NCBI GenBank assembly: GCA_905478185.1
Contig: CAJQHO010000032.1
Coordinates: 1 to 54,007 of the forward strand
Direction: 5' to 3'
DNA length: 54,007 nt
From: an uncultured Flavobacteriales bacterium
Lineage (GTDB): Bacteria; Bacteroidota; Bacteroidia; Flavobacteriales; BACL11
Part shown: positions 1-54,007 of the stretch, one piece after another
How positions within the stretch are numbered: the first letter of the stretch is position 1
Layout: each line of letters begins with the position of its first letter
The notes under the pieces: model-generated
Databases searched by the model: none
Told to the model about the DNA's origin: nothing
Seen by the model: the letters and a program-made list of their open reading frames with translations, nothing else
Made by a program: the position numbers and the translations under genes

Positions 1-658
1 CTTTTGTAGCTTGTAGTCCTTCAGCAATTGCTTTATATACTTCTGTTTTTGTGAATTTAAGTCCTAAGTCTTCTAATTCAGTTTTGATAGCATAAAGCCC
101 TAATCTGTGAGCGAGAGGTGCATATAAGTAAAGAGTTTCTGATGCAATTTTAAGCTGTTTTGGCTTTTTCATTGCATCCAAAGTTCGCATATTATGGAGT
201 CTATCAGCAAGCTTAATTAGTATTACTCTTACATCATCTGATAAAGTAAGTAGCATCTTTCTAAAATTCTCTGCTTGCATGGATACATTCTTATCAAATA
301 CGTCCTGAATTTTAGTTAATCCATCAATAATTTTAGAGACTTTTACGCCAAATAATTTTTCAATATCTTTGAGAGTATAGTCAGTATCTTCAACTACATC
401 ATGCAGTAGAGCACATATAATAGATGTAGTTCCTAGGCTAATTTCTTTTGCGGCAATATGAGCAACAGCAATAGGATGGTATATATAGGGTTCTCCTGAT
501 TTTCTTCTCTGAGTTTTGTGGGCTTCAACTGCTAAATCAAAAGCTTTTCGAATTTCTTTTTTATCTGCTTTATCTGTTTTGTCAGCACATGCACGCAACA
601 ATGATTTATACTTATTAAGTATGTCTTTTTTTTCTTGTTCTAAATCTATTGGTTGCAT
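1..658 (-). CDS. RelA/SpoT-family (p)ppGpp synthetase/hydrolase, N-terminal HD-domain part; runs off the left edge
   Basis: Reverse-strand translation begins MQPIDLEQEKKDILNKYKSLLRACADKTDKADKKEIRKAFDLAVEAHKTQRRKSGEPYIYHPIAVAHIAA...LLHDVVEDTDYTLKDIEKLFG...LADRLHNMRTL, with HD-domain motifs HDVVEDT and LADRLHNMRT. Not in the ORF track because it is truncated at the window edge. Confidence 0.93.
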   Translation of the reverse strand, partial: MQPIDLEQEKKDILNKYKSLLRACADKTDKADKKEIRKAFDLAVEAHKTQRRKSGEPYIYHPIAVAHIAAKEISLGTTSIICALLHDVVEDTDYTLKDIEKLFGVKVSKIIDGLTKIQDVFDKNVSMQAENFRKMLLTLSDDVRVILIKLADRLHNMRTLDAMKKPKQLKIASETLYLYAPLAHRLGLYAIKTELEDLGLKFTKTEVYKAIAEGLQATK

Positions 659-666
659 CTAGTAAT

Positions 667-1938
667 TTAAGCAAAAATAGGGTAAGTACTCATTAGTATA
701 TTTACTTCTTTTCTTACTTCAGACAATACATTTTTATCTTCATAATTCATGATTACTTTATCTATTAAATTAACAATAGTAGGTATTGAATTTTCTTTTA
801 CACCTCTTGTAGTTATTGCTGGAGTTCCAACTCTTATTCCGGAAGTTATAAATGGTGATTGAGTATCAAAAGGAACCATATTTTTATTTGCAGTAATATC
901 TGCTTTTACAAGTGCGTTTTCAGCATCTTTTCCTGTTATGTTTTTATTTCTTAAATCAATAAGCATGCAGTGATTTTCGGTACCTCCAGAAATAATTTTA
1001 TACCCTTTTTTAACAAATTCCTTAGCCATTAGTTTTGAGTTTTTTATTACTTGCTCGCCATATGACCTGAACTCAGGTTTTAATGCTTCACCAAAAGCAA
1101 TTGCTTTAGCAGCTATTACATGTTCTAATGGCCCTCCTTGTGAGCCTGGGAATACGCCTGAATTTAATATTGCAGACATCATTCTAGTTTTTCCTTTTGG
1201 AGTTTTTAGTCCCCAAGGGTTTTCAAAGTTTTTTCCCATCATAATCATTCCACCTCTTGGACCTCTTAAGGTCTTGTGAGTAGTAGTAGTTAAAATATGG
1301 CAATGTGGAGCAGGGTCATTTAATAATTTTGCAGCAATTAATCCTGCTGGATGAGCAATATCAGCCATCAATAACGCACCAACTTTATCTGCAATTTTTC
1401 TAAAACGAGCATAATCCCAGTCTTGTGAGTAGGCAGAGCCTCCACAAATAATTAATTTTGGTTGTTCTGCAATAGCAGTTTTTTCTAATTTATTATAATC
1501 AACTTTCCCAGTTGATTCTTCAACATTATAAAATGAAGTTTTATAAAGCTTTCCTGAAAAATTTACTGGTGATCCGTGAGTTAAGTGCCCACCGTGTGAG
1601 AGGTTAAATCCTAAAATTTTATCTCCAGGATTAAGGCAAGCTAACATTACGGCTGCATTTGCTTGAGATCCAGAGTGGGGTTGTACATTAACATACTCAA
1701 CACCAAATAATTCTTTTGCTCTATCAATTGCTAATTGTTCTACTTTGTCAACAACTTCACATCCTCCATAATATCTTTTTCTAGGGTATCCCTCAGCATA
1801 TTTGTTTGTTAAGCATGAGCCCATTGCTTGCATTACTTCATTGCTCACAAAGTTTTCTGATGCAATTAATTCAATTCCTTTTCTTTGTCTTTGATCTTCC
1901 TCATTTATTAAATCAAAAATTATTTGATCATTTTTCAT
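667..1938 (-). CDS. glyA: Serine hydroxymethyltransferase
   Basis: 423 aa with typical motifs: [40 protein letters not shown]. Confidence 0.97.
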
Positions 1939-1993
1939 CTGATATTATTTTAAAATTTCTATTTTCGTAAACGCAACAAATGTATATAAATTT

Positions 1994-2938
1994 ATGAATA
2001 GAATTAAGGAACTTTTTGGAATAAAATATCCAATTATTCAGGGGGGCATGATATGGTGTAGTGGTTGGGAATTGGCCTCTGCTGTAAGTAATGCTGGTGG
2101 ATTAGGTTTAATTGGCTCAGGGTCAATGTATCCTGAAGTTTTAAAAGAACATATCCAAAAATGCAATAAAGCAACTGACAAGCCTTTTGGAGTAAATATT
2201 CCTTTAATTTATCCGAATATTGACGAGCATATTCAAATCATTATTGATGAAGGAGTGAAGATTGTTTTTTCATCTGCAGGGAACCCAAAGAAATACACTT
2301 CTTATTTACAAGAAAACGGTATAATTGTAGTTCATGTAATTGCAAATACTAAGTTTGCTTTAAAATCAGTTGCGGCAGGGGTTGATGCTATTGTTGCTGA
2401 AGGTTTTGAAGCAGGAGGGCATAATGGAAAAGATGAAATTACAACTATGTGCTTAATTCCTGAAATAGCAGATGAAGTAAATATTCCTGTAATTGCTGCA
2501 GGAGGTATTGCAGATGGGCGTGCAATGTTAGCAGCTATGTGCTTGGGTGCTGATGGCGTGCAAATTGGTAGTAGATTTGCAGTTTGTAAAGAAAGTTCTG
2601 CTCATGAAAACTTTAAAAATTATGTTTTTGATGCAAAGGATGGCGCAACAGATTTAACTTTAAAGGAAATAACAGCTGTAAGATTGTTAAAAAATGAGTT
2701 TTACCAAAACATACAAGAAGCATATCTGGCAAAAGCAACAACTAAGGAATTAAAAGAATTGTTAGGAAGAGGAAGGGCAAAAAAAGGGATGTTTGAAGGT
2801 AATTTATCAGAAGGAGAATTGGAAATAGGACAAGTGTCTTCAATGATTAATAAAATGCAGACTTCCAAAGAAATTATTGATGAAATTATTGATGATTTCA
2901 ATAATGCAAAAAGTCATCTTCACACTTTGAATGTATAA
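1994..2938 (+). CDS. Nitronate monooxygenase / FabK-type enoyl-ACP reductase family flavoprotein
   Basis: 314 aa; IKYPIIQGGM, EGFEAGGHNGKDE, PVIAAGGIADGRAMLAAMCLGADGVQIGSRF. Confidence 0.88.
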   Translation: MNRIKELFGIKYPIIQGGMIWCSGWELASAVSNAGGLGLIGSGSMYPEVLKEHIQKCNKATDKPFGVNIPLIYPNIDEHIQIIIDEGVKIVFSSAGNPKKYTSYLQENGIIVVHVIANTKFALKSVAAGVDAIVAEGFEAGGHNGKDEITTMCLIPEIADEVNIPVIAAGGIADGRAMLAAMCLGADGVQIGSRFAVCKESSAHENFKNYVFDAKDGATDLTLKEITAVRLLKNEFYQNIQEAYLAKATTKELKELLGRGRAKKGMFEGNLSEGELEIGQVSSMINKMQTSKEIIDEIIDDFNNAKSHLHTLNV

Positions 2939-3016
2939 GGTTTTTTTAAGCAAGTATTATTTTAGTCCTATGTTGAATTTTTTTTTTGTAAATTTGTAGT
3001 TATTATAAATTACATT

Positions 3017-6000
3017 ATGAAAAAGATATTATTTTTATTTTTTATTGTCTTATTAAGTTTTTCTTCTCAAGCTTCTCACTACATTGGCGGTGAAATTACT
3101 TGGGAATGCGATAAGGATCTTTTAAGTCCAAATTATGGGAAGTATACGTTTTATATGACAATTTATCAAGATTGTGATGGTATAGATTTTAGTACGACTG
3201 GTTATGATATAGACGTTCATAACCATCCATCATTATTCTCAATTAATTTACCTTTTGTTTCATCAGTCGATATTTCTCCAACTGGCGTTCCGGGATCTAC
3301 TCCTTGCTATGATTGTAATACTCAGCCATTTGGAACATTTGGTGCTGTAAAGCAATGGAATTATGCTTCAGCTCCCACGACAATTACCGGAAGTCCATCT
3401 GCTGACGGATGGCATTTTACTTGGGGTACATGTTGTAGAAGTGGAAATATAACTAATATTGGTACGCCTGGTAGTATGGATTGGATTGTGCGATCTGTGA
3501 TGTATCCTTATACTGATCCTAGTGGAACGATATTCCCTAATAGTAATGAGTGTTATGAGAATTCTCCAATTTTTAAAGAAGAGCCAAAAACAATTCTATG
3601 TTCTGGTTATCCTTTTTCGTATAGTCACCTTGCTTTTGATGTTGAGCTTGATTCACTAAGTTATAGTTGGGCAGAACCTTTGGATGTCGCATCTTTATAT
3701 AATTATACCAATCCTAGTTCACAGGCAATACCGTATATTGGAGGTTATACAGTTACATCTCCAATACCAGGTAATCCTACTCTAGATAGTGAAAATGGAG
3801 AAATTTCTTTCTTTTCAATGACTAATGGTGTTTTTGTTACAGTTATAAAGGTAGCAGCATTTAAGTGTGGACAATTAGTTGCTGAAGTATATAGGGATGT
3901 AAATGTAGCTCTCTTAGGTTGTGGAACCTTGCCAAATGGTGCTCAAAATTCTCCTCCTCTTATTACAGCTCCAGTTGGAAGTCAGAATTGGATTACGACT
4001 TTAAACCCCTCAACAGGTTTACCATCATATGAAACTACAATTATGGCTGGTGAATTGGTCAATTTTTCTGTAGTTGCAACTGATAGTGATATTAATTCAA
4101 CTGGAAATATGCAAGATTTATCATTAGAGGTAGAAGGTGGTCAATTAGATCCATTATTAGCACTTAGTAATCCTGCATCCTTTATAGTAACATCTTCATC
4201 TCCAGGAAATATTTCAGGAGATTTTGAATGGCTATCTAATTGTGATCATATGCAAGATTATGGATGTGGTAGGCAGGGAGGCGCTTATACGTTTAACATT
4301 AAATCATATGATGACTTTTGTCCAGCAAATGGAATTAAAATGGCTACCATAACAATAAACGTTATTCCACCTCAACCCGACTTAAGATGCTTAGCTGTTG
4401 ATGCCAATGGAGGAGTTGATTTATATTTTTCTTTTCCTGCAGGAGTTATTGATACAAATATTAAGTATGATATATATCATTCTAAACAAATTTCAGGGCC
4501 TTATTCATTACTTGATAGTATTTTTTATCCTGATACAACTTTTTATCATTCAGGATCAGACGCTAATACATCACAAAGTTATTATTATCTTTTAGGAAGC
4601 GTTACTTGTGGAACTAACATTGGGGGAGGAAGTGATTCACTTTTATATTCTGACACATTAAGCACTATTTTAATGCATTCTACAGCAGTAAACATGGGAG
4701 TAACTGCAGATTTAAACTGGAATCCTACTCATAATCCTTTAATACCCTCTTCTTCTACAGATTATGATGTACATTATATAAATGCAGATAATTTTGATGC
4801 AATCCTTTCTGTGCAAACTGATACTTTTGCTCAAATGGATGGAGATAGATGTGACTATATTCCACAGTTTTATGTAGAAATACCTGATATTAGTGGGTGT
4901 GTCTCAAAATCTTCTATTAGTTCAGTAAATTTACTAGATACTTTGTCTCCTGTCACTCCAATTATTGAAGATATTTCAGTTGATGTTAATGGGAAATCAG
5001 TTGTAAGTTGGAGTGTCTCTGCTGATAGTGATTTTTACATTGTTTACATACAAGATAATAATGGCGCTTGGATTACTTTAGATACAGTTTTGTTTGGAAC
5101 TAATAGTTATCAGTTTGTTAACTCAAATGCAACAATTAATTCTGAAAACTTTACTGTGAGAGCTCTTGATAGTTGTGGAAATACAAGAGTGAGATCTGAA
5201 ATACACAATTCAATTTATTTGGTACAATTAGTTGATGAATGTGATCATTCGGTTCAGCTAAATTGGAATGATTATATTAATTGGAGTGGAGGTACTCATC
5301 ATTTTAATGTATTCATAAATGAAATAGATGAGAATGGAGTAGTGATTTCTGATGTAATTACAGTAACAAATGCTACTGAGTATTTGTTAGATGGTTTAAC
5401 TTCATCATCTCAGTATGAGATATATGTTGAAGCTTATAATTTTGACGCTTCTTTTGTTGCGGTTTCTAATCTTTTAGATTTTAATATTTCATTGGCAGCT
5501 AAGCCTAAGTTTCATTATATTGAGTATGTCACAGTAAATCCTGACAATGGTTTTATTGAGTTAAATTGTTATGTTGATAATCAAGGGGTGATTGATCATT
5601 ATGATATTTATAGAAGTAAGATTGTTAATGGAGTTGAAGTTGGTTTAGATCTTATTGATAATGTAACTTTTAACGGAACATCATCTGTTCATTATATCGA
5701 TAATGAGGCATCTACTTCTAATTATTCCTATTTATACAAAACTTACCCTGTAGATACTTGCGGTATTACATTAAATGTTCCTCCAGTTGATGATCCGGCT
5801 TATGTTAATGATATTTCATATGCTCAATCAATATTGCTAGAAGTAGAAGTGAATAAAGATTATTCTAATTTTCCTGGCTTAGAAAGTGATTATACAAATA
5901 CAATTACTTTTAATGAGTATGATAAATGGTTAGGGGATGTTTCAAAATATGAATTATTCAGATCTATTAATAATGAACCTTTTGTGATGTTGCCTATCAA

Positions 6001-6457
6001 AACTTGGGATATGGATAATAATTCAAATCAAGAATTAGTGTTTATTGATAAGGTAACAGAATTTGGAGAAACAAATGGTAAGTTCTGTTATTACATAAAG
6101 GCTACTGAAGGTAATAATACTCCTTACGGGTCAGTTCCTGAAGGAAGTTTATCTAATATTGTATGCATTAGCCAAACTCCAAATATTTTTGTTCCAAATA
6201 CTTTTACTCCAAATGGAGATGAGCACAATGAGGTGTTTAGGCCAATTGCGTATTTTGTTTCTGAAGTTGGTTATTCTTTTTCTATTTTTAATAGAAATGG
6301 AAGTGAGATATTCTCTAATAATGAACCATCAAAAGGGTGGGATGGAACATATAAAGGAAGAAATGTGCAGAATGATAATTATGTATATCATCTACAATAC
6401 ATAAATTCAGATGGAGAATTAACAAATAAAACAGATGCTTTTACCCTAGTAAGATAA
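3017..6457 (+). CDS. Large secreted protein with Fn3-like repeats and gliding-motility-associated (T9SS type B) C-terminal domain
   Basis: 1146 aa, signal peptide MKKILFLFFIVLLSFSSQASH; C-terminus IFVPNTFTPNGDEHNEVFRP...FNRNGSEIFSN...GWDGTYKG...YVYHLQY is the gliding-motility C-terminal signature. Confidence 0.88.
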   Translation: MKKILFLFFIVLLSFSSQASHYIGGEITWECDKDLLSPNYGKYTFYMTIYQDCDGIDFSTTGYDIDVHNHPSLFSINLPFVSSVDISPTGVPGSTPCYDCNTQPFGTFGAVKQWNYASAPTTITGSPSADGWHFTWGTCCRSGNITNIGTPGSMDWIVRSVMYPYTDPSGTIFPNSNECYENSPIFKEEPKTILCSGYPFSYSHLAFDVELDSLSYSWAEPLDVASLYNYTNPSSQAIPYIGGYTVTSPIPGNPTLDSENGEISFFSMTNGVFVTVIKVAAFKCGQLVAEVYRDVNVALLGCGTLPNGAQNSPPLITAPVGSQNWITTLNPSTGLPSYETTIMAGELVNFSVVATDSDINSTGNMQDLSLEVEGGQLDPLLALSNPASFIVTSSSPGNISGDFEWLSNCDHMQDYGCGRQGGAYTFNIKSYDDFCPANGIKMATITINVIPPQPDLRCLAVDANGGVDLYFSFPAGVIDTNIKYDIYHSKQISGPYSLLDSIFYPDTTFYHSGSDANTSQSYYYLLGSVTCGTNIGGGSDSLLYSDTLSTILMHSTAVNMGVTADLNWNPTHNPLIPSSSTDYDVHYINADNFDAILSVQTDTFAQMDGDRCDYIPQFYVEIPDISGCVSKSSISSVNLLDTLSPVTPIIEDISVDVNGKSVVSWSVSADSDFYIVYIQDNNGAWITLDTVLFGTNSYQFVNSNATINSENFTVRALDSCGNTRVRSEIHNSIYLVQLVDECDHSVQLNWNDYINWSGGTHHFNVFINEIDENGVVISDVITVTNATEYLLDGLTSSSQYEIYVEAYNFDASFVAVSNLLDFNISLAAKPKFHYIEYVTVNPDNGFIELNCYVDNQGVIDHYDIYRSKIVNGVEVGLDLIDNVTFNGTSSVHYIDNEASTSNYSYLYKTYPVDTCGITLNVPPVDDPAYVNDISYAQSILLEVEVNKDYSNFPGLESDYTNTITFNEYDKWLGDVSKYELFRSINNEPFVMLPIKTWDMDNNSNQELVFIDKVTEFGETNGKFCYYIKATEGNNTPYGSVPEGSLSNIVCISQTPNIFVPNTFTPNGDEHNEVFRPIAYFVSEVGYSFSIFNRNGSEIFSNNEPSKGWDGTYKGRNVQNDNYVYHLQYINSDGELTNKTDAFTLVR

Positions 6458-6474
6458 GTAAATCTTAAATAATA

Positions 6475-6503
6475 AAAATAGTCCCTTTTTAAGGGACTAT
6501 TTT
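6475..6503 (+). terminator. Intrinsic terminator, perfect 13-bp stem
   Basis: aaaatagtccctt-ttt-aagggactatttt, flanked by A and T tracts, just after the 3017..6457 CDS. Confidence 0.85.
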
Positions 6504-6517
6504 AGTATATAAATTGT

Positions 6518-8008
<1,491 letters not shown>

Positions 8009-8027
8009 TAAACTAAAATAAAAAAAA

Positions 8028-9947
8028 ATGAAAAAAGTAGGATTAAGTATATTGTTAGGTGCATTTGTTTTAATTTCAAGTGCACAAGATGTATTAACTA
8101 TTGCAGATGATAACATCTCATTAGGGGAATTTAAAAATGTATTTTATAAGAACAATCATAATGCTGATATTTCAGCAGATTACTTAAATGAGTACATGGA
8201 ATTATTTGTGAAATTCAAATTAAAAGTAAGAGAAGCGCAAGAATTAGGACTGGATACTATTCCTTCATTTGTTAATGAGCTTGATGGTTATAGAAAGCAA
8301 TTGGCTAAACCTTATTTGAAGAATGAAGAGTTTGATGAAAACATGCTTACTGAGGCTTATGAAAGAATTAGTTTTGATGTAAATGCAAGTCATATTTTAA
8401 TTGCAGTTGATGAAAAAGCAACTGATTATGAAGTAAAAGTTGCTGAGCAAACAGCAATTACAATAAAGAAGGATATCTTAGATGGAAAGTTGTCATTTGG
8501 TGATGCTGCTAAGCAAAACTCTGATGATAAATCTGCTGTTAGTAATAGGGGTGAATTAGGGTTCTTCACTGCTTTTATGATGGTTTATGATTTTGAAACT
8601 GCAGCTTATACTACTAAAATTGGAGAGATTTCAAACCCTATTAGAACAAAGTATGGGTTTCATTTAGTAAAAGTAAATGATAAAAGAAAAGCTGTTGGGC
8701 AAGTAAAAGTAGCTCATATCATGTTTAAAACAGGGCAGGGAGCTGATGAGAATAAATTAAATCAAGCAAAAGAGAAAATTAATAAAGCACTTCAGTTGTT
8801 AAATAAAGGAGAGGATTTTGCAGATGTTGCTGAAAGATTTTCTGAAGATAGATCAACTGCTGTAAAAGGAGGTGAGTTACCAACTTTTGGAGTTGGCAAA
8901 ATGGTTCCTGAATTTGAAAATAATGCATTCGAACTTAAAAATATTGGAGATATTTCTGTTCCATTCAGAACAGAATATGGATGGCATATCATCAAACTTA
9001 TAGAAAAAGAGGAAATGCCGTCATTTGATGAGTTGAAAGTAGAATTGAAAAGAAAAATTGAAAGAGATAGTAGAGGTGATTTAAGTAAAAAAGCGCTTTA
9101 TAAAAAATTGAATGATATTTATAAAGTAATAAATAAACCAGCTGTTTATACTTCTTTCAGAAAAGGAGCTGCAAATTCAGTTGCTACAGGAACTTTTGAG
9201 AAATTAAATAATAATAAAACTTTAGTTACTATTGATGGAATGAGTGTATCTATCAATAAATTCTCAGAATATATTCTGACTTATCAATCAGTAGGCAGTG
9301 ATATTGATGCTATGTATGTTGATTTTGTAAATGAGGAGTTATTGGCTTACGAAGAGAGTAAATTAGAAGAGAAATACCCTGAGTATAAAGCTTTATTGCA
9401 AGAATATAGAGAAGGGATATTGCTATTTGATTTAACAAATAAAAAAGTATGGACTAAAGCTGTTGAAGACACAATTGGTTTACAAGCATTTTATGATGCT
9501 AATAAATCTAATTATACATGGGAAAAAAGAGTGGATGCTACAATCTATAGCTGTATTAACTTAATAACTGCAAAGAAAGTAAAAAGAGAAATCTACAAAA
9601 AACATAGGGGAACAATAACTAATGCAGATATTTTAGTTAAAATTAATAAAGATGATGCTTTGAGTTTGCAAATTGAAAGTAACAAATTTGTAAAAGGTGC
9701 TAATAAAAATATTGATGCTATTGAATGGAAAACAGGTATATCAAAAGATATAGTGTTAGAAAACGGATCGTATATTATTATTGATGTTCATGAGGTTTTA
9801 GCTTCTGGAACAAAGGAATTGACTGAATCTAGAGGAAAGGTTATTTCTGATTATCAGACAGCTTTAGAAAATGATTGGTTAGCTTCACTTAAAGCAAAAT
9901 ATGCAGTAACTATTCATACTGATGTTCTTCATTCACTTATTAAATAG
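8028..9947 (+). CDS. Peptidylprolyl isomerase with two PpiC/parvulin domains
   Basis: 639 aa, signal peptide; NASHILIAV...YGFHLVKV and VKVAHIMFKT...YGWHIIKLIE. Confidence 0.88.
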   Translation: MKKVGLSILLGAFVLISSAQDVLTIADDNISLGEFKNVFYKNNHNADISADYLNEYMELFVKFKLKVREAQELGLDTIPSFVNELDGYRKQLAKPYLKNEEFDENMLTEAYERISFDVNASHILIAVDEKATDYEVKVAEQTAITIKKDILDGKLSFGDAAKQNSDDKSAVSNRGELGFFTAFMMVYDFETAAYTTKIGEISNPIRTKYGFHLVKVNDKRKAVGQVKVAHIMFKTGQGADENKLNQAKEKINKALQLLNKGEDFADVAERFSEDRSTAVKGGELPTFGVGKMVPEFENNAFELKNIGDISVPFRTEYGWHIIKLIEKEEMPSFDELKVELKRKIERDSRGDLSKKALYKKLNDIYKVINKPAVYTSFRKGAANSVATGTFEKLNNNKTLVTIDGMSVSINKFSEYILTYQSVGSDIDAMYVDFVNEELLAYEESKLEEKYPEYKALLQEYREGILLFDLTNKKVWTKAVEDTIGLQAFYDANKSNYTWEKRVDATIYSCINLITAKKVKREIYKKHRGTITNADILVKINKDDALSLQIESNKFVKGANKNIDAIEWKTGISKDIVLENGSYIIIDVHEVLASGTKELTESRGKVISDYQTALENDWLASLKAKYAVTIHTDVLHSLIK

Positions 9948-10784
9948 ATGAATATTAAGCAATTATTTGTTTTTTCAGCAGTAGTTTTATTGCTAAGTTC
10001 TTGTTTTAATAATAAAGAAGGGAGAATAATTGCTAGTGTTAATGAGAAGGATTTAATGCTTGAAGAAGTGTTAGAAGAAATGCCTATACAGATTGAAGAT
10101 TCTTCCTTCTTTGTTGAAAGATACATGAATGATTGGATACGTAAACAATTGATGATTTATCATGCTGAAATAAATTTAAGTTCAGCAATTCAGAATTATG
10201 ATAAACAGATAAAAGAGTATAGAGCTTCTCTATTAATTTACGCATATCAACAAGAGTTAATTAATCAGAATTTTGACACTTCTATTTCTATAAAACAAGT
10301 TACAGATTATTACAATCAATATAAGGATGAATTTAAGCTAAGTAAAAATATTTTTAAAGGTAGATTTATTGTGGTTGATAGATCAGCTCCCAAATTAATT
10401 AACCTTAATAAGTGGTATAAATCTAATAAGGAAAGTAGCTTAGAGGACTTGAATGATTATTGCCAACAATTTGCAAAAGAATATTACTTAGAGGATGATA
10501 GGTGGCAATATTTCTCAATTTTCAATCAGAAATTACCAGAGTATATTATAGAGGAATCTTATTTTTTAGAAAATACAAAAGGAGTTGTGTTTGAAGATGA
10601 TAATTTAAGATATTATGTTTTTATCAAGGATTACCTAATAAATGGCAGTATTAGTCCGTTACAGATGGAACAAGAGAAAATAAAAAATGTGTTATTAAAC
10701 AAAAATAAAATTGAATATTTGAAGCAATTGGAAGATGAATTGTATCAGAATGGTTTAGCTTTGAAAAAAATTAAAATTTACTAA
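9948..10784 (+). CDS. Lipoprotein with SurA-N-like helical region and no recognisable PPIase domain
   Basis: 278 aa; lipobox-like LLLSSC; IASVNEKDLMLEEVLEEMP resembles the SurA/PpiD N-region. Start codon immediately follows the upstream stop. Confidence 0.7.
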   Translation: MNIKQLFVFSAVVLLLSSCFNNKEGRIIASVNEKDLMLEEVLEEMPIQIEDSSFFVERYMNDWIRKQLMIYHAEINLSSAIQNYDKQIKEYRASLLIYAYQQELINQNFDTSISIKQVTDYYNQYKDEFKLSKNIFKGRFIVVDRSAPKLINLNKWYKSNKESSLEDLNDYCQQFAKEYYLEDDRWQYFSIFNQKLPEYIIEESYFLENTKGVVFEDDNLRYYVFIKDYLINGSISPLQMEQEKIKNVLLNKNKIEYLKQLEDELYQNGLALKKIKIY

Positions 10785-12110
10785 ATGAATAGATTTAAAA
10801 ACCTGTTATTAATTTCACTTTTTGCTATTGGAGCAAATGCTCAATCAATTGATAAAGTTGAAGCAATTATTGGTGATGAAATTGTGCTTACATCTGAAGT
10901 AGAATCACAGTATTTACAGTATTTGTCACAAGGAAACTCAAAATCAGATGCAATAAAATGTGAAATTATTGAAGATTTATTATTTCAAAAATTATTAATA
11001 AATCAAGCAAAATTGGACAGTTTAGTTGTAACTGATGAAGAGGTTGATACTGAAATCACAAAAAGATTAACATACTTTGAGAGTCAATTAGGTTCTGTTG
11101 AAAAAGTGGAGGAGTATTTTGGTAAATTAAAAGTAGAAATAGAATTAGAGTTAGGCAAGGTAATTAAGGATCAATTTTTAGCAGAGAGAGTTCAAAGAGG
11201 AATTTCATCTGATGTAAAAGTTACTCCTGCTGAAGTCCGTGAGTTTTTTAATCAACAAAATGATGCTGATATTCCTGTTGTTCCTACTAAAGTAGAAGTT
11301 GCTCAAATTATTGTTAAACCTGAAATATCAGAAGAACAAAAAGATAAACTAAGAGATAAGTTGAACTCATTTAGAGAGCGTGTTTACAAAGGAGAGGACT
11401 TTAAAATGTTAGCTACTTTATATTCTGATGATCCTGGCTCGGCTACTAGAGGAGGTGAGCTTGGTTTTGTGAATAGAGGTGATTTAGTTCCTGAGTTTGA
11501 ACGAGCAGCTTTTCGTTTGAAAGAAGGTGAGATTTCTGAGGTTGTTGAATCTCAATTTGGTTTTCATATTGTACAGCTAATTGAAAGGAGAGGAGAGCAA
11601 ATTAATGTCCGTCATATTTTGCTAAAAACTAAGGTAAGTTCTACTGCACTTTATAATGCAAAATTAAGAATTGAAGAAGTAGAAAAAGAATTAAAAGCAG
11701 GGGTAATTACTTTTGATGATGCGGTTGAAAAATACAGTGATGATGAAAGTAAGAATAATAATGGTTTGCTTCTAAATCCTAATACTATGTCAACTTTACA
11801 TGCAATAGATGAGATGTCTCCAGCTTTAAAGTTTGTAGTAGAAAACTTGGAAGAAGGAAGTTTTAGCTCTCCTGCTGTGGCTCAAATGCCTGATGAAACC
11901 AAAGCATACAGAATATTAAAGTTAAATAAAAGAATTGAAGAGCATAAAGCAAATCTAGTTGATGATTTTTCAATGATTAAGGATTTTGCAATTAACATAA
12001 AAAAGCAAGAGGAGTTAATGAAGTGGATTGCAAAAACAATCTCAAATACATACATTAAAATTAATGATGATATTTCTGCTTGTGAATTTAAAAATAAATG
12101 GGTAAAATAA
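10785..12110 (+). CDS. SurA-like periplasmic peptidylprolyl isomerase, two parvulin domains
   Basis: 441 aa; IDKVEAIIGDEIVLTSEVESQ, EVAQIIVKP...FGFHIVQLIERRG, NVRHILLKTKVS. Confidence 0.9.
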   Translation: MNRFKNLLLISLFAIGANAQSIDKVEAIIGDEIVLTSEVESQYLQYLSQGNSKSDAIKCEIIEDLLFQKLLINQAKLDSLVVTDEEVDTEITKRLTYFESQLGSVEKVEEYFGKLKVEIELELGKVIKDQFLAERVQRGISSDVKVTPAEVREFFNQQNDADIPVVPTKVEVAQIIVKPEISEEQKDKLRDKLNSFRERVYKGEDFKMLATLYSDDPGSATRGGELGFVNRGDLVPEFERAAFRLKEGEISEVVESQFGFHIVQLIERRGEQINVRHILLKTKVSSTALYNAKLRIEEVEKELKAGVITFDDAVEKYSDDESKNNNGLLLNPNTMSTLHAIDEMSPALKFVVENLEEGSFSSPAVAQMPDETKAYRILKLNKRIEEHKANLVDDFSMIKDFAINIKKQEELMKWIAKTISNTYIKINDDISACEFKNKWVK

Positions 12111-12111
12111 T

Positions 12112-13068
12112 ATGAGTAATGAAGTAAAATCAGTAGATGAATTTATTGTAAAATATAATGAGTTTAAAAATGAAATTGCAAAAGTTATTGTTGGTCAAGA
12201 AGAAGTTGTTCAGCAAGTATTAATTTCAATTTTTTGTAACGGACATTGCCTTTTAGTAGGTGTACCTGGATTGGCTAAAACCTTACTAGTGCAAACTATT
12301 GCTGATTCATTAGGGCTTAATTTTAATCGTATTCAATTTACGCCAGATTTAATGCCTTCTGATATTGTTGGTGCTGAAATCCTAGATGAAAATAGAAACT
12401 TTAAATTTGTGAAAGGACCTTTATTTTCTAATATTATTTTGGCAGATGAAATTAACCGTACGCCTCCTAAAACCCAATCGGCTTTATTAGAGGCAATGCA
12501 AGAGCGATCAGTTACCAATGCGGGTACTCGTTATGATTTGGATAAACCTTTCTTTGTATTAGCTACTCAAAATCCTATTGAGCAAGAGGGAACTTATCCT
12601 TTGCCTGAAGCACAATTGGATAGGTTCATGTTCAATGTACTTTTGGATTATCCTAGTTATGAAGAAGAATTAAAAATTGTAAAACAAACTACAGTTAAAA
12701 ATAATGTAAGTTTAAATACAATTATGTCGGCTGAACAAATTATGAAATATCAAGAGGTAATTACAAAATTACCAGTTACCGATAATGTATTGCAATATGC
12801 TGTAAGTTTAGTGGCTAAAACAAGACCAAATTCTGATAAAGCTGTTGATGTAGTAAAACAATATATCGAATGGGGTGCTGGTCCAAGGGCATCACAGTTT
12901 ATGTTGATGGCTGCTAAGTGTCATGCTGCAATAAATGGAAAATATGCTCCTGATATTGAGGATGTAAAAGCAGTTGCAAAACCTATTTTACGACACAGAT
13001 TGGTAAAGAATTACAAAGCAGAAGCTGAAGGAATGAGTATAGATCAAATTATTGAATCAATTTTATAA
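12112..13068 (+). CDS. MoxR-family AAA+ ATPase
   Basis: 318 aa; Walker A-like VGVPGLAKT, LADEINRTPPKTQSALLEAMQER, ATQNPIEQEGTYPLPEAQLDRFMF. Confidence 0.95.
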   Translation: MSNEVKSVDEFIVKYNEFKNEIAKVIVGQEEVVQQVLISIFCNGHCLLVGVPGLAKTLLVQTIADSLGLNFNRIQFTPDLMPSDIVGAEILDENRNFKFVKGPLFSNIILADEINRTPPKTQSALLEAMQERSVTNAGTRYDLDKPFFVLATQNPIEQEGTYPLPEAQLDRFMFNVLLDYPSYEEELKIVKQTTVKNNVSLNTIMSAEQIMKYQEVITKLPVTDNVLQYAVSLVAKTRPNSDKAVDVVKQYIEWGAGPRASQFMLMAAKCHAAINGKYAPDIEDVKAVAKPILRHRLVKNYKAEAEGMSIDQIIESIL

Positions 13069-13628
13069 TGATATTACCAATAGTTGCTTTTGGATCACCA
13101 ATTTTAAGAAAGAATTGTGTAGATATTACTCCTGAATATCCTGAATTAGAAACCCTTTTAGCTAATATGTGGGAAACTATGTATGAGGCTAGTGGAGTAG
13201 GACTTGCTGCACCTCAAATTAATAAAGCAATTCGTTTGTTTTTAATTGATACCACTCCTTTTGTAGAGGATGAAGAAGAAACAGCAGAGGTAATTGTAAA
13301 ACAGACATTTATTAATGCTAGAATTATTGAAGAAACAGGAGAGGAGTGGGACTTTAATGAAGGTTGCTTATCTATACCAGATATTAGGGAAGATGTAAGT
13401 AGGAAATCAACTGTAACAATTGAGTACATGGATGAGAATTTTAAAAAACATACTGATACTTATGATGGCTTAACTGCCCGTGTTATTCAGCATGAGTACG
13501 ACCATGTTGATGGAATATTATTTACAGATAAGATTTCTGCTTTACGTAAAAGAATGATAAAAGGAAAATTAATGGATATAAGCAAAGGAAAAGTAAATGC
13601 AGCTTATAAAATGAGGTTTGCTAGGTAG
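13068..13628 (+). CDS. def: Peptide deformylase
   Basis: 186 aa; GVGLAAPQI, EGCLSIP, QHEYDHVDG. Confidence 0.97.
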   Translation: MILPIVAFGSPILRKNCVDITPEYPELETLLANMWETMYEASGVGLAAPQINKAIRLFLIDTTPFVEDEEETAEVIVKQTFINARIIEETGEEWDFNEGCLSIPDIREDVSRKSTVTIEYMDENFKKHTDTYDGLTARVIQHEYDHVDGILFTDKISALRKRMIKGKLMDISKGKVNAAYKMRFAR

Positions 13629-13629
13629 G

Positions 13630-14241
13630 CTATTTAATAACTACCTTAAACATTTCTTGTTCTCCTATAAAACCTTTTAACTCATCTCCAGCTTTTACAG
13701 ACCCAACTCCCTCAGGAGTTCCCGTATAAATTAAGTCCCCAATTTTTAGGGTATAGAATTTTGAAATATGAGCAATAATAGCATCAAAATTAAAGCACAT
13801 GTCTTTACTGTTTCCTAGCTGTACTTGCTCATCATTTTTATTTAAACTAAATACAATATTGTTTAAATTCAAATCAGATTTATCAATAAAAGTTCTGCTA
13901 ATTTGTGCTGACCCATCAAAGCCTTTTGCTTTTTCCCATGGTAAGCCTTTACCTTTGCATTCCTGTTGAATATCTCTTGCAGTAAAATCAATTCCTAAGC
14001 CAATTTGAGAATAGTATGTGTGTGCATATCTTTCTTCTATATGTTTTCCTGTCTTGTTTATTCTAATCACTAATTCCACCTCATAGTGAATGTCATTAGA
14101 AAAGTGAGGGATAAAGAAGGGGTGACCTTTTGGTTGTATGGCTGTATCAGGTTTAAGGAAAAATAAAGGTTCACAAGGAATATCATTTCCTAATTCCTTA
14201 ACATGATTTACATAATTACGACCAATACAAATTATTTTCAT
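13630..14241 (-). CDS. Fumarylacetoacetate hydrolase family protein
   Basis: 203 aa; KIICIGRNYVNHVKELGN, FFLKPDTA, GDLIYTGTPEGVG. Confidence 0.92.
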   Translation of the reverse strand: MKIICIGRNYVNHVKELGNDIPCEPLFFLKPDTAIQPKGHPFFIPHFSNDIHYEVELVIRINKTGKHIEERYAHTYYSQIGLGIDFTARDIQQECKGKGLPWEKAKGFDGSAQISRTFIDKSDLNLNNIVFSLNKNDEQVQLGNSKDMCFNFDAIIAHISKFYTLKIGDLIYTGTPEGVGSVKAGDELKGFIGEQEMFKVVIK

Positions 14242-14244
14242 GTG

Positions 14245-14607
14245 TTAACTTTTTAATCTGTTTCCTTCTTTATCAAAGAACTTATTTATTTCAATTTCAG
14301 TTTTCCATATACTTAATCCAAGAGAAATAATAAGAAAACCATAACTTACTAGAAGAAAATCTTCACTATTGTAGCTTAAAATAATTCCTGAAAGTTGAAA
14401 TATAATTGTAGCTAAAGAAGCTATAGTCATATACTTTGAACTTACTTTATTTGCAAATTTCCAAATATCATTATTGGACATACTTCTTGTTGTTCTGTAT
14501 CCATAAATAGTACTGATTTCTTTAGGTTGGTATTTTGAGTAAATAAAACTAAAAAATAAAATTAAGGGTCCACATGCGAGCTGCCCTGCAATGAAATCAG
14601 ATGACAT
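14245..14607 (-). CDS. SdpI-family small membrane protein
   Basis: 120 aa; YGYRTTRSMSNNDIWKFANK is the SdpI-family motif; hydrophobic helices. Confidence 0.7.
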   Translation of the reverse strand: MSSDFIAGQLACGPLILFFSFIYSKYQPKEISTIYGYRTTRSMSNNDIWKFANKVSSKYMTIASLATIIFQLSGIILSYNSEDFLLVSYGFLIISLGLSIWKTEIEINKFFDKEGNRLKS

Positions 14608-15392
14608 TAGTTTTTAAACTTTTTTTCTAACTTCATTTTTGTTGCAAAATTACGCATTACATTTTTGGTATATAAAGGGAAGTCTGCTTGATTAATCCAA
14701 GAGAAATACCCAGGATTATCTTTCCAGATTTGCGCTAAAGTTACATCACGGTATTTCCCAAAACTAAGCACTTCTTCTCCTTTATCGTTAAAACGAATAA
14801 AGCCTGCCATATCAGCAAACTTCCCACCTCTTTGTGAAAAGTCAGCTAGGAAATCAACATTATTTTCTAACTCCTCATATTTATCAAGTTGAGAGAGTAA
14901 AACTTCATAAGTTGCAGTTGTATCAGCTTCAGCTGAATGAGCATTTGTTAAATCTTTATCGCAATAAAATTTATAAGCAGCTACTAGAGTTCTTTGTTCC
15001 ATTTTATGAAAGATATTCTGAATGTCAACCGCCTTTCTGTTAGTCATGTCAAAATCAATTTTAACTCTTAAAAACTCTTCAGCCAATAATGGAATATCAA
15101 ATTTATTGGAGTTGAAGCCAGCTAAATCACAATTATGTATAAGTTCAGATATTTCAGGAGCAAGTTCTTTAAAAGTAGGTTCGTTTGCTACTTTTTCATC
15201 AGATATTCCGTGTATTGCAGTTGTTACTTCAGGAATTGGAATAGTAGGATTTACAAGCCAAGTTTTACTTTCTTTATTTCCATTTGGAAAAACTTTAAGA
15301 ATGGCAATTTCTACAATTCTATCTTTTGCTACTTGCACTCCTGTTGTTTCTAAATCAAAGAATACAATTGGTTTTTCTAGTTTTAAATTCAT
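14607..15392 (-). CDS. 3'-5' exonuclease (DnaQ / DNA polymerase III epsilon-like)
   Basis: 261 aa; FFDLETTGVQVAKDRIVEIAI, HGISDEKV, AHSAEADTTATYEVL. Confidence 0.92.
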   Translation of the reverse strand: MNLKLEKPIVFFDLETTGVQVAKDRIVEIAILKVFPNGNKESKTWLVNPTIPIPEVTTAIHGISDEKVANEPTFKELAPEISELIHNCDLAGFNSNKFDIPLLAEEFLRVKIDFDMTNRKAVDIQNIFHKMEQRTLVAAYKFYCDKDLTNAHSAEADTTATYEVLLSQLDKYEELENNVDFLADFSQRGGKFADMAGFIRFNDKGEEVLSFGKYRDVTLAQIWKDNPGYFSWINQADFPLYTKNVMRNFATKMKLEKKFKN

Positions 15393-15456
15393 AGTGCTAA
15401 AATAATGTTTTTAGTTAAAAGAGAATAGTGACAAGTAACTAGTTTTTGAACATAAA

Positions 15457-15480
15457 AAAAGGAAGCAATTGCTTCCTTTT
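15457..15480 (-). terminator. Terminator hairpin downstream of the E2 gene
   Basis: 24-nt perfect palindrome aaaaggaagcaattgcttcctttt, followed on the minus strand by a T-run. Confidence 0.75.
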
Positions 15481-15528
15481 CTAATACTAATTCCAGAAAC
15501 TACTAACTAGTCCCTAGAAACTATATGG

Positions 15529-16842
15529 TTAAACCTCTTGAGTAGTATCGAATTGTTCTAAGTAATCTTTTACTTTACTTACAAATTGTCCTCCTAAAGC
15601 ACCATCAACAACTCTATGATCGTATGATAATGATAAGAACATCATATGACGAATTGCAATTACATCACCTTCAGTGGTTTCTAAAACAACAGGTTTCTTT
15701 TTAATAACACCACAAGCCATAATAGCTACTTGAGGTTGATTGATAATTGGAGTTCCCATAAGGTTTCCGAAAGTACCAACATTTGTCATTGTAATTGTGC
15801 CGCCTTGAATATCATCTGGCTTTAATTGTCCACCTCTAGCCCTAGTAGCTAAATCATTTACTGATTTAGTAATGCCAATAAGGTTTTTGTTTTGAGTTTC
15901 TTTTATAACAGGAACAATTAAGTTGCCATCAGGTAAAGCAGCAGCCATACCAATATTTACATTTTTATGAATATGGATGTTAGTTCCATCAACAGAAACA
16001 TTAATCATAGGGAAATCCTTAACGGCCTTTGCCATTGCTTCAATAATAATAGGAGTGAAGGTAATGTTTTGTCCTTCTCTCTTTTTAAAGTCAGCTTTTA
16101 CTGAATTTCTCCAGTTTACAATATTTGTCATATCGGCCTCAACAAAAGAAGTAATATGAGCGGAAGTTTGTTTTGACATAGTCATATGAGCAGAAATAAG
16201 TTTTCTCATTCTGTCCATTTCAACAATCTCAGTACCACCCGTATTAGGAACATTTACTGGAGTATGTGCTGGTACAGCTGTTTTAGGTGCAGGAGTAGTC
16301 TTTTTAGTTTCAGTTTTAACTGGAGCTGTTTCAGGTGCTGATCCTCTAGTTTTTAAATAAGAAACCATGTCCGACTTTGTTACTCTTCCTTCTTTTCCAC
16401 TTCCAGGAATAGATTCTAGTTCAGTCATTTCTATTCCTTCTTCACTAGCCATGCTTCTTACTAATGGAGAATAGAATCTTTCACCAGTATTTGTTATAGT
16501 TGTAGTAGTCGCTTCAACAGCTTTAGTTACTGCTTCCTCAACAACTTTAGTAGCAGTAGGTGCTGGAGTAGCATCATTTACATCAGGAGTATCATCAGTA
16601 CCTTCAGTTTCCAAAATCGCGAAAGGCTCACCAACTTGAACAACATCATCAGCTTCATATAACATTTCAACTAGTTTCCCTTCATGTGTTGAGGGTACTT
16701 CAGAATCTACTTTGTCAGTTGCAATCTCTACAATAGTTTCATCAAGTTCCACCATATCACCAATATTTTTACTCCAAGTAATAATAGTTGCTTCAGAAAC
16801 ACTCTCACCCATTTTGGGCATTATCAATTCTACTCTTGTCAT
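15529..16842 (-). CDS. 2-oxo acid dehydrogenase E2 component (lipoamide acyltransferase)
   Basis: 437 aa; lipoyl motif EIATDKVDSEVPS, peripheral-subunit-binding domain, catalytic SLSYDHRVVDGALGGQF. Confidence 0.93.
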   Translation of the reverse strand: MTRVELIMPKMGESVSEATIITWSKNIGDMVELDETIVEIATDKVDSEVPSTHEGKLVEMLYEADDVVQVGEPFAILETEGTDDTPDVNDATPAPTATKVVEEAVTKAVEATTTTITNTGERFYSPLVRSMASEEGIEMTELESIPGSGKEGRVTKSDMVSYLKTRGSAPETAPVKTETKKTTPAPKTAVPAHTPVNVPNTGGTEIVEMDRMRKLISAHMTMSKQTSAHITSFVEADMTNIVNWRNSVKADFKKREGQNITFTPIIIEAMAKAVKDFPMINVSVDGTNIHIHKNVNIGMAAALPDGNLIVPVIKETQNKNLIGITKSVNDLATRARGGQLKPDDIQGGTITMTNVGTFGNLMGTPIINQPQVAIMACGVIKKKPVVLETTEGDVIAIRHMMFLSLSYDHRVVDGALGGQFVSKVKDYLEQFDTTQEV

Positions 16843-16933
16843 AGTTTAAAATTTTTCGCAAAATTAAGAAAAGTAAGGATATTTATTCCTTTTTGGAGCT
16901 GAGTTTTTAGTTACAGGTTGTTAGCATTGTAAC

Positions 16934-17539
16934 TTACTCAGAATAAGGCATTCTGCTAGATATTGCAGTCCCAAGTGTTATTTCATCTGTATATTCAAGC
17001 TCATCACCAATAGCAATTCCTCTTGCAATTGATGATATTTTAATACCACTATCTTTTAGTCTTCTGAAAAGATAATAATTGGTAGTATCGCCCTCCATAG
17101 TAGTGCTTAGTGCAAAAATAATTTCCTGTACATTTTCGTTTTCTATCTTATTGATGAGTTCTTCTACTCGAATATCGTTAGGGCCAATACCATCCATAGG
17201 AGAGATTAAACCCCCAAGGATGTGATAAACTCCTTTATACTGCATGGTGTTTTCAATAGCCATCATTACACGAATATCCTCCACAACACATATTGTTTGC
17301 TTGTCCCTTTTGGGGTTAGCACATACCTCACAAAGTTCAGCATCTGAAATACTGTAACACTTTGTGCAATAACTAATTCGGTTAATTAGCTGAATGAAAG
17401 AATCACCAAACTGCTCCACTGCTAATTTGTCCTTTTTTAGCATATGTAACACTAACCTAAGGGCAGATCTCCTGCCAATACCAGGAAGGCTTGATAGTTG
17501 TTCTACCGCATTTTCAACAAGCTTTGATGGAAAATTCAT
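16934..17539 (-). CDS. recR: Recombination mediator RecR
   Basis: 201 aa; LSSLPGIGRRSALRL, four-Cys zinc motif CTKCYSISDAELCEVC, Toprim region. Confidence 0.96.
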   Translation of the reverse strand: MNFPSKLVENAVEQLSSLPGIGRRSALRLVLHMLKKDKLAVEQFGDSFIQLINRISYCTKCYSISDAELCEVCANPKRDKQTICVVEDIRVMMAIENTMQYKGVYHILGGLISPMDGIGPNDIRVEELINKIENENVQEIIFALSTTMEGDTTNYYLFRRLKDSGIKISSIARGIAIGDELEYTDEITLGTAISSRMPYSE

Positions 17540-17544
17540 AAGTG

Positions 17545-17552
17545 CAAATATA
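17545..17552 (-). promoter_or_regulatory. -7 box TATATTTG of recR, 5 nt from the start codon
   Basis: Reverse strand TATATTTG-CACTT-ATG. Confidence 0.5.
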
Positions 17553-17574
17553 GATGTATTATCAATAATTCTGA

Positions 17575-17582
17575 TAGTTTTG
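17575..17582 (+). promoter_or_regulatory. -7 box TAGTTTTG of the symporter gene
   Basis: Exact TAnnTTTG match, 15 nt before the ATG at 17598. Confidence 0.45.
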
Positions 17583-17597
17583 TAAAAAACAAAATTT

Positions 17598-19019
17598 ATG
17601 CAATTGAGCTTATCTCCAACATTAATTATTGGCGTAATAGTAACCTACTTTTTAGTATTGATATTAATATCCTACTTAACGGGAAAATCAGATAGTAATT
17701 CTTCCTTTTTCATAGGAGATAAATCATCACCATGGTATGTAGTAGCTTTTGGAATGATAGGAGCATCATTATCAGGAGTTACATTTATATCCGTGCCAGG
17801 TTGGGTGGCTACAAGTGAGTTTTCTTATATGCAAATGGTATTGGGTTATCTGCTAGGTTACTTGGTAATTGCAACTGTACTTATGCCTATGTATTACAGA
17901 ATGAATTTAACCTCAATATACAGCTATCTGAAGGAAAGATTTGGGAACTCATCATACAAAACAGGAGCTAGTTTTTTTTTATTGAGTAGGGTAATTGGAG
18001 CATCCTTTAGGTTGTACTTAGTGGCTAATGTATTGCAGTTTGCAATATTCGATAATTTTGGAATTCCTTTTGAGATAACAGTAGTAGCAACTATATTATT
18101 AATATGGGTTTATACTTTTAGAAGTGGAATAAAAACTATTATCTGGACAGATACTTTGCAGACTTTATTTATGCTAATTGCAGTGGGAATGAGTGTGTAT
18201 TTGATATCAGTAGATATGAATTTGAGCTTTAGTGCTTTGATTAGTACGATAGAGGAATCAGATTACTCGCAAATATTTTTTTGGGAAGGGAAGCAACACT
18301 TTGTTAGTCAGTTTTTAGCAGGTGCATTTATGGCTATAGTAATGACGGGATTAGACCAGGATATGATGCAGAAGAACCTCAGTTGTAAGAGTTTAGGAGA
18401 TGCGCAAAAGAATATGTTTTGGTTTAGTATCGTATTGGTGTTTGTTAATCTATTGTTTTTATCCTTAGGAGCATTGCTTTATATGTATGCTGCAAATAAT
18501 GGCATAACCTTTAATAAGGCAGATGATTTGTTTGCTGCTGTAGCCTTGAGTGGTAACTTAGGAGTAGGAGTAGGGGTGCTTTTTATTTTAGGATTGATTG
18601 CTGCTGCTTACTCTAGTGCTGACTCTGCACTTACATCACTTACAACTTCCTTTTGTATTGATATTTTAGGATTTGATGATAATTCAGGGGCTAAGGAGGT
18701 ACAGCAAAGGAAATTGGTTCATTTGGGTTTTTCGGCCTTGTTGGTAGTAGTTATTGTTATCTTTAAAGAGATAAATAATGATAGTGTAATTGCATCCTTA
18801 TTTAAGGTTGCTGGTTATACCTACGGACCACTGCTCGGAATGTATGCTTTTGGGCTTTTTACTAAGCTAAACGTAAAAGATAATTTAGTGCCCCTAGTTG
18901 CAGTTCTCTCTCCTGTAATTGCTTATGTATTGCAATTGTTTATTCCTTTTGGTTTTGAATTGCTAATTGTGAATGGCGCACTTACTTTTGTTGGTTTGTT
19001 AATTATTATTAGAAATTAA
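17598..19019 (+). CDS. Sodium:solute symporter (SSS family)
   Basis: 473 aa, many TM helices; GASLSGVTFISVPGW, GLIAAAYSSADSALTSLTTSFCID. Confidence 0.93.
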   Translation: MQLSLSPTLIIGVIVTYFLVLILISYLTGKSDSNSSFFIGDKSSPWYVVAFGMIGASLSGVTFISVPGWVATSEFSYMQMVLGYLLGYLVIATVLMPMYYRMNLTSIYSYLKERFGNSSYKTGASFFLLSRVIGASFRLYLVANVLQFAIFDNFGIPFEITVVATILLIWVYTFRSGIKTIIWTDTLQTLFMLIAVGMSVYLISVDMNLSFSALISTIEESDYSQIFFWEGKQHFVSQFLAGAFMAIVMTGLDQDMMQKNLSCKSLGDAQKNMFWFSIVLVFVNLLFLSLGALLYMYAANNGITFNKADDLFAAVALSGNLGVGVGVLFILGLIAAAYSSADSALTSLTTSFCIDILGFDDNSGAKEVQQRKLVHLGFSALLVVVIVIFKEINNDSVIASLFKVAGYTYGPLLGMYAFGLFTKLNVKDNLVPLVAVLSPVIAYVLQLFIPFGFELLIVNGALTFVGLLIIIRN

Positions 19020-19022
19020 AAA

Positions 19023-19041
19023 GAGGAGCCTTTGGCTCCTC
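19023..19041 (+). terminator. Hairpin terminator after the symporter gene
   Basis: gaggagcc-ttt-ggctcctc stem directly after the stop; weak T tract. Confidence 0.65.
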
Positions 19042-19164
19042 AATTTAAAACTAAACAAATAAAAAACTTAAATTTACTAACTGCAATTAAAAAAATAATA
19101 TTGATTTATTATCTTAAAATAAGAAGTAAAGTAGCAGTTTGATAAAAGCTAATGAACCAACAAC

Positions 19165-20313
19165 TTAAACAGCCTTTTTGCTTTTATAAAGGTAAGTTAC
19201 CCCAATAATAGCTGTAAGAATCAAACTAAAAGAGATGATTTCAGCTTGAGTAATCCCTCCCAATATATTGTATTCAGTGTTAATTCTTATCTTTTCAATA
19301 AAGAAACGCTCTACACCATTAAATGCTAAATAAATAAAGAATAAAGCTCCTGGAACTTTGATGTGCTTACGCATAGCCCAAAGAATACCAAAAATTGCAA
19401 GAGACATAATCACCTCATAAAAGGCAGTAGGCCATACAGGGTTAGCTAATTCCATACAGAATTTTCCAGTACAGCCTTCAATCGGAACGCCTGCATTAAT
19501 TACATTATGAGGAAAAGTGTAGCTCCACATCCAATCAGGTAAAAAGCTCATCCATTCTGGTTTAGGAGCAAGATTATCAATTCCCCAATCCCCATCACCT
19601 GACATTTGACAACCAATCCGCCCAACTCCATAAGCTAGCATTAATCCTGGAGCAGCACTATCAATTAAGTGTTTGGTGTTAATTTTATACTTATTAGCAT
19701 ACCATATTACTGATACAGCTCCTGCAATAAGTCCACCATAAAAAGTAAGTCCACTAAATGAAATTAACTGCCCAATAGGGTCCGCTAAAAAGGCATCCAT
19801 ATTTTCTAAGTTATGGAATATTTTAGCGCCAATAATACCTGAAACAGCTGCTATCATTGTCATATTTCCTACTAACTCAAATGGGTGAACTATTTTTTCA
19901 ATTGTTTTAGGATTAGCAAGTTTGGTTTTATTGTTTTCGGTCCACTTTAAATAAAATGAAATAGATCCAAAAAGGATACCTCCTAATAAATTTCCTCTAG
20001 TAGAAAGGATGAAATCCTGAGGGTTGTTTACTAAATCAGTATAATGAAAAAGAGCCTCAATAAACTTGAATCCGATAAAGAATCCAGTAAGTAAACTGCT
20101 TATTATTTCTGATGTTGTTAAACTTTCTCCAATAATCTCATTAACTTTAGTACTGCTTAAAAACCCTTCTTTTTCTTTTCGTTTAAGTTCATTGCTAATT
20201 ATCCAAGATGCAAATATAAATGCTATCGCTACCCAAAAACCAAAAGTCTGTATTGGGAGTGGAATGTTAATTCCAAATAAATCAAAAAGTAAATGACTAA
20301 TAGTAGGGTACAT
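19165..20313 (-). CDS. lgt: Prolipoprotein diacylglyceryl transferase
   Basis: 382 aa; GRIGCQMSGDGDWG, RFFIEKIRIN, multiple TM helices. Confidence 0.93.
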   Translation of the reverse strand: MYPTISHLLFDLFGINIPLPIQTFGFWVAIAFIFASWIISNELKRKEKEGFLSSTKVNEIIGESLTTSEIISSLLTGFFIGFKFIEALFHYTDLVNNPQDFILSTRGNLLGGILFGSISFYLKWTENNKTKLANPKTIEKIVHPFELVGNMTMIAAVSGIIGAKIFHNLENMDAFLADPIGQLISFSGLTFYGGLIAGAVSVIWYANKYKINTKHLIDSAAPGLMLAYGVGRIGCQMSGDGDWGIDNLAPKPEWMSFLPDWMWSYTFPHNVINAGVPIEGCTGKFCMELANPVWPTAFYEVIMSLAIFGILWAMRKHIKVPGALFFIYLAFNGVERFFIEKIRINTEYNILGGITQAEIISFSLILTAIIGVTYLYKSKKAV

Positions 20314-20316
20314 AGT

Positions 20317-21627
20317 TTAGTTTTTGGTTGTTAGCAATTGAGCTTTCATCATGCCATCTGTATCAATTTTTAAAAGCTTAATTCTTTTTTTTGTTCTGCA
20401 GATATCTGAGTTAAACGGAAGTTTTACTTTGATGTAATTGTCAGTAAATCCGTAAATCATTCCATCTCTATTGTCTTGCTCGAAAAGTGCAGTATGTTCT
20501 GTGTTTAAATATTTTTGATAAAATGCTCTTTGCAATTTGTTAGATAGTATTCTAAGTTGTTTACTTCTATCAGCTCTGGTTTGTTTGCTTACTACACCCT
20601 CAAAACCAATAGCAGGAGTGTTTTCTCTTTCAGAATAAGAGAAAACATGCAAGTAAGAGATAGGTAAGTCCTTTATAAAGTTGAGTGTTTTATTAAATTC
20701 TTCATCTGTTTCACCAGGGAAACCTACAATTACATCAGCACCTATGCATACATCATCAATTGTATTTACAATAGTGTTGATTTTATTGCGATATAATTTA
20801 GTTTGATATCTTCTCTTCATTTTTGCTAGCACTAGATCAGAACCTGATTGCATAGGGATGTGAAAATGGGGCATGAATTTATTGGAATGCTTTACAGAGT
20901 TAATAATTTCATCAGTAATTAAATTTGGCTCTATTGATGAAATCCTGTAGCGTTCAATACCCTTTACTTGTTCTAGTTCAGTAATGAGTTCTCCAAAGTT
21001 TTTGTTGTTGTTCTTATCTTTAAATTCTCCAATATTAACACCTGTAATTACTATTTCCTTAATATCATTAGCTGCAATGTCATCAGCACTTTTAATGATA
21101 TTTTCTATACTATCGCACCTGCTTTTTCCTCTTGCTAGTGGAATAGTGCAATAAGTACATGGGTAATTACAACCATCCTGTATTTTAAGGAATGATCTGG
21201 TTCTGTCATTTAAAGAGTAAGAAGTAAAATAATCTAGCTCCTCAATTTCACAGCCATGTATTTCAGTTTCTTCAACCGTATTTAAATTGGTTAAAAGTTG
21301 AGGTAAATTAAACTTTTCATTTGCACCAAGAACCATATCTACTCCTTCAATGTCTGATATTTCTTTTGGTTTAAGTTGCGCAAAGCAACCTGTTACCACT
21401 ATAAATGCAGTAGGGGAGTTCTTTTTTGCTTTTCTTATTATTCTCCTGCATTCTCTATTGGCATTTTCAGTAACTGAACAGGTATTAATTACATATAAAT
21501 CAGCTGCATCTTCAAACTCAGTTTTAATAAAGCCAATTTCCTCTAACTGCCTACCAATAGTTGAAGTCTCTGAAAAATTGAGTTTGCAACCCAAAGTATA
21601 GAATGCTGCTTTTTTACCTTTAAACAT
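20317..21627 (-). CDS. mtaB: tRNA (t6A37) methylthiotransferase, MtaB family radical SAM enzyme; ORF-track start at 21648 trimmed to 21627
   Basis: FYTLGCKLNFSET, QDGCNYPCTYCTIPLARGKSRC (CxxxCxxC), TRAM-like C-terminus. Confidence 0.93.
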   Translation of the reverse strand: MFKGKKAAFYTLGCKLNFSETSTIGRQLEEIGFIKTEFEDAADLYVINTCSVTENANRECRRIIRKAKKNSPTAFIVVTGCFAQLKPKEISDIEGVDMVLGANEKFNLPQLLTNLNTVEETEIHGCEIEELDYFTSYSLNDRTRSFLKIQDGCNYPCTYCTIPLARGKSRCDSIENIIKSADDIAANDIKEIVITGVNIGEFKDKNNNKNFGELITELEQVKGIERYRISSIEPNLITDEIINSVKHSNKFMPHFHIPMQSGSDLVLAKMKRRYQTKLYRNKINTIVNTIDDVCIGADVIVGFPGETDEEFNKTLNFIKDLPISYLHVFSYSERENTPAIGFEGVVSKQTRADRSKQLRILSNKLQRAFYQKYLNTEHTALFEQDNRDGMIYGFTDNYIKVKLPFNSDICRTKKRIKLLKIDTDGMMKAQLLTTKN

Positions 21628-21631
21628 AATG

Positions 21632-21639
21632 CAAAAATA
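21632..21639 (-). promoter_or_regulatory. -7 box TATTTTTG of mtaB, 4 nt from the start codon
   Basis: Reverse strand TATTTTTG-CATT-ATG. Confidence 0.5.
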
Positions 21640-21739
21640 AAGAAACACAAATGGATATTAGTTTTTGTAACCAATTTTATTTTTTAGCCGTAATATAGTA
21701 TAAGTTCTCCAAAACTATGTTTAATAAAAACCTAAAGCT

Positions 21740-22877
21740 ATGACAACATTATTACTATTAAGATATTTTTTAAAAAACAAGTTGAGTATAAAAATTGCTC
21801 AACAGTGCAAATACCTTTTCCTAGTCCTAATAGCTATGCTTGTATCCTTTAGTGCAGCCCCACAAGTAACTGCTGATTTTACGACAAATACAGCAACATC
21901 AGGATGTGGCTCGCCAGTAGTAGAGTTTGAGGATTTATCTACTGGTAGCCCAACATCATGGTTATGGGATTTTGGAAATGGTAATACTACTAATCTTAAA
22001 CATCCTGTTGCGATATTCTCAACTCCTGGAGTTTATGACATTGTTTAAAAGTTACAGATGGTGTTACTACAAATATTAAGACAATGGCTTCATATGTAAA
22101 AGTATATGATGAACCAACTGCTGATTTGCATGCTAACAATTTAACAGTTGGATGTATGCCTTTAATGATAATTCATCTTCCAGCTCTCCAATTGCAACTT
22201 GGCAATGGGATTTTGGTGATTGAGGGTCAAGTAATATTCAAAACCCAAATTACAACTATGAAACTGATGGATTGTTTTCTGTGTCACTTTCAATTGTGGA
22301 TGCAAATGGTTGCCAAAGTTTTACGACTGAATTTGATTTAATTAAGGTAAATAAAGTCCCAATTGCTGATTTTGAGGCTGATATTACATATTCATGTAGC
22401 TCCTCAGAAACTATAAATTTTACAAATAATAGTCTTAACGGTTCTGTTTATTTATGGGATTTTGATAATGGCATGACTTCATCTTTAGAGAATCCTGTTA
22501 TTGAATTTAATAATATAGGTAATTACAATGTATTTTTGACTGCTGTTTCTGAGTTTGGATGTGAAGATGAAATGATTAAGCAAGTGTATATTCATCCAGA
22601 ATACACAATATTTGTTCCTTCTGCATTTACTCCTGATTGAGATGGTATAAATGATATATTTACAGCTAAAGGAAATGCTGTAGAGAGCTTTGAAATGCAA
22701 GTATATGATAGGTGGGGAGGTATTGTTTTTGTATCTAACTCAATTGACTATGGTTGGGATGGTAAGAATGTAAGTGGAGATTGGGCTAATAATGGGTTTT
22801 ACCTTTACCAAATTGCTACTTTCGATAGAAATGGAAGACTTTGGGTTTATAATGAAGAACTAAACCTTATGAGGTAA
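21740..22877 (+). pseudogene. PKD-domain surface protein with gliding-motility C-terminal domain; broken by two frameshifts and two in-frame UGA codons
   Basis: Frames 2->1->0 join into one protein: ...PGVYDIV/LKVTDGVTTN..., ...GCMPL/NDNSSSSSPIATWQWDFGD*GSSN..., FVPSAFTPD*DGINDIFTAKGNAVESFEMQVYDRWGG...YLYQI. UGA codons at 22221-22223 and 22638-22640. Confidence 0.85.
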
Positions 22878-22915
22878 TTTTAATTACTTAAATTAGCCGA
22901 CTCAAAACTTTAACT

Positions 22916-24457
22916 ATGAAGTGGCAAGCCGGCTTTTTTATTTTTATACTTCTTATCACCTCTTGTGGTAAAGGAATTGATGATTCCGATAAAAAGATTT
23001 TTAAGTATAATGAGTCAGCAGGAGTCAATACTTTAGATCCTGTCTTTGCTAAGGATCAAGCTGCAATTTGGGCAACAAATCAATTGTTTAATGGTTTGGT
23101 TCAGTTAGATGATGATTTGAATGTAAAGCCCTCTATTGCAAAAACATGGAGTGTTTCAAATAATGCTCTAATTTATACTTTTAATTTAAGGAATGATGTT
23201 CTTTTTCATAATGGAAGAAAGGTAATTGCAAAGGATTTTGAGTATTCATTTTCCAGACTTTTAGATAAAGATTTAGCAGCTCCTGGAGCTTGGGTTTTGA
23301 ATAATGTTGCATCATTCTCTGCTTTAAACGATACTACTTTTAATGTTGAATTAAAGACTCCTTTGCCAGCATTTCTATCCTTATTGAGTATGCAATATTG
23401 CTCAGTTGTTCCTAAAGAAGTAGTTGAGAATGGAAATTTTAACAAACATCCAGTAGGAACAGGTCCTTTTAAATTCCAAATATGGAAAGATGGCGTTAAA
23501 CTAGTTTTTAGAAAGAACCCTTCTTACTTTGAAAAAGAAGGAGAGGAGCAATTGCCCTATCTGGATGCAGTAGCTATTACATTTATACAAGATAAGCAAT
23601 CAGCATTCTTGCAATTTATTCAAGGTAATTTAGATTTTATATCAGGAATTGATGCTTCTTACAAAGATGAAATACTTACTCAAACTGGAGAATTGCAAAC
23701 TAAGTATAAGGATATTGTTAATTTACAATCTCAGCCGTATTTAAATACAGAATACTTAGGTTTTTTGATGGATAATAATCCTTTACCATTAGAGATTAGG
23801 AAAGCTATTAATTATGGTTTTGATAGGGTAAAAATGCTTAAATACTTAAGGAATAATATTGGCACTCCTGCAATCAATGGATTTGTACCTATGGGTTTAC
23901 CTTCCTTTAATACAAATGTAATTGGCTATAATTACAATCCTGAAAAAGCAAAAGAGTTGATTTCGGATAGTAATTTTGATACTAAACAAGAAATTGTACT
24001 TTCTACTACATCTTCTTATCTGGATTTATGCGAGTACATTCAAAATAGCTTGCAAGAAATTGGTTTGAATATTAGGGTTGAGGTTAATCCACCATCTACT
24101 CATAGGCAAATGGTTGCTACTTCCAAACTTAACTTTTACAGGGGTAGTTGGATTGCTGATTATCCTGATGCAGAAAATTATCTTTCTCTATTTTATAGTA
24201 AGAACTTTTGCCCTAGCGGACCAAACTATACGCACTTTGATAGTTCTGAGTTTGATGATTTGTATGAAAAATCATTATCAGAAACAGTTGTAACAAAAAG
24301 ATATGCTCTTTATAGAGAAATGGATAGTTTACTTATTCAAAATGCAGTTATTGTGCCTTTGTATTATGATAGAGTATTGCGTTTTACTCAAAATAATATT
24401 AGTGGCTTTGACAGCAATGCTATGAATTTACTAGATTTAAAAAGAGTTCGAAAATAA
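22916..24457 (+). CDS. ABC-type peptide/oligopeptide solute-binding lipoprotein (DppA/OppA, SBP family 5)
   Basis: 513 aa; lipobox-like LLITSC; LDPVFAKDQAAIWATNQLFNGLVQLDD, HPVGTGPFKF, WIADYPDAENYLSLFYS. Confidence 0.92.
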   Translation: MKWQAGFFIFILLITSCGKGIDDSDKKIFKYNESAGVNTLDPVFAKDQAAIWATNQLFNGLVQLDDDLNVKPSIAKTWSVSNNALIYTFNLRNDVLFHNGRKVIAKDFEYSFSRLLDKDLAAPGAWVLNNVASFSALNDTTFNVELKTPLPAFLSLLSMQYCSVVPKEVVENGNFNKHPVGTGPFKFQIWKDGVKLVFRKNPSYFEKEGEEQLPYLDAVAITFIQDKQSAFLQFIQGNLDFISGIDASYKDEILTQTGELQTKYKDIVNLQSQPYLNTEYLGFLMDNNPLPLEIRKAINYGFDRVKMLKYLRNNIGTPAINGFVPMGLPSFNTNVIGYNYNPEKAKELISDSNFDTKQEIVLSTTSSYLDLCEYIQNSLQEIGLNIRVEVNPPSTHRQMVATSKLNFYRGSWIADYPDAENYLSLFYSKNFCPSGPNYTHFDSSEFDDLYEKSLSETVVTKRYALYREMDSLLIQNAVIVPLYYDRVLRFTQNNISGFDSNAMNLLDLKRVRK

Positions 24458-24467
24458 TAGTTTATTT

Positions 24468-24475
24468 TATCTTTG
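24468..24475 (+). promoter_or_regulatory. -7 box TATCTTTG with no CDS nearby
   Basis: Exact TAnnTTTG match about 320 nt upstream of the next plausible start. Confidence 0.35.
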
Positions 24476-24717
24476 CGAAAGAATGTAAAACAATCTATTT
24501 ATTAATTTTTGTTTAGATAGCTACATTTTGTTCCAAAATTTACTAAGAAATGTTTAATAACACAATTACAGACCATTTTTTTTCTTGAAATATTGAGAAA
24601 ATCACTAAACACAACAATTATTATATTTAACTGTCTGTTTTAAAGCTTGTAGTATAAGTTTACCTGAAGTTTTAGTGTACTAAGGGTTTTACGTACGAGA
24701 TTGTATATTTTTTTCTT

Positions 24718-24725
24718 TATTTTTG
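24718..24725 (+). promoter_or_regulatory. -7 box TATTTTTG upstream of the OMP gene
   Basis: Exact TAnnTTTG match, about 66 nt before the ATG at 24792. Confidence 0.4.
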
Positions 24726-24791
24726 CATTGTAAAAAAATAAAGGGGAAGCCGAAAACCATTTTAGAGTAGGCATTATTAAAATATTTAATT

Positions 24792-25297
24792 ATGAAAAAA
24801 ATTTTTACAATTTTATGTGCGGGGCTGATACAATTGGCTTGTCTGCACAAACAGAAGCAGGCAATACGATAATTGGAACTTCTTCAAACTTGTCGTACAC
24901 TTCAACAAGTGTGGCAGATTGTGATGACTGTGATGCAGTAAACAATATGGCTCTTTCATTATCTTATGGTTATTTTGTTATTGATAATCTTGCTTTAAGT
25001 GCAGGGTTAAACTTAACAAGTATGTCACAAGGTGATGTTAGTATTTCAACGACTACTATTGGAGTAAATGGTAAATACTATATGAGTGGAATGTTTGCTC
25101 AAGCAGGTTGGGCTACAACTGCTGTAAAAGACGTAGATGTATCTATGAGTACAATTTCACTTGGTGCGGGTTATGCACATATGTTATCTGACAATATTTC
25201 TTTAGAGCCAATGCTTATGTACCTGATGAATTCAGCAGATGGAGAATCTGTATCTAGTACTTTCGGAGTGAGAATTGGTTTAGGTTGCTACTTTTAA
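24792..25297 (+). pseudogene. Small outer-membrane beta-barrel protein; signal peptide and mature part are in different frames
   Basis: MKKIFTILCAG is encoded from 24792 in frame 0; TIGLSAQTEAGN...GVRIGLGCYF follows in frame 2. One extra base in the G run at 24821-24824 restores the fusion. Barrel-like alternating strands and aromatic C-terminus. Confidence 0.7.
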
Positions 25298-25321
25298 TCA
25301 AGCCTAAAAATTTATATATAG

Positions 25322-25344
25322 AAAGCCACCCAATGGGTGGCTTT
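25322..25344 (+). terminator. Intrinsic terminator
   Basis: aaagccaccc-aat-gggtggcttt followed by a T-run. Confidence 0.88.
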
Positions 25345-25434
25345 TTTTATGTTTAAAACCTAAATAAAAATTAATGTAAACTAATATGCTATTTTTATAC
25401 TTTTGTATTTAACATAAAATAATCTTTGCACGAA

Positions 25435-27858
25435 ATGAAAATATCTTATAACTGGATAAAAAATTACTTAAATCTTAATCTTCCTGCATATGAGGTTGCT
25501 ACTCTATTAACTGATACTGGTCTTGAAGTTGAGGGAATAAAGGTTGTAGAAAGTATTAAAGGGGGTCTAAAAGGAGTAGTAATTGGTGAAGTACTTACAA
25601 AGATACAACACCCAAATGCTGATAGACTAAGCCTTACAACTGTTAATATTGGAGAAGATGAGCCATTACAAATAGTTTGTGGAGCTCCTAATGTTGCTGT
25701 TGGGCAAAAAGTGCCTGTAGCTACAGTGGGTACTTGGCTTTATGATGACGATAATAAATTTAAGATTAAAAAAGGAAAAATAAGAGAAGAGGAATCAGTA
25801 GGCATGATTTGCGGAGAAGATGAATTAGGTCTTGGAGAAGATACTGATGGTATTATGGTATTAGATATTAAAGCAAAGGTAGGTATGCCTGCTAGTGAAT
25901 ATTTCAAATTAGAATCTGATATAGTTTTTGAGATTGGACTAACTCCAAATCGTTCGGATGCTATGGGGCATATAGGTGTTGCTCGTGATTTACTTACCGT
26001 TTTAAATCATAGAGGTAGTAAATTAGAAATGTGCAGACCAACTGTAGATAAGTTTAAAGTTGCAAATACTTCTAAATCTATTGCTGTTGAAGTAAAAGAT
26101 AATGAGCTTTGCCCAAGGTACTCTGGAGTGAGTATTAGTGGAGTTATAGTTGCTGATTCTCCTGATTGGATTCAGAATAAATTAAAAGCAATTGGCATAA
26201 CCCCAATAAATAATATAGTAGATATTACAAACTATGTTTTGCATGAAACTGGACAGCCTTTACATGCTTTTGATATTGCAAAAATTGAGGGCAAAAAAGT
26301 AGTTGTTGCTCCTGTAAAGGATAAAACTAAGTTCACTACTTTAGATGATGTAGAAAGAGAACTTTCATCTGATGATTTGATGATTTCTAACGCTAGTAGT
26401 CCAATGTGTATTGCTGGCGTATTTGGTGGTGCTGATTCTGGTGTTTCTAATACAACAACTGATGTGTTCCTTGAGTCAGCTTACTTTAATCCGGTTAGTG
26501 TTCGTAAAACAGCTAAAAGACATACATTAAGCACTGATGCTTCTTTTAGGTATGAAAGAGGTTGTGATCCTAATATTACTGTTTATGCTCTTAAGCGTGC
26601 TGCACTTTTAATCACAGAGATTTGTGGCGGGGAAATTGCTTCAGAAATCACTGATGTTTATCCAACTAAAATAGAACATTTTGCTGTGGAATTAACCTAT
26701 GCAAAAATGGATAGTTTAATTGGTGAAGTTATTGATAGAGAAGTAGTGAAAGCTATTCTTACAGATTTAGAAATTGAGATTACAAATACTACTGATGAGT
26801 GGCTTTCTTTATTAGTTCCTCCTTTCCGTGCTGATGTGCAAAGAGAGGTAGATGTTATTGAGGAGATTCTGAGAATTTATGGATTTAATACTGTAGCAAT
26901 TCCTCCTAAATTAAATACTACTATTTCATATTCTGATGGAGTTAATCCTGAAAAATTAAGAAATACTATTTCTGATTTGTTATCTAGCACTGGTTTTAAT
27001 GAGGCTATGAATAACTCCTTAACTAAAGCAGAATATACTGCTCTTATTCCTGAAATTGATCCAGCACTTAATGTTGAGATTTTAAATCCTCTTTCACTAG
27101 ATTTAAATGTAATGCGTCAATCCTTAATGTTTACTGGACTAGAAAATATTGCTTACAATCAAAACAGAAGAAATGCTGATATTAAGTTTTATGAGTTTGG
27201 AAAAACTTATCATAAGATGGAGGAGGGGTATAAAGAAAATCAGCATTTACAACTTTTAGTTAGTGGTAAGGTTTTAGCTGAAAACTGGAATACAACTTCT
27301 GATAAAGCTGATTATTATTTTATTAAAGAAAAAGTAGAGCATATTCTTGCTCGATTGGGAGTGACAAAGTTAAAGTCTGAACCTATATCAACTCATGGTT
27401 TTTCTGATGGTTTGATGTATAAGTTTAAAAAGAAAAGATTAGTTTGCTTTGGTAAACTTGACAAGAAATTATGCAAAGTATTTGGTGTAAAATCGGATGT
27501 ATATGCTGCTGATTTTAATTGGGATTTAGTATTAGAAATTGGAGGATATACAAAAATAAAATACAAGGAAGTTTCAAAATTTCCTGAAGTAAGAAGAGAT
27601 TTATCACTATTAGTTGATAAATCAGTTTCATTTGATGAGCTGATGAAAATTGCAAAACAAGCAGATAATAAAATTTTAAAGTCTGTTAACTTGTTTGATG
27701 TTTATGAAGGAGATAAACTACCTGAGGGTAAAAAGTCTTATGCTTTATCATTCACTATGGCTGATGAAACTAAAACTTTAACTGATAAATATATAGATAA
27801 GGTGATGGAAAAATTACAAAAGTCTTTAGCTGACAAGGCGGGAGCAGAGCTAAGATAA
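25435..27858 (+). CDS. pheT: Phenylalanyl-tRNA synthetase beta subunit
   Basis: About 807 aa from ATG at 25435; MKISYNWIKNYL, EAM domain VVIGEVLTKIQHPNADRLSLTTV, GLTPNRSDAMGHIGVARDL, FDX-ACB C-terminus. Confidence 0.97.
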   Translation: MKISYNWIKNYLNLNLPAYEVATLLTDTGLEVEGIKVVESIKGGLKGVVIGEVLTKIQHPNADRLSLTTVNIGEDEPLQIVCGAPNVAVGQKVPVATVGTWLYDDDNKFKIKKGKIREEESVGMICGEDELGLGEDTDGIMVLDIKAKVGMPASEYFKLESDIVFEIGLTPNRSDAMGHIGVARDLLTVLNHRGSKLEMCRPTVDKFKVANTSKSIAVEVKDNELCPRYSGVSISGVIVADSPDWIQNKLKAIGITPINNIVDITNYVLHETGQPLHAFDIAKIEGKKVVVAPVKDKTKFTTLDDVERELSSDDLMISNASSPMCIAGVFGGADSGVSNTTTDVFLESAYFNPVSVRKTAKRHTLSTDASFRYERGCDPNITVYALKRAALLITEICGGEIASEITDVYPTKIEHFAVELTYAKMDSLIGEVIDREVVKAILTDLEIEITNTTDEWLSLLVPPFRADVQREVDVIEEILRIYGFNTVAIPPKLNTTISYSDGVNPEKLRNTISDLLSSTGFNEAMNNSLTKAEYTALIPEIDPALNVEILNPLSLDLNVMRQSLMFTGLENIAYNQNRRNADIKFYEFGKTYHKMEEGYKENQHLQLLVSGKVLAENWNTTSDKADYYFIKEKVEHILARLGVTKLKSEPISTHGFSDGLMYKFKKKRLVCFGKLDKKLCKVFGVKSDVYAADFNWDLVLEIGGYTKIKYKEVSKFPEVRRDLSLLVDKSVSFDELMKIAKQADNKILKSVNLFDVYEGDKLPEGKKSYALSFTMADETKTLTDKYIDKVMEKLQKSLADKAGAELR

Positions 27859-27859
27859 A

Positions 27860-28540
27860 ATGATAGATCATTTTGTAATACAGCCACTAAGTTCTATTTG
27901 GTGGATTGGTATTCTATCTTCTGTTTTATTTATTTTCTTGTCCATTCGTTTGCTTAAAAATAAGTCAGCAATTGTAAAGTCAAATTTTGCAAGAGGATTG
28001 AGTGTAGCTTTTATTCTTACATATATAATTTCGAATACAATAGCGATTTATAATGGTTGGTGGAACTTGCAGGATAACCTTCCCTTACATCTTTGTAGAA
28101 TTTCCTTTTTTATAAGTATGGTAGTTTTATTAACTAGAAAGCAATGGATGTACGAGTGGGTGTTGTTTTTAGCTATTCCATCAGGAATTCATTCTATGCT
28201 TACTCCAGAAATGACAAAAGGCATAAGCACTTGGTTTTATTTTGATTATTATTTTGTTCATGCAGGATTAATCTTAGTTCCTCTTTACTTAACTATAGTT
28301 ATGGGAATGAAATCTAGGGCAGATGCTTGGTGGAAAACTATTTTGCGTTTGCAGATTCCTGTTGCAATTATATTGCCACTTAATTTTTTATTAGAGTCAA
28401 ATTATATTTACTTAAGACACAAACCCTTGGTTGATAATCCTTTTTTAATAGGTGAGTGGCCAATTTACATAGTGTTCTTGGAGCTCATCATGTTGGTTCA
28501 TGTATTTGTAATCCATAAATTAGCACCTAAACATATTTAA
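27860..28540 (+). CDS. TIGR02206/YwaF-like integral membrane protein
   Basis: 226 aa; NLPLHLCRISFFISM, multiple TM helices. Confidence 0.75.
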   Translation: MIDHFVIQPLSSIWWIGILSSVLFIFLSIRLLKNKSAIVKSNFARGLSVAFILTYIISNTIAIYNGWWNLQDNLPLHLCRISFFISMVVLLTRKQWMYEWVLFLAIPSGIHSMLTPEMTKGISTWFYFDYYFVHAGLILVPLYLTIVMGMKSRADAWWKTILRLQIPVAIILPLNFLLESNYIYLRHKPLVDNPFLIGEWPIYIVFLELIMLVHVFVIHKLAPKHI

Positions 28541-28541
28541 G

Positions 28542-30581
28542 ATGAATAAAATACTTTTACTATTGCTTACAGTTCCTTTTATTGCTTTTACACAAAGTAG
28601 TATGAATATGAATTTACTTGGGACTTATGAATATCCAACTACTAATGGAAATGACATTTGGGGATGGGTAGATGCAAGTGAGAACGAATTTGCAATTGTA
28701 GGGCTTAGAGATGGAGTTTCTTGTGTGAATGTTACAAATCCTACAGCTCCTGTTGAGGAGTTTTTTATTCCAGATATTTATTCTATTTGGAGGGATATTA
28801 AAACTTTTGGAAACTATGCTTATGTTACAACTGAATCGGATGCAGGTTTGTTGATTATTGACTTAACTGATATGACAGGTAATACCTTTTGGCATGTAAA
28901 GGATTTTATAAATCCAACAACTGGGTTGAGCTTGCATTGGGAATCAGCCCATGATTTGTTTATTGATGAAAATGGTATTTGTTATATTTTTGGAGCAGGA
29001 AACCCTGCAGGTTGGCCACAAGTTCCAACAGGAGCAATCTTTTTGGATGTAGCCACAAATCCTACTAGCCCAACTCATTTAGGGCAATGGAACGAGCAAT
29101 ACATACATGATGGAATGGCTAGAGGAGACACTATGTATGTGGGTTGTATTTATGATGGCTCTGTACATATTGTTGATGTTAGTGATAAAGCAAATCCATC
29201 TACTTTAGGTTCAGCTTATACTCCTGATTTGTTTACACATAATGCTTGGGTAAGTGATGATGGAAACTATGTATTTACTACTGATGAAAAACCTGATGGA
29301 TATTTAGGAGCCTTTGATATTTCTGATATAAATAATATACAAGAAGTAGATAGAATACAATCAAACCCTGGATTGAATACGATACCTCATAATACTTTTG
29401 TAGATGGTAATTTTTTAATTACATCTTACTATTGTGATGGAACAACTGTGCATGATATTACGCATCCGAATTACATGATAGAAGTAGCTTATTATGATTC
29501 TTATATTGGTACAGGTCCTTCTTATAATGGCTGTTGGGGAACTTATCCTTATTTGCCTTCTGGGAATATTATTTCTTCTGACATCAACAGTAGCACAACA
29601 GGGCAAGGTAGATTGTTAATTTATGGCAGAGCATTTCAGCAAGCATGTTATTTGCAAGGAACAATTACTGACTGTGCTACTAACCAAGCTATTTCTAATG
29701 GTAATATTGAAATATTAAATACTAATACTACAGAAACTTCTAATTTAATAGGATCTTATCAAACTGCAGTGGTTGATTCTGCTTTGTATCAGATTGTATA
29801 TTCTGCAAGTGGTTATGAAAATGACACTATTATTGCAATACTTGATAATGGTGTGATGCTTACACAAGATATTGCACTCAGCACTCCTTGTGCTATTCCA
29901 ATAAATAATTTGAATATCTCTATTTGTATTGGAGACAGTTTTGTAGTTGGAAACAACACTTATACGAGTGCTGGAAATTATACTGATGTAATTATTGATG
30001 TTTGTAATTGTGATAGTGTAGTAAATACAACTCTTACTGTTAATCCAGTTTATTCATATAGTCAGAATATTGATATTTGCCAAGGAAATGTATTTGTTGT
30101 TGGTCAATCTGTTTATAATACAAGTGGAGCTTATTATGATACTTTAAGTAGCTCAACTATGTGTGATAGTGTAATTGTAACTTATTTGAATGTTGCTGAG
30201 CTGGTTGGAATTATGAGTGGAAACTTACCTTACTTAACTGTAGTGGCTAATGGAGGAACTCAACCCTATACTTATATGGTAACTGGGCCTAACGGATTTA
30301 ATCAGCAGATTAATTCTGTTGTTGGAACACAGAATGTAGCACCAACCTATAATGGACAGTATCAATTTATTGCAACTGATGCTAATGGATGTGAATCTAT
30401 CCCAGTATTTTTTGAAGTTTCTTTTCCTTTAAGTGTTGATGATTTTCATAAAAATAGGGAAGTGGTAAAAATAACTGATTTATTGGGTAGAGAGGTTAAT
30501 GTTGATGAGGTGGTAGATAAAACTACTTTGCTTTATATTTATAGTGACGGAACAGTAGAAAAGAAGATTGTTATTGAATAA
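28542..30581 (+). CDS. Choice-of-anchor-B / LVIVD-repeat secreted protein with T9SS type A-like C-terminus
   Basis: 679 aa; signal peptide; WGWVDASENEFAIVGLRDGVSCVNVTNP, SIWRDIKTFGNYAYVTTE; C-terminus VVKITDLLGREVN...LYIYSDGTVEKKIVIE. Confidence 0.85.
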   Translation: MNKILLLLLTVPFIAFTQSSMNMNLLGTYEYPTTNGNDIWGWVDASENEFAIVGLRDGVSCVNVTNPTAPVEEFFIPDIYSIWRDIKTFGNYAYVTTESDAGLLIIDLTDMTGNTFWHVKDFINPTTGLSLHWESAHDLFIDENGICYIFGAGNPAGWPQVPTGAIFLDVATNPTSPTHLGQWNEQYIHDGMARGDTMYVGCIYDGSVHIVDVSDKANPSTLGSAYTPDLFTHNAWVSDDGNYVFTTDEKPDGYLGAFDISDINNIQEVDRIQSNPGLNTIPHNTFVDGNFLITSYYCDGTTVHDITHPNYMIEVAYYDSYIGTGPSYNGCWGTYPYLPSGNIISSDINSSTTGQGRLLIYGRAFQQACYLQGTITDCATNQAISNGNIEILNTNTTETSNLIGSYQTAVVDSALYQIVYSASGYENDTIIAILDNGVMLTQDIALSTPCAIPINNLNISICIGDSFVVGNNTYTSAGNYTDVIIDVCNCDSVVNTTLTVNPVYSYSQNIDICQGNVFVVGQSVYNTSGAYYDTLSSSTMCDSVIVTYLNVAELVGIMSGNLPYLTVVANGGTQPYTYMVTGPNGFNQQINSVVGTQNVAPTYNGQYQFIATDANGCESIPVFFEVSFPLSVDDFHKNREVVKITDLLGREVNVDEVVDKTTLLYIYSDGTVEKKIVIE

Positions 30582-31265
30582 CTATTCCGCCAAAATAGAT
30601 TCTCCATTTAGGTTAGTGGTAAGTACATCACTCATATAATCAAAGAAAGGGCGAACTGCTTTAAAGGAGTTAATTACAGTAGTATGAAAATCTTTGGATA
30701 ACACTTCCTTGTCTGTAAACTTACGCAATACAATAAAATCCTTTTTCCTAATTAAATCAATATTAGGGTGGTTTTTATCAAAACCTGTTGGCGCTACCTT
30801 AAGTGAATTTCTAGTGTGAAAACCCTCAAATAGTTTTGTAAATTTTTTATCAGAGAGAATTTTTTCAATATAGGATCTATCTAGTTCAAACTCCTTTCTA
30901 ATTCTGAATAAATCTTCTTTATTGGGTTGCCAAAAGCCTGCGGCTAAAAAACTTCCCCCTGGAGTGATTTCTAAATGATAACCACCTCTTAATGCTTCAG
31001 TTGCTCTTTTATAGCTGCAACTTCTGTAGGTTTTGTAAGGAGTTTTATCTTTCGAAAAACGAATGTCTCTGTAGATTCTATAGGCTTTCATTCCTACTAT
31101 GTTATCTATTGCGGATAAGGCCTCATTTATAGCAGTGAAGAACTCTTTTATCTGCTCTTCTTCTTTAAGATAGTAGTCTTTGTTATCTGCAAACCATTCT
31201 CTAGTATTATTTTCCTTAAGGTCGTTTAGGAATTTAAAAATGGAAGGGTTTACGATTGCAGACAT
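30582..31265 (-). CDS. DUF2461 (TIGR02453) family protein
   Basis: 227 aa; FLNDLKENNTREWFADNKDYY, YRDIRFSKDKTPYKTYRS. Confidence 0.88.
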   Translation of the reverse strand: MSAIVNPSIFKFLNDLKENNTREWFADNKDYYLKEEEQIKEFFTAINEALSAIDNIVGMKAYRIYRDIRFSKDKTPYKTYRSCSYKRATEALRGGYHLEITPGGSFLAAGFWQPNKEDLFRIRKEFELDRSYIEKILSDKKFTKLFEGFHTRNSLKVAPTGFDKNHPNIDLIRKKDFIVLRKFTDKEVLSKDFHTTVINSFKAVRPFFDYMSDVLTTNLNGESILAE

Positions 31266-31275
31266 TTTATTTTTT

Positions 31276-33279
31276 TTAGAATTCTAATGAATTAATTAAA
31301 CTATCAGCAGCAGTATTAGGCATAGTCACTTTTAGGTCAGGATTCATTTTCATTGCTCTTTTAATAGCAAAGTTAGCTTCTTTGTTTCTTGCCCAACTTC
31401 TTCTTGATATTCCATTATTCACATCCCAAAACAGCATGGATTTTAATCTTCTATCTGAATCAGCACTACCGTCCAACAACATACCGAAACCACCATTGAT
31501 AACTTCCCCCCAACCAACTCCACCACCATTGTGTATAGATACCCAAGTAGCACCTCTAAAGCTATCTCCAATTACATTTTGTATAGCCATATCAGCAGTG
31601 AATTGTGAGCCATCATAAATGTTGGATGTTTCTCTGTAAGGAGAATCAGTTCCTGAAACATCATGATGATCACGACCTAAAACTACAGGAGCAGAAAGCT
31701 CTCCACTAGCAATAGCATTGTTAAAGGCCTCAGCAATTTTCATTCTTCCCTCAGCATCAGCATATAAAATACGAGCTTGTGAGCCGACAACCATTTTATT
31801 TTCTCCAGCTGCTTTTATCCAATTGATATTATCACTCATCTGCAATTTAATTTCAGCAGGGGAGTGTTGCATGATTTCTTCTAGTACCTCACAAGCAATT
31901 CTGTCAGTAATTACTAAATCCTTAGGGTCGTTAGAAGCACAAACCCACCTGAAAGGTCCAAATCCATAATCAAAACACATAGGTCCCATAATATCCTGTA
32001 CATAAGACGCATATTTAAAGTCTCCATTGTCTTTTAAGATATCAGCTCCAGCACGGCTTGATTCTAGTAAAAAGGCATTTCCATAGTCAAAGAAATACAT
32101 TCCTCTATCAGCTAAAGTATTAATTGCTTTGGTATGTCTTACTAGAGTCTTTTGCACTTCCTTTTTAAATTCGATAGGATTATTAGACATCATTTCATTC
32201 GCATCATCATATGAGATTCCAGCAGGATAGTAGCCACCTGCCCAAGGGTTGTGTAATGATGTTTGGTCAGAGCCAATTTCAATATGAATATTGCGTTCAA
32301 CTACTCTTTCCCAAAGGTCAACAATATTACCATCATAAGCAATGGAAACAGCTTCTTTGTTTTTTCTTGCTGCAATTGCTCTATCTAGTAATTCATCTAT
32401 ATTTTTATACACTTCATCTACCCAACCTTGTTTTTGTCTTTTGTAAGTTGCTTGAGGATTTACTTCTGCAACTATACAGACTCCTTTGGCAATAACAGCT
32501 GCTTTTGGCTGAGCACCACTCATTCCTCCAAGCCCTGCAGTAACAAATATTTTACCACTTAAATCTTCTGCTTTTGGGTCTATATCTCGTGCAGCATTCA
32601 ATACTGTAATTGCTGTTCCATGTACAATCCCTTGAGGTCCAATATACATAAAAGAACCTGCAGTCATTTGCCCGTATTGAGTAACACCTAAAGCATTAAA
32701 CTTTTCCCAATCATCAGGTTTAGAGTAGTTAGGAATCATCATTCCATTTGTTACTACAACTCTAGGAGCATCTTTATGTGAAGGGAATAATCCCATTGGA
32801 TGACCAGAGTATAAAACAAGTGTTTGTTCATCATTCATCTCTGCTAGATACTGCATGCATAAAAGATATTGAGCCCAGTTTTGGAATACAGCTCCATTTC
32901 CACCATAAGTAATTAATTCCTCAGGGTGTTGTGCAATAGCATTATCCAAGTTATTGGAAAGCATCATTTGAATTGCAGCTGCTTGTTTGCTTTTATGTGG
33001 AAAATCTTCTAAGTGTCTTGCTTTTATTTCATAGTTAGGCATGAAACGATACATGTATATTCTACCGTAAGTTTTAAGTTCCTCCGCAAACTCAGGAGCT
33101 AATACAGCATGCATATGCTCTGGGAAATAACGCAAAGCATTACGAATTGCTAATTGCTTTTCCTCTTTGTTAAGAATGTCCTTACGGTTAGGTGCATGGC
33201 TAACACTAGGGTTTATATTTTTCTTTGCAGGAAGTTCAGCTGGGATTCCTTTTAAAATGGCTTGTTTAAGATTTGTCAT
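31276..33279 (-). CDS. hutU: Urocanate hydratase
   Basis: 667 aa; LYSGHPMGLFPSHKDAPRVVVTNGMMIP, FVTAGLGGMSGAQPKAA, GRDHHDVSGTDSPYRETSNIYDGSQFTADM. Confidence 0.96.
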   Translation of the reverse strand: MTNLKQAILKGIPAELPAKKNINPSVSHAPNRKDILNKEEKQLAIRNALRYFPEHMHAVLAPEFAEELKTYGRIYMYRFMPNYEIKARHLEDFPHKSKQAAAIQMMLSNNLDNAIAQHPEELITYGGNGAVFQNWAQYLLCMQYLAEMNDEQTLVLYSGHPMGLFPSHKDAPRVVVTNGMMIPNYSKPDDWEKFNALGVTQYGQMTAGSFMYIGPQGIVHGTAITVLNAARDIDPKAEDLSGKIFVTAGLGGMSGAQPKAAVIAKGVCIVAEVNPQATYKRQKQGWVDEVYKNIDELLDRAIAARKNKEAVSIAYDGNIVDLWERVVERNIHIEIGSDQTSLHNPWAGGYYPAGISYDDANEMMSNNPIEFKKEVQKTLVRHTKAINTLADRGMYFFDYGNAFLLESSRAGADILKDNGDFKYASYVQDIMGPMCFDYGFGPFRWVCASNDPKDLVITDRIACEVLEEIMQHSPAEIKLQMSDNINWIKAAGENKMVVGSQARILYADAEGRMKIAEAFNNAIASGELSAPVVLGRDHHDVSGTDSPYRETSNIYDGSQFTADMAIQNVIGDSFRGATWVSIHNGGGVGWGEVINGGFGMLLDGSADSDRRLKSMLFWDVNNGISRRSWARNKEANFAIKRAMKMNPDLKVTMPNTAADSLINSLEF

Positions 33280-33442
33280 TTTTCTTATTCTTTGTTTCTT
33301 TTTTATAAGGACAATGTTTGCAGTTGTTATTGCAACAATAACCTCTTTTTAAATGATACTTTTCAGTAAAGATAACATATCCTTCTGATGAGTGATAATA
33401 CTCATCTTTATCTAGTTTATCTATTTTTGAAAATTCTTTCAT
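33266..33442 (-). CDS. Small DUF5522-like Cys-rich protein (58 aa), absent from the ORF track
   Basis: Reverse translation MKEFSKIDKLDKDEYYHSSEGYVIFTEKYHLKRGYCCNNNCKHCPYKKETKNKKNDKS*; motif CCxxxCxHCPY; overlaps the hutU start by 14 nt. Confidence 0.82.
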   Translation of the reverse strand: MKEFSKIDKLDKDEYYHSSEGYVIFTEKYHLKRGYCCNNNCKHCPYKKETKNKKNDKS

Positions 33443-33473
33443 GAATTACTGCAAAATTAAGATATTTGTCCGA

Positions 33474-34361
33474 ATGGAAATCAAAACTCAAGAAATATCA
33501 TTACCTCTTTTGAAAGAGAAAGAAATCAAACTTTTTATTAAGAGAACGGATCAAACTCACCAACATATTTCTGGTAATAAATGGTATAAACTTAAATATA
33601 ATCTGATTGAAGCAAAAAAGCAGGGTTTCAAAACTCTTCTGACTTTTGGAGGCGCTTATTCTAATCATATTGCGGCAACTGCCTGTGCTGCTAAGGAAAA
33701 TGGACTTAAAAGTGTTGGAGTTATTAGGGGTGAGGAGTACTTTCTTTTAAATCCTACTTTGCAATTTGCTAAGGATAATAGAATGTTATTACGTTATGTG
33801 AGCAGGAGTGATTACAGAGAGAAAACAACCCCTGATTTTTTAGAGCAACTTAAAGTAAAGTTCGGTGATTTTTATTTGATTCCTGAAGGAGGAACAAATG
33901 AATTGGCAATACAAGGAACTGCAGAGATTTTGGATGCAAATGATACTCAAGATTATATTTGTTGCCCAGTAGGTACTGGAGGTACAATTGCAGGGAGTAT
34001 TAATACTTCAACTGACAAGCAAACCGTAATTGGTTTTCCTGCAATTAAGGGTTTTTATGAGTTGAAAAAAGATATTGAAAGCTGGACAAAAAAGAAAAAT
34101 TGGAAACTCGTAAATGATAATTTTTCTGGTGGTTATGCCAAAGTAAATAAAGAATTGATTGACTTCATTAATTCCTTTTATAAGGAGCAGCAAATCCCAT
34201 TGGATGCTGTATATACTGGGAAAATGATGTTAGGTATTTTAGATTTAATTACTAAAGATTACTTCCCTAAAGGAAGTTCAATTTTAGCAATACATACTGG
34301 TGGTTTGCAGGGCAATAAAGGAATGAGTAAAAGGTTAGGAGTTATTTTACCTATATCATAA
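33474..34361 (+). CDS. PLP-dependent D-cysteine desulfhydrase / ACC deaminase-like enzyme
   Basis: ATG at 33474; LFIKRTDQTHQHISGNKWYKLKYNL, LLTFGGAYSNHIAATA, PVGTGGTIAGSI. Confidence 0.88.
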   Translation: MEIKTQEISLPLLKEKEIKLFIKRTDQTHQHISGNKWYKLKYNLIEAKKQGFKTLLTFGGAYSNHIAATACAAKENGLKSVGVIRGEEYFLLNPTLQFAKDNRMLLRYVSRSDYREKTTPDFLEQLKVKFGDFYLIPEGGTNELAIQGTAEILDANDTQDYICCPVGTGGTIAGSINTSTDKQTVIGFPAIKGFYELKKDIESWTKKKNWKLVNDNFSGGYAKVNKELIDFINSFYKEQQIPLDAVYTGKMMLGILDLITKDYFPKGSSILAIHTGGLQGNKGMSKRLGVILPIS

Positions 34362-34367
34362 ATTGAG

Positions 34368-35411
34368 ATGAAAAAAGTAATAGATAAATTTGACTTTAAA
34401 GGGAAAATAAAATCTGTAAAAGAAAATAAAACAGGATTAATAAATTCTACCTTTATTGTTAGTACTTGTTCCTTTAAGTATGTCTTACAAAAAATAAATA
34501 CTTCTATTTTTAAAAAGCCTATTTCATTAATGGAAAATATAGAATTAACTGCTGATTTTTTAAAAGTTTTAGGACAAGCTTCATTAGAGTTAGTTAAAAG
34601 CAATGATGGAGATTCATTTATTGAATATAATAGTGGGTATTGGCGGGCATTTAAATATATCGATAGCACAACATATTTTAAAGCTGATTCTATTTTTATT
34701 GTATCAGAAAGCGCAAAATGTCTTGGTAATTTTCATCTACATTTAAATCAATTTCCTATAGAAAAACTCAATATCAGTATTCCCAATTTTCATAATACAT
34801 CATTAATATTAAATGATTTTAAAGTAATGCTAGAGGTTGCTGATAACTCTGTATTAACTAGATGTGATTCAGAAATAGATTATATTTTAAGAAGGGAAGA
34901 TGATTGTAAGATTATTCAAAAGCTTATATCACAAAATAAAATCCCCCTAAGAGTTTGTCATAATGACCCTAAAATCAGCAACTTTCTATTTGATAATGAG
35001 AATAATGCAATTTGCCTTATTGATTTAGATACTGTAATGCCAGGTACAGTTATATTTGATATTGCTGATGCAATTAGAACTAGCTGTGTGTCTGAATCAG
35101 AAGAGGAGTCTGATTTAAACAAAGTATTTTTTAAGTTTGATTATTTTGAAGAATTCATTAAGTCATACTTAAATAAAAATGGAGATAATTTAAATAAATA
35201 TGAATTACAAAATATTGTAAAATCTATAGAAATAATATTTTTAGAACAAGGAATTCGATTTTTGTCTGACTATTTGAGTTTTAATAAATATTATGAAGTT
35301 ACATATCCTGAACAAAACCTAGTAAGAGCGAAAAATCAACTGCATTTAGCTAGTCAGATAGAGCTTAATGTTTTGAGTTTGGAAAATATTTTATTAAAGT
35401 ATATTAGATAA
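34368..35411 (+). CDS. APH-family phosphotransferase, N-acetylhexosamine-kinase-like
   Basis: 347 aa; VCHNDPKISNFLFDNENNAICLIDLDTVMPGTVIFDIADAIR. Confidence 0.82.
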   Translation: MKKVIDKFDFKGKIKSVKENKTGLINSTFIVSTCSFKYVLQKINTSIFKKPISLMENIELTADFLKVLGQASLELVKSNDGDSFIEYNSGYWRAFKYIDSTTYFKADSIFIVSESAKCLGNFHLHLNQFPIEKLNISIPNFHNTSLILNDFKVMLEVADNSVLTRCDSEIDYILRREDDCKIIQKLISQNKIPLRVCHNDPKISNFLFDNENNAICLIDLDTVMPGTVIFDIADAIRTSCVSESEEESDLNKVFFKFDYFEEFIKSYLNKNGDNLNKYELQNIVKSIEIIFLEQGIRFLSDYLSFNKYYEVTYPEQNLVRAKNQLHLASQIELNVLSLENILLKYIR

Positions 35412-36798
35412 TATCTCTCATAATCTCTAAAGGGTTTTCTTTTCTCCAAGTTCCACCTGTAAAATCAGGAACAATAATGGATTGACTATTGGCAGCTACC
35501 GAAAGTTCAGAGAGAGGAGTGATGGCACTCCACAGAATACTATCGTATACATTTATATCTAGTGGTAAGCCTAAATTTAAGCATTTTATTAAACGATAAA
35601 TCATAACAAAATCCATGCCGCCATGCCCTTGTTTAAAGCCTTGGCTAACGGTTTTTAGTTTTTTAATTATTGGGTGTTGGTACTTGCTTTTGTACTCGTT
35701 ATAGGTTTCTTCTTTTAGCCAATTATGTCCCCAATATTCAGGTTTTTCTCCTTCAATGTATAGTCTGCTTGGGTATCCGTCATGCACGGCTTTAGTTCCT
35801 ACAATTTTATTAATCCTAGAATAAGGCCTCCCTGTATGTACATCAAATTGCAATAAAATTGTTTTTCCTTTTTCAGTTTTAATCATAGTATTATTCATGT
35901 CCCCACATTTGTAGGTTTGTATAGGATGATTGTATTGCTTGGCAGCAATACTAAGGTTCAGTTCTCTACTGCTCATAGAGGTAAGGTGCGAGAAAGTATC
36001 GCCCCTTCCAATGCCTAAATAAAAGGCAATTGGCCCCAAACCGTGTGTGGTGTAGAAATTTCCATTTCTTTCAGCATGTTCGTGTAAACGCCATTGCCCT
36101 TCATAATAAGTATCATGTAGCATTAATGCTCTCAAATCATGAAGATAAGCACCCTCAGTGTGTGTTATATCGCCAAATACGCCTTCTTGTATCATATTCA
36201 GTACCCAAAGTTCTTCTTCATTATAATTGCAATTTTCCATCATCATGCAATGTTTTTGAGTGCGTTCAGCCGTTTCAATAATTTTCCAACAATCCTCAAT
36301 AGTGGAGGCAACTGGCACTTCACTACCAACATGTTTTCCGTTTTCCATGGAATAGATTGCCATAGGTGTGTGCAAGTCCCAAGGAGTTGCAATAATTACT
36401 AAATCAATATCATCCCTTTTGGCTAATTTCTCCCATTCTGTTTTTGATTTGTGGTAAAGGACTGGTTTTTTGCTTTGCCAAACGGCTAATTTTTCAGCTG
36501 CTTTAGTTACTTTTTCTTCTGAAATATCTGATAAGGCAATGACTTCAGCCATTTCATTTTCTACTAAGTATTGAAACATTTCCAATAGGGTATTCCCTCT
36601 ATTTCCTAAACCAATAATTCCGACTCTTACCTTGCTAATAGGATCGGCAGCAAAGCCAAACATAGTCCCCTTAACATCTCTTTTGGTATTGTTTATTAAT
36701 TCCTGAATGGTAGCGCTATCGTTACCTAAAGCAGTGAAGGGTAAACCTAAAAATGCACTCGCCCCTAAAACGGATTGTAGAAAATGTTTTCTTTTCAA
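35404..36798 (-). CDS. Gfo/Idh/MocA-family protein resembling GH109 alpha-N-acetylgalactosaminidase; apparent TTG start
   Basis: 464 aa; export-type leader KRKHFLQSVLGASAFLGLPF; VGIIGLGNRGNTLLEMF; EVPVASTIEDCWKI; GDMNNTMIKT. First codon in the plus sequence is caa, i.e. TTG on the minus strand. Confidence 0.83.
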   Translation of the reverse strand: MKRKHFLQSVLGASAFLGLPFTALGNDSATIQELINNTKRDVKGTMFGFAADPISKVRVGIIGLGNRGNTLLEMFQYLVENEMAEVIALSDISEEKVTKAAEKLAVWQSKKPVLYHKSKTEWEKLAKRDDIDLVIIATPWDLHTPMAIYSMENGKHVGSEVPVASTIEDCWKIIETAERTQKHCMMMENCNYNEEELWVLNMIQEGVFGDITHTEGAYLHDLRALMLHDTYYEGQWRLHEHAERNGNFYTTHGLGPIAFYLGIGRGDTFSHLTSMSSRELNLSIAAKQYNHPIQTYKCGDMNNTMIKTEKGKTILLQFDVHTGRPYSRINKIVGTKAVHDGYPSRLYIEGEKPEYWGHNWLKEETYNEYKSKYQHPIIKKLKTVSQGFKQGHGGMDFVMIYRLIKCLNLGLPLDINVYDSILWSAITPLSELSVAANSQSIIVPDFTGGTWRKENPLEIMRDII

Positions 36799-36878
36799 AA
36801 TATATTTATTAAAAATTAGTGTTCAAATATATATTTTTTGAGTGTAAATAGGTTGAATGGCTTTTCTATTTTAGTATC

Positions 36879-37754
36879 ATGAAAAAATGTTTATTAATTG
36901 TATTCCTCTTTTCTTCCTTTTTAGTTGTGGCTCAAAAAAAAACAGAAGCATATATTGATAAATACAGCCAGATTGCTGTTGATGAAATGAATATGTATAA
37001 TATTCCTGCATCTATTACACTAGCTCAAGGAATACTAGAAAGCGGAAATGGAGAAAGTCGATTAGCAATAAATGGTAAAAATCATTTTGGGATAAAATGC
37101 CATAGCAATTGGAACGGTAAAACGATTATTGAGGATGATGATGAAAAAGGAGAGTGTTTCAGGAAGTACAATAGGGTTTCAGATTCTTATAGAGATCATT
37201 CCTTATTTTTAAATGAAAGAGGGCGATATGCCTTTTTGTTTGAATACAATAAAACAGACTACAAGAAATGGGCTAAAGGATTAAAGAAAGCTGGTTATGC
37301 TACTAATCCTAAATACCCAACTTTACTTATTGATTTAATAGAAAAATATGATTTGAGTAGGTTTGATAAAGGAACAAAAAGCAAAAAGAATTTATACTTT
37401 TCTCATTCTTACGGATTGCCTTATTTAACGGGTCTAGGGGCTTATTATTTTAATAAGAAATCATTGTACTTTACTGAGGTAAATACATCATTTTCTTTTA
37501 GTGAAGCTAGTATTGGTTATCATTATAATTTGATAAACAAATTTTATGTAGGGGCAAAAGGAGGGGGTGTATATATACCAACTGAGGAAGTTAGTATAAA
37601 ACCTTATTTATCTCCAGAATTTATGATTAAAAGGGAAAAGAATAAATCTGTTTTAATAAGGGGAGGAGTTCAGTTTCCATTAGTAGAAACACAATGGTTC
37701 TCTAAGGAAGTAAAATTATTGCCTTATCTAACTTTTACTTATTTGTTGGACTAG
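36879..37754 (+). CDS. Glucosaminidase-domain (GH73-like) peptidoglycan hydrolase with beta-barrel-like C-terminal extension
   Basis: 291 aa; signal peptide; IPASITLAQGILESGNGESRLAINGKNHFGIKCHSNWNG; second half is alternating aromatic/hydrophobic strands ending LLPYLTFTYLLD. Confidence 0.85.
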   Translation: MKKCLLIVFLFSSFLVVAQKKTEAYIDKYSQIAVDEMNMYNIPASITLAQGILESGNGESRLAINGKNHFGIKCHSNWNGKTIIEDDDEKGECFRKYNRVSDSYRDHSLFLNERGRYAFLFEYNKTDYKKWAKGLKKAGYATNPKYPTLLIDLIEKYDLSRFDKGTKSKKNLYFSHSYGLPYLTGLGAYYFNKKSLYFTEVNTSFSFSEASIGYHYNLINKFYVGAKGGGVYIPTEEVSIKPYLSPEFMIKREKNKSVLIRGGVQFPLVETQWFSKEVKLLPYLTFTYLLD

Positions 37755-40344
37755 TTCCAAGCTCATAATTATAAAGCATCCCGTTTTTGATGTTTAAGAT
37801 ATTTCTCTTGCCATTATTATCAATGTCAGATATATTGAAGTATCCATCAGTATCTATTGGGAACCCTTCAAGAATCAAACTATCTTCCATTAAGTACAAA
37901 CTATTTTCTGTACTAATAGTAAGTTTATCTCCAAATTCTTTTAAGGAGATTATCGCTCCATCAAGTGTAATGTTGTTTACTTGAGAATATCTCCCATCCA
38001 GAATTATAAGTTTGTTGTTATTGGAAATATAAACATGGTTATTATGGAAAAGTATTTGGGAGTTAATATCTAGCTCAGAAATTTCAATAAGTTGAGAATT
38101 TCCATTTGTATTTGCTAGCCATAATTCACCTTCAGTTGTAATTGCATAAAGCTCTCCTGTATTATTAATCTGAAGCTTATTAGCAAATTCATGAGCATCT
38201 TTAAAAGTTACTCTAGTTGATCCGTTTCTAGCTAATAATTGAGAAGTTGTATTCTTAGTTGCATTTAAAATAAAGTCTTTTCCGTTAACTGTAAAATGAA
38301 TTGGGTTCTGAGTAATCCTATTTGTATTTTTTGAGTATTTCCAGCCCTTTACTCTCTTCCCTTTTTTATCTAAATTGTAGATGATGTTGTCTTCTCCAAC
38401 TATACAAATTCTGTAATTTCTGTTATTGATATAATCAAACAATGAGTGGCCAAGCTTTGTAGCTGATGGTAATTCTTTAGGGAATCCATCTAAATTTTCT
38501 CCATTTCTATCAACTAAATATAAGTGTGTAGCCGTATTAAATAGTGCTTGGTATTTACTGTTCTTAAAAGCATCAATATAATTGATTTCTCCAAGTATTT
38601 TCCCATTAACTTGAATACTCCAAAGAGTTTCTCCGCTTGTGTTTAGTGCAAAAAGTTTATTGTTGTAATCTTGTGTTAAAACCATTTCTTCCTTTGTAAA
38701 ATGATTTTTAACTACTTGAGGATTTAGCACTAAAATAGTGTCAAGAGATACATACCATTCCTCTTTAATATCTTCTTTGTAATCCTCATCATAAAACAAA
38801 CAAATATTGCATGTTAAAAGGCTTTTCTTTGCTGACATCTGCAAAGCAAATGCAGTGAATTTAACAATAGAATCATTGTTAAATGCTAATTGTTTTGCAT
38901 AACTATTTAAAAAACTATTCTGAAGAGTTTCAGCAGTTTTCCCAGGATTTATGTAATAATAGAAGTTTGCGTCATTAGAAATGTAAGAGCTAAATTTATT
39001 GTAAGTTTTACTATTAGAAAGTGTGTTGTTAGAGCTGTAATTGTCAATAATATATTCTAGAGCAGAAGGGGAGTTCCCGAAAATGAAATAGTCGTTAATT
39101 ACAGTAAAATATGGATTGTTTACTTTTAGTAAATCACCAAACAAATTTGCAGTTAAGTAATGGTCAAATACCTTATTAATTTGGTGATTATTGTACTCAC
39201 TAGATTTTTGAATCATCCCTTGCATTAAAGATGTAGTTCTGATAGATTCCTTGGCTTTAAAGTAAGTAAAAGTATTTTCGGTAATTAGCTGTACTGATGT
39301 ATTGAATTTACCTGCTTCTTCATCAATCTCTCCAATAAGCTCATTGTAATTTACATTACAACTATCTTGTATCTTCTTGCGGTTTTTATCCCAACTCCAA
39401 AAGCTATTTTGGTTTTGAAGAATCTTGTTCTTTCCATCAAATATATCTTTTGCATCAGAAAAACTTAAAGCTAAAAGCTCATTTGTATTCTCAGGGATTA
39501 TTTCAATAATATCAATATTACTGCTTTTTTGTCCGTTAAAAATATCAGAATAATTAGTAATATTACTATTTATTGAGCTGATACCATTTGCTAAGAGCAC
39601 TTTGTCTTTTAGTTTAATATCAGTAGCTGTCCAGTTAGATAAATCGGTTGTAAGGTTTTTGTTTTTTGTAAAGGTATTTGTAAGCTCTATTAGATTGTTT
39701 CCATTAAAAATAAGGTTAATATCAGCAGATGAACTTAAAGTGTTATATGCTTTAGAAAAACCATCATTAACATATAAATTGTCAGTATTTTTATTTGAAG
39801 TTCTAATAGCATCCGTAAGTAGCATCTTAGTTGCAGAAAAGAATAAAATATCACCTAAAAATGAGTAATACATTCCAGTTTTATCTAAAAAGAAAATCTC
39901 TTGATTGTCATATTCTGATGTGCTATTTCTATTTCCAAATAACTGTATAATGGTCTCGTTATTTAGTGCAGTTACTCTGTTGAAAGTAGTACTGAACAGT
40001 GTTCCGCTATTATTTGCACCTAACTTATGGTAAGACACAAAAAGAGTGTTGCTTTTAAACACTTCCTGGTTTGAAGTAAAAAAATCGCTTATCTCTTTAA
40101 TTTGAGTGTTGTTAAACTTGATGTGCTCAATGTACCCTAATTGCTCCCAAAGAGTTGTGAGCTCTAAGTTTCTGCTTAAATTCCTTACATCATTAATTTT
40201 TATAATTACTGAAGCATTAGTTGGAATCACTGTAATAGGATCTTCAGTAGAATTTAGTGTTTTTTGGTAAGTATTGTACCCAATAAAAAGTATGATTCCA
40301 ATCAATAAAATTGGAATAGAAATTTTCAATATTGTTTTGAACAT
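37735..40344 (-). CDS. Membrane-anchored uncharacterised protein (DUF3352-like N-part, beta-propeller-like C-part)
   Basis: 869 aa; N-terminal TM ISIPILLIGIILFIGYNTY; C-part repeats of the type LYAITTEGELWLANTNG, LFALNTSGETLWSIQVNGKILGE. Confidence 0.65.
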   Translation of the reverse strand: MFKTILKISIPILLIGIILFIGYNTYQKTLNSTEDPITVIPTNASVIIKINDVRNLSRNLELTTLWEQLGYIEHIKFNNTQIKEISDFFTSNQEVFKSNTLFVSYHKLGANNSGTLFSTTFNRVTALNNETIIQLFGNRNSTSEYDNQEIFFLDKTGMYYSFLGDILFFSATKMLLTDAIRTSNKNTDNLYVNDGFSKAYNTLSSSADINLIFNGNNLIELTNTFTKNKNLTTDLSNWTATDIKLKDKVLLANGISSINSNITNYSDIFNGQKSSNIDIIEIIPENTNELLALSFSDAKDIFDGKNKILQNQNSFWSWDKNRKKIQDSCNVNYNELIGEIDEEAGKFNTSVQLITENTFTYFKAKESIRTTSLMQGMIQKSSEYNNHQINKVFDHYLTANLFGDLLKVNNPYFTVINDYFIFGNSPSALEYIIDNYSSNNTLSNSKTYNKFSSYISNDANFYYYINPGKTAETLQNSFLNSYAKQLAFNNDSIVKFTAFALQMSAKKSLLTCNICLFYDEDYKEDIKEEWYVSLDTILVLNPQVVKNHFTKEEMVLTQDYNNKLFALNTSGETLWSIQVNGKILGEINYIDAFKNSKYQALFNTATHLYLVDRNGENLDGFPKELPSATKLGHSLFDYINNRNYRICIVGEDNIIYNLDKKGKRVKGWKYSKNTNRITQNPIHFTVNGKDFILNATKNTTSQLLARNGSTRVTFKDAHEFANKLQINNTGELYAITTEGELWLANTNGNSQLIEISELDINSQILFHNNHVYISNNNKLIILDGRYSQVNNITLDGAIISLKEFGDKLTISTENSLYLMEDSLILEGFPIDTDGYFNISDIDNNGKRNILNIKNGMLYNYELGTSPTNK

Positions 40345-40377
40345 ATGACTTAAATGGTAAAAAACAAAATTAGTAAT

Positions 40378-40974
40378 TTATAGAGACAAACTCAGCTGAT
40401 TTGGAAGTAGTTGAAAACTTTTTCTATGATGCTTAGTGCTTCCAAATTCTGCTATTGCTTTTCTGTGTTGTTTTGTAGGGTATCCTTTGTTGTTTTTCCA
40501 GAAGTAATTAGGATGTTTTTTATCTAGCTCTTTCATAATATCATCACGATAGGTTTTTGCCAAAACTGATGCGGCAGCAATAGATAAATACTTCCCATCA
40601 CCTTTTATGATACATTGATGCTGAGTATTAGGATAAGGATTAAATCTATTTCCATCAATAATTAAAAGTTCTGCTTTGGTGTTTAATTTTTCAATTGCCC
40701 TATGCATTGCTAAAAAGGAGGCATTTAAGATATTTATTTTATCAATTTCCTTTGGACTTACAATTCCTACAGTGCATGAAATAGCTTCTTTTTCTATTAT
40801 TTGCCTGAGTAACTCTCTTTTCTTTTCTGAGAGGACTTTACTATCGTTAAGTATATTGTTATTAAACTGCTTTGGGAGTATAACAGCAGCTGCAACTACT
40901 GGCCCAGCTAAACAACCTCTACCTGCCTCATCACATCCTGCTATAACTAGCTTTGATTGATAGTGTTTTAACAT
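40378..40974 (-). CDS. rnhB: Ribonuclease HII
   Basis: 198 aa; [52 protein letters not shown]. Confidence 0.97.
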
Positions 40975-41053
40975 AAATTAGATATGAGTATTAAGTTTTT
41001 ATTATTTAGATTTTGTCTATTTTCTATTGTCTGAAAGCGGAGTGGCCTATTAT

Positions 41054-41938
41054 CTAATTTGGTGTTAGCCCTCTTCTAGGTTTTTTGTATTTTTTTACTT
41101 TCGTTTGATTTCTTATATCAACATCTTGTTCCAACCACCATTTCCCTTTTTTGTAGTTGTAGGAATTAAATGTTCCTTCAGGGATGTAGTATTCATAAAG
41201 TCCAGTTAAATCTTTACGGCTAGGTACTAAATGGTCAAAAACTATACGTTCTTCTTTCTCATCATAATTAACACTGATTACTGTTTTGGAATCATATTGT
41301 AGTATTACTCTTTTCTGACTTTCTTTTTTTGATTTTTTAAAGATTGGAAGTCCGAATTTAATTTTGTTTTTACCAGAGAAATACATTACATCAATTATCT
41401 TTTTCGTACTGTATCCATCATGCCCATCCCATGATAGTATGGTGTAGTATTTTCTACCACTTTTTTTGATGTAAATAATATTATAAACTAGACCTCCAAA
41501 CCAAGTTGTAGCATCTAAATCTTCTTGATCTGGGTTTCTAATATTTGCAGAATTATCTACTAAAGGAATTACTTCAAATCGTTTTCTTCTTTTGTTTTGA
41601 TAATGCACTAAACCATAATATTCATAAGTGCCATTGTCTTTTTCAAAGAGCCAACTAAAGATCCTAAAAGTATTATCTGGGGAGTAGACTCTACCTGTAT
41701 TTACTAAAGAGTCGAAAGGGAACTTAAAAGACTTTTCATATTGCAGTACTTCAGTTAAATTTTCAATAAATGCTGTATTTGCTGTTCTTTTTTCTTCTTC
41801 AGTATCAGCATTCATTATAGTGTAAGCCATTACTTTTAAAGTGTCTTCATACTCAGCAAATAGGGTAGCATTTCCTTTTTGGGCGAATGCTGAAAAGCAT
41901 AAAAATACAAGAATGTTAATTAATATTAGTTTTTTCAT
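41054..41938 (-). CDS. Secreted hypothetical protein of unknown function
   Basis: 294 aa intact ORF with signal peptide MKKLILINILVFLCFSAFAQ; FGGLVYNIIYIKKSGRKYYTILSWDGHDG. Confidence 0.75.
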   Translation of the reverse strand: MKKLILINILVFLCFSAFAQKGNATLFAEYEDTLKVMAYTIMNADTEEEKRTANTAFIENLTEVLQYEKSFKFPFDSLVNTGRVYSPDNTFRIFSWLFEKDNGTYEYYGLVHYQNKRRKRFEVIPLVDNSANIRNPDQEDLDATTWFGGLVYNIIYIKKSGRKYYTILSWDGHDGYSTKKIIDVMYFSGKNKIKFGLPIFKKSKKESQKRVILQYDSKTVISVNYDEKEERIVFDHLVPSRKDLTGLYEYYIPEGTFNSYNYKKGKWWLEQDVDIRNQTKVKKYKKPRRGLTPN

Positions 41939-41986
41939 TTAGAGGATGGTGACAAAAAATTACTTTTGCACAAAGATAATTATTTG

Positions 41987-42991
41987 ATGAATTTACAAGC
42001 AAGAATACAGGCATTTACTCATTTAGGGGAATATTTAAAAACGGAGATACATCAAGAGTCAGCAGAAAAATTGTACTCTGCAGAGGTGCTCAACCCTTGG
42101 TTTACCAAGGAAAATATTGATAAAGCCCTAAACGCTTGGCATGAGCAGTTAAAAGTAGATATGTTTTCCGCTTGGCTGAGTCCTTATAAACTAAAGGAGG
42201 TAGCGAGCCCAAAAAAGGTACTTATTATCATGGCAGGGAATATTCCTTTAGTAGGTTTTCATGATTTTCTTACTGTGCTTATTTCAGGACATAAAGTAGT
42301 GATTAAAATGTCAAGTACCGATAATGTGATTTTGAGGTTGCTTATTGATAAGCTCATCAGTATTGCCCCTGAATTTAAGGAGCGTATTTCCTTTATTGAA
42401 GAAGTAAAAAACAGAAAGTTTGATGCCGTAATTGCTACAGGAAGTGATAATTCTGCTCAGTACTTTGAGTATTATTTTAAAGGGGCTAAAAAGATAATCC
42501 GTAAAAACAGAAGGTCAGTTGCTGTGTTGGACGGTAGTGAATCGGCTATGGAATTGCAAGGATTGGCCAATGATGTGTTTGCTTATTTTGGACTAGGTTG
42601 TCGTAATGTTTCCAAGTTATTTTTGCCAAAAGAGTTTGACTTAGATAATCTGTTTAAAGCATTCTATCCCTATTCTGATGTGGTAAATCATAAAAAATAT
42701 GGTAATAATTACGATTATAATAAAGCCATTTTCCTAATGGGAAGTAATGATTTGATTGAAAACGGATTTCTACTGATGAAAGAGGATAAATCCTTACTTT
42801 CCCCAGTGGCTATGTTGTATTATGAATTCTATAACGATATGCATACGGTAGAGCAGTTTGTGGAAGAAAATGCTGAACAACTGCAATGTGTTGTTTCAAA
42901 AAAGGATATTGCCTTTGGAAATACACAAAAACCTAACCTTTGGGATTATGCTGATGGAGTGGATACAGTAGAATTTTTGAGGGATCTATAA
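41987..42991 (+). CDS. LuxC-like acyl-CoA reductase
   Basis: ATG at 41987 (ORF track uses a TTG at 41966); VLIIMAGNIPLVGFHDFLTVLISGHKVVIKMSSTD, FGLGCRNVSKLFLP. Confidence 0.83.
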   Translation: MNLQARIQAFTHLGEYLKTEIHQESAEKLYSAEVLNPWFTKENIDKALNAWHEQLKVDMFSAWLSPYKLKEVASPKKVLIIMAGNIPLVGFHDFLTVLISGHKVVIKMSSTDNVILRLLIDKLISIAPEFKERISFIEEVKNRKFDAVIATGSDNSAQYFEYYFKGAKKIIRKNRRSVAVLDGSESAMELQGLANDVFAYFGLGCRNVSKLFLPKEFDLDNLFKAFYPYSDVVNHKKYGNNYDYNKAIFLMGSNDLIENGFLLMKEDKSLLSPVAMLYYEFYNDMHTVEQFVEENAEQLQCVVSKKDIAFGNTQKPNLWDYADGVDTVEFLRDL

Positions 42992-42995
42992 ATTC

Positions 42996-44444
42996 CTATT
43001 GAAACTCATAAGCTCCAATATCAGGAATAATTCTTGAATTATCTTCAATATCATCTAAGATAATTAGAGGGTTTCCAGCATCAATAGCAGGAGAGTTTTC
43101 GTTTAAATGAAAGTCATTTTCGTACGCATCAACAAATTTTGGAGATTGGTTAATTATTGAATTGATGTAATGTTCGTTATCCGTATCAATTGTTGGATCT
43201 AGCTTGATGAGACAATGGTCAATAGTATAATTGAATTCGCCTAGTTCCTGTTCCTGAAAACTCACTTCAGTAGAGAGTGAGCCATCAATAATGCAATTGG
43301 TAAAATTGGCTGCATCCAAATCCCTAATATAAATATTTCCATCTGCACCTTCATAATAGTTATTCAGTAGGATAGAGGGTGTGCTTCTATGGTTATAGTC
43401 CCAGTAGTTAGCAAAAGTACAATGTGTAAAGTTATATGTACCTCCAATGTTGCAGGCGACTGTATATTGTCCACATCTGCTTACAACTGTATTGGCAGCT
43501 GATATATTAGCACCTTGTCCTAAAATACCAATTGAAGACATATTTTTTATAATTGTATTATTGATTGTTACAGTAGGATTGCTGCTAGCTACAGTATCGG
43601 CATGTATGCCAATATTCCCATTTTTGATTATTACATAGTTAAACTCGTTATCAATACTTCCTGGCATTAGCCAAATTCTATCCCATTGTCCTGGTAATTC
43701 TTTGTACCAAGAGTCAAGTCTGTCACCTTGAAATGTAACTTCATTTTCTAGTGTGCCATTTACTTTAATACTCCCTCCACTTTGATCAGAAAAAGGGTTG
43801 CCAACAAGAATTCCTGAGTTTTTATGAAGATAAACATTACATCCTTCATTTATAATAAGTGTTTGTTCTGGATCAACAACAGCATAGCCGTATATTACAT
43901 GTGGTTTATCATTCTCCCAAGGTTCAGAGCAATCTAACTGATGATAGGGAAATAGAGTAGTATCGTTTCCGTCAATAATAACTCCATATGAATTTGCTGT
44001 GTGAAAGTGAGCGTCTTGTCCCCATGCAACTACATCAACATCTTGTTTCTTTGTTCCTGTTGTAAATACTAAAGAGTCAGCCAATACATATGGGGTGGTG
44101 TTTAGTGATGGATCAATTGTTACTTCTAAAAAGATAAAAATACTATCCTTAGCAGGGATTTCAATGTTATTTTGACTATTGCCTGCAACTCCATCAATAT
44201 TCATTCGGAAATGAGCGGAAGAATTTCCTAAAAGTGCAATATTACTTTTTACATCAAAATTATTATTATTGTAAACGGTAAGTGTTTTAGTAATTGAACC
44301 GATAGATGCAAAAACAGTGTCAAAAGTAATGGTGTCAGTAGAAAAATGAAGTGTGGCAGTGTTGCTGTTGTCATTATTTATATCGTCTTTCTTGCAAGCA
44401 AAAAGAATTGTTATAAGTAGTAGAGGAAGAATGTATCTTTTCAT
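42996..44444 (-). CDS. Lipoprotein with right-handed parallel beta-helix
   Basis: 482 aa; lipobox ITILFAC; NSPAIDAGNPLIILDDIEDNSRIIPDIGAYEFQ C-terminus. Confidence 0.8.
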   Translation of the reverse strand: MKRYILPLLLITILFACKKDDINNDNSNTATLHFSTDTITFDTVFASIGSITKTLTVYNNNNFDVKSNIALLGNSSAHFRMNIDGVAGNSQNNIEIPAKDSIFIFLEVTIDPSLNTTPYVLADSLVFTTGTKKQDVDVVAWGQDAHFHTANSYGVIIDGNDTTLFPYHQLDCSEPWENDKPHVIYGYAVVDPEQTLIINEGCNVYLHKNSGILVGNPFSDQSGGSIKVNGTLENEVTFQGDRLDSWYKELPGQWDRIWLMPGSIDNEFNYVIIKNGNIGIHADTVASSNPTVTINNTIIKNMSSIGILGQGANISAANTVVSRCGQYTVACNIGGTYNFTHCTFANYWDYNHRSTPSILLNNYYEGADGNIYIRDLDAANFTNCIIDGSLSTEVSFQEQELGEFNYTIDHCLIKLDPTIDTDNEHYINSIINQSPKFVDAYENDFHLNENSPAIDAGNPLIILDDIEDNSRIIPDIGAYEFQ

Positions 44445-44896
44445 TACCTCATATTTCTGATTCTATCCATATCGCGTTTTTGGTCTTTTTCTTTTATGCT
44501 TTCTCTTTTATCGTACACCTTTTTTCCTTTGGCTAAAGCAATTTCTAGCTTTGCTTTTCCTTTTTCATTTATAAATAGGCGAATAGGAATAATAGCATTT
44601 CCTTTTTCAGTTACTTTCCCTAACATTTTGTTTAGTTCCTGTCTGTTAAGTAATAGTTTTCTTTCCCTTTTAGGCTCGTGATTAATGTAGCCACCATTAG
44701 GATATTCAGAGATATGCAAGTTTTTCACAAATAATTCATCACCATTGAAAACGCAATGTGCATCAGAAATATTGGCTTTATTGTTACGAATAGACTTTAT
44801 TTCTGTTCCTAGTAGAGATATTCCTGCAACAAATTTAGCAATAAACTCATATTCAAAGCTTGCTTTACGGTTTTTAATGTTGATTTTACCTGACAT
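44444..44896 (-). CDS. smpB: SsrA-binding protein
   Basis: 150 aa; NRKASFEYEFIAKFVAGISLLGTEIKSIRNNKANISDAHC, KGKKVYDKRESIKEKDQKRDMDR. Confidence 0.97.
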   Translation of the reverse strand: MSGKINIKNRKASFEYEFIAKFVAGISLLGTEIKSIRNNKANISDAHCVFNGDELFVKNLHISEYPNGGYINHEPKRERKLLLNRQELNKMLGKVTEKGNAIIPIRLFINEKGKAKLEIALAKGKKVYDKRESIKEKDQKRDMDRIRNMR

Positions 44897-44901
44897 AGTT
44901 G

Positions 44902-44909
44902 CAAAGATA
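44902..44909 (-). promoter_or_regulatory. -7 box TATCTTTG of smpB, 5 nt from the start codon
   Basis: Reverse strand TATCTTTG-CAACT-ATG. Confidence 0.5.
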
Positions 44910-44976
44910 GTATTTAGATGTTAGATATTAGAAGTTAGTCAAAAATGTCTCATGTCTAAATACTTAATGCTAAAAT

Positions 44977-45843
44977 CTATCCTAATGCTACATCAAGAAC
45001 CATCATTACAATAAATCCTGCAATTAGTCCCATAGTTGCTAAATCCGTATTTCCACCCCTTTGGCTTTCAGGGACTACTTCTTCTACTACAATAAAAATC
45101 ATTGCTCCTGCTGCAAAAGCTAGGGCATAAGGTAAAATAGGAAGAACTGTCATTACAATTGCAGCTCCAATTACTGCAAAAATTGGCTCAACTATTGCTG
45201 ATAATTGTCCCCATTTCCATGATTTCCATCTGCTAACTCCTTGTCTTCTAAGTGGCATTGAAACTGCAAATCCTTCAGGGAAATTTTGTATACCTATTCC
45301 AATTGCTAGTGCAATTGCGGACCCTATTGTAAATACTGAATGTCCTTCCATTCCTAATATTTCAGGATTAGCCAATGCTCCAAATGCAACTCCAACTGCT
45401 AATCCTTCAGGAATATTATGTAAAGCAATTGCTAGTACTAAAAGAATAGTTTTACGCCAGTTTGTTTCAACTCCCTCTGCCTCTTCTCTTTTTGCAAATA
45501 TGTGTAAGTGAGGTATAATTTTATCTAACCCAAACAAGAAAGCAGCCCCTAAAAAGAAACCAATAGCAGGAGCAAGCCATACGGGTGAATCTGATATTCC
45601 CATTTCATTTTGCATTTCAACATAAGCAATTGATGGTGCTAAAAGCGACCAAAAACTAGCAGCAATCATAACTCCTCCAGTAAATCCTAATGATATGTCA
45701 AGTGCCTTTCTGTTTGATGTTTTGAATAGGAATACTAAAGATGCCCCTAATGCAGTTAGCGCCCAAGTAAAAAGTCCTGCATAAAGGGCTTGCATTACAG
45801 GTCCTTGTTGAACAAACCATTTGTATAATTCGTAATTTTCCAT
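44977..45843 (-). CDS. ZIP-family metal transporter
   Basis: 288 aa; LALHNIPEGLAVGVAFG, GIQNFPEGFAVSMPLR, VVEEVVPESQ. Confidence 0.93.
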   Translation of the reverse strand: MENYELYKWFVQQGPVMQALYAGLFTWALTALGASLVFLFKTSNRKALDISLGFTGGVMIAASFWSLLAPSIAYVEMQNEMGISDSPVWLAPAIGFFLGAAFLFGLDKIIPHLHIFAKREEAEGVETNWRKTILLVLAIALHNIPEGLAVGVAFGALANPEILGMEGHSVFTIGSAIALAIGIGIQNFPEGFAVSMPLRRQGVSRWKSWKWGQLSAIVEPIFAVIGAAIVMTVLPILPYALAFAAGAMIFIVVEEVVPESQRGGNTDLATMGLIAGFIVMMVLDVALG

Positions 45844-45845
45844 GT

Positions 45846-46502
45846 TTAATTTGTTTTAATTAAAAGGTGTTTTGCTACATCATTACTGATGTGTTGTTTG
45901 GTATTTCCTATTTTGATGCTGATTGATTGATCAAAAGATATCTTTTCTAAAAGCTTAATTTCTGTACCTATGCTGATATTTAACTTTGTTAAGTAATCTA
46001 AAAATGGCTTTTCATCTAATGTTACTCCCATAACCTTTCCATTTGTTCCTTCTGATAATTTATTTAAAGGTATAGTATTTGTTGTTGGGATTTTTCCATC
46101 TTTTGTAGGGATAGGCTCTCCATGAGGGTCAAATTTTGGGCAATCTAAAAAGGCATCTAATCTGTCTACAAGTTCTTCTGATTTTATGTGCTCTAGTTGT
46201 TCGGCTACATAATGAACTTCTCCCCAGTCAAAGTTTAAGTTATTCACTAAAAAAGTTTCCCATAATCTATGTTTTCTTATTACTGATGTTGCAAAAGAGT
46301 TTCCTTTTTTTGTTAATGATACACCTTTGTATTTCTTGTATTTTACAAGTTTTTTGTCTTGCAATTTCTTTAGCATATCTGATACTGATGCTGCAGATGT
46401 TCCAATTTCTCCTGCAATAGCATTGGTAGAAACTTTCCCATCAGAATTTAAACTAATGGATAAAATAGCTTTTAAATAATTTTCTTCTGCTAAAGTAATC
46501 AT
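45846..46502 (-). CDS. DtxR/MntR-family metal-dependent transcriptional regulator
   Basis: 218 aa; LAEENYLKAILSIS, AGEIGTSAASVSDMLKKLQDKKLVKYKKYKGVSLTKKG, HRLWETFLVN, DCPKFDPHGEPIP. Confidence 0.93.
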   Translation of the reverse strand: MITLAEENYLKAILSISLNSDGKVSTNAIAGEIGTSAASVSDMLKKLQDKKLVKYKKYKGVSLTKKGNSFATSVIRKHRLWETFLVNNLNFDWGEVHYVAEQLEHIKSEELVDRLDAFLDCPKFDPHGEPIPTKDGKIPTTNTIPLNKLSEGTNGKVMGVTLDEKPFLDYLTKLNISIGTEIKLLEKISFDQSISIKIGNTKQHISNDVAKHLLIKTN

Positions 46503-46506
46503 TTGG

Positions 46507-46514
46507 CAAAAGTA
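46507..46514 (-). promoter_or_regulatory. -7 box TACTTTTG of the MntR-family gene, 4 nt from the start codon
   Basis: Reverse strand TACTTTTG-CCAA-ATG. Confidence 0.5.
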
Positions 46515-46539
46515 ATAATTAAATTAATATAAAAAAAAG

Positions 46540-46555
46540 TTTAGACATGTCTAAA
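46540..46555. promoter_or_regulatory. Candidate MntR/DtxR-type operator: 16-bp perfect palindrome TTTAGACATGTCTAAA
   Basis: Perfect inverted repeat in the divergent intergenic region between the metal regulator (start 46502) and the TonB receptor (start 46602). Confidence 0.75.
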
Positions 46556-46601
46556 AATTTAGATATTTGCCCAGCTTAACTAAAATCAAAAAAACCAAAA
46601 A

Positions 46602-48899
46602 ATGAATAGAATAATTAACCTAGTAATAATTGTATTTTTCATGATTTCTTTAACAGAAAATTCGCAAACAGTAAAAGGGAAAAATAACATCAAAAAATGA
46701 AGTTATACCTTTTGCAAACATCATTATTGAGGGAACAAAATTGGGTGTTTCGGCTGATGAAAATGGAAATTATGTTATTAAAAATGCACCATTAGGTCAT
46801 CATCATATTATTGCATCAGCAGTTGGAATTATAACTAAGAAGTCTCATAATGATGTTAATAAAGGAATAAATACTATTAATATTGAGTTAGTATCATCTG
46901 TATATAATTTGGATCAAGTGGTAGTTACAGGAACTAAAACATTTAAGAGAAGAACGCAATCCCCTGTAATTGTAAATGTGATGGATAGCAGACAATTAGA
47001 GAGTGTTCAAGCATGTAATTTGGCAGTAGGTCTTAATTTTCAGCCAGGATTAAGGGTAGAGACTGATTGTCAAACTTGTAATTATACCCAATTGAGAATG
47101 AATGGATTGGCTGGTGGTTATTCTCAAATCCTTATAAACGGAAGGCCAATTTTTAGTCCTTTAACAGGGCTATATGGGATGGAGCAAATCCCTACTAATA
47201 TGATTGATAGGATTGAAATTGTAAGAGGAGGAGGTAGTTCGCTTTACGGCTCATCAGCAATTGGAAGGGTAGTAAATGTAATAACTAAATTACCTACTAC
47301 TAATAATTTTAGTTTTGGATATGATAATAGTAGAATTAATAGCTCGGCTGAAGATAAGGTTTTTCATGGAAATGCAACTGTTGTAACTGATAATAAAAAT
47401 TCAGGAGCTACATTTTTTGTAAATAATCGTGATAGAATGTGGTACGATCATAATGGAGATAATTACTCAGAATTACCTGTTTTAAAAGACAATACTTTCG
47501 GGGCTAATTTCTTTTTCTTACCATCTAAAAATCAAAAAATAGAAGTAAATATGGGTAGTTTGCATGAGTATCGTTTTGGTGGAGAAATGATTACAGGTGC
47601 GCCACATTTTGCAATGCAATCAGAAGAAAGAGTGCATTATGTTTTGCTAGGGAATTTAGATTATCAGCTTAATTTTAATGATGACAACTCATCTCTTATT
47701 ACTTATTTGGCGGCACAACAAACTAAGCGTGAGCATTATACTGGTATCAGACCAGAGGTTGGTGCTGATGAAGAACATTTGGCTAATCCTCCTTATGGAA
47801 TTTCATTAAATACAACTAAGCAAGGTGGTTTTCAGATGAATCATAAGATAAATAAGTTGTTTGGTCCAAATGTATTTACAATCGGTTCTGAGTATGTTTC
47901 TGATGATGTAATGGATGAAATCTCAGCTTATAATTATTTAATTGACCAAAAAGTAATAACTCTTGGTACTTTTGTTCAATCTGATTGGGACTTGACTGAG
48001 AATTTTAATTTACTAAGTGGCGCTCGTTTTGATAAGCACTCACTGTTGGATAATATGGTGGTTAGTCCTAGGTTGTCATTGCTTTATAAGTTAAGGAAAG
48101 AAACTCAATTTAGAATGTCATACAGTACAGGGTTCAGGGCACCACAAGCTTTTGATACTGATTTGCATATGGCATTTGCTGGGGGTGGAATTTCTCGTAT
48201 TGTTTTGGCTGATGATTTGAAAGAAGAGCGTTCAAAAAGTTTAAGTGCATCTGTTAATTATGATAAAGCAACTGAGCATTATGTTTATGGTTTTACTTTT
48301 GAGGGTTTTTACACGCATTTAAATGATGCATTTTATCAAGATCCATCTGGAGAAGATGAATTTGGAGAGGTTTTTACAAAAAGAAATGGAGCTGGAGCTA
48401 CTGTAAAAGGTCTTACTATGGAGTTTAGAGCAAATTTAGAGCAAAAACTGCAGATAGAATCTGGTTTAACTTTGCAAAAATCATTGTATGATGAGGCGGT
48501 AAGTTATTCTGATGAGCTTGAGAGTAGAAAAGAATTTTTAAGAACTCCAAATAAGTACGGTTATGCTACTTTAACTTACTCTCCTTCTAGTAAATTAAAC
48601 TTTTCTGAAATTTAGTTCATACAGGCATTATGGATATATTGCATTTAGCTGGCGCTTCTGAGCAAACTGAGGATGAATTCATAAAATCACCTACATTTAA
48701 TGTAATTGGACTAAAAGCAACTTACATACAGCAATTGAGTAGAGTAGGAGCTAAATTAGAATACAGTGTTGGGGTTAAGAATTTAACTAATGATTATCAG
48801 CAAAATCTTGATACTTTAAAAGACAGAGATAGTAACTTTGTTTACGGTCCTAATTTACCTATAACAGTCTACTTTGGATTAGTGCTAAAATCTCTTTAA
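46602..48899 (+). pseudogene. TonB-dependent outer-membrane receptor; two 1-nt homopolymer frameshifts
   Basis: MNRIINLVIIVFFMISLTENSQTVKGK/ITSKNEVIPFANIIIEGTKLGVSADENGNYVIK...VVVTGTKTFKRR...plug and barrel...KLNFSE/NLVHTGIMDILHLAG...YFGLVLKSL. Breaks near 46680-46684 (+1) and 48608-48610 (-1). Confidence 0.88.
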
Positions 48900-48921
48900 T
48901 TAGTTACTTAAATATAAATTT

Positions 48922-48946
48922 AAAAGCCACTTAGTAAGTAGCTTTT
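48922..48946 (+). terminator. Probable terminator after the TonB receptor
   Basis: aaaagc(c)act-tagta-agt(a)gctttttt, one mismatch, followed by a T-run. Confidence 0.55.
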
Positions 48947-49174
48947 TTATATGTAAATTTACTTTTGTAAACAAAATTAGGAGTAATTTAAGGTGAGTAT
49001 TTTGTAATTTACAGATTTTTTAGTAAATGGAATGTATTCTATTTGTTTTCAGTTATTTACAGACTCTATATGTAATGTTTGTTATGTTATTTGATAAAGA
49101 AATTAGAATAATAATTTTAAAATGTAAAAACAAATTTGTAGTTTTGCTGTTAACAATTGTAAATAGTAAAGTAA

Positions 49175-49474
49175 ATGCACGAAAGGCTCAAAAATTGGAT
49201 GGGAATAGAAGGCTTAAAATCCTCAGCTTTGGCGGATAGTATTGGCGTGAATCGTGCAACAATTTCTCACATACTTTCTGGCCGTAATAAACCAAGTATT
49301 GACTTTTTTCAAAAGCTATTAAGTACATACCCAGATTTAAATTCAAATTGGCTAATAACAGGAATTGGCTATATGAGCACTAAAAATGAAACTCAAGATG
49401 TAAAAGTTTCCAAGAAAATAGGTAAAGTAGTTGTGTTTTATGATGATAATTCCTTTGAAGAAGTAGGTGAGTAG
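49175..49474 (+). CDS. XRE/Cro-type helix-turn-helix regulator
   Basis: 99 aa; SALADSIGVNRATISHILSGRNKPSIDFFQKLLSTYPDLNSNWLITG. Confidence 0.88.
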   Translation: MHERLKNWMGIEGLKSSALADSIGVNRATISHILSGRNKPSIDFFQKLLSTYPDLNSNWLITGIGYMSTKNETQDVKVSKKIGKVVVFYDDNSFEEVGE

Positions 49475-49534
49475 TTGTTAGTTTCCTGTTTGTAATCTAA
49501 TATCTATTATCTCATATCTTGTGTCTATATTTTT

Positions 49535-49542
49535 TACATTTG
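49535..49542 (+). promoter_or_regulatory. -7 box TACATTTG of pyrD
   Basis: Exact TAnnTTTG match, 14 nt before the pyrD ATG at 49557. Confidence 0.45.
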
Positions 49543-49556
49543 CGAAAAATATATCC

Positions 49557-50585
49557 ATGTACAGAATCGTCCGTTTTTTTTTATTCCTTTTTAATCCTGA
49601 GTTGATTCACCATAAATCATTTAAATTAATCAAATTTGGAGCAATTACTCCTGGAAAAAGTTGGGCTACACGATTATTGTTTAAAGTTGAAGACCCTAGA
49701 TTAGAAAGAGAGGTATTTGGACTAAAATTTGACAATCCTGTAGGGCTGGCAGCTGGCTTTGATAAAGATGCAAAACTGTTTGATGAATTAGCCTCTTTTG
49801 GTTTTGGTTTTGTAGAAATTGGGACGGTTACTCCATTACCGCAAGAGGGAAATCCTAAGCCTAGATTATTCCGATTGAAAGAAGATAATGCAATTATAAA
49901 CAGAATGGGCTTTAATAATCAAGGGATAGAAGCTGCAGTTGCTAGATTGAGAAGAAGAAAAACTAACATTATTATTGGTGGGAATATTGGGAAAAATAAA
50001 GTTACACCAAACGAAAAAGCAGTAGATGATTATGAAATCTGTTTTGAGAAATTATTTCCTTATGTGGATTATTTTGTGGTGAATGTAAGCTCACCAAATA
50101 CGCCAGGTTTGAGGGATTTGCAGGAGAAAGCACCTCTTACTGCTTTGCTAAACAGATTACAGGAATTGAATAGTGCTAAAGAGAGCAGAAAGCCTATCTT
50201 ATTAAAGATTGCTCCTGATTTAACTAACGAGCAATTGGATGATATTATAGAAATTGTAGCAGACACTAAAATTGATGGAGTGGTAGCAACTAACACAACA
50301 ATTGATAGAAGTGGGCTTAAAACGGATAAAACTAAGGTTGAGGCTTTCGGTTATGGTGGCTTGAGTGGTAAGCCAGTTAGAGTAAGATCCACAGAGGTGA
50401 TTAAGTACTTAGCGGATAAATCCAACAGAGCATTCCCAATTATTGGAGTGGGAGGTATACACAGTGCTGAAGATGCATTGGAAAAACTAGATGCAGGAGC
50501 AACATTATTGCAAGTTTATACGGGCTTCATTTATGAGGGTCCAGCACTAGTAAAAAGGATTAATAAGGCAATATTGAAGAGATGA
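49557..50585 (+). CDS. pyrD: Dihydroorotate dehydrogenase (quinone)
   Basis: Start trimmed to the ATG at 49557; [60 protein letters not shown]. Confidence 0.95.
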
Positions 50586-51418
50586 AAATAATAGAATGTC
50601 CAAGAGATGCAATGCAAGGTATCAGTGAATTTATTCCCACTGATGTTAAGGCTGCATACATCAATCAATTGCTTAAGGTAGGTTTTGATACTATTGATTT
50701 TGGTTCATTCGTTTCGCCTAAGGCCATTCCTCAATTAAAGGATACGGCACAGGTTTTGGCTCAGTTGGATTTAGAAAACACAAACAGTAAATTACTTTCC
50801 ATTATAGCAAACACTAGGGGTGCAACTGATGCTTGCAGTTTTGAGGAAATCAATTATTTAGGTTTCCCACTTTCAGTGTCGGAACAGTTTCAACAAAGAA
50901 ATACGAATAAAAGTATAGATGAATCTTTAAAATCAGTAGAAGAAATTCAGAATTTAGCTATTAAGAATAACAAGGAATTGGTCGTCTATTTGTCAATGGC
51001 ATTTGGGAACCCTTATGCAGAAAATTATCATCCTGATATAGTAGCGGAACTTACTGAAAAACTACATCAACTACAAATAAGAATAGTGGCACTATCTGAT
51101 ACGATTGGTATTTCCAGTCCTACAAATATTGCACCACTTTTTAGTACATTAATACAGGAATATCCAACCATTGAATTTGGAGCACATTTCCATACTAACC
51201 CTGATAAATGGGAAGAAAAAGTAGAGTCGGCCTACCAGAATGGTTGCAGAAGATTTGATGCTGCCCTTAAAGGTTATGGCGGCTGCCCAATGGCAAAGGA
51301 TGATTTGGTGGGGAATATGCCAACTGAAAAACTAATCACTTATTTTACTCAGGATTTAGGATTGAATAAGTTAGAACTGGAAAAGAGTTTGGCTTTGAGT
51401 AATACCGTTTTTAAATAA
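50582..51418 (+). CDS. Hydroxymethylglutaryl-CoA lyase-like enzyme
   Basis: 278 aa; [65 protein letters not shown] overlap with pyrD. Confidence 0.9.
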
Positions 51419-51419
51419 A

Positions 51420-52037
51420 ATGAAACAAATCCTCATCTTCCTTTTTTCTGTACAGCTACTAGCGGCACAACAGCTAGTAAAAACGGATATATTTGAGGTT
51501 TGCTATTCCACCAACAAGCAACAACCCCTTTGGCTAAGCTATGAAGTGGAGTGTCATTCAGGAGGTTTCAGCCGTAAAGGCCTAAACTTTAAAAAGGATG
51601 TCTCCTTTACTGGTGTTACTTCCGATAATGCTGATTATTACAAAAATGTATGGGACAAAGGCCACCTAGCACCAGCTGCCGATTTTAATTGTGATTATGA
51701 AAAGCTAAGGGCAACTTTCACTTTTCTGAATTGTGCCTTACAACACGAAAAACTCAATAGAGGTCCTTGGAAAAACTTGGAGAAATACGAAAGGAAGCTA
51801 TCCAAAAAGTATACCGTACAGGTTAAGGTAGTACTGGAGTTTGACGCCAACAGTTTGCTATTAGAAACTGGCGCATTGGTGCCTTCCTATTTTGTAAAAA
51901 TACTTAGCTATAATAATAGGGTTGAGGTCTATCGTTTCCCGAATGATGATAGCGTGTGGCATACTCACTTTAAGGATTATTTAATACAGGATGACAACCC
52001 AATAATTGATGGCTGCACAGAAGTATACAATCGCTAA
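51420..52037 (+). CDS. DNA/RNA non-specific endonuclease (NUC1/NucA family), secreted
   Basis: 205 aa; signal peptide; WDKGHLAPAADFNCD and TFLNCALQHEKLNRGPWKNLEKYERKL correspond to the DRGH...NxxPQxxxxNxGxW motif. Confidence 0.85.
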   Translation: MKQILIFLFSVQLLAAQQLVKTDIFEVCYSTNKQQPLWLSYEVECHSGGFSRKGLNFKKDVSFTGVTSDNADYYKNVWDKGHLAPAADFNCDYEKLRATFTFLNCALQHEKLNRGPWKNLEKYERKLSKKYTVQVKVVLEFDANSLLLETGALVPSYFVKILSYNNRVEVYRFPNDDSVWHTHFKDYLIQDDNPIIDGCTEVYNR

Positions 52038-52129
52038 TAAGTAATCTTTTCGGCTAGTATTTATTTTAAATCAAAAACTAGTAATTATAAACCTATTTTC
52101 ATTTTCTTTTTCTATTTTTACCCCAAGTT

Positions 52130-52282
52130 TAGTACACTATTTTAGTGTAAAAGGGAATGAGGTGTGAATCCTCAACTTTACCAGAAGCTGTAAAGTCCGT
52201 TAAATTTTGGAAACTACATTGCCACTGTTTTAATTAATGGGAAGGCCATTCCAAAAGGACCAAGTCAGAAGACCTGCTAAAT
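52130..52282 (+). ncRNA. Cobalamin (AdoCbl-type) riboswitch
   Basis: Conserved boxes in order: AAAAGGGAATGAGGTGTGAATCCTCAAC, ACCAGAAGCTGTAAAGTCCG, TTGCCACTG, GGGAAGGCC, AAGTCAGAAGACCTGC; directly upstream of a TonB receptor gene. Confidence 0.95.
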
Positions 52283-52322
52283 GAAACAAAACTGAATCGT
52301 TTCTGGATAAAACGGTAGGGGA

Positions 52323-54007
52323 ATGAAACAGATTTTAGCATACATATTACTCTTTTTAGGACTAAGCGTTAATAGTTTAGCACAAACCGCTATGGATACC
52401 ATTCGGCTACCTGAAGTAAAGCTAGAACATAACCGTTTGCAAACGCATTCCATAGGTACACACCTAGTAATACTTACTCCTGAGCTAATAGGAGAGTCCT
52501 CAAGCCAAAAACTATCCGATTGCTTAGTCAATAATTCCTCCGTTTATATAAAGCAATATGGGGCGCTTGCTACTCCAACTTTTAGGGGTACATCCAGCTC
52601 ACACACTTTAGTGCTTTGGAATGGGATTCCCTTGAACTCAATTGCTAATGGTTTGCTTGATTTTTCCATTACTCCCGTACAGGGTTTCGAAAAGATAGCT
52701 ATCGTACATGGTGGAGATGCTTCCGTGTTTGGTTCGGGTGCTATGGGTGGGAGTATTCACCTTAACTCTATTCCTGATTTTAAGCAACAAAAGGAAATAA
52801 AATTAACAAGCGAACAAGGGAGTTATGGTTTATTAAGCCAAGGGATAATCCTAAAGCACAGTACCGATAAATTGGCCTTTAATCTGTCGCTTACAACCCT
52901 AGAGGATGAAAACAGTTTCATCTATACGAACACTACACAATGGGGGAACCCAACAGTGGTGAATGATTATGGGAAGATAGAATCAAAATCAGGGAAACTA
53001 AACCTTGCTTACAAATACGATAACACAACAAAATTTGCAGTGGCTTACTGGGGTTCAGCTAATGATAGGGAAGTGCCGCAAAATATGACAACTCCTTTTT
53101 CGGATGCAAAACAGTACGACAAAACAAACAACTTACTGCTTAGTGCTACTCATTTTTTTACAGATGGAGTAATCACTTTGAAAAGGGCTTTCCTTGAAGA
53201 AGATTTCCGGTATACCGAGCACCTGAAAAATATTGATAGCCAGTACCTTACTAATAGCAAAATCACAGATGTGGATGTTAAGATAAACAAGGGTGGTTTC
53301 CTCTACAACCTAGGAGGGAACTTTACAAAGCAGTCTGTAATTAATAATAATTATATGGATAGCAGGCAGCTGGAAAAGCAAGGTGCTATCTTTTCATCCG
53401 TGCAGTACAATTATGATTTCCTGAGTATGAATACTGTATTGCGTAAGCAGTGGCAAACTACTTTTGAAGTGCCACTTGTTCCTAGTCTGGGATTCTCTGC
53501 TGACATCACTAAACAGCTTAGTATTCGTTTTAAATACAATAGGAATTTCCGTTCTCCTACTTTTAATGATAGATTTTGGGTAGGAGCAGAGGCAAATGGA
53601 AATCCTAACTTAATCCCTGAAAATGCTTGGAACAAAGAGTTTGGTTTTGATATTAACACTGCTTATTTCAAGTTTAAAGCTACTGCCTATAATTTGGATA
53701 TATCTGATATGATACTCTGGCAACAAATGGATAATGGCAGTTGGATGCCAAACAACATAAAGCAAGTAAGGAGCAGAGGGCTAGAGACAAGATTGAAAGT
53801 GCAAACTAAAAATATAAGCTTAATTGGGAATTATGCATTTACCAAATCTACTAATGAAATAACAACCGATCCTTTGGATGTTTCTGTTGGTAAACAGTTG
53901 AGGTATGTTCCTTTGCACAAGGCAGGTTTTGCTTTTATAGTTAAAGAGGATGACTTAACATTTACAATAAATCAGAATTATACTGGGGAAGTTATTACTT
54001 CTCATGG
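52323..54007 (+). CDS. TonB-dependent receptor, BtuB-like, partial (runs off the right edge)
   Basis: Open from ATG 52323 to the window end: MKQILAYILLFLGLSVNSLAQTAMDTIRLPEVKLEHNRLQTHSIGTHLVILTPELIGESSSQKLSDCLVNNSSVYIKQYGALATPTFRGTSSSHTLVLWNGIPLNS...KIAIVHGGDASVFGSGAMGGSIHL. Preceded by the riboswitch. Confidence 0.93.
   Translation, partial: MKQILAYILLFLGLSVNSLAQTAMDTIRLPEVKLEHNRLQTHSIGTHLVILTPELIGESSSQKLSDCLVNNSSVYIKQYGALATPTFRGTSSSHTLVLWNGIPLNSIANGLLDFSITPVQGFEKIAIVHGGDASVFGSGAMGGSIHLNSIPDFKQQKEIKLTSEQGSYGLLSQGIILKHSTDKLAFNLSLTTLEDENSFIYTNTTQWGNPTVVNDYGKIESKSGKLNLAYKYDNTTKFAVAYWGSANDREVPQNMTTPFSDAKQYDKTNNLLLSATHFFTDGVITLKRAFLEEDFRYTEHLKNIDSQYLTNSKITDVDVKINKGGFLYNLGGNFTKQSVINNNYMDSRQLEKQGAIFSSVQYNYDFLSMNTVLRKQWQTTFEVPLVPSLGFSADITKQLSIRFKYNRNFRSPTFNDRFWVGAEANGNPNLIPENAWNKEFGFDINTAYFKFKATAYNLDISDMILWQQMDNGSWMPNNIKQVRSRGLETRLKVQTKNISLIGNYAFTKSTNEITTDPLDVSVGKQLRYVPLHKAGFAFIVKEDDLTFTINQNYTGEVITSH

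What the first reader, a model, noticed from the sequence alone, without database searches (positions are those of the whole stretch)
46540..46555. Perfect 16-bp palindrome between a divergent MntR-like regulator and a TonB receptor: predicted metal regulon operator
Seen: TTTAGACATGTCTAAA is its own reverse complement. It lies 37 nt upstream of the MntR/DtxR-family gene (which is followed by a ZIP transporter gene in the same direction) and 46 nt upstream of the TonB receptor ATG. A near -7 box for the receptor (GATATTTG, 46562-46569) starts 6 nt after it, so a bound regulator would overlap the promoter. Known: DtxR/MntR proteins bind A/T-flanked palindromes of about this length. Inference: one operator controls both directions, predicting that the TonB receptor imports a manganese, iron or zinc chelate.
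Basis: partly seen in the sequence, partly recalled or inferred. Interest (0 to 1): 0.6.

Follow-up and report, generated by a model that had tools for sequence, protein, structure and literature searches.

The report
Manganese-regulator switch controlling metal import genes
A short mirror-image DNA sequence between two oppositely pointing genes is almost certainly the docking site of a manganese-sensing repressor, and the same site recurs across many related bacteria in front of unrelated metal importers and one special outer-membrane receptor, which makes that receptor a good candidate for manganese uptake.

Summary
The palindrome is real (46540-46555, exact) and placed as described. A perfect 16-bp palindrome alone is unremarkable in this AT-rich window (3 seen, 1.65 expected); its conservation is what counts. 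In 32 of 33 family genomes with mntR, a TTTAGRYNNRYCTAAA site with at most one mismatch lies 34-50 nt before mntR (0.08 expected). Elsewhere the site precedes NRAMP mntH, ZIP genes detached from mntR, mntR-ABC operons, and a TonB receptor. Across five families, 28 of 29 receptors of this type carry it in their promoters, including genomes where the receptor is not next to mntR. It sits 6-9 bp before the receptor's -7 box and abuts the mntR promoter, so one bound dimer could shut both. The regulator is the genome's only DtxR-family protein and resembles Mn-dependent DR2539, 5zr6 and ScaR. The receptor has a plug CxxC motif seen in none of the genome's 14 other receptors; an MntR-repressed CQNC receptor was reported in Stenotrophomonas in 2026. 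Best reading: an autoregulated MntR box, metal probably Mn(II), possibly also Fe(II). In this assembly the receptor gene carries two frameshifts. Binding and substrate remain untested.

The parts
46540..46555 (.). Operator (MntR box) TTTAGACATGTCTAAA, perfect 16-bp palindrome shared by both divergent promoters
   Evidence: Exact match; at most one mismatch to TTTAGRYNNRYCTAAA upstream of mntR in 32 of 33 family genomes, 0.08 expected
45846..46502 (-). mntR: DtxR-family metalloregulator with winged helix, metal-binding/dimerisation and FeoA domains (218 aa)
   Evidence: PF01325, PF02742, PF04023 over cut-off; best solved relatives are Mn-dependent repressors; only PF02742 protein in the genome
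44977..45843 (-). ZIP-family metal importer gene, 2 nt after mntR in the same direction
   Evidence: PF02535 E 2.8e-23; mntR-zip order conserved in relatives; in G023, G048, G050 the site stands directly before a zip detached from mntR
46602..48899 (+). TonB-dependent receptor gene, divergent; frame broken twice in this assembly (extra base in 46677-46684, missing base in 48604-48615)
   Evidence: PF07715, PF00593, PF13715; intact 765-aa orthologue in G001; frameshifts by comparison
46562..46569 (+). Receptor -7 box GATATTTG (one mismatch to TAnnTTTG), 6 bp after the operator
   Evidence: A -7-like box begins 6-9 bp after the site in all 16 promoters compared
46507..46514 (-). mntR -7 box TACTTTTG, 25 bp from the operator and ending 4 nt before the mntR ATG
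   Evidence: Perfect TAnnTTTG 22-28 bp away in 12 of 16 promoters compared
47068..47079 (+). Codons of the plug-domain CxxC motif (CQTC) of the receptor
   Evidence: Both Cys invariant in the two receptor alignments; present in only 1 of the 15 plug-domain receptors of the genome

Best explanation
The palindrome is the operator (MntR box) of the adjacent DtxR-family regulator. When cytoplasmic Mn(II) (possibly also Fe(II)) is sufficient, the metal-loaded dimer binds it. There it occupies the spacer of the receptor promoter, just upstream of its -7 box, and abuts the -33 region of the mntR-zip promoter. Both directions are repressed: mntR represses itself and its ZIP importer, and the outer-membrane receptor is switched off together with the inner-membrane importer. 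When metal is short the dimer releases and both uptake steps are expressed. Shown here: the site, its conservation, its promoter position, and its recurrence before unrelated metal importers and before receptors of this type. Inferred: binding, repression, the metal, and that the receptor imports a manganese (or iron) complex (about 0.5 for manganese).
For: 32/33 family mntR genes have the site at 34-50 nt (0.08 expected), plus 11/16 in the order and 7/10 further loci. Same motif before NRAMP mntH followed by mntR, before zip detached from mntR, before mntR-ZnuA/MntC-type operons. 28/29 CxxC receptors over five families have it in the promoter (0.14 expected); none of 14 other receptors of the own genome does. 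Receptor unlinked from mntR keeps it in G003 and in several genus g14 genomes. Fixed spacing to -7 boxes on both sides. Regulator is the only DtxR-family protein in the genome, with best solved relatives all Mn-dependent and the DR2539-type ligand set. S. maltophilia precedent: MntR box between the promoter elements of a CQNC receptor, de-repressed without MntR (PMC13217887).
Against: No binding or expression data. Single convincing site in the own genome. G016's unlinked receptor lacks a clear site. Some distant mntR genes lack it. Four Bacteroidales CQNC receptors and one of three Persicobacter receptors lack it. Asn8 replaces the usual Asp/Met ligand. The receptor frame is broken in this assembly.
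Confidence: 0.9

Rival explanations
1. Same operator and repressor, but the regulator senses mainly Fe(II) (IdeR/DtxR-like) and the receptor imports an iron chelate or haem.
For: Ligand set matches DR2539, which responds to Mn(II) and Fe(II) (PMC3327659); half-sites resemble TTAGG of iron boxes (own knowledge); receptor family models hit are mostly siderophore and haem receptors, all far below cut-off; the S. maltophilia locus needs combined Mn and Fe limitation; the genome has a separate Fur, which does not exclude this.
Against: Best solved and structural matches are Mn-dependent repressors; Glu101 stands where B. subtilis MntR has Glu99 and DtxR has Cys102; motif precedes NRAMP, ZIP and ZnuA/MntC-type importers, and no iron-only transporter such as FeoB was seen among the site-bearing loci.
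Confidence: 0.2
2. The operator regulates only mntR-zip; the divergent receptor is a bystander that happens to be next door.
For: Several family genomes keep the site at mntR while lacking the receptor; G016's unlinked receptor has no clear site.
Against: The site goes with the receptor at loci not adjacent to mntR (G003; genus g14; L136; Persicobacter); fixed 6-9 bp spacing to the receptor -7 box.
Confidence: 0.06
3. Chance palindrome, or the site of another regulator such as Fur or the small HTH_3 protein at 49175-49474.
For: Perfect 16-bp palindromes are expected 1.65 times in this window; a Fur-like gene precedes mntH in the Flavobacteriaceae examples.
Against: Conservation far beyond chance; it tracks mntR and metal importers with or without a Fur or HTH_3 neighbour; the sole own-genome Fur lies on another contig.
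Confidence: 0.03

Closest known systems
MntR module of Stenotrophomonas maltophilia (mntR, mntH, mntP, TBDR-pTFP; PMC13217887)
   Same: Mn-type repressor controls a TonB receptor with a plug Cys-x-x-Cys motif (CQNC there, CQTC here; exactly CQNC in L136 and L154); box lies between receptor promoter elements; box also at the inner-membrane importer
   Different: 25-bp box there, 16-bp TTTAGRYNNRYCTAAA here; ZIP in place of mntH in this family; mntR-zip and receptor share one site; no thioredoxin-fold partner found beside the receptor; receptor sequences not compared directly
DR2539 (MntR) of Deinococcus radiodurans (PMC3327659; PDB 8pvt, 8pw0)
   Same: DtxR family, Lys at the Glu11 position, His98 and Asp126 equivalents, binds an inverted repeat at mntH; 42-45% identity over about 140 residues
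   Different: No divergent TonB receptor described; operator not compared base by base; Asn8 here
PgMntR of Porphyromonas gingivalis (PMC4805248)
   Same: Bacteroidota DtxR-family Mn regulator with C-terminal FeoA, binds the promoter of its own operon with a Mn transporter (FB2)
   Different: Two FeoA domains and Cys108 there, one FeoA and Glu101 here; no operator motif defined there; transporter is FeoB-type; no TonB receptor mentioned in the text searched
MnoT TonB-dependent Mn receptor of Burkholderia thailandensis (cited in PMC13217887)
   Same: Precedent for TonB-dependent manganese uptake
   Different: Works with a type VI-secreted Mn-binding protein; sequence not compared here

Membership tests
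DtxR/MntR metalloregulators | N-terminal winged helix plus metal-binding/dimerisation domain | tested here: met
   PF01325 and PF02742 over cut-off; model pLDDT 89 matches 5zr6, TM 0.80-0.83
DtxR/MntR metalloregulators | Conserved metal ligands | tested here: met
   H78, E82, H97, E101, E104, H105, D125, H127 invariant in 23 orthologues; exception: Asn8 in place of Asp/Met
DtxR/MntR metalloregulators | NCBI equivalog cut-off for an MntR subfamily | tested here: not met
   Best equivalog NF047407 scores 168.9 of 350 required; so it is a family member, not a member of that subfamily
DtxR/MntR metalloregulators | Metal-dependent DNA binding and Mn selectivity | not testable with these tools
   Needs gel shift with Mn, Fe, Zn
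MntR box (operator) | Inverted repeat in promoters of mntR and Mn importers, conserved across orthologues | tested here: met
MntR box (operator) | Occupied by MntR | not testable with these tools
   No binding data
CQNC-type MntR-regulated TonB receptor (S. maltophilia type) | Cys-x-x-Cys in the plug | tested here: met
   CQTC in the window; CQNC, CGVC, CNVC and others in relatives
CQNC-type MntR-regulated TonB receptor (S. maltophilia type) | Adjacent periplasmic thioredoxin-fold partner | tested here: inconclusive
   The window's next gene is a small HTH_3 protein; genes downstream of receptors in L029 and L033 are GNAT and lycopene cyclase; whole-genome search for the partner not done
CQNC-type MntR-regulated TonB receptor (S. 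maltophilia type) | Falls in the same receptor clade | not tested
ZIP transporter | PF02535 over cut-off | tested here: met
   83.1 bits against 35.1; the ZupT equivalog cut-off is not met, 148.7 of 252

The most novel reading that the evidence does not exclude
TonB receptors with a CxxC plug under this operator are a dedicated outer-membrane manganese (or Mn-chelate) import class in Flavobacteriales and some Cytophagales, paired with whichever inner-membrane importer the lineage uses (ZIP, NRAMP or ABC), with the plug thiols acting in metal binding or redox gating.
Probability: 0.4. Interest if true: 0.7.

Novelty: new member of a known kind. Interest (0 to 1): 0.5.

Why it matters
It gives a testable operator consensus (TTTAGRYNNRYCTAAA) for MntR across Flavobacteriales, reaching Cytophagales, for which my searches of the open literature found no description. 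It ties one class of CxxC-plug TonB receptors to manganese (or Mn/Fe) status. It also shows that the inner-membrane importer is exchangeable under one operator, which suggests that this ZIP protein does the job of MntH in this small genome, where no NRAMP was found.

Tried and rejected
Enrichment in the own genome: none (20 sites against 35 for the control); not a usable test because the genome holds a single convincing site. Second own-genome relaxed match (C3:7020, before an S46 peptidase): shared only with the nearest sibling, judged chance. A 2-mismatch site on C48 was not informative. NRAMP-domain matches in seven family genomes are weak (E 1e-6 to 1e-14), and the six read show no site beside that gene. 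Receptor structure prediction: mean pLDDT 50.6, too poor to use, so no fold search was run on it. CxxC as a sufficient marker of MntR control: rejected, because four Bacteroidales CQNC receptors lack the site. Literature searches for MntR in Flavobacteriales or Bacteroidetes gave PgMntR but no operator or TonB-receptor regulon there.

Full report
OBSERVATION. The palindrome TTTAGACATGTCTAAA is at 46540-46555, 37 nt from the start of the DtxR-family gene and 46 nt from the receptor ATG. On its own it proves little: the 33% GC window holds three perfect palindromes of 16 bp or more, with 1.65 expected in first-order simulations, and the genome has no excess of near matches.

CONSERVATION AT mntR. 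Upstream regions of mntR orthologues were collected and scanned for TTTAGRYNNRYCTAAA. In the family, 21 of 33 have a full match and 11 more have one mismatch (0.01 and 0.07 expected), at a near-constant 34-50 nt from the start. Outside the family, 11 of 16 genomes of the order and 7 of 10 further loci do too. In the 50 such sites the outer letters TTTAG/CTAAA are invariant apart from one A-to-T at the last position, while the centre varies between RC..GY and RY..RY. That set was selected on the motif, so these frequencies describe it rather than prove it.

INDEPENDENT LOCI. (a) ZIP without mntR: in G048, G050 and G023 the site stands directly before zip, with mntR elsewhere in the genome. G023 is the one family genome with no site at mntR. 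(b) NRAMP: a strict scan (TTTAGRCNNGYCTAAA) of 248 genomes of the order gave 44 sites, against about 27 for the reversed-pattern control. By my reading of the flanking genes, 25 of them lie within about 100 nt upstream of mntR, zip, mntH or a TonB receptor; most of the rest lie inside coding sequence. Ten lie about 57 nt before an NRAMP gene (PF01566, E 9e-136 in the example scanned), with mntR about 2 kb from the site, beyond mntH. These ten are one genus, so they are few independent events. (c) ABC: in Lishizhenia and two other genomes, mntR with the site is followed by a ZnuA/MntC-type binding protein, PF01297; in a Saprospiraceae contig mntR is followed by the same protein type, with a one-mismatch site about 170 nt upstream. 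So three unrelated importer families share the operator.

THE RECEPTOR. 18 of 52 family genomes have the receptor, mostly beside mntR. In G003, where it lies on another contig, its promoter keeps TTTAGTTATGTCTAAA; in G016, also on another contig, it has no clear site. An order-wide profile search (A3) gave 30 best loci in families f1, f3, f8, f9 and f15. 29 receptors have CxxC in the plug (the other is a split gene), and 28 of the 29 have the site with at most one mismatch in the promoter, against 0.14 expected; of the 14 other receptors of the own genome, none does. In several genomes of genus g14 the receptor is not next to mntR and carries a second, separate site. The receptors linked to the site fall into two subfamilies only about 25-30% identical over their length, so the association spans distant receptors. 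In Persicobacter (Cytophagales), a CQNC and a CQSC receptor have perfect sites 45-48 nt upstream; a third Persicobacter receptor and four Bacteroidales CQNC receptors do not.

PROMOTER ANATOMY. On the receptor side a TAnnTTTG-like -7 box (0-1 mismatch) begins 6-9 bp after the site in all 16 promoters compared. On the mntR side a perfect TAnnTTTG begins 22-28 bp away in 12 of 16; in the window it ends 4 nt before the mntR ATG. The Bacteroidota promoter consensus is from own knowledge. A dimer on the site would sit in the receptor's promoter spacer and against the -33 region of mntR. That this means repression is inferred.

THE REGULATOR. It has PF01325, PF02742 and FeoA domains and is the only PF02742 protein in the genome. 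Best solved relatives are the Mn-dependent repressors 5zr4/5zr6, SloR, MtsR, DR2539 and ScaR. The AlphaFold model (pLDDT 89) matches 5zr6. Invariant H78, E82, H97, E101, E104, H105, D125 and H127, and K11, fit the DR2539 pattern; DR2539 responds to Mn(II) and Fe(II) and has Lys at the Glu11 position (PMC3327659). Glu101 stands where DtxR has Cys102 and B. subtilis MntR has Glu99 (ligands as listed in PMC4805248; residue matching is mine). Asn8 is unusual. Mn(II) is therefore favoured, Fe(II) not excluded.

KNOWN PRECEDENT. In S. maltophilia an MntR box lies between the promoter elements of a TonB receptor with a plug CQNC motif; [quoted passage not shown] The Flavobacteriales system works like it; whether the receptors form one clade was not tested, the operator differs, and no thioredoxin-fold partner was seen beside the few receptors checked. 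In P. gingivalis, PgMntR binds the promoter of its own operon with a Mn transporter (PMC4805248). I therefore call this a new member of a known kind.

LIMITS. No experiment exists. The receptor of this very genome has an extra base in the GGGAAAAA tract at 46677-46684 (also in a G002 contig that reads the same there) and a missing base near 48607. These may be assembly errors or decay. Counts are of genomes, not independent events; the simulations do not correct for relatedness, though the spread over several families and the loci where partners are exchanged speak against simple inheritance of one stretch.

Noticed in passing
46677-46684 and 48604-48615: Receptor reading frame broken twice against intact orthologues: an extra base in GGGAAAAA (also present in a G002 contig) and a missing base near the barrel end. 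Assembly error or decay of the gene.
   Followed up: partly
46500-46514: The mntR -7 box TACTTTTG ends 4 nt before the ATG, in the window and at similar distances in relatives, so the mntR transcript may be leaderless.
   Followed up: no
G000:C3:7020-7035 (L099): TTTAGGCAAATCTAAA about 16 nt before the likely ATG of an S46 peptidase, shared with G001 only; probably chance.
   Followed up: partly
L265, L266, L270: Bacteroidales CQNC TonB receptors lie just after a small protein with a THVHxxNG-type histidine motif and have no MntR box; perhaps a different metal system.
   Followed up: no
L079, L108, L074, L097: In relatives without the receptor the shared site faces other genes: a di-haem oxidoreductase-like lipoprotein (PF06537) or a PF13557 protein; possibly additional members of the regulon.
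   Followed up: partly
L139-L150: In genus g14 genomes a Fur-family-like gene (weak PF01475 match in the one scanned) ends 3 nt before the operator of mntH.
   Followed up: no
L179 (G016): The unlinked receptor of G016 is preceded by a strong hairpin with a T run in place of the MntR box; possibly a terminator or other RNA control.
   Followed up: no
15457-15480: 24-bp perfect palindrome AAAAGGAAGCAATTGCTTCCTTTT, perhaps a terminator.
   Followed up: no
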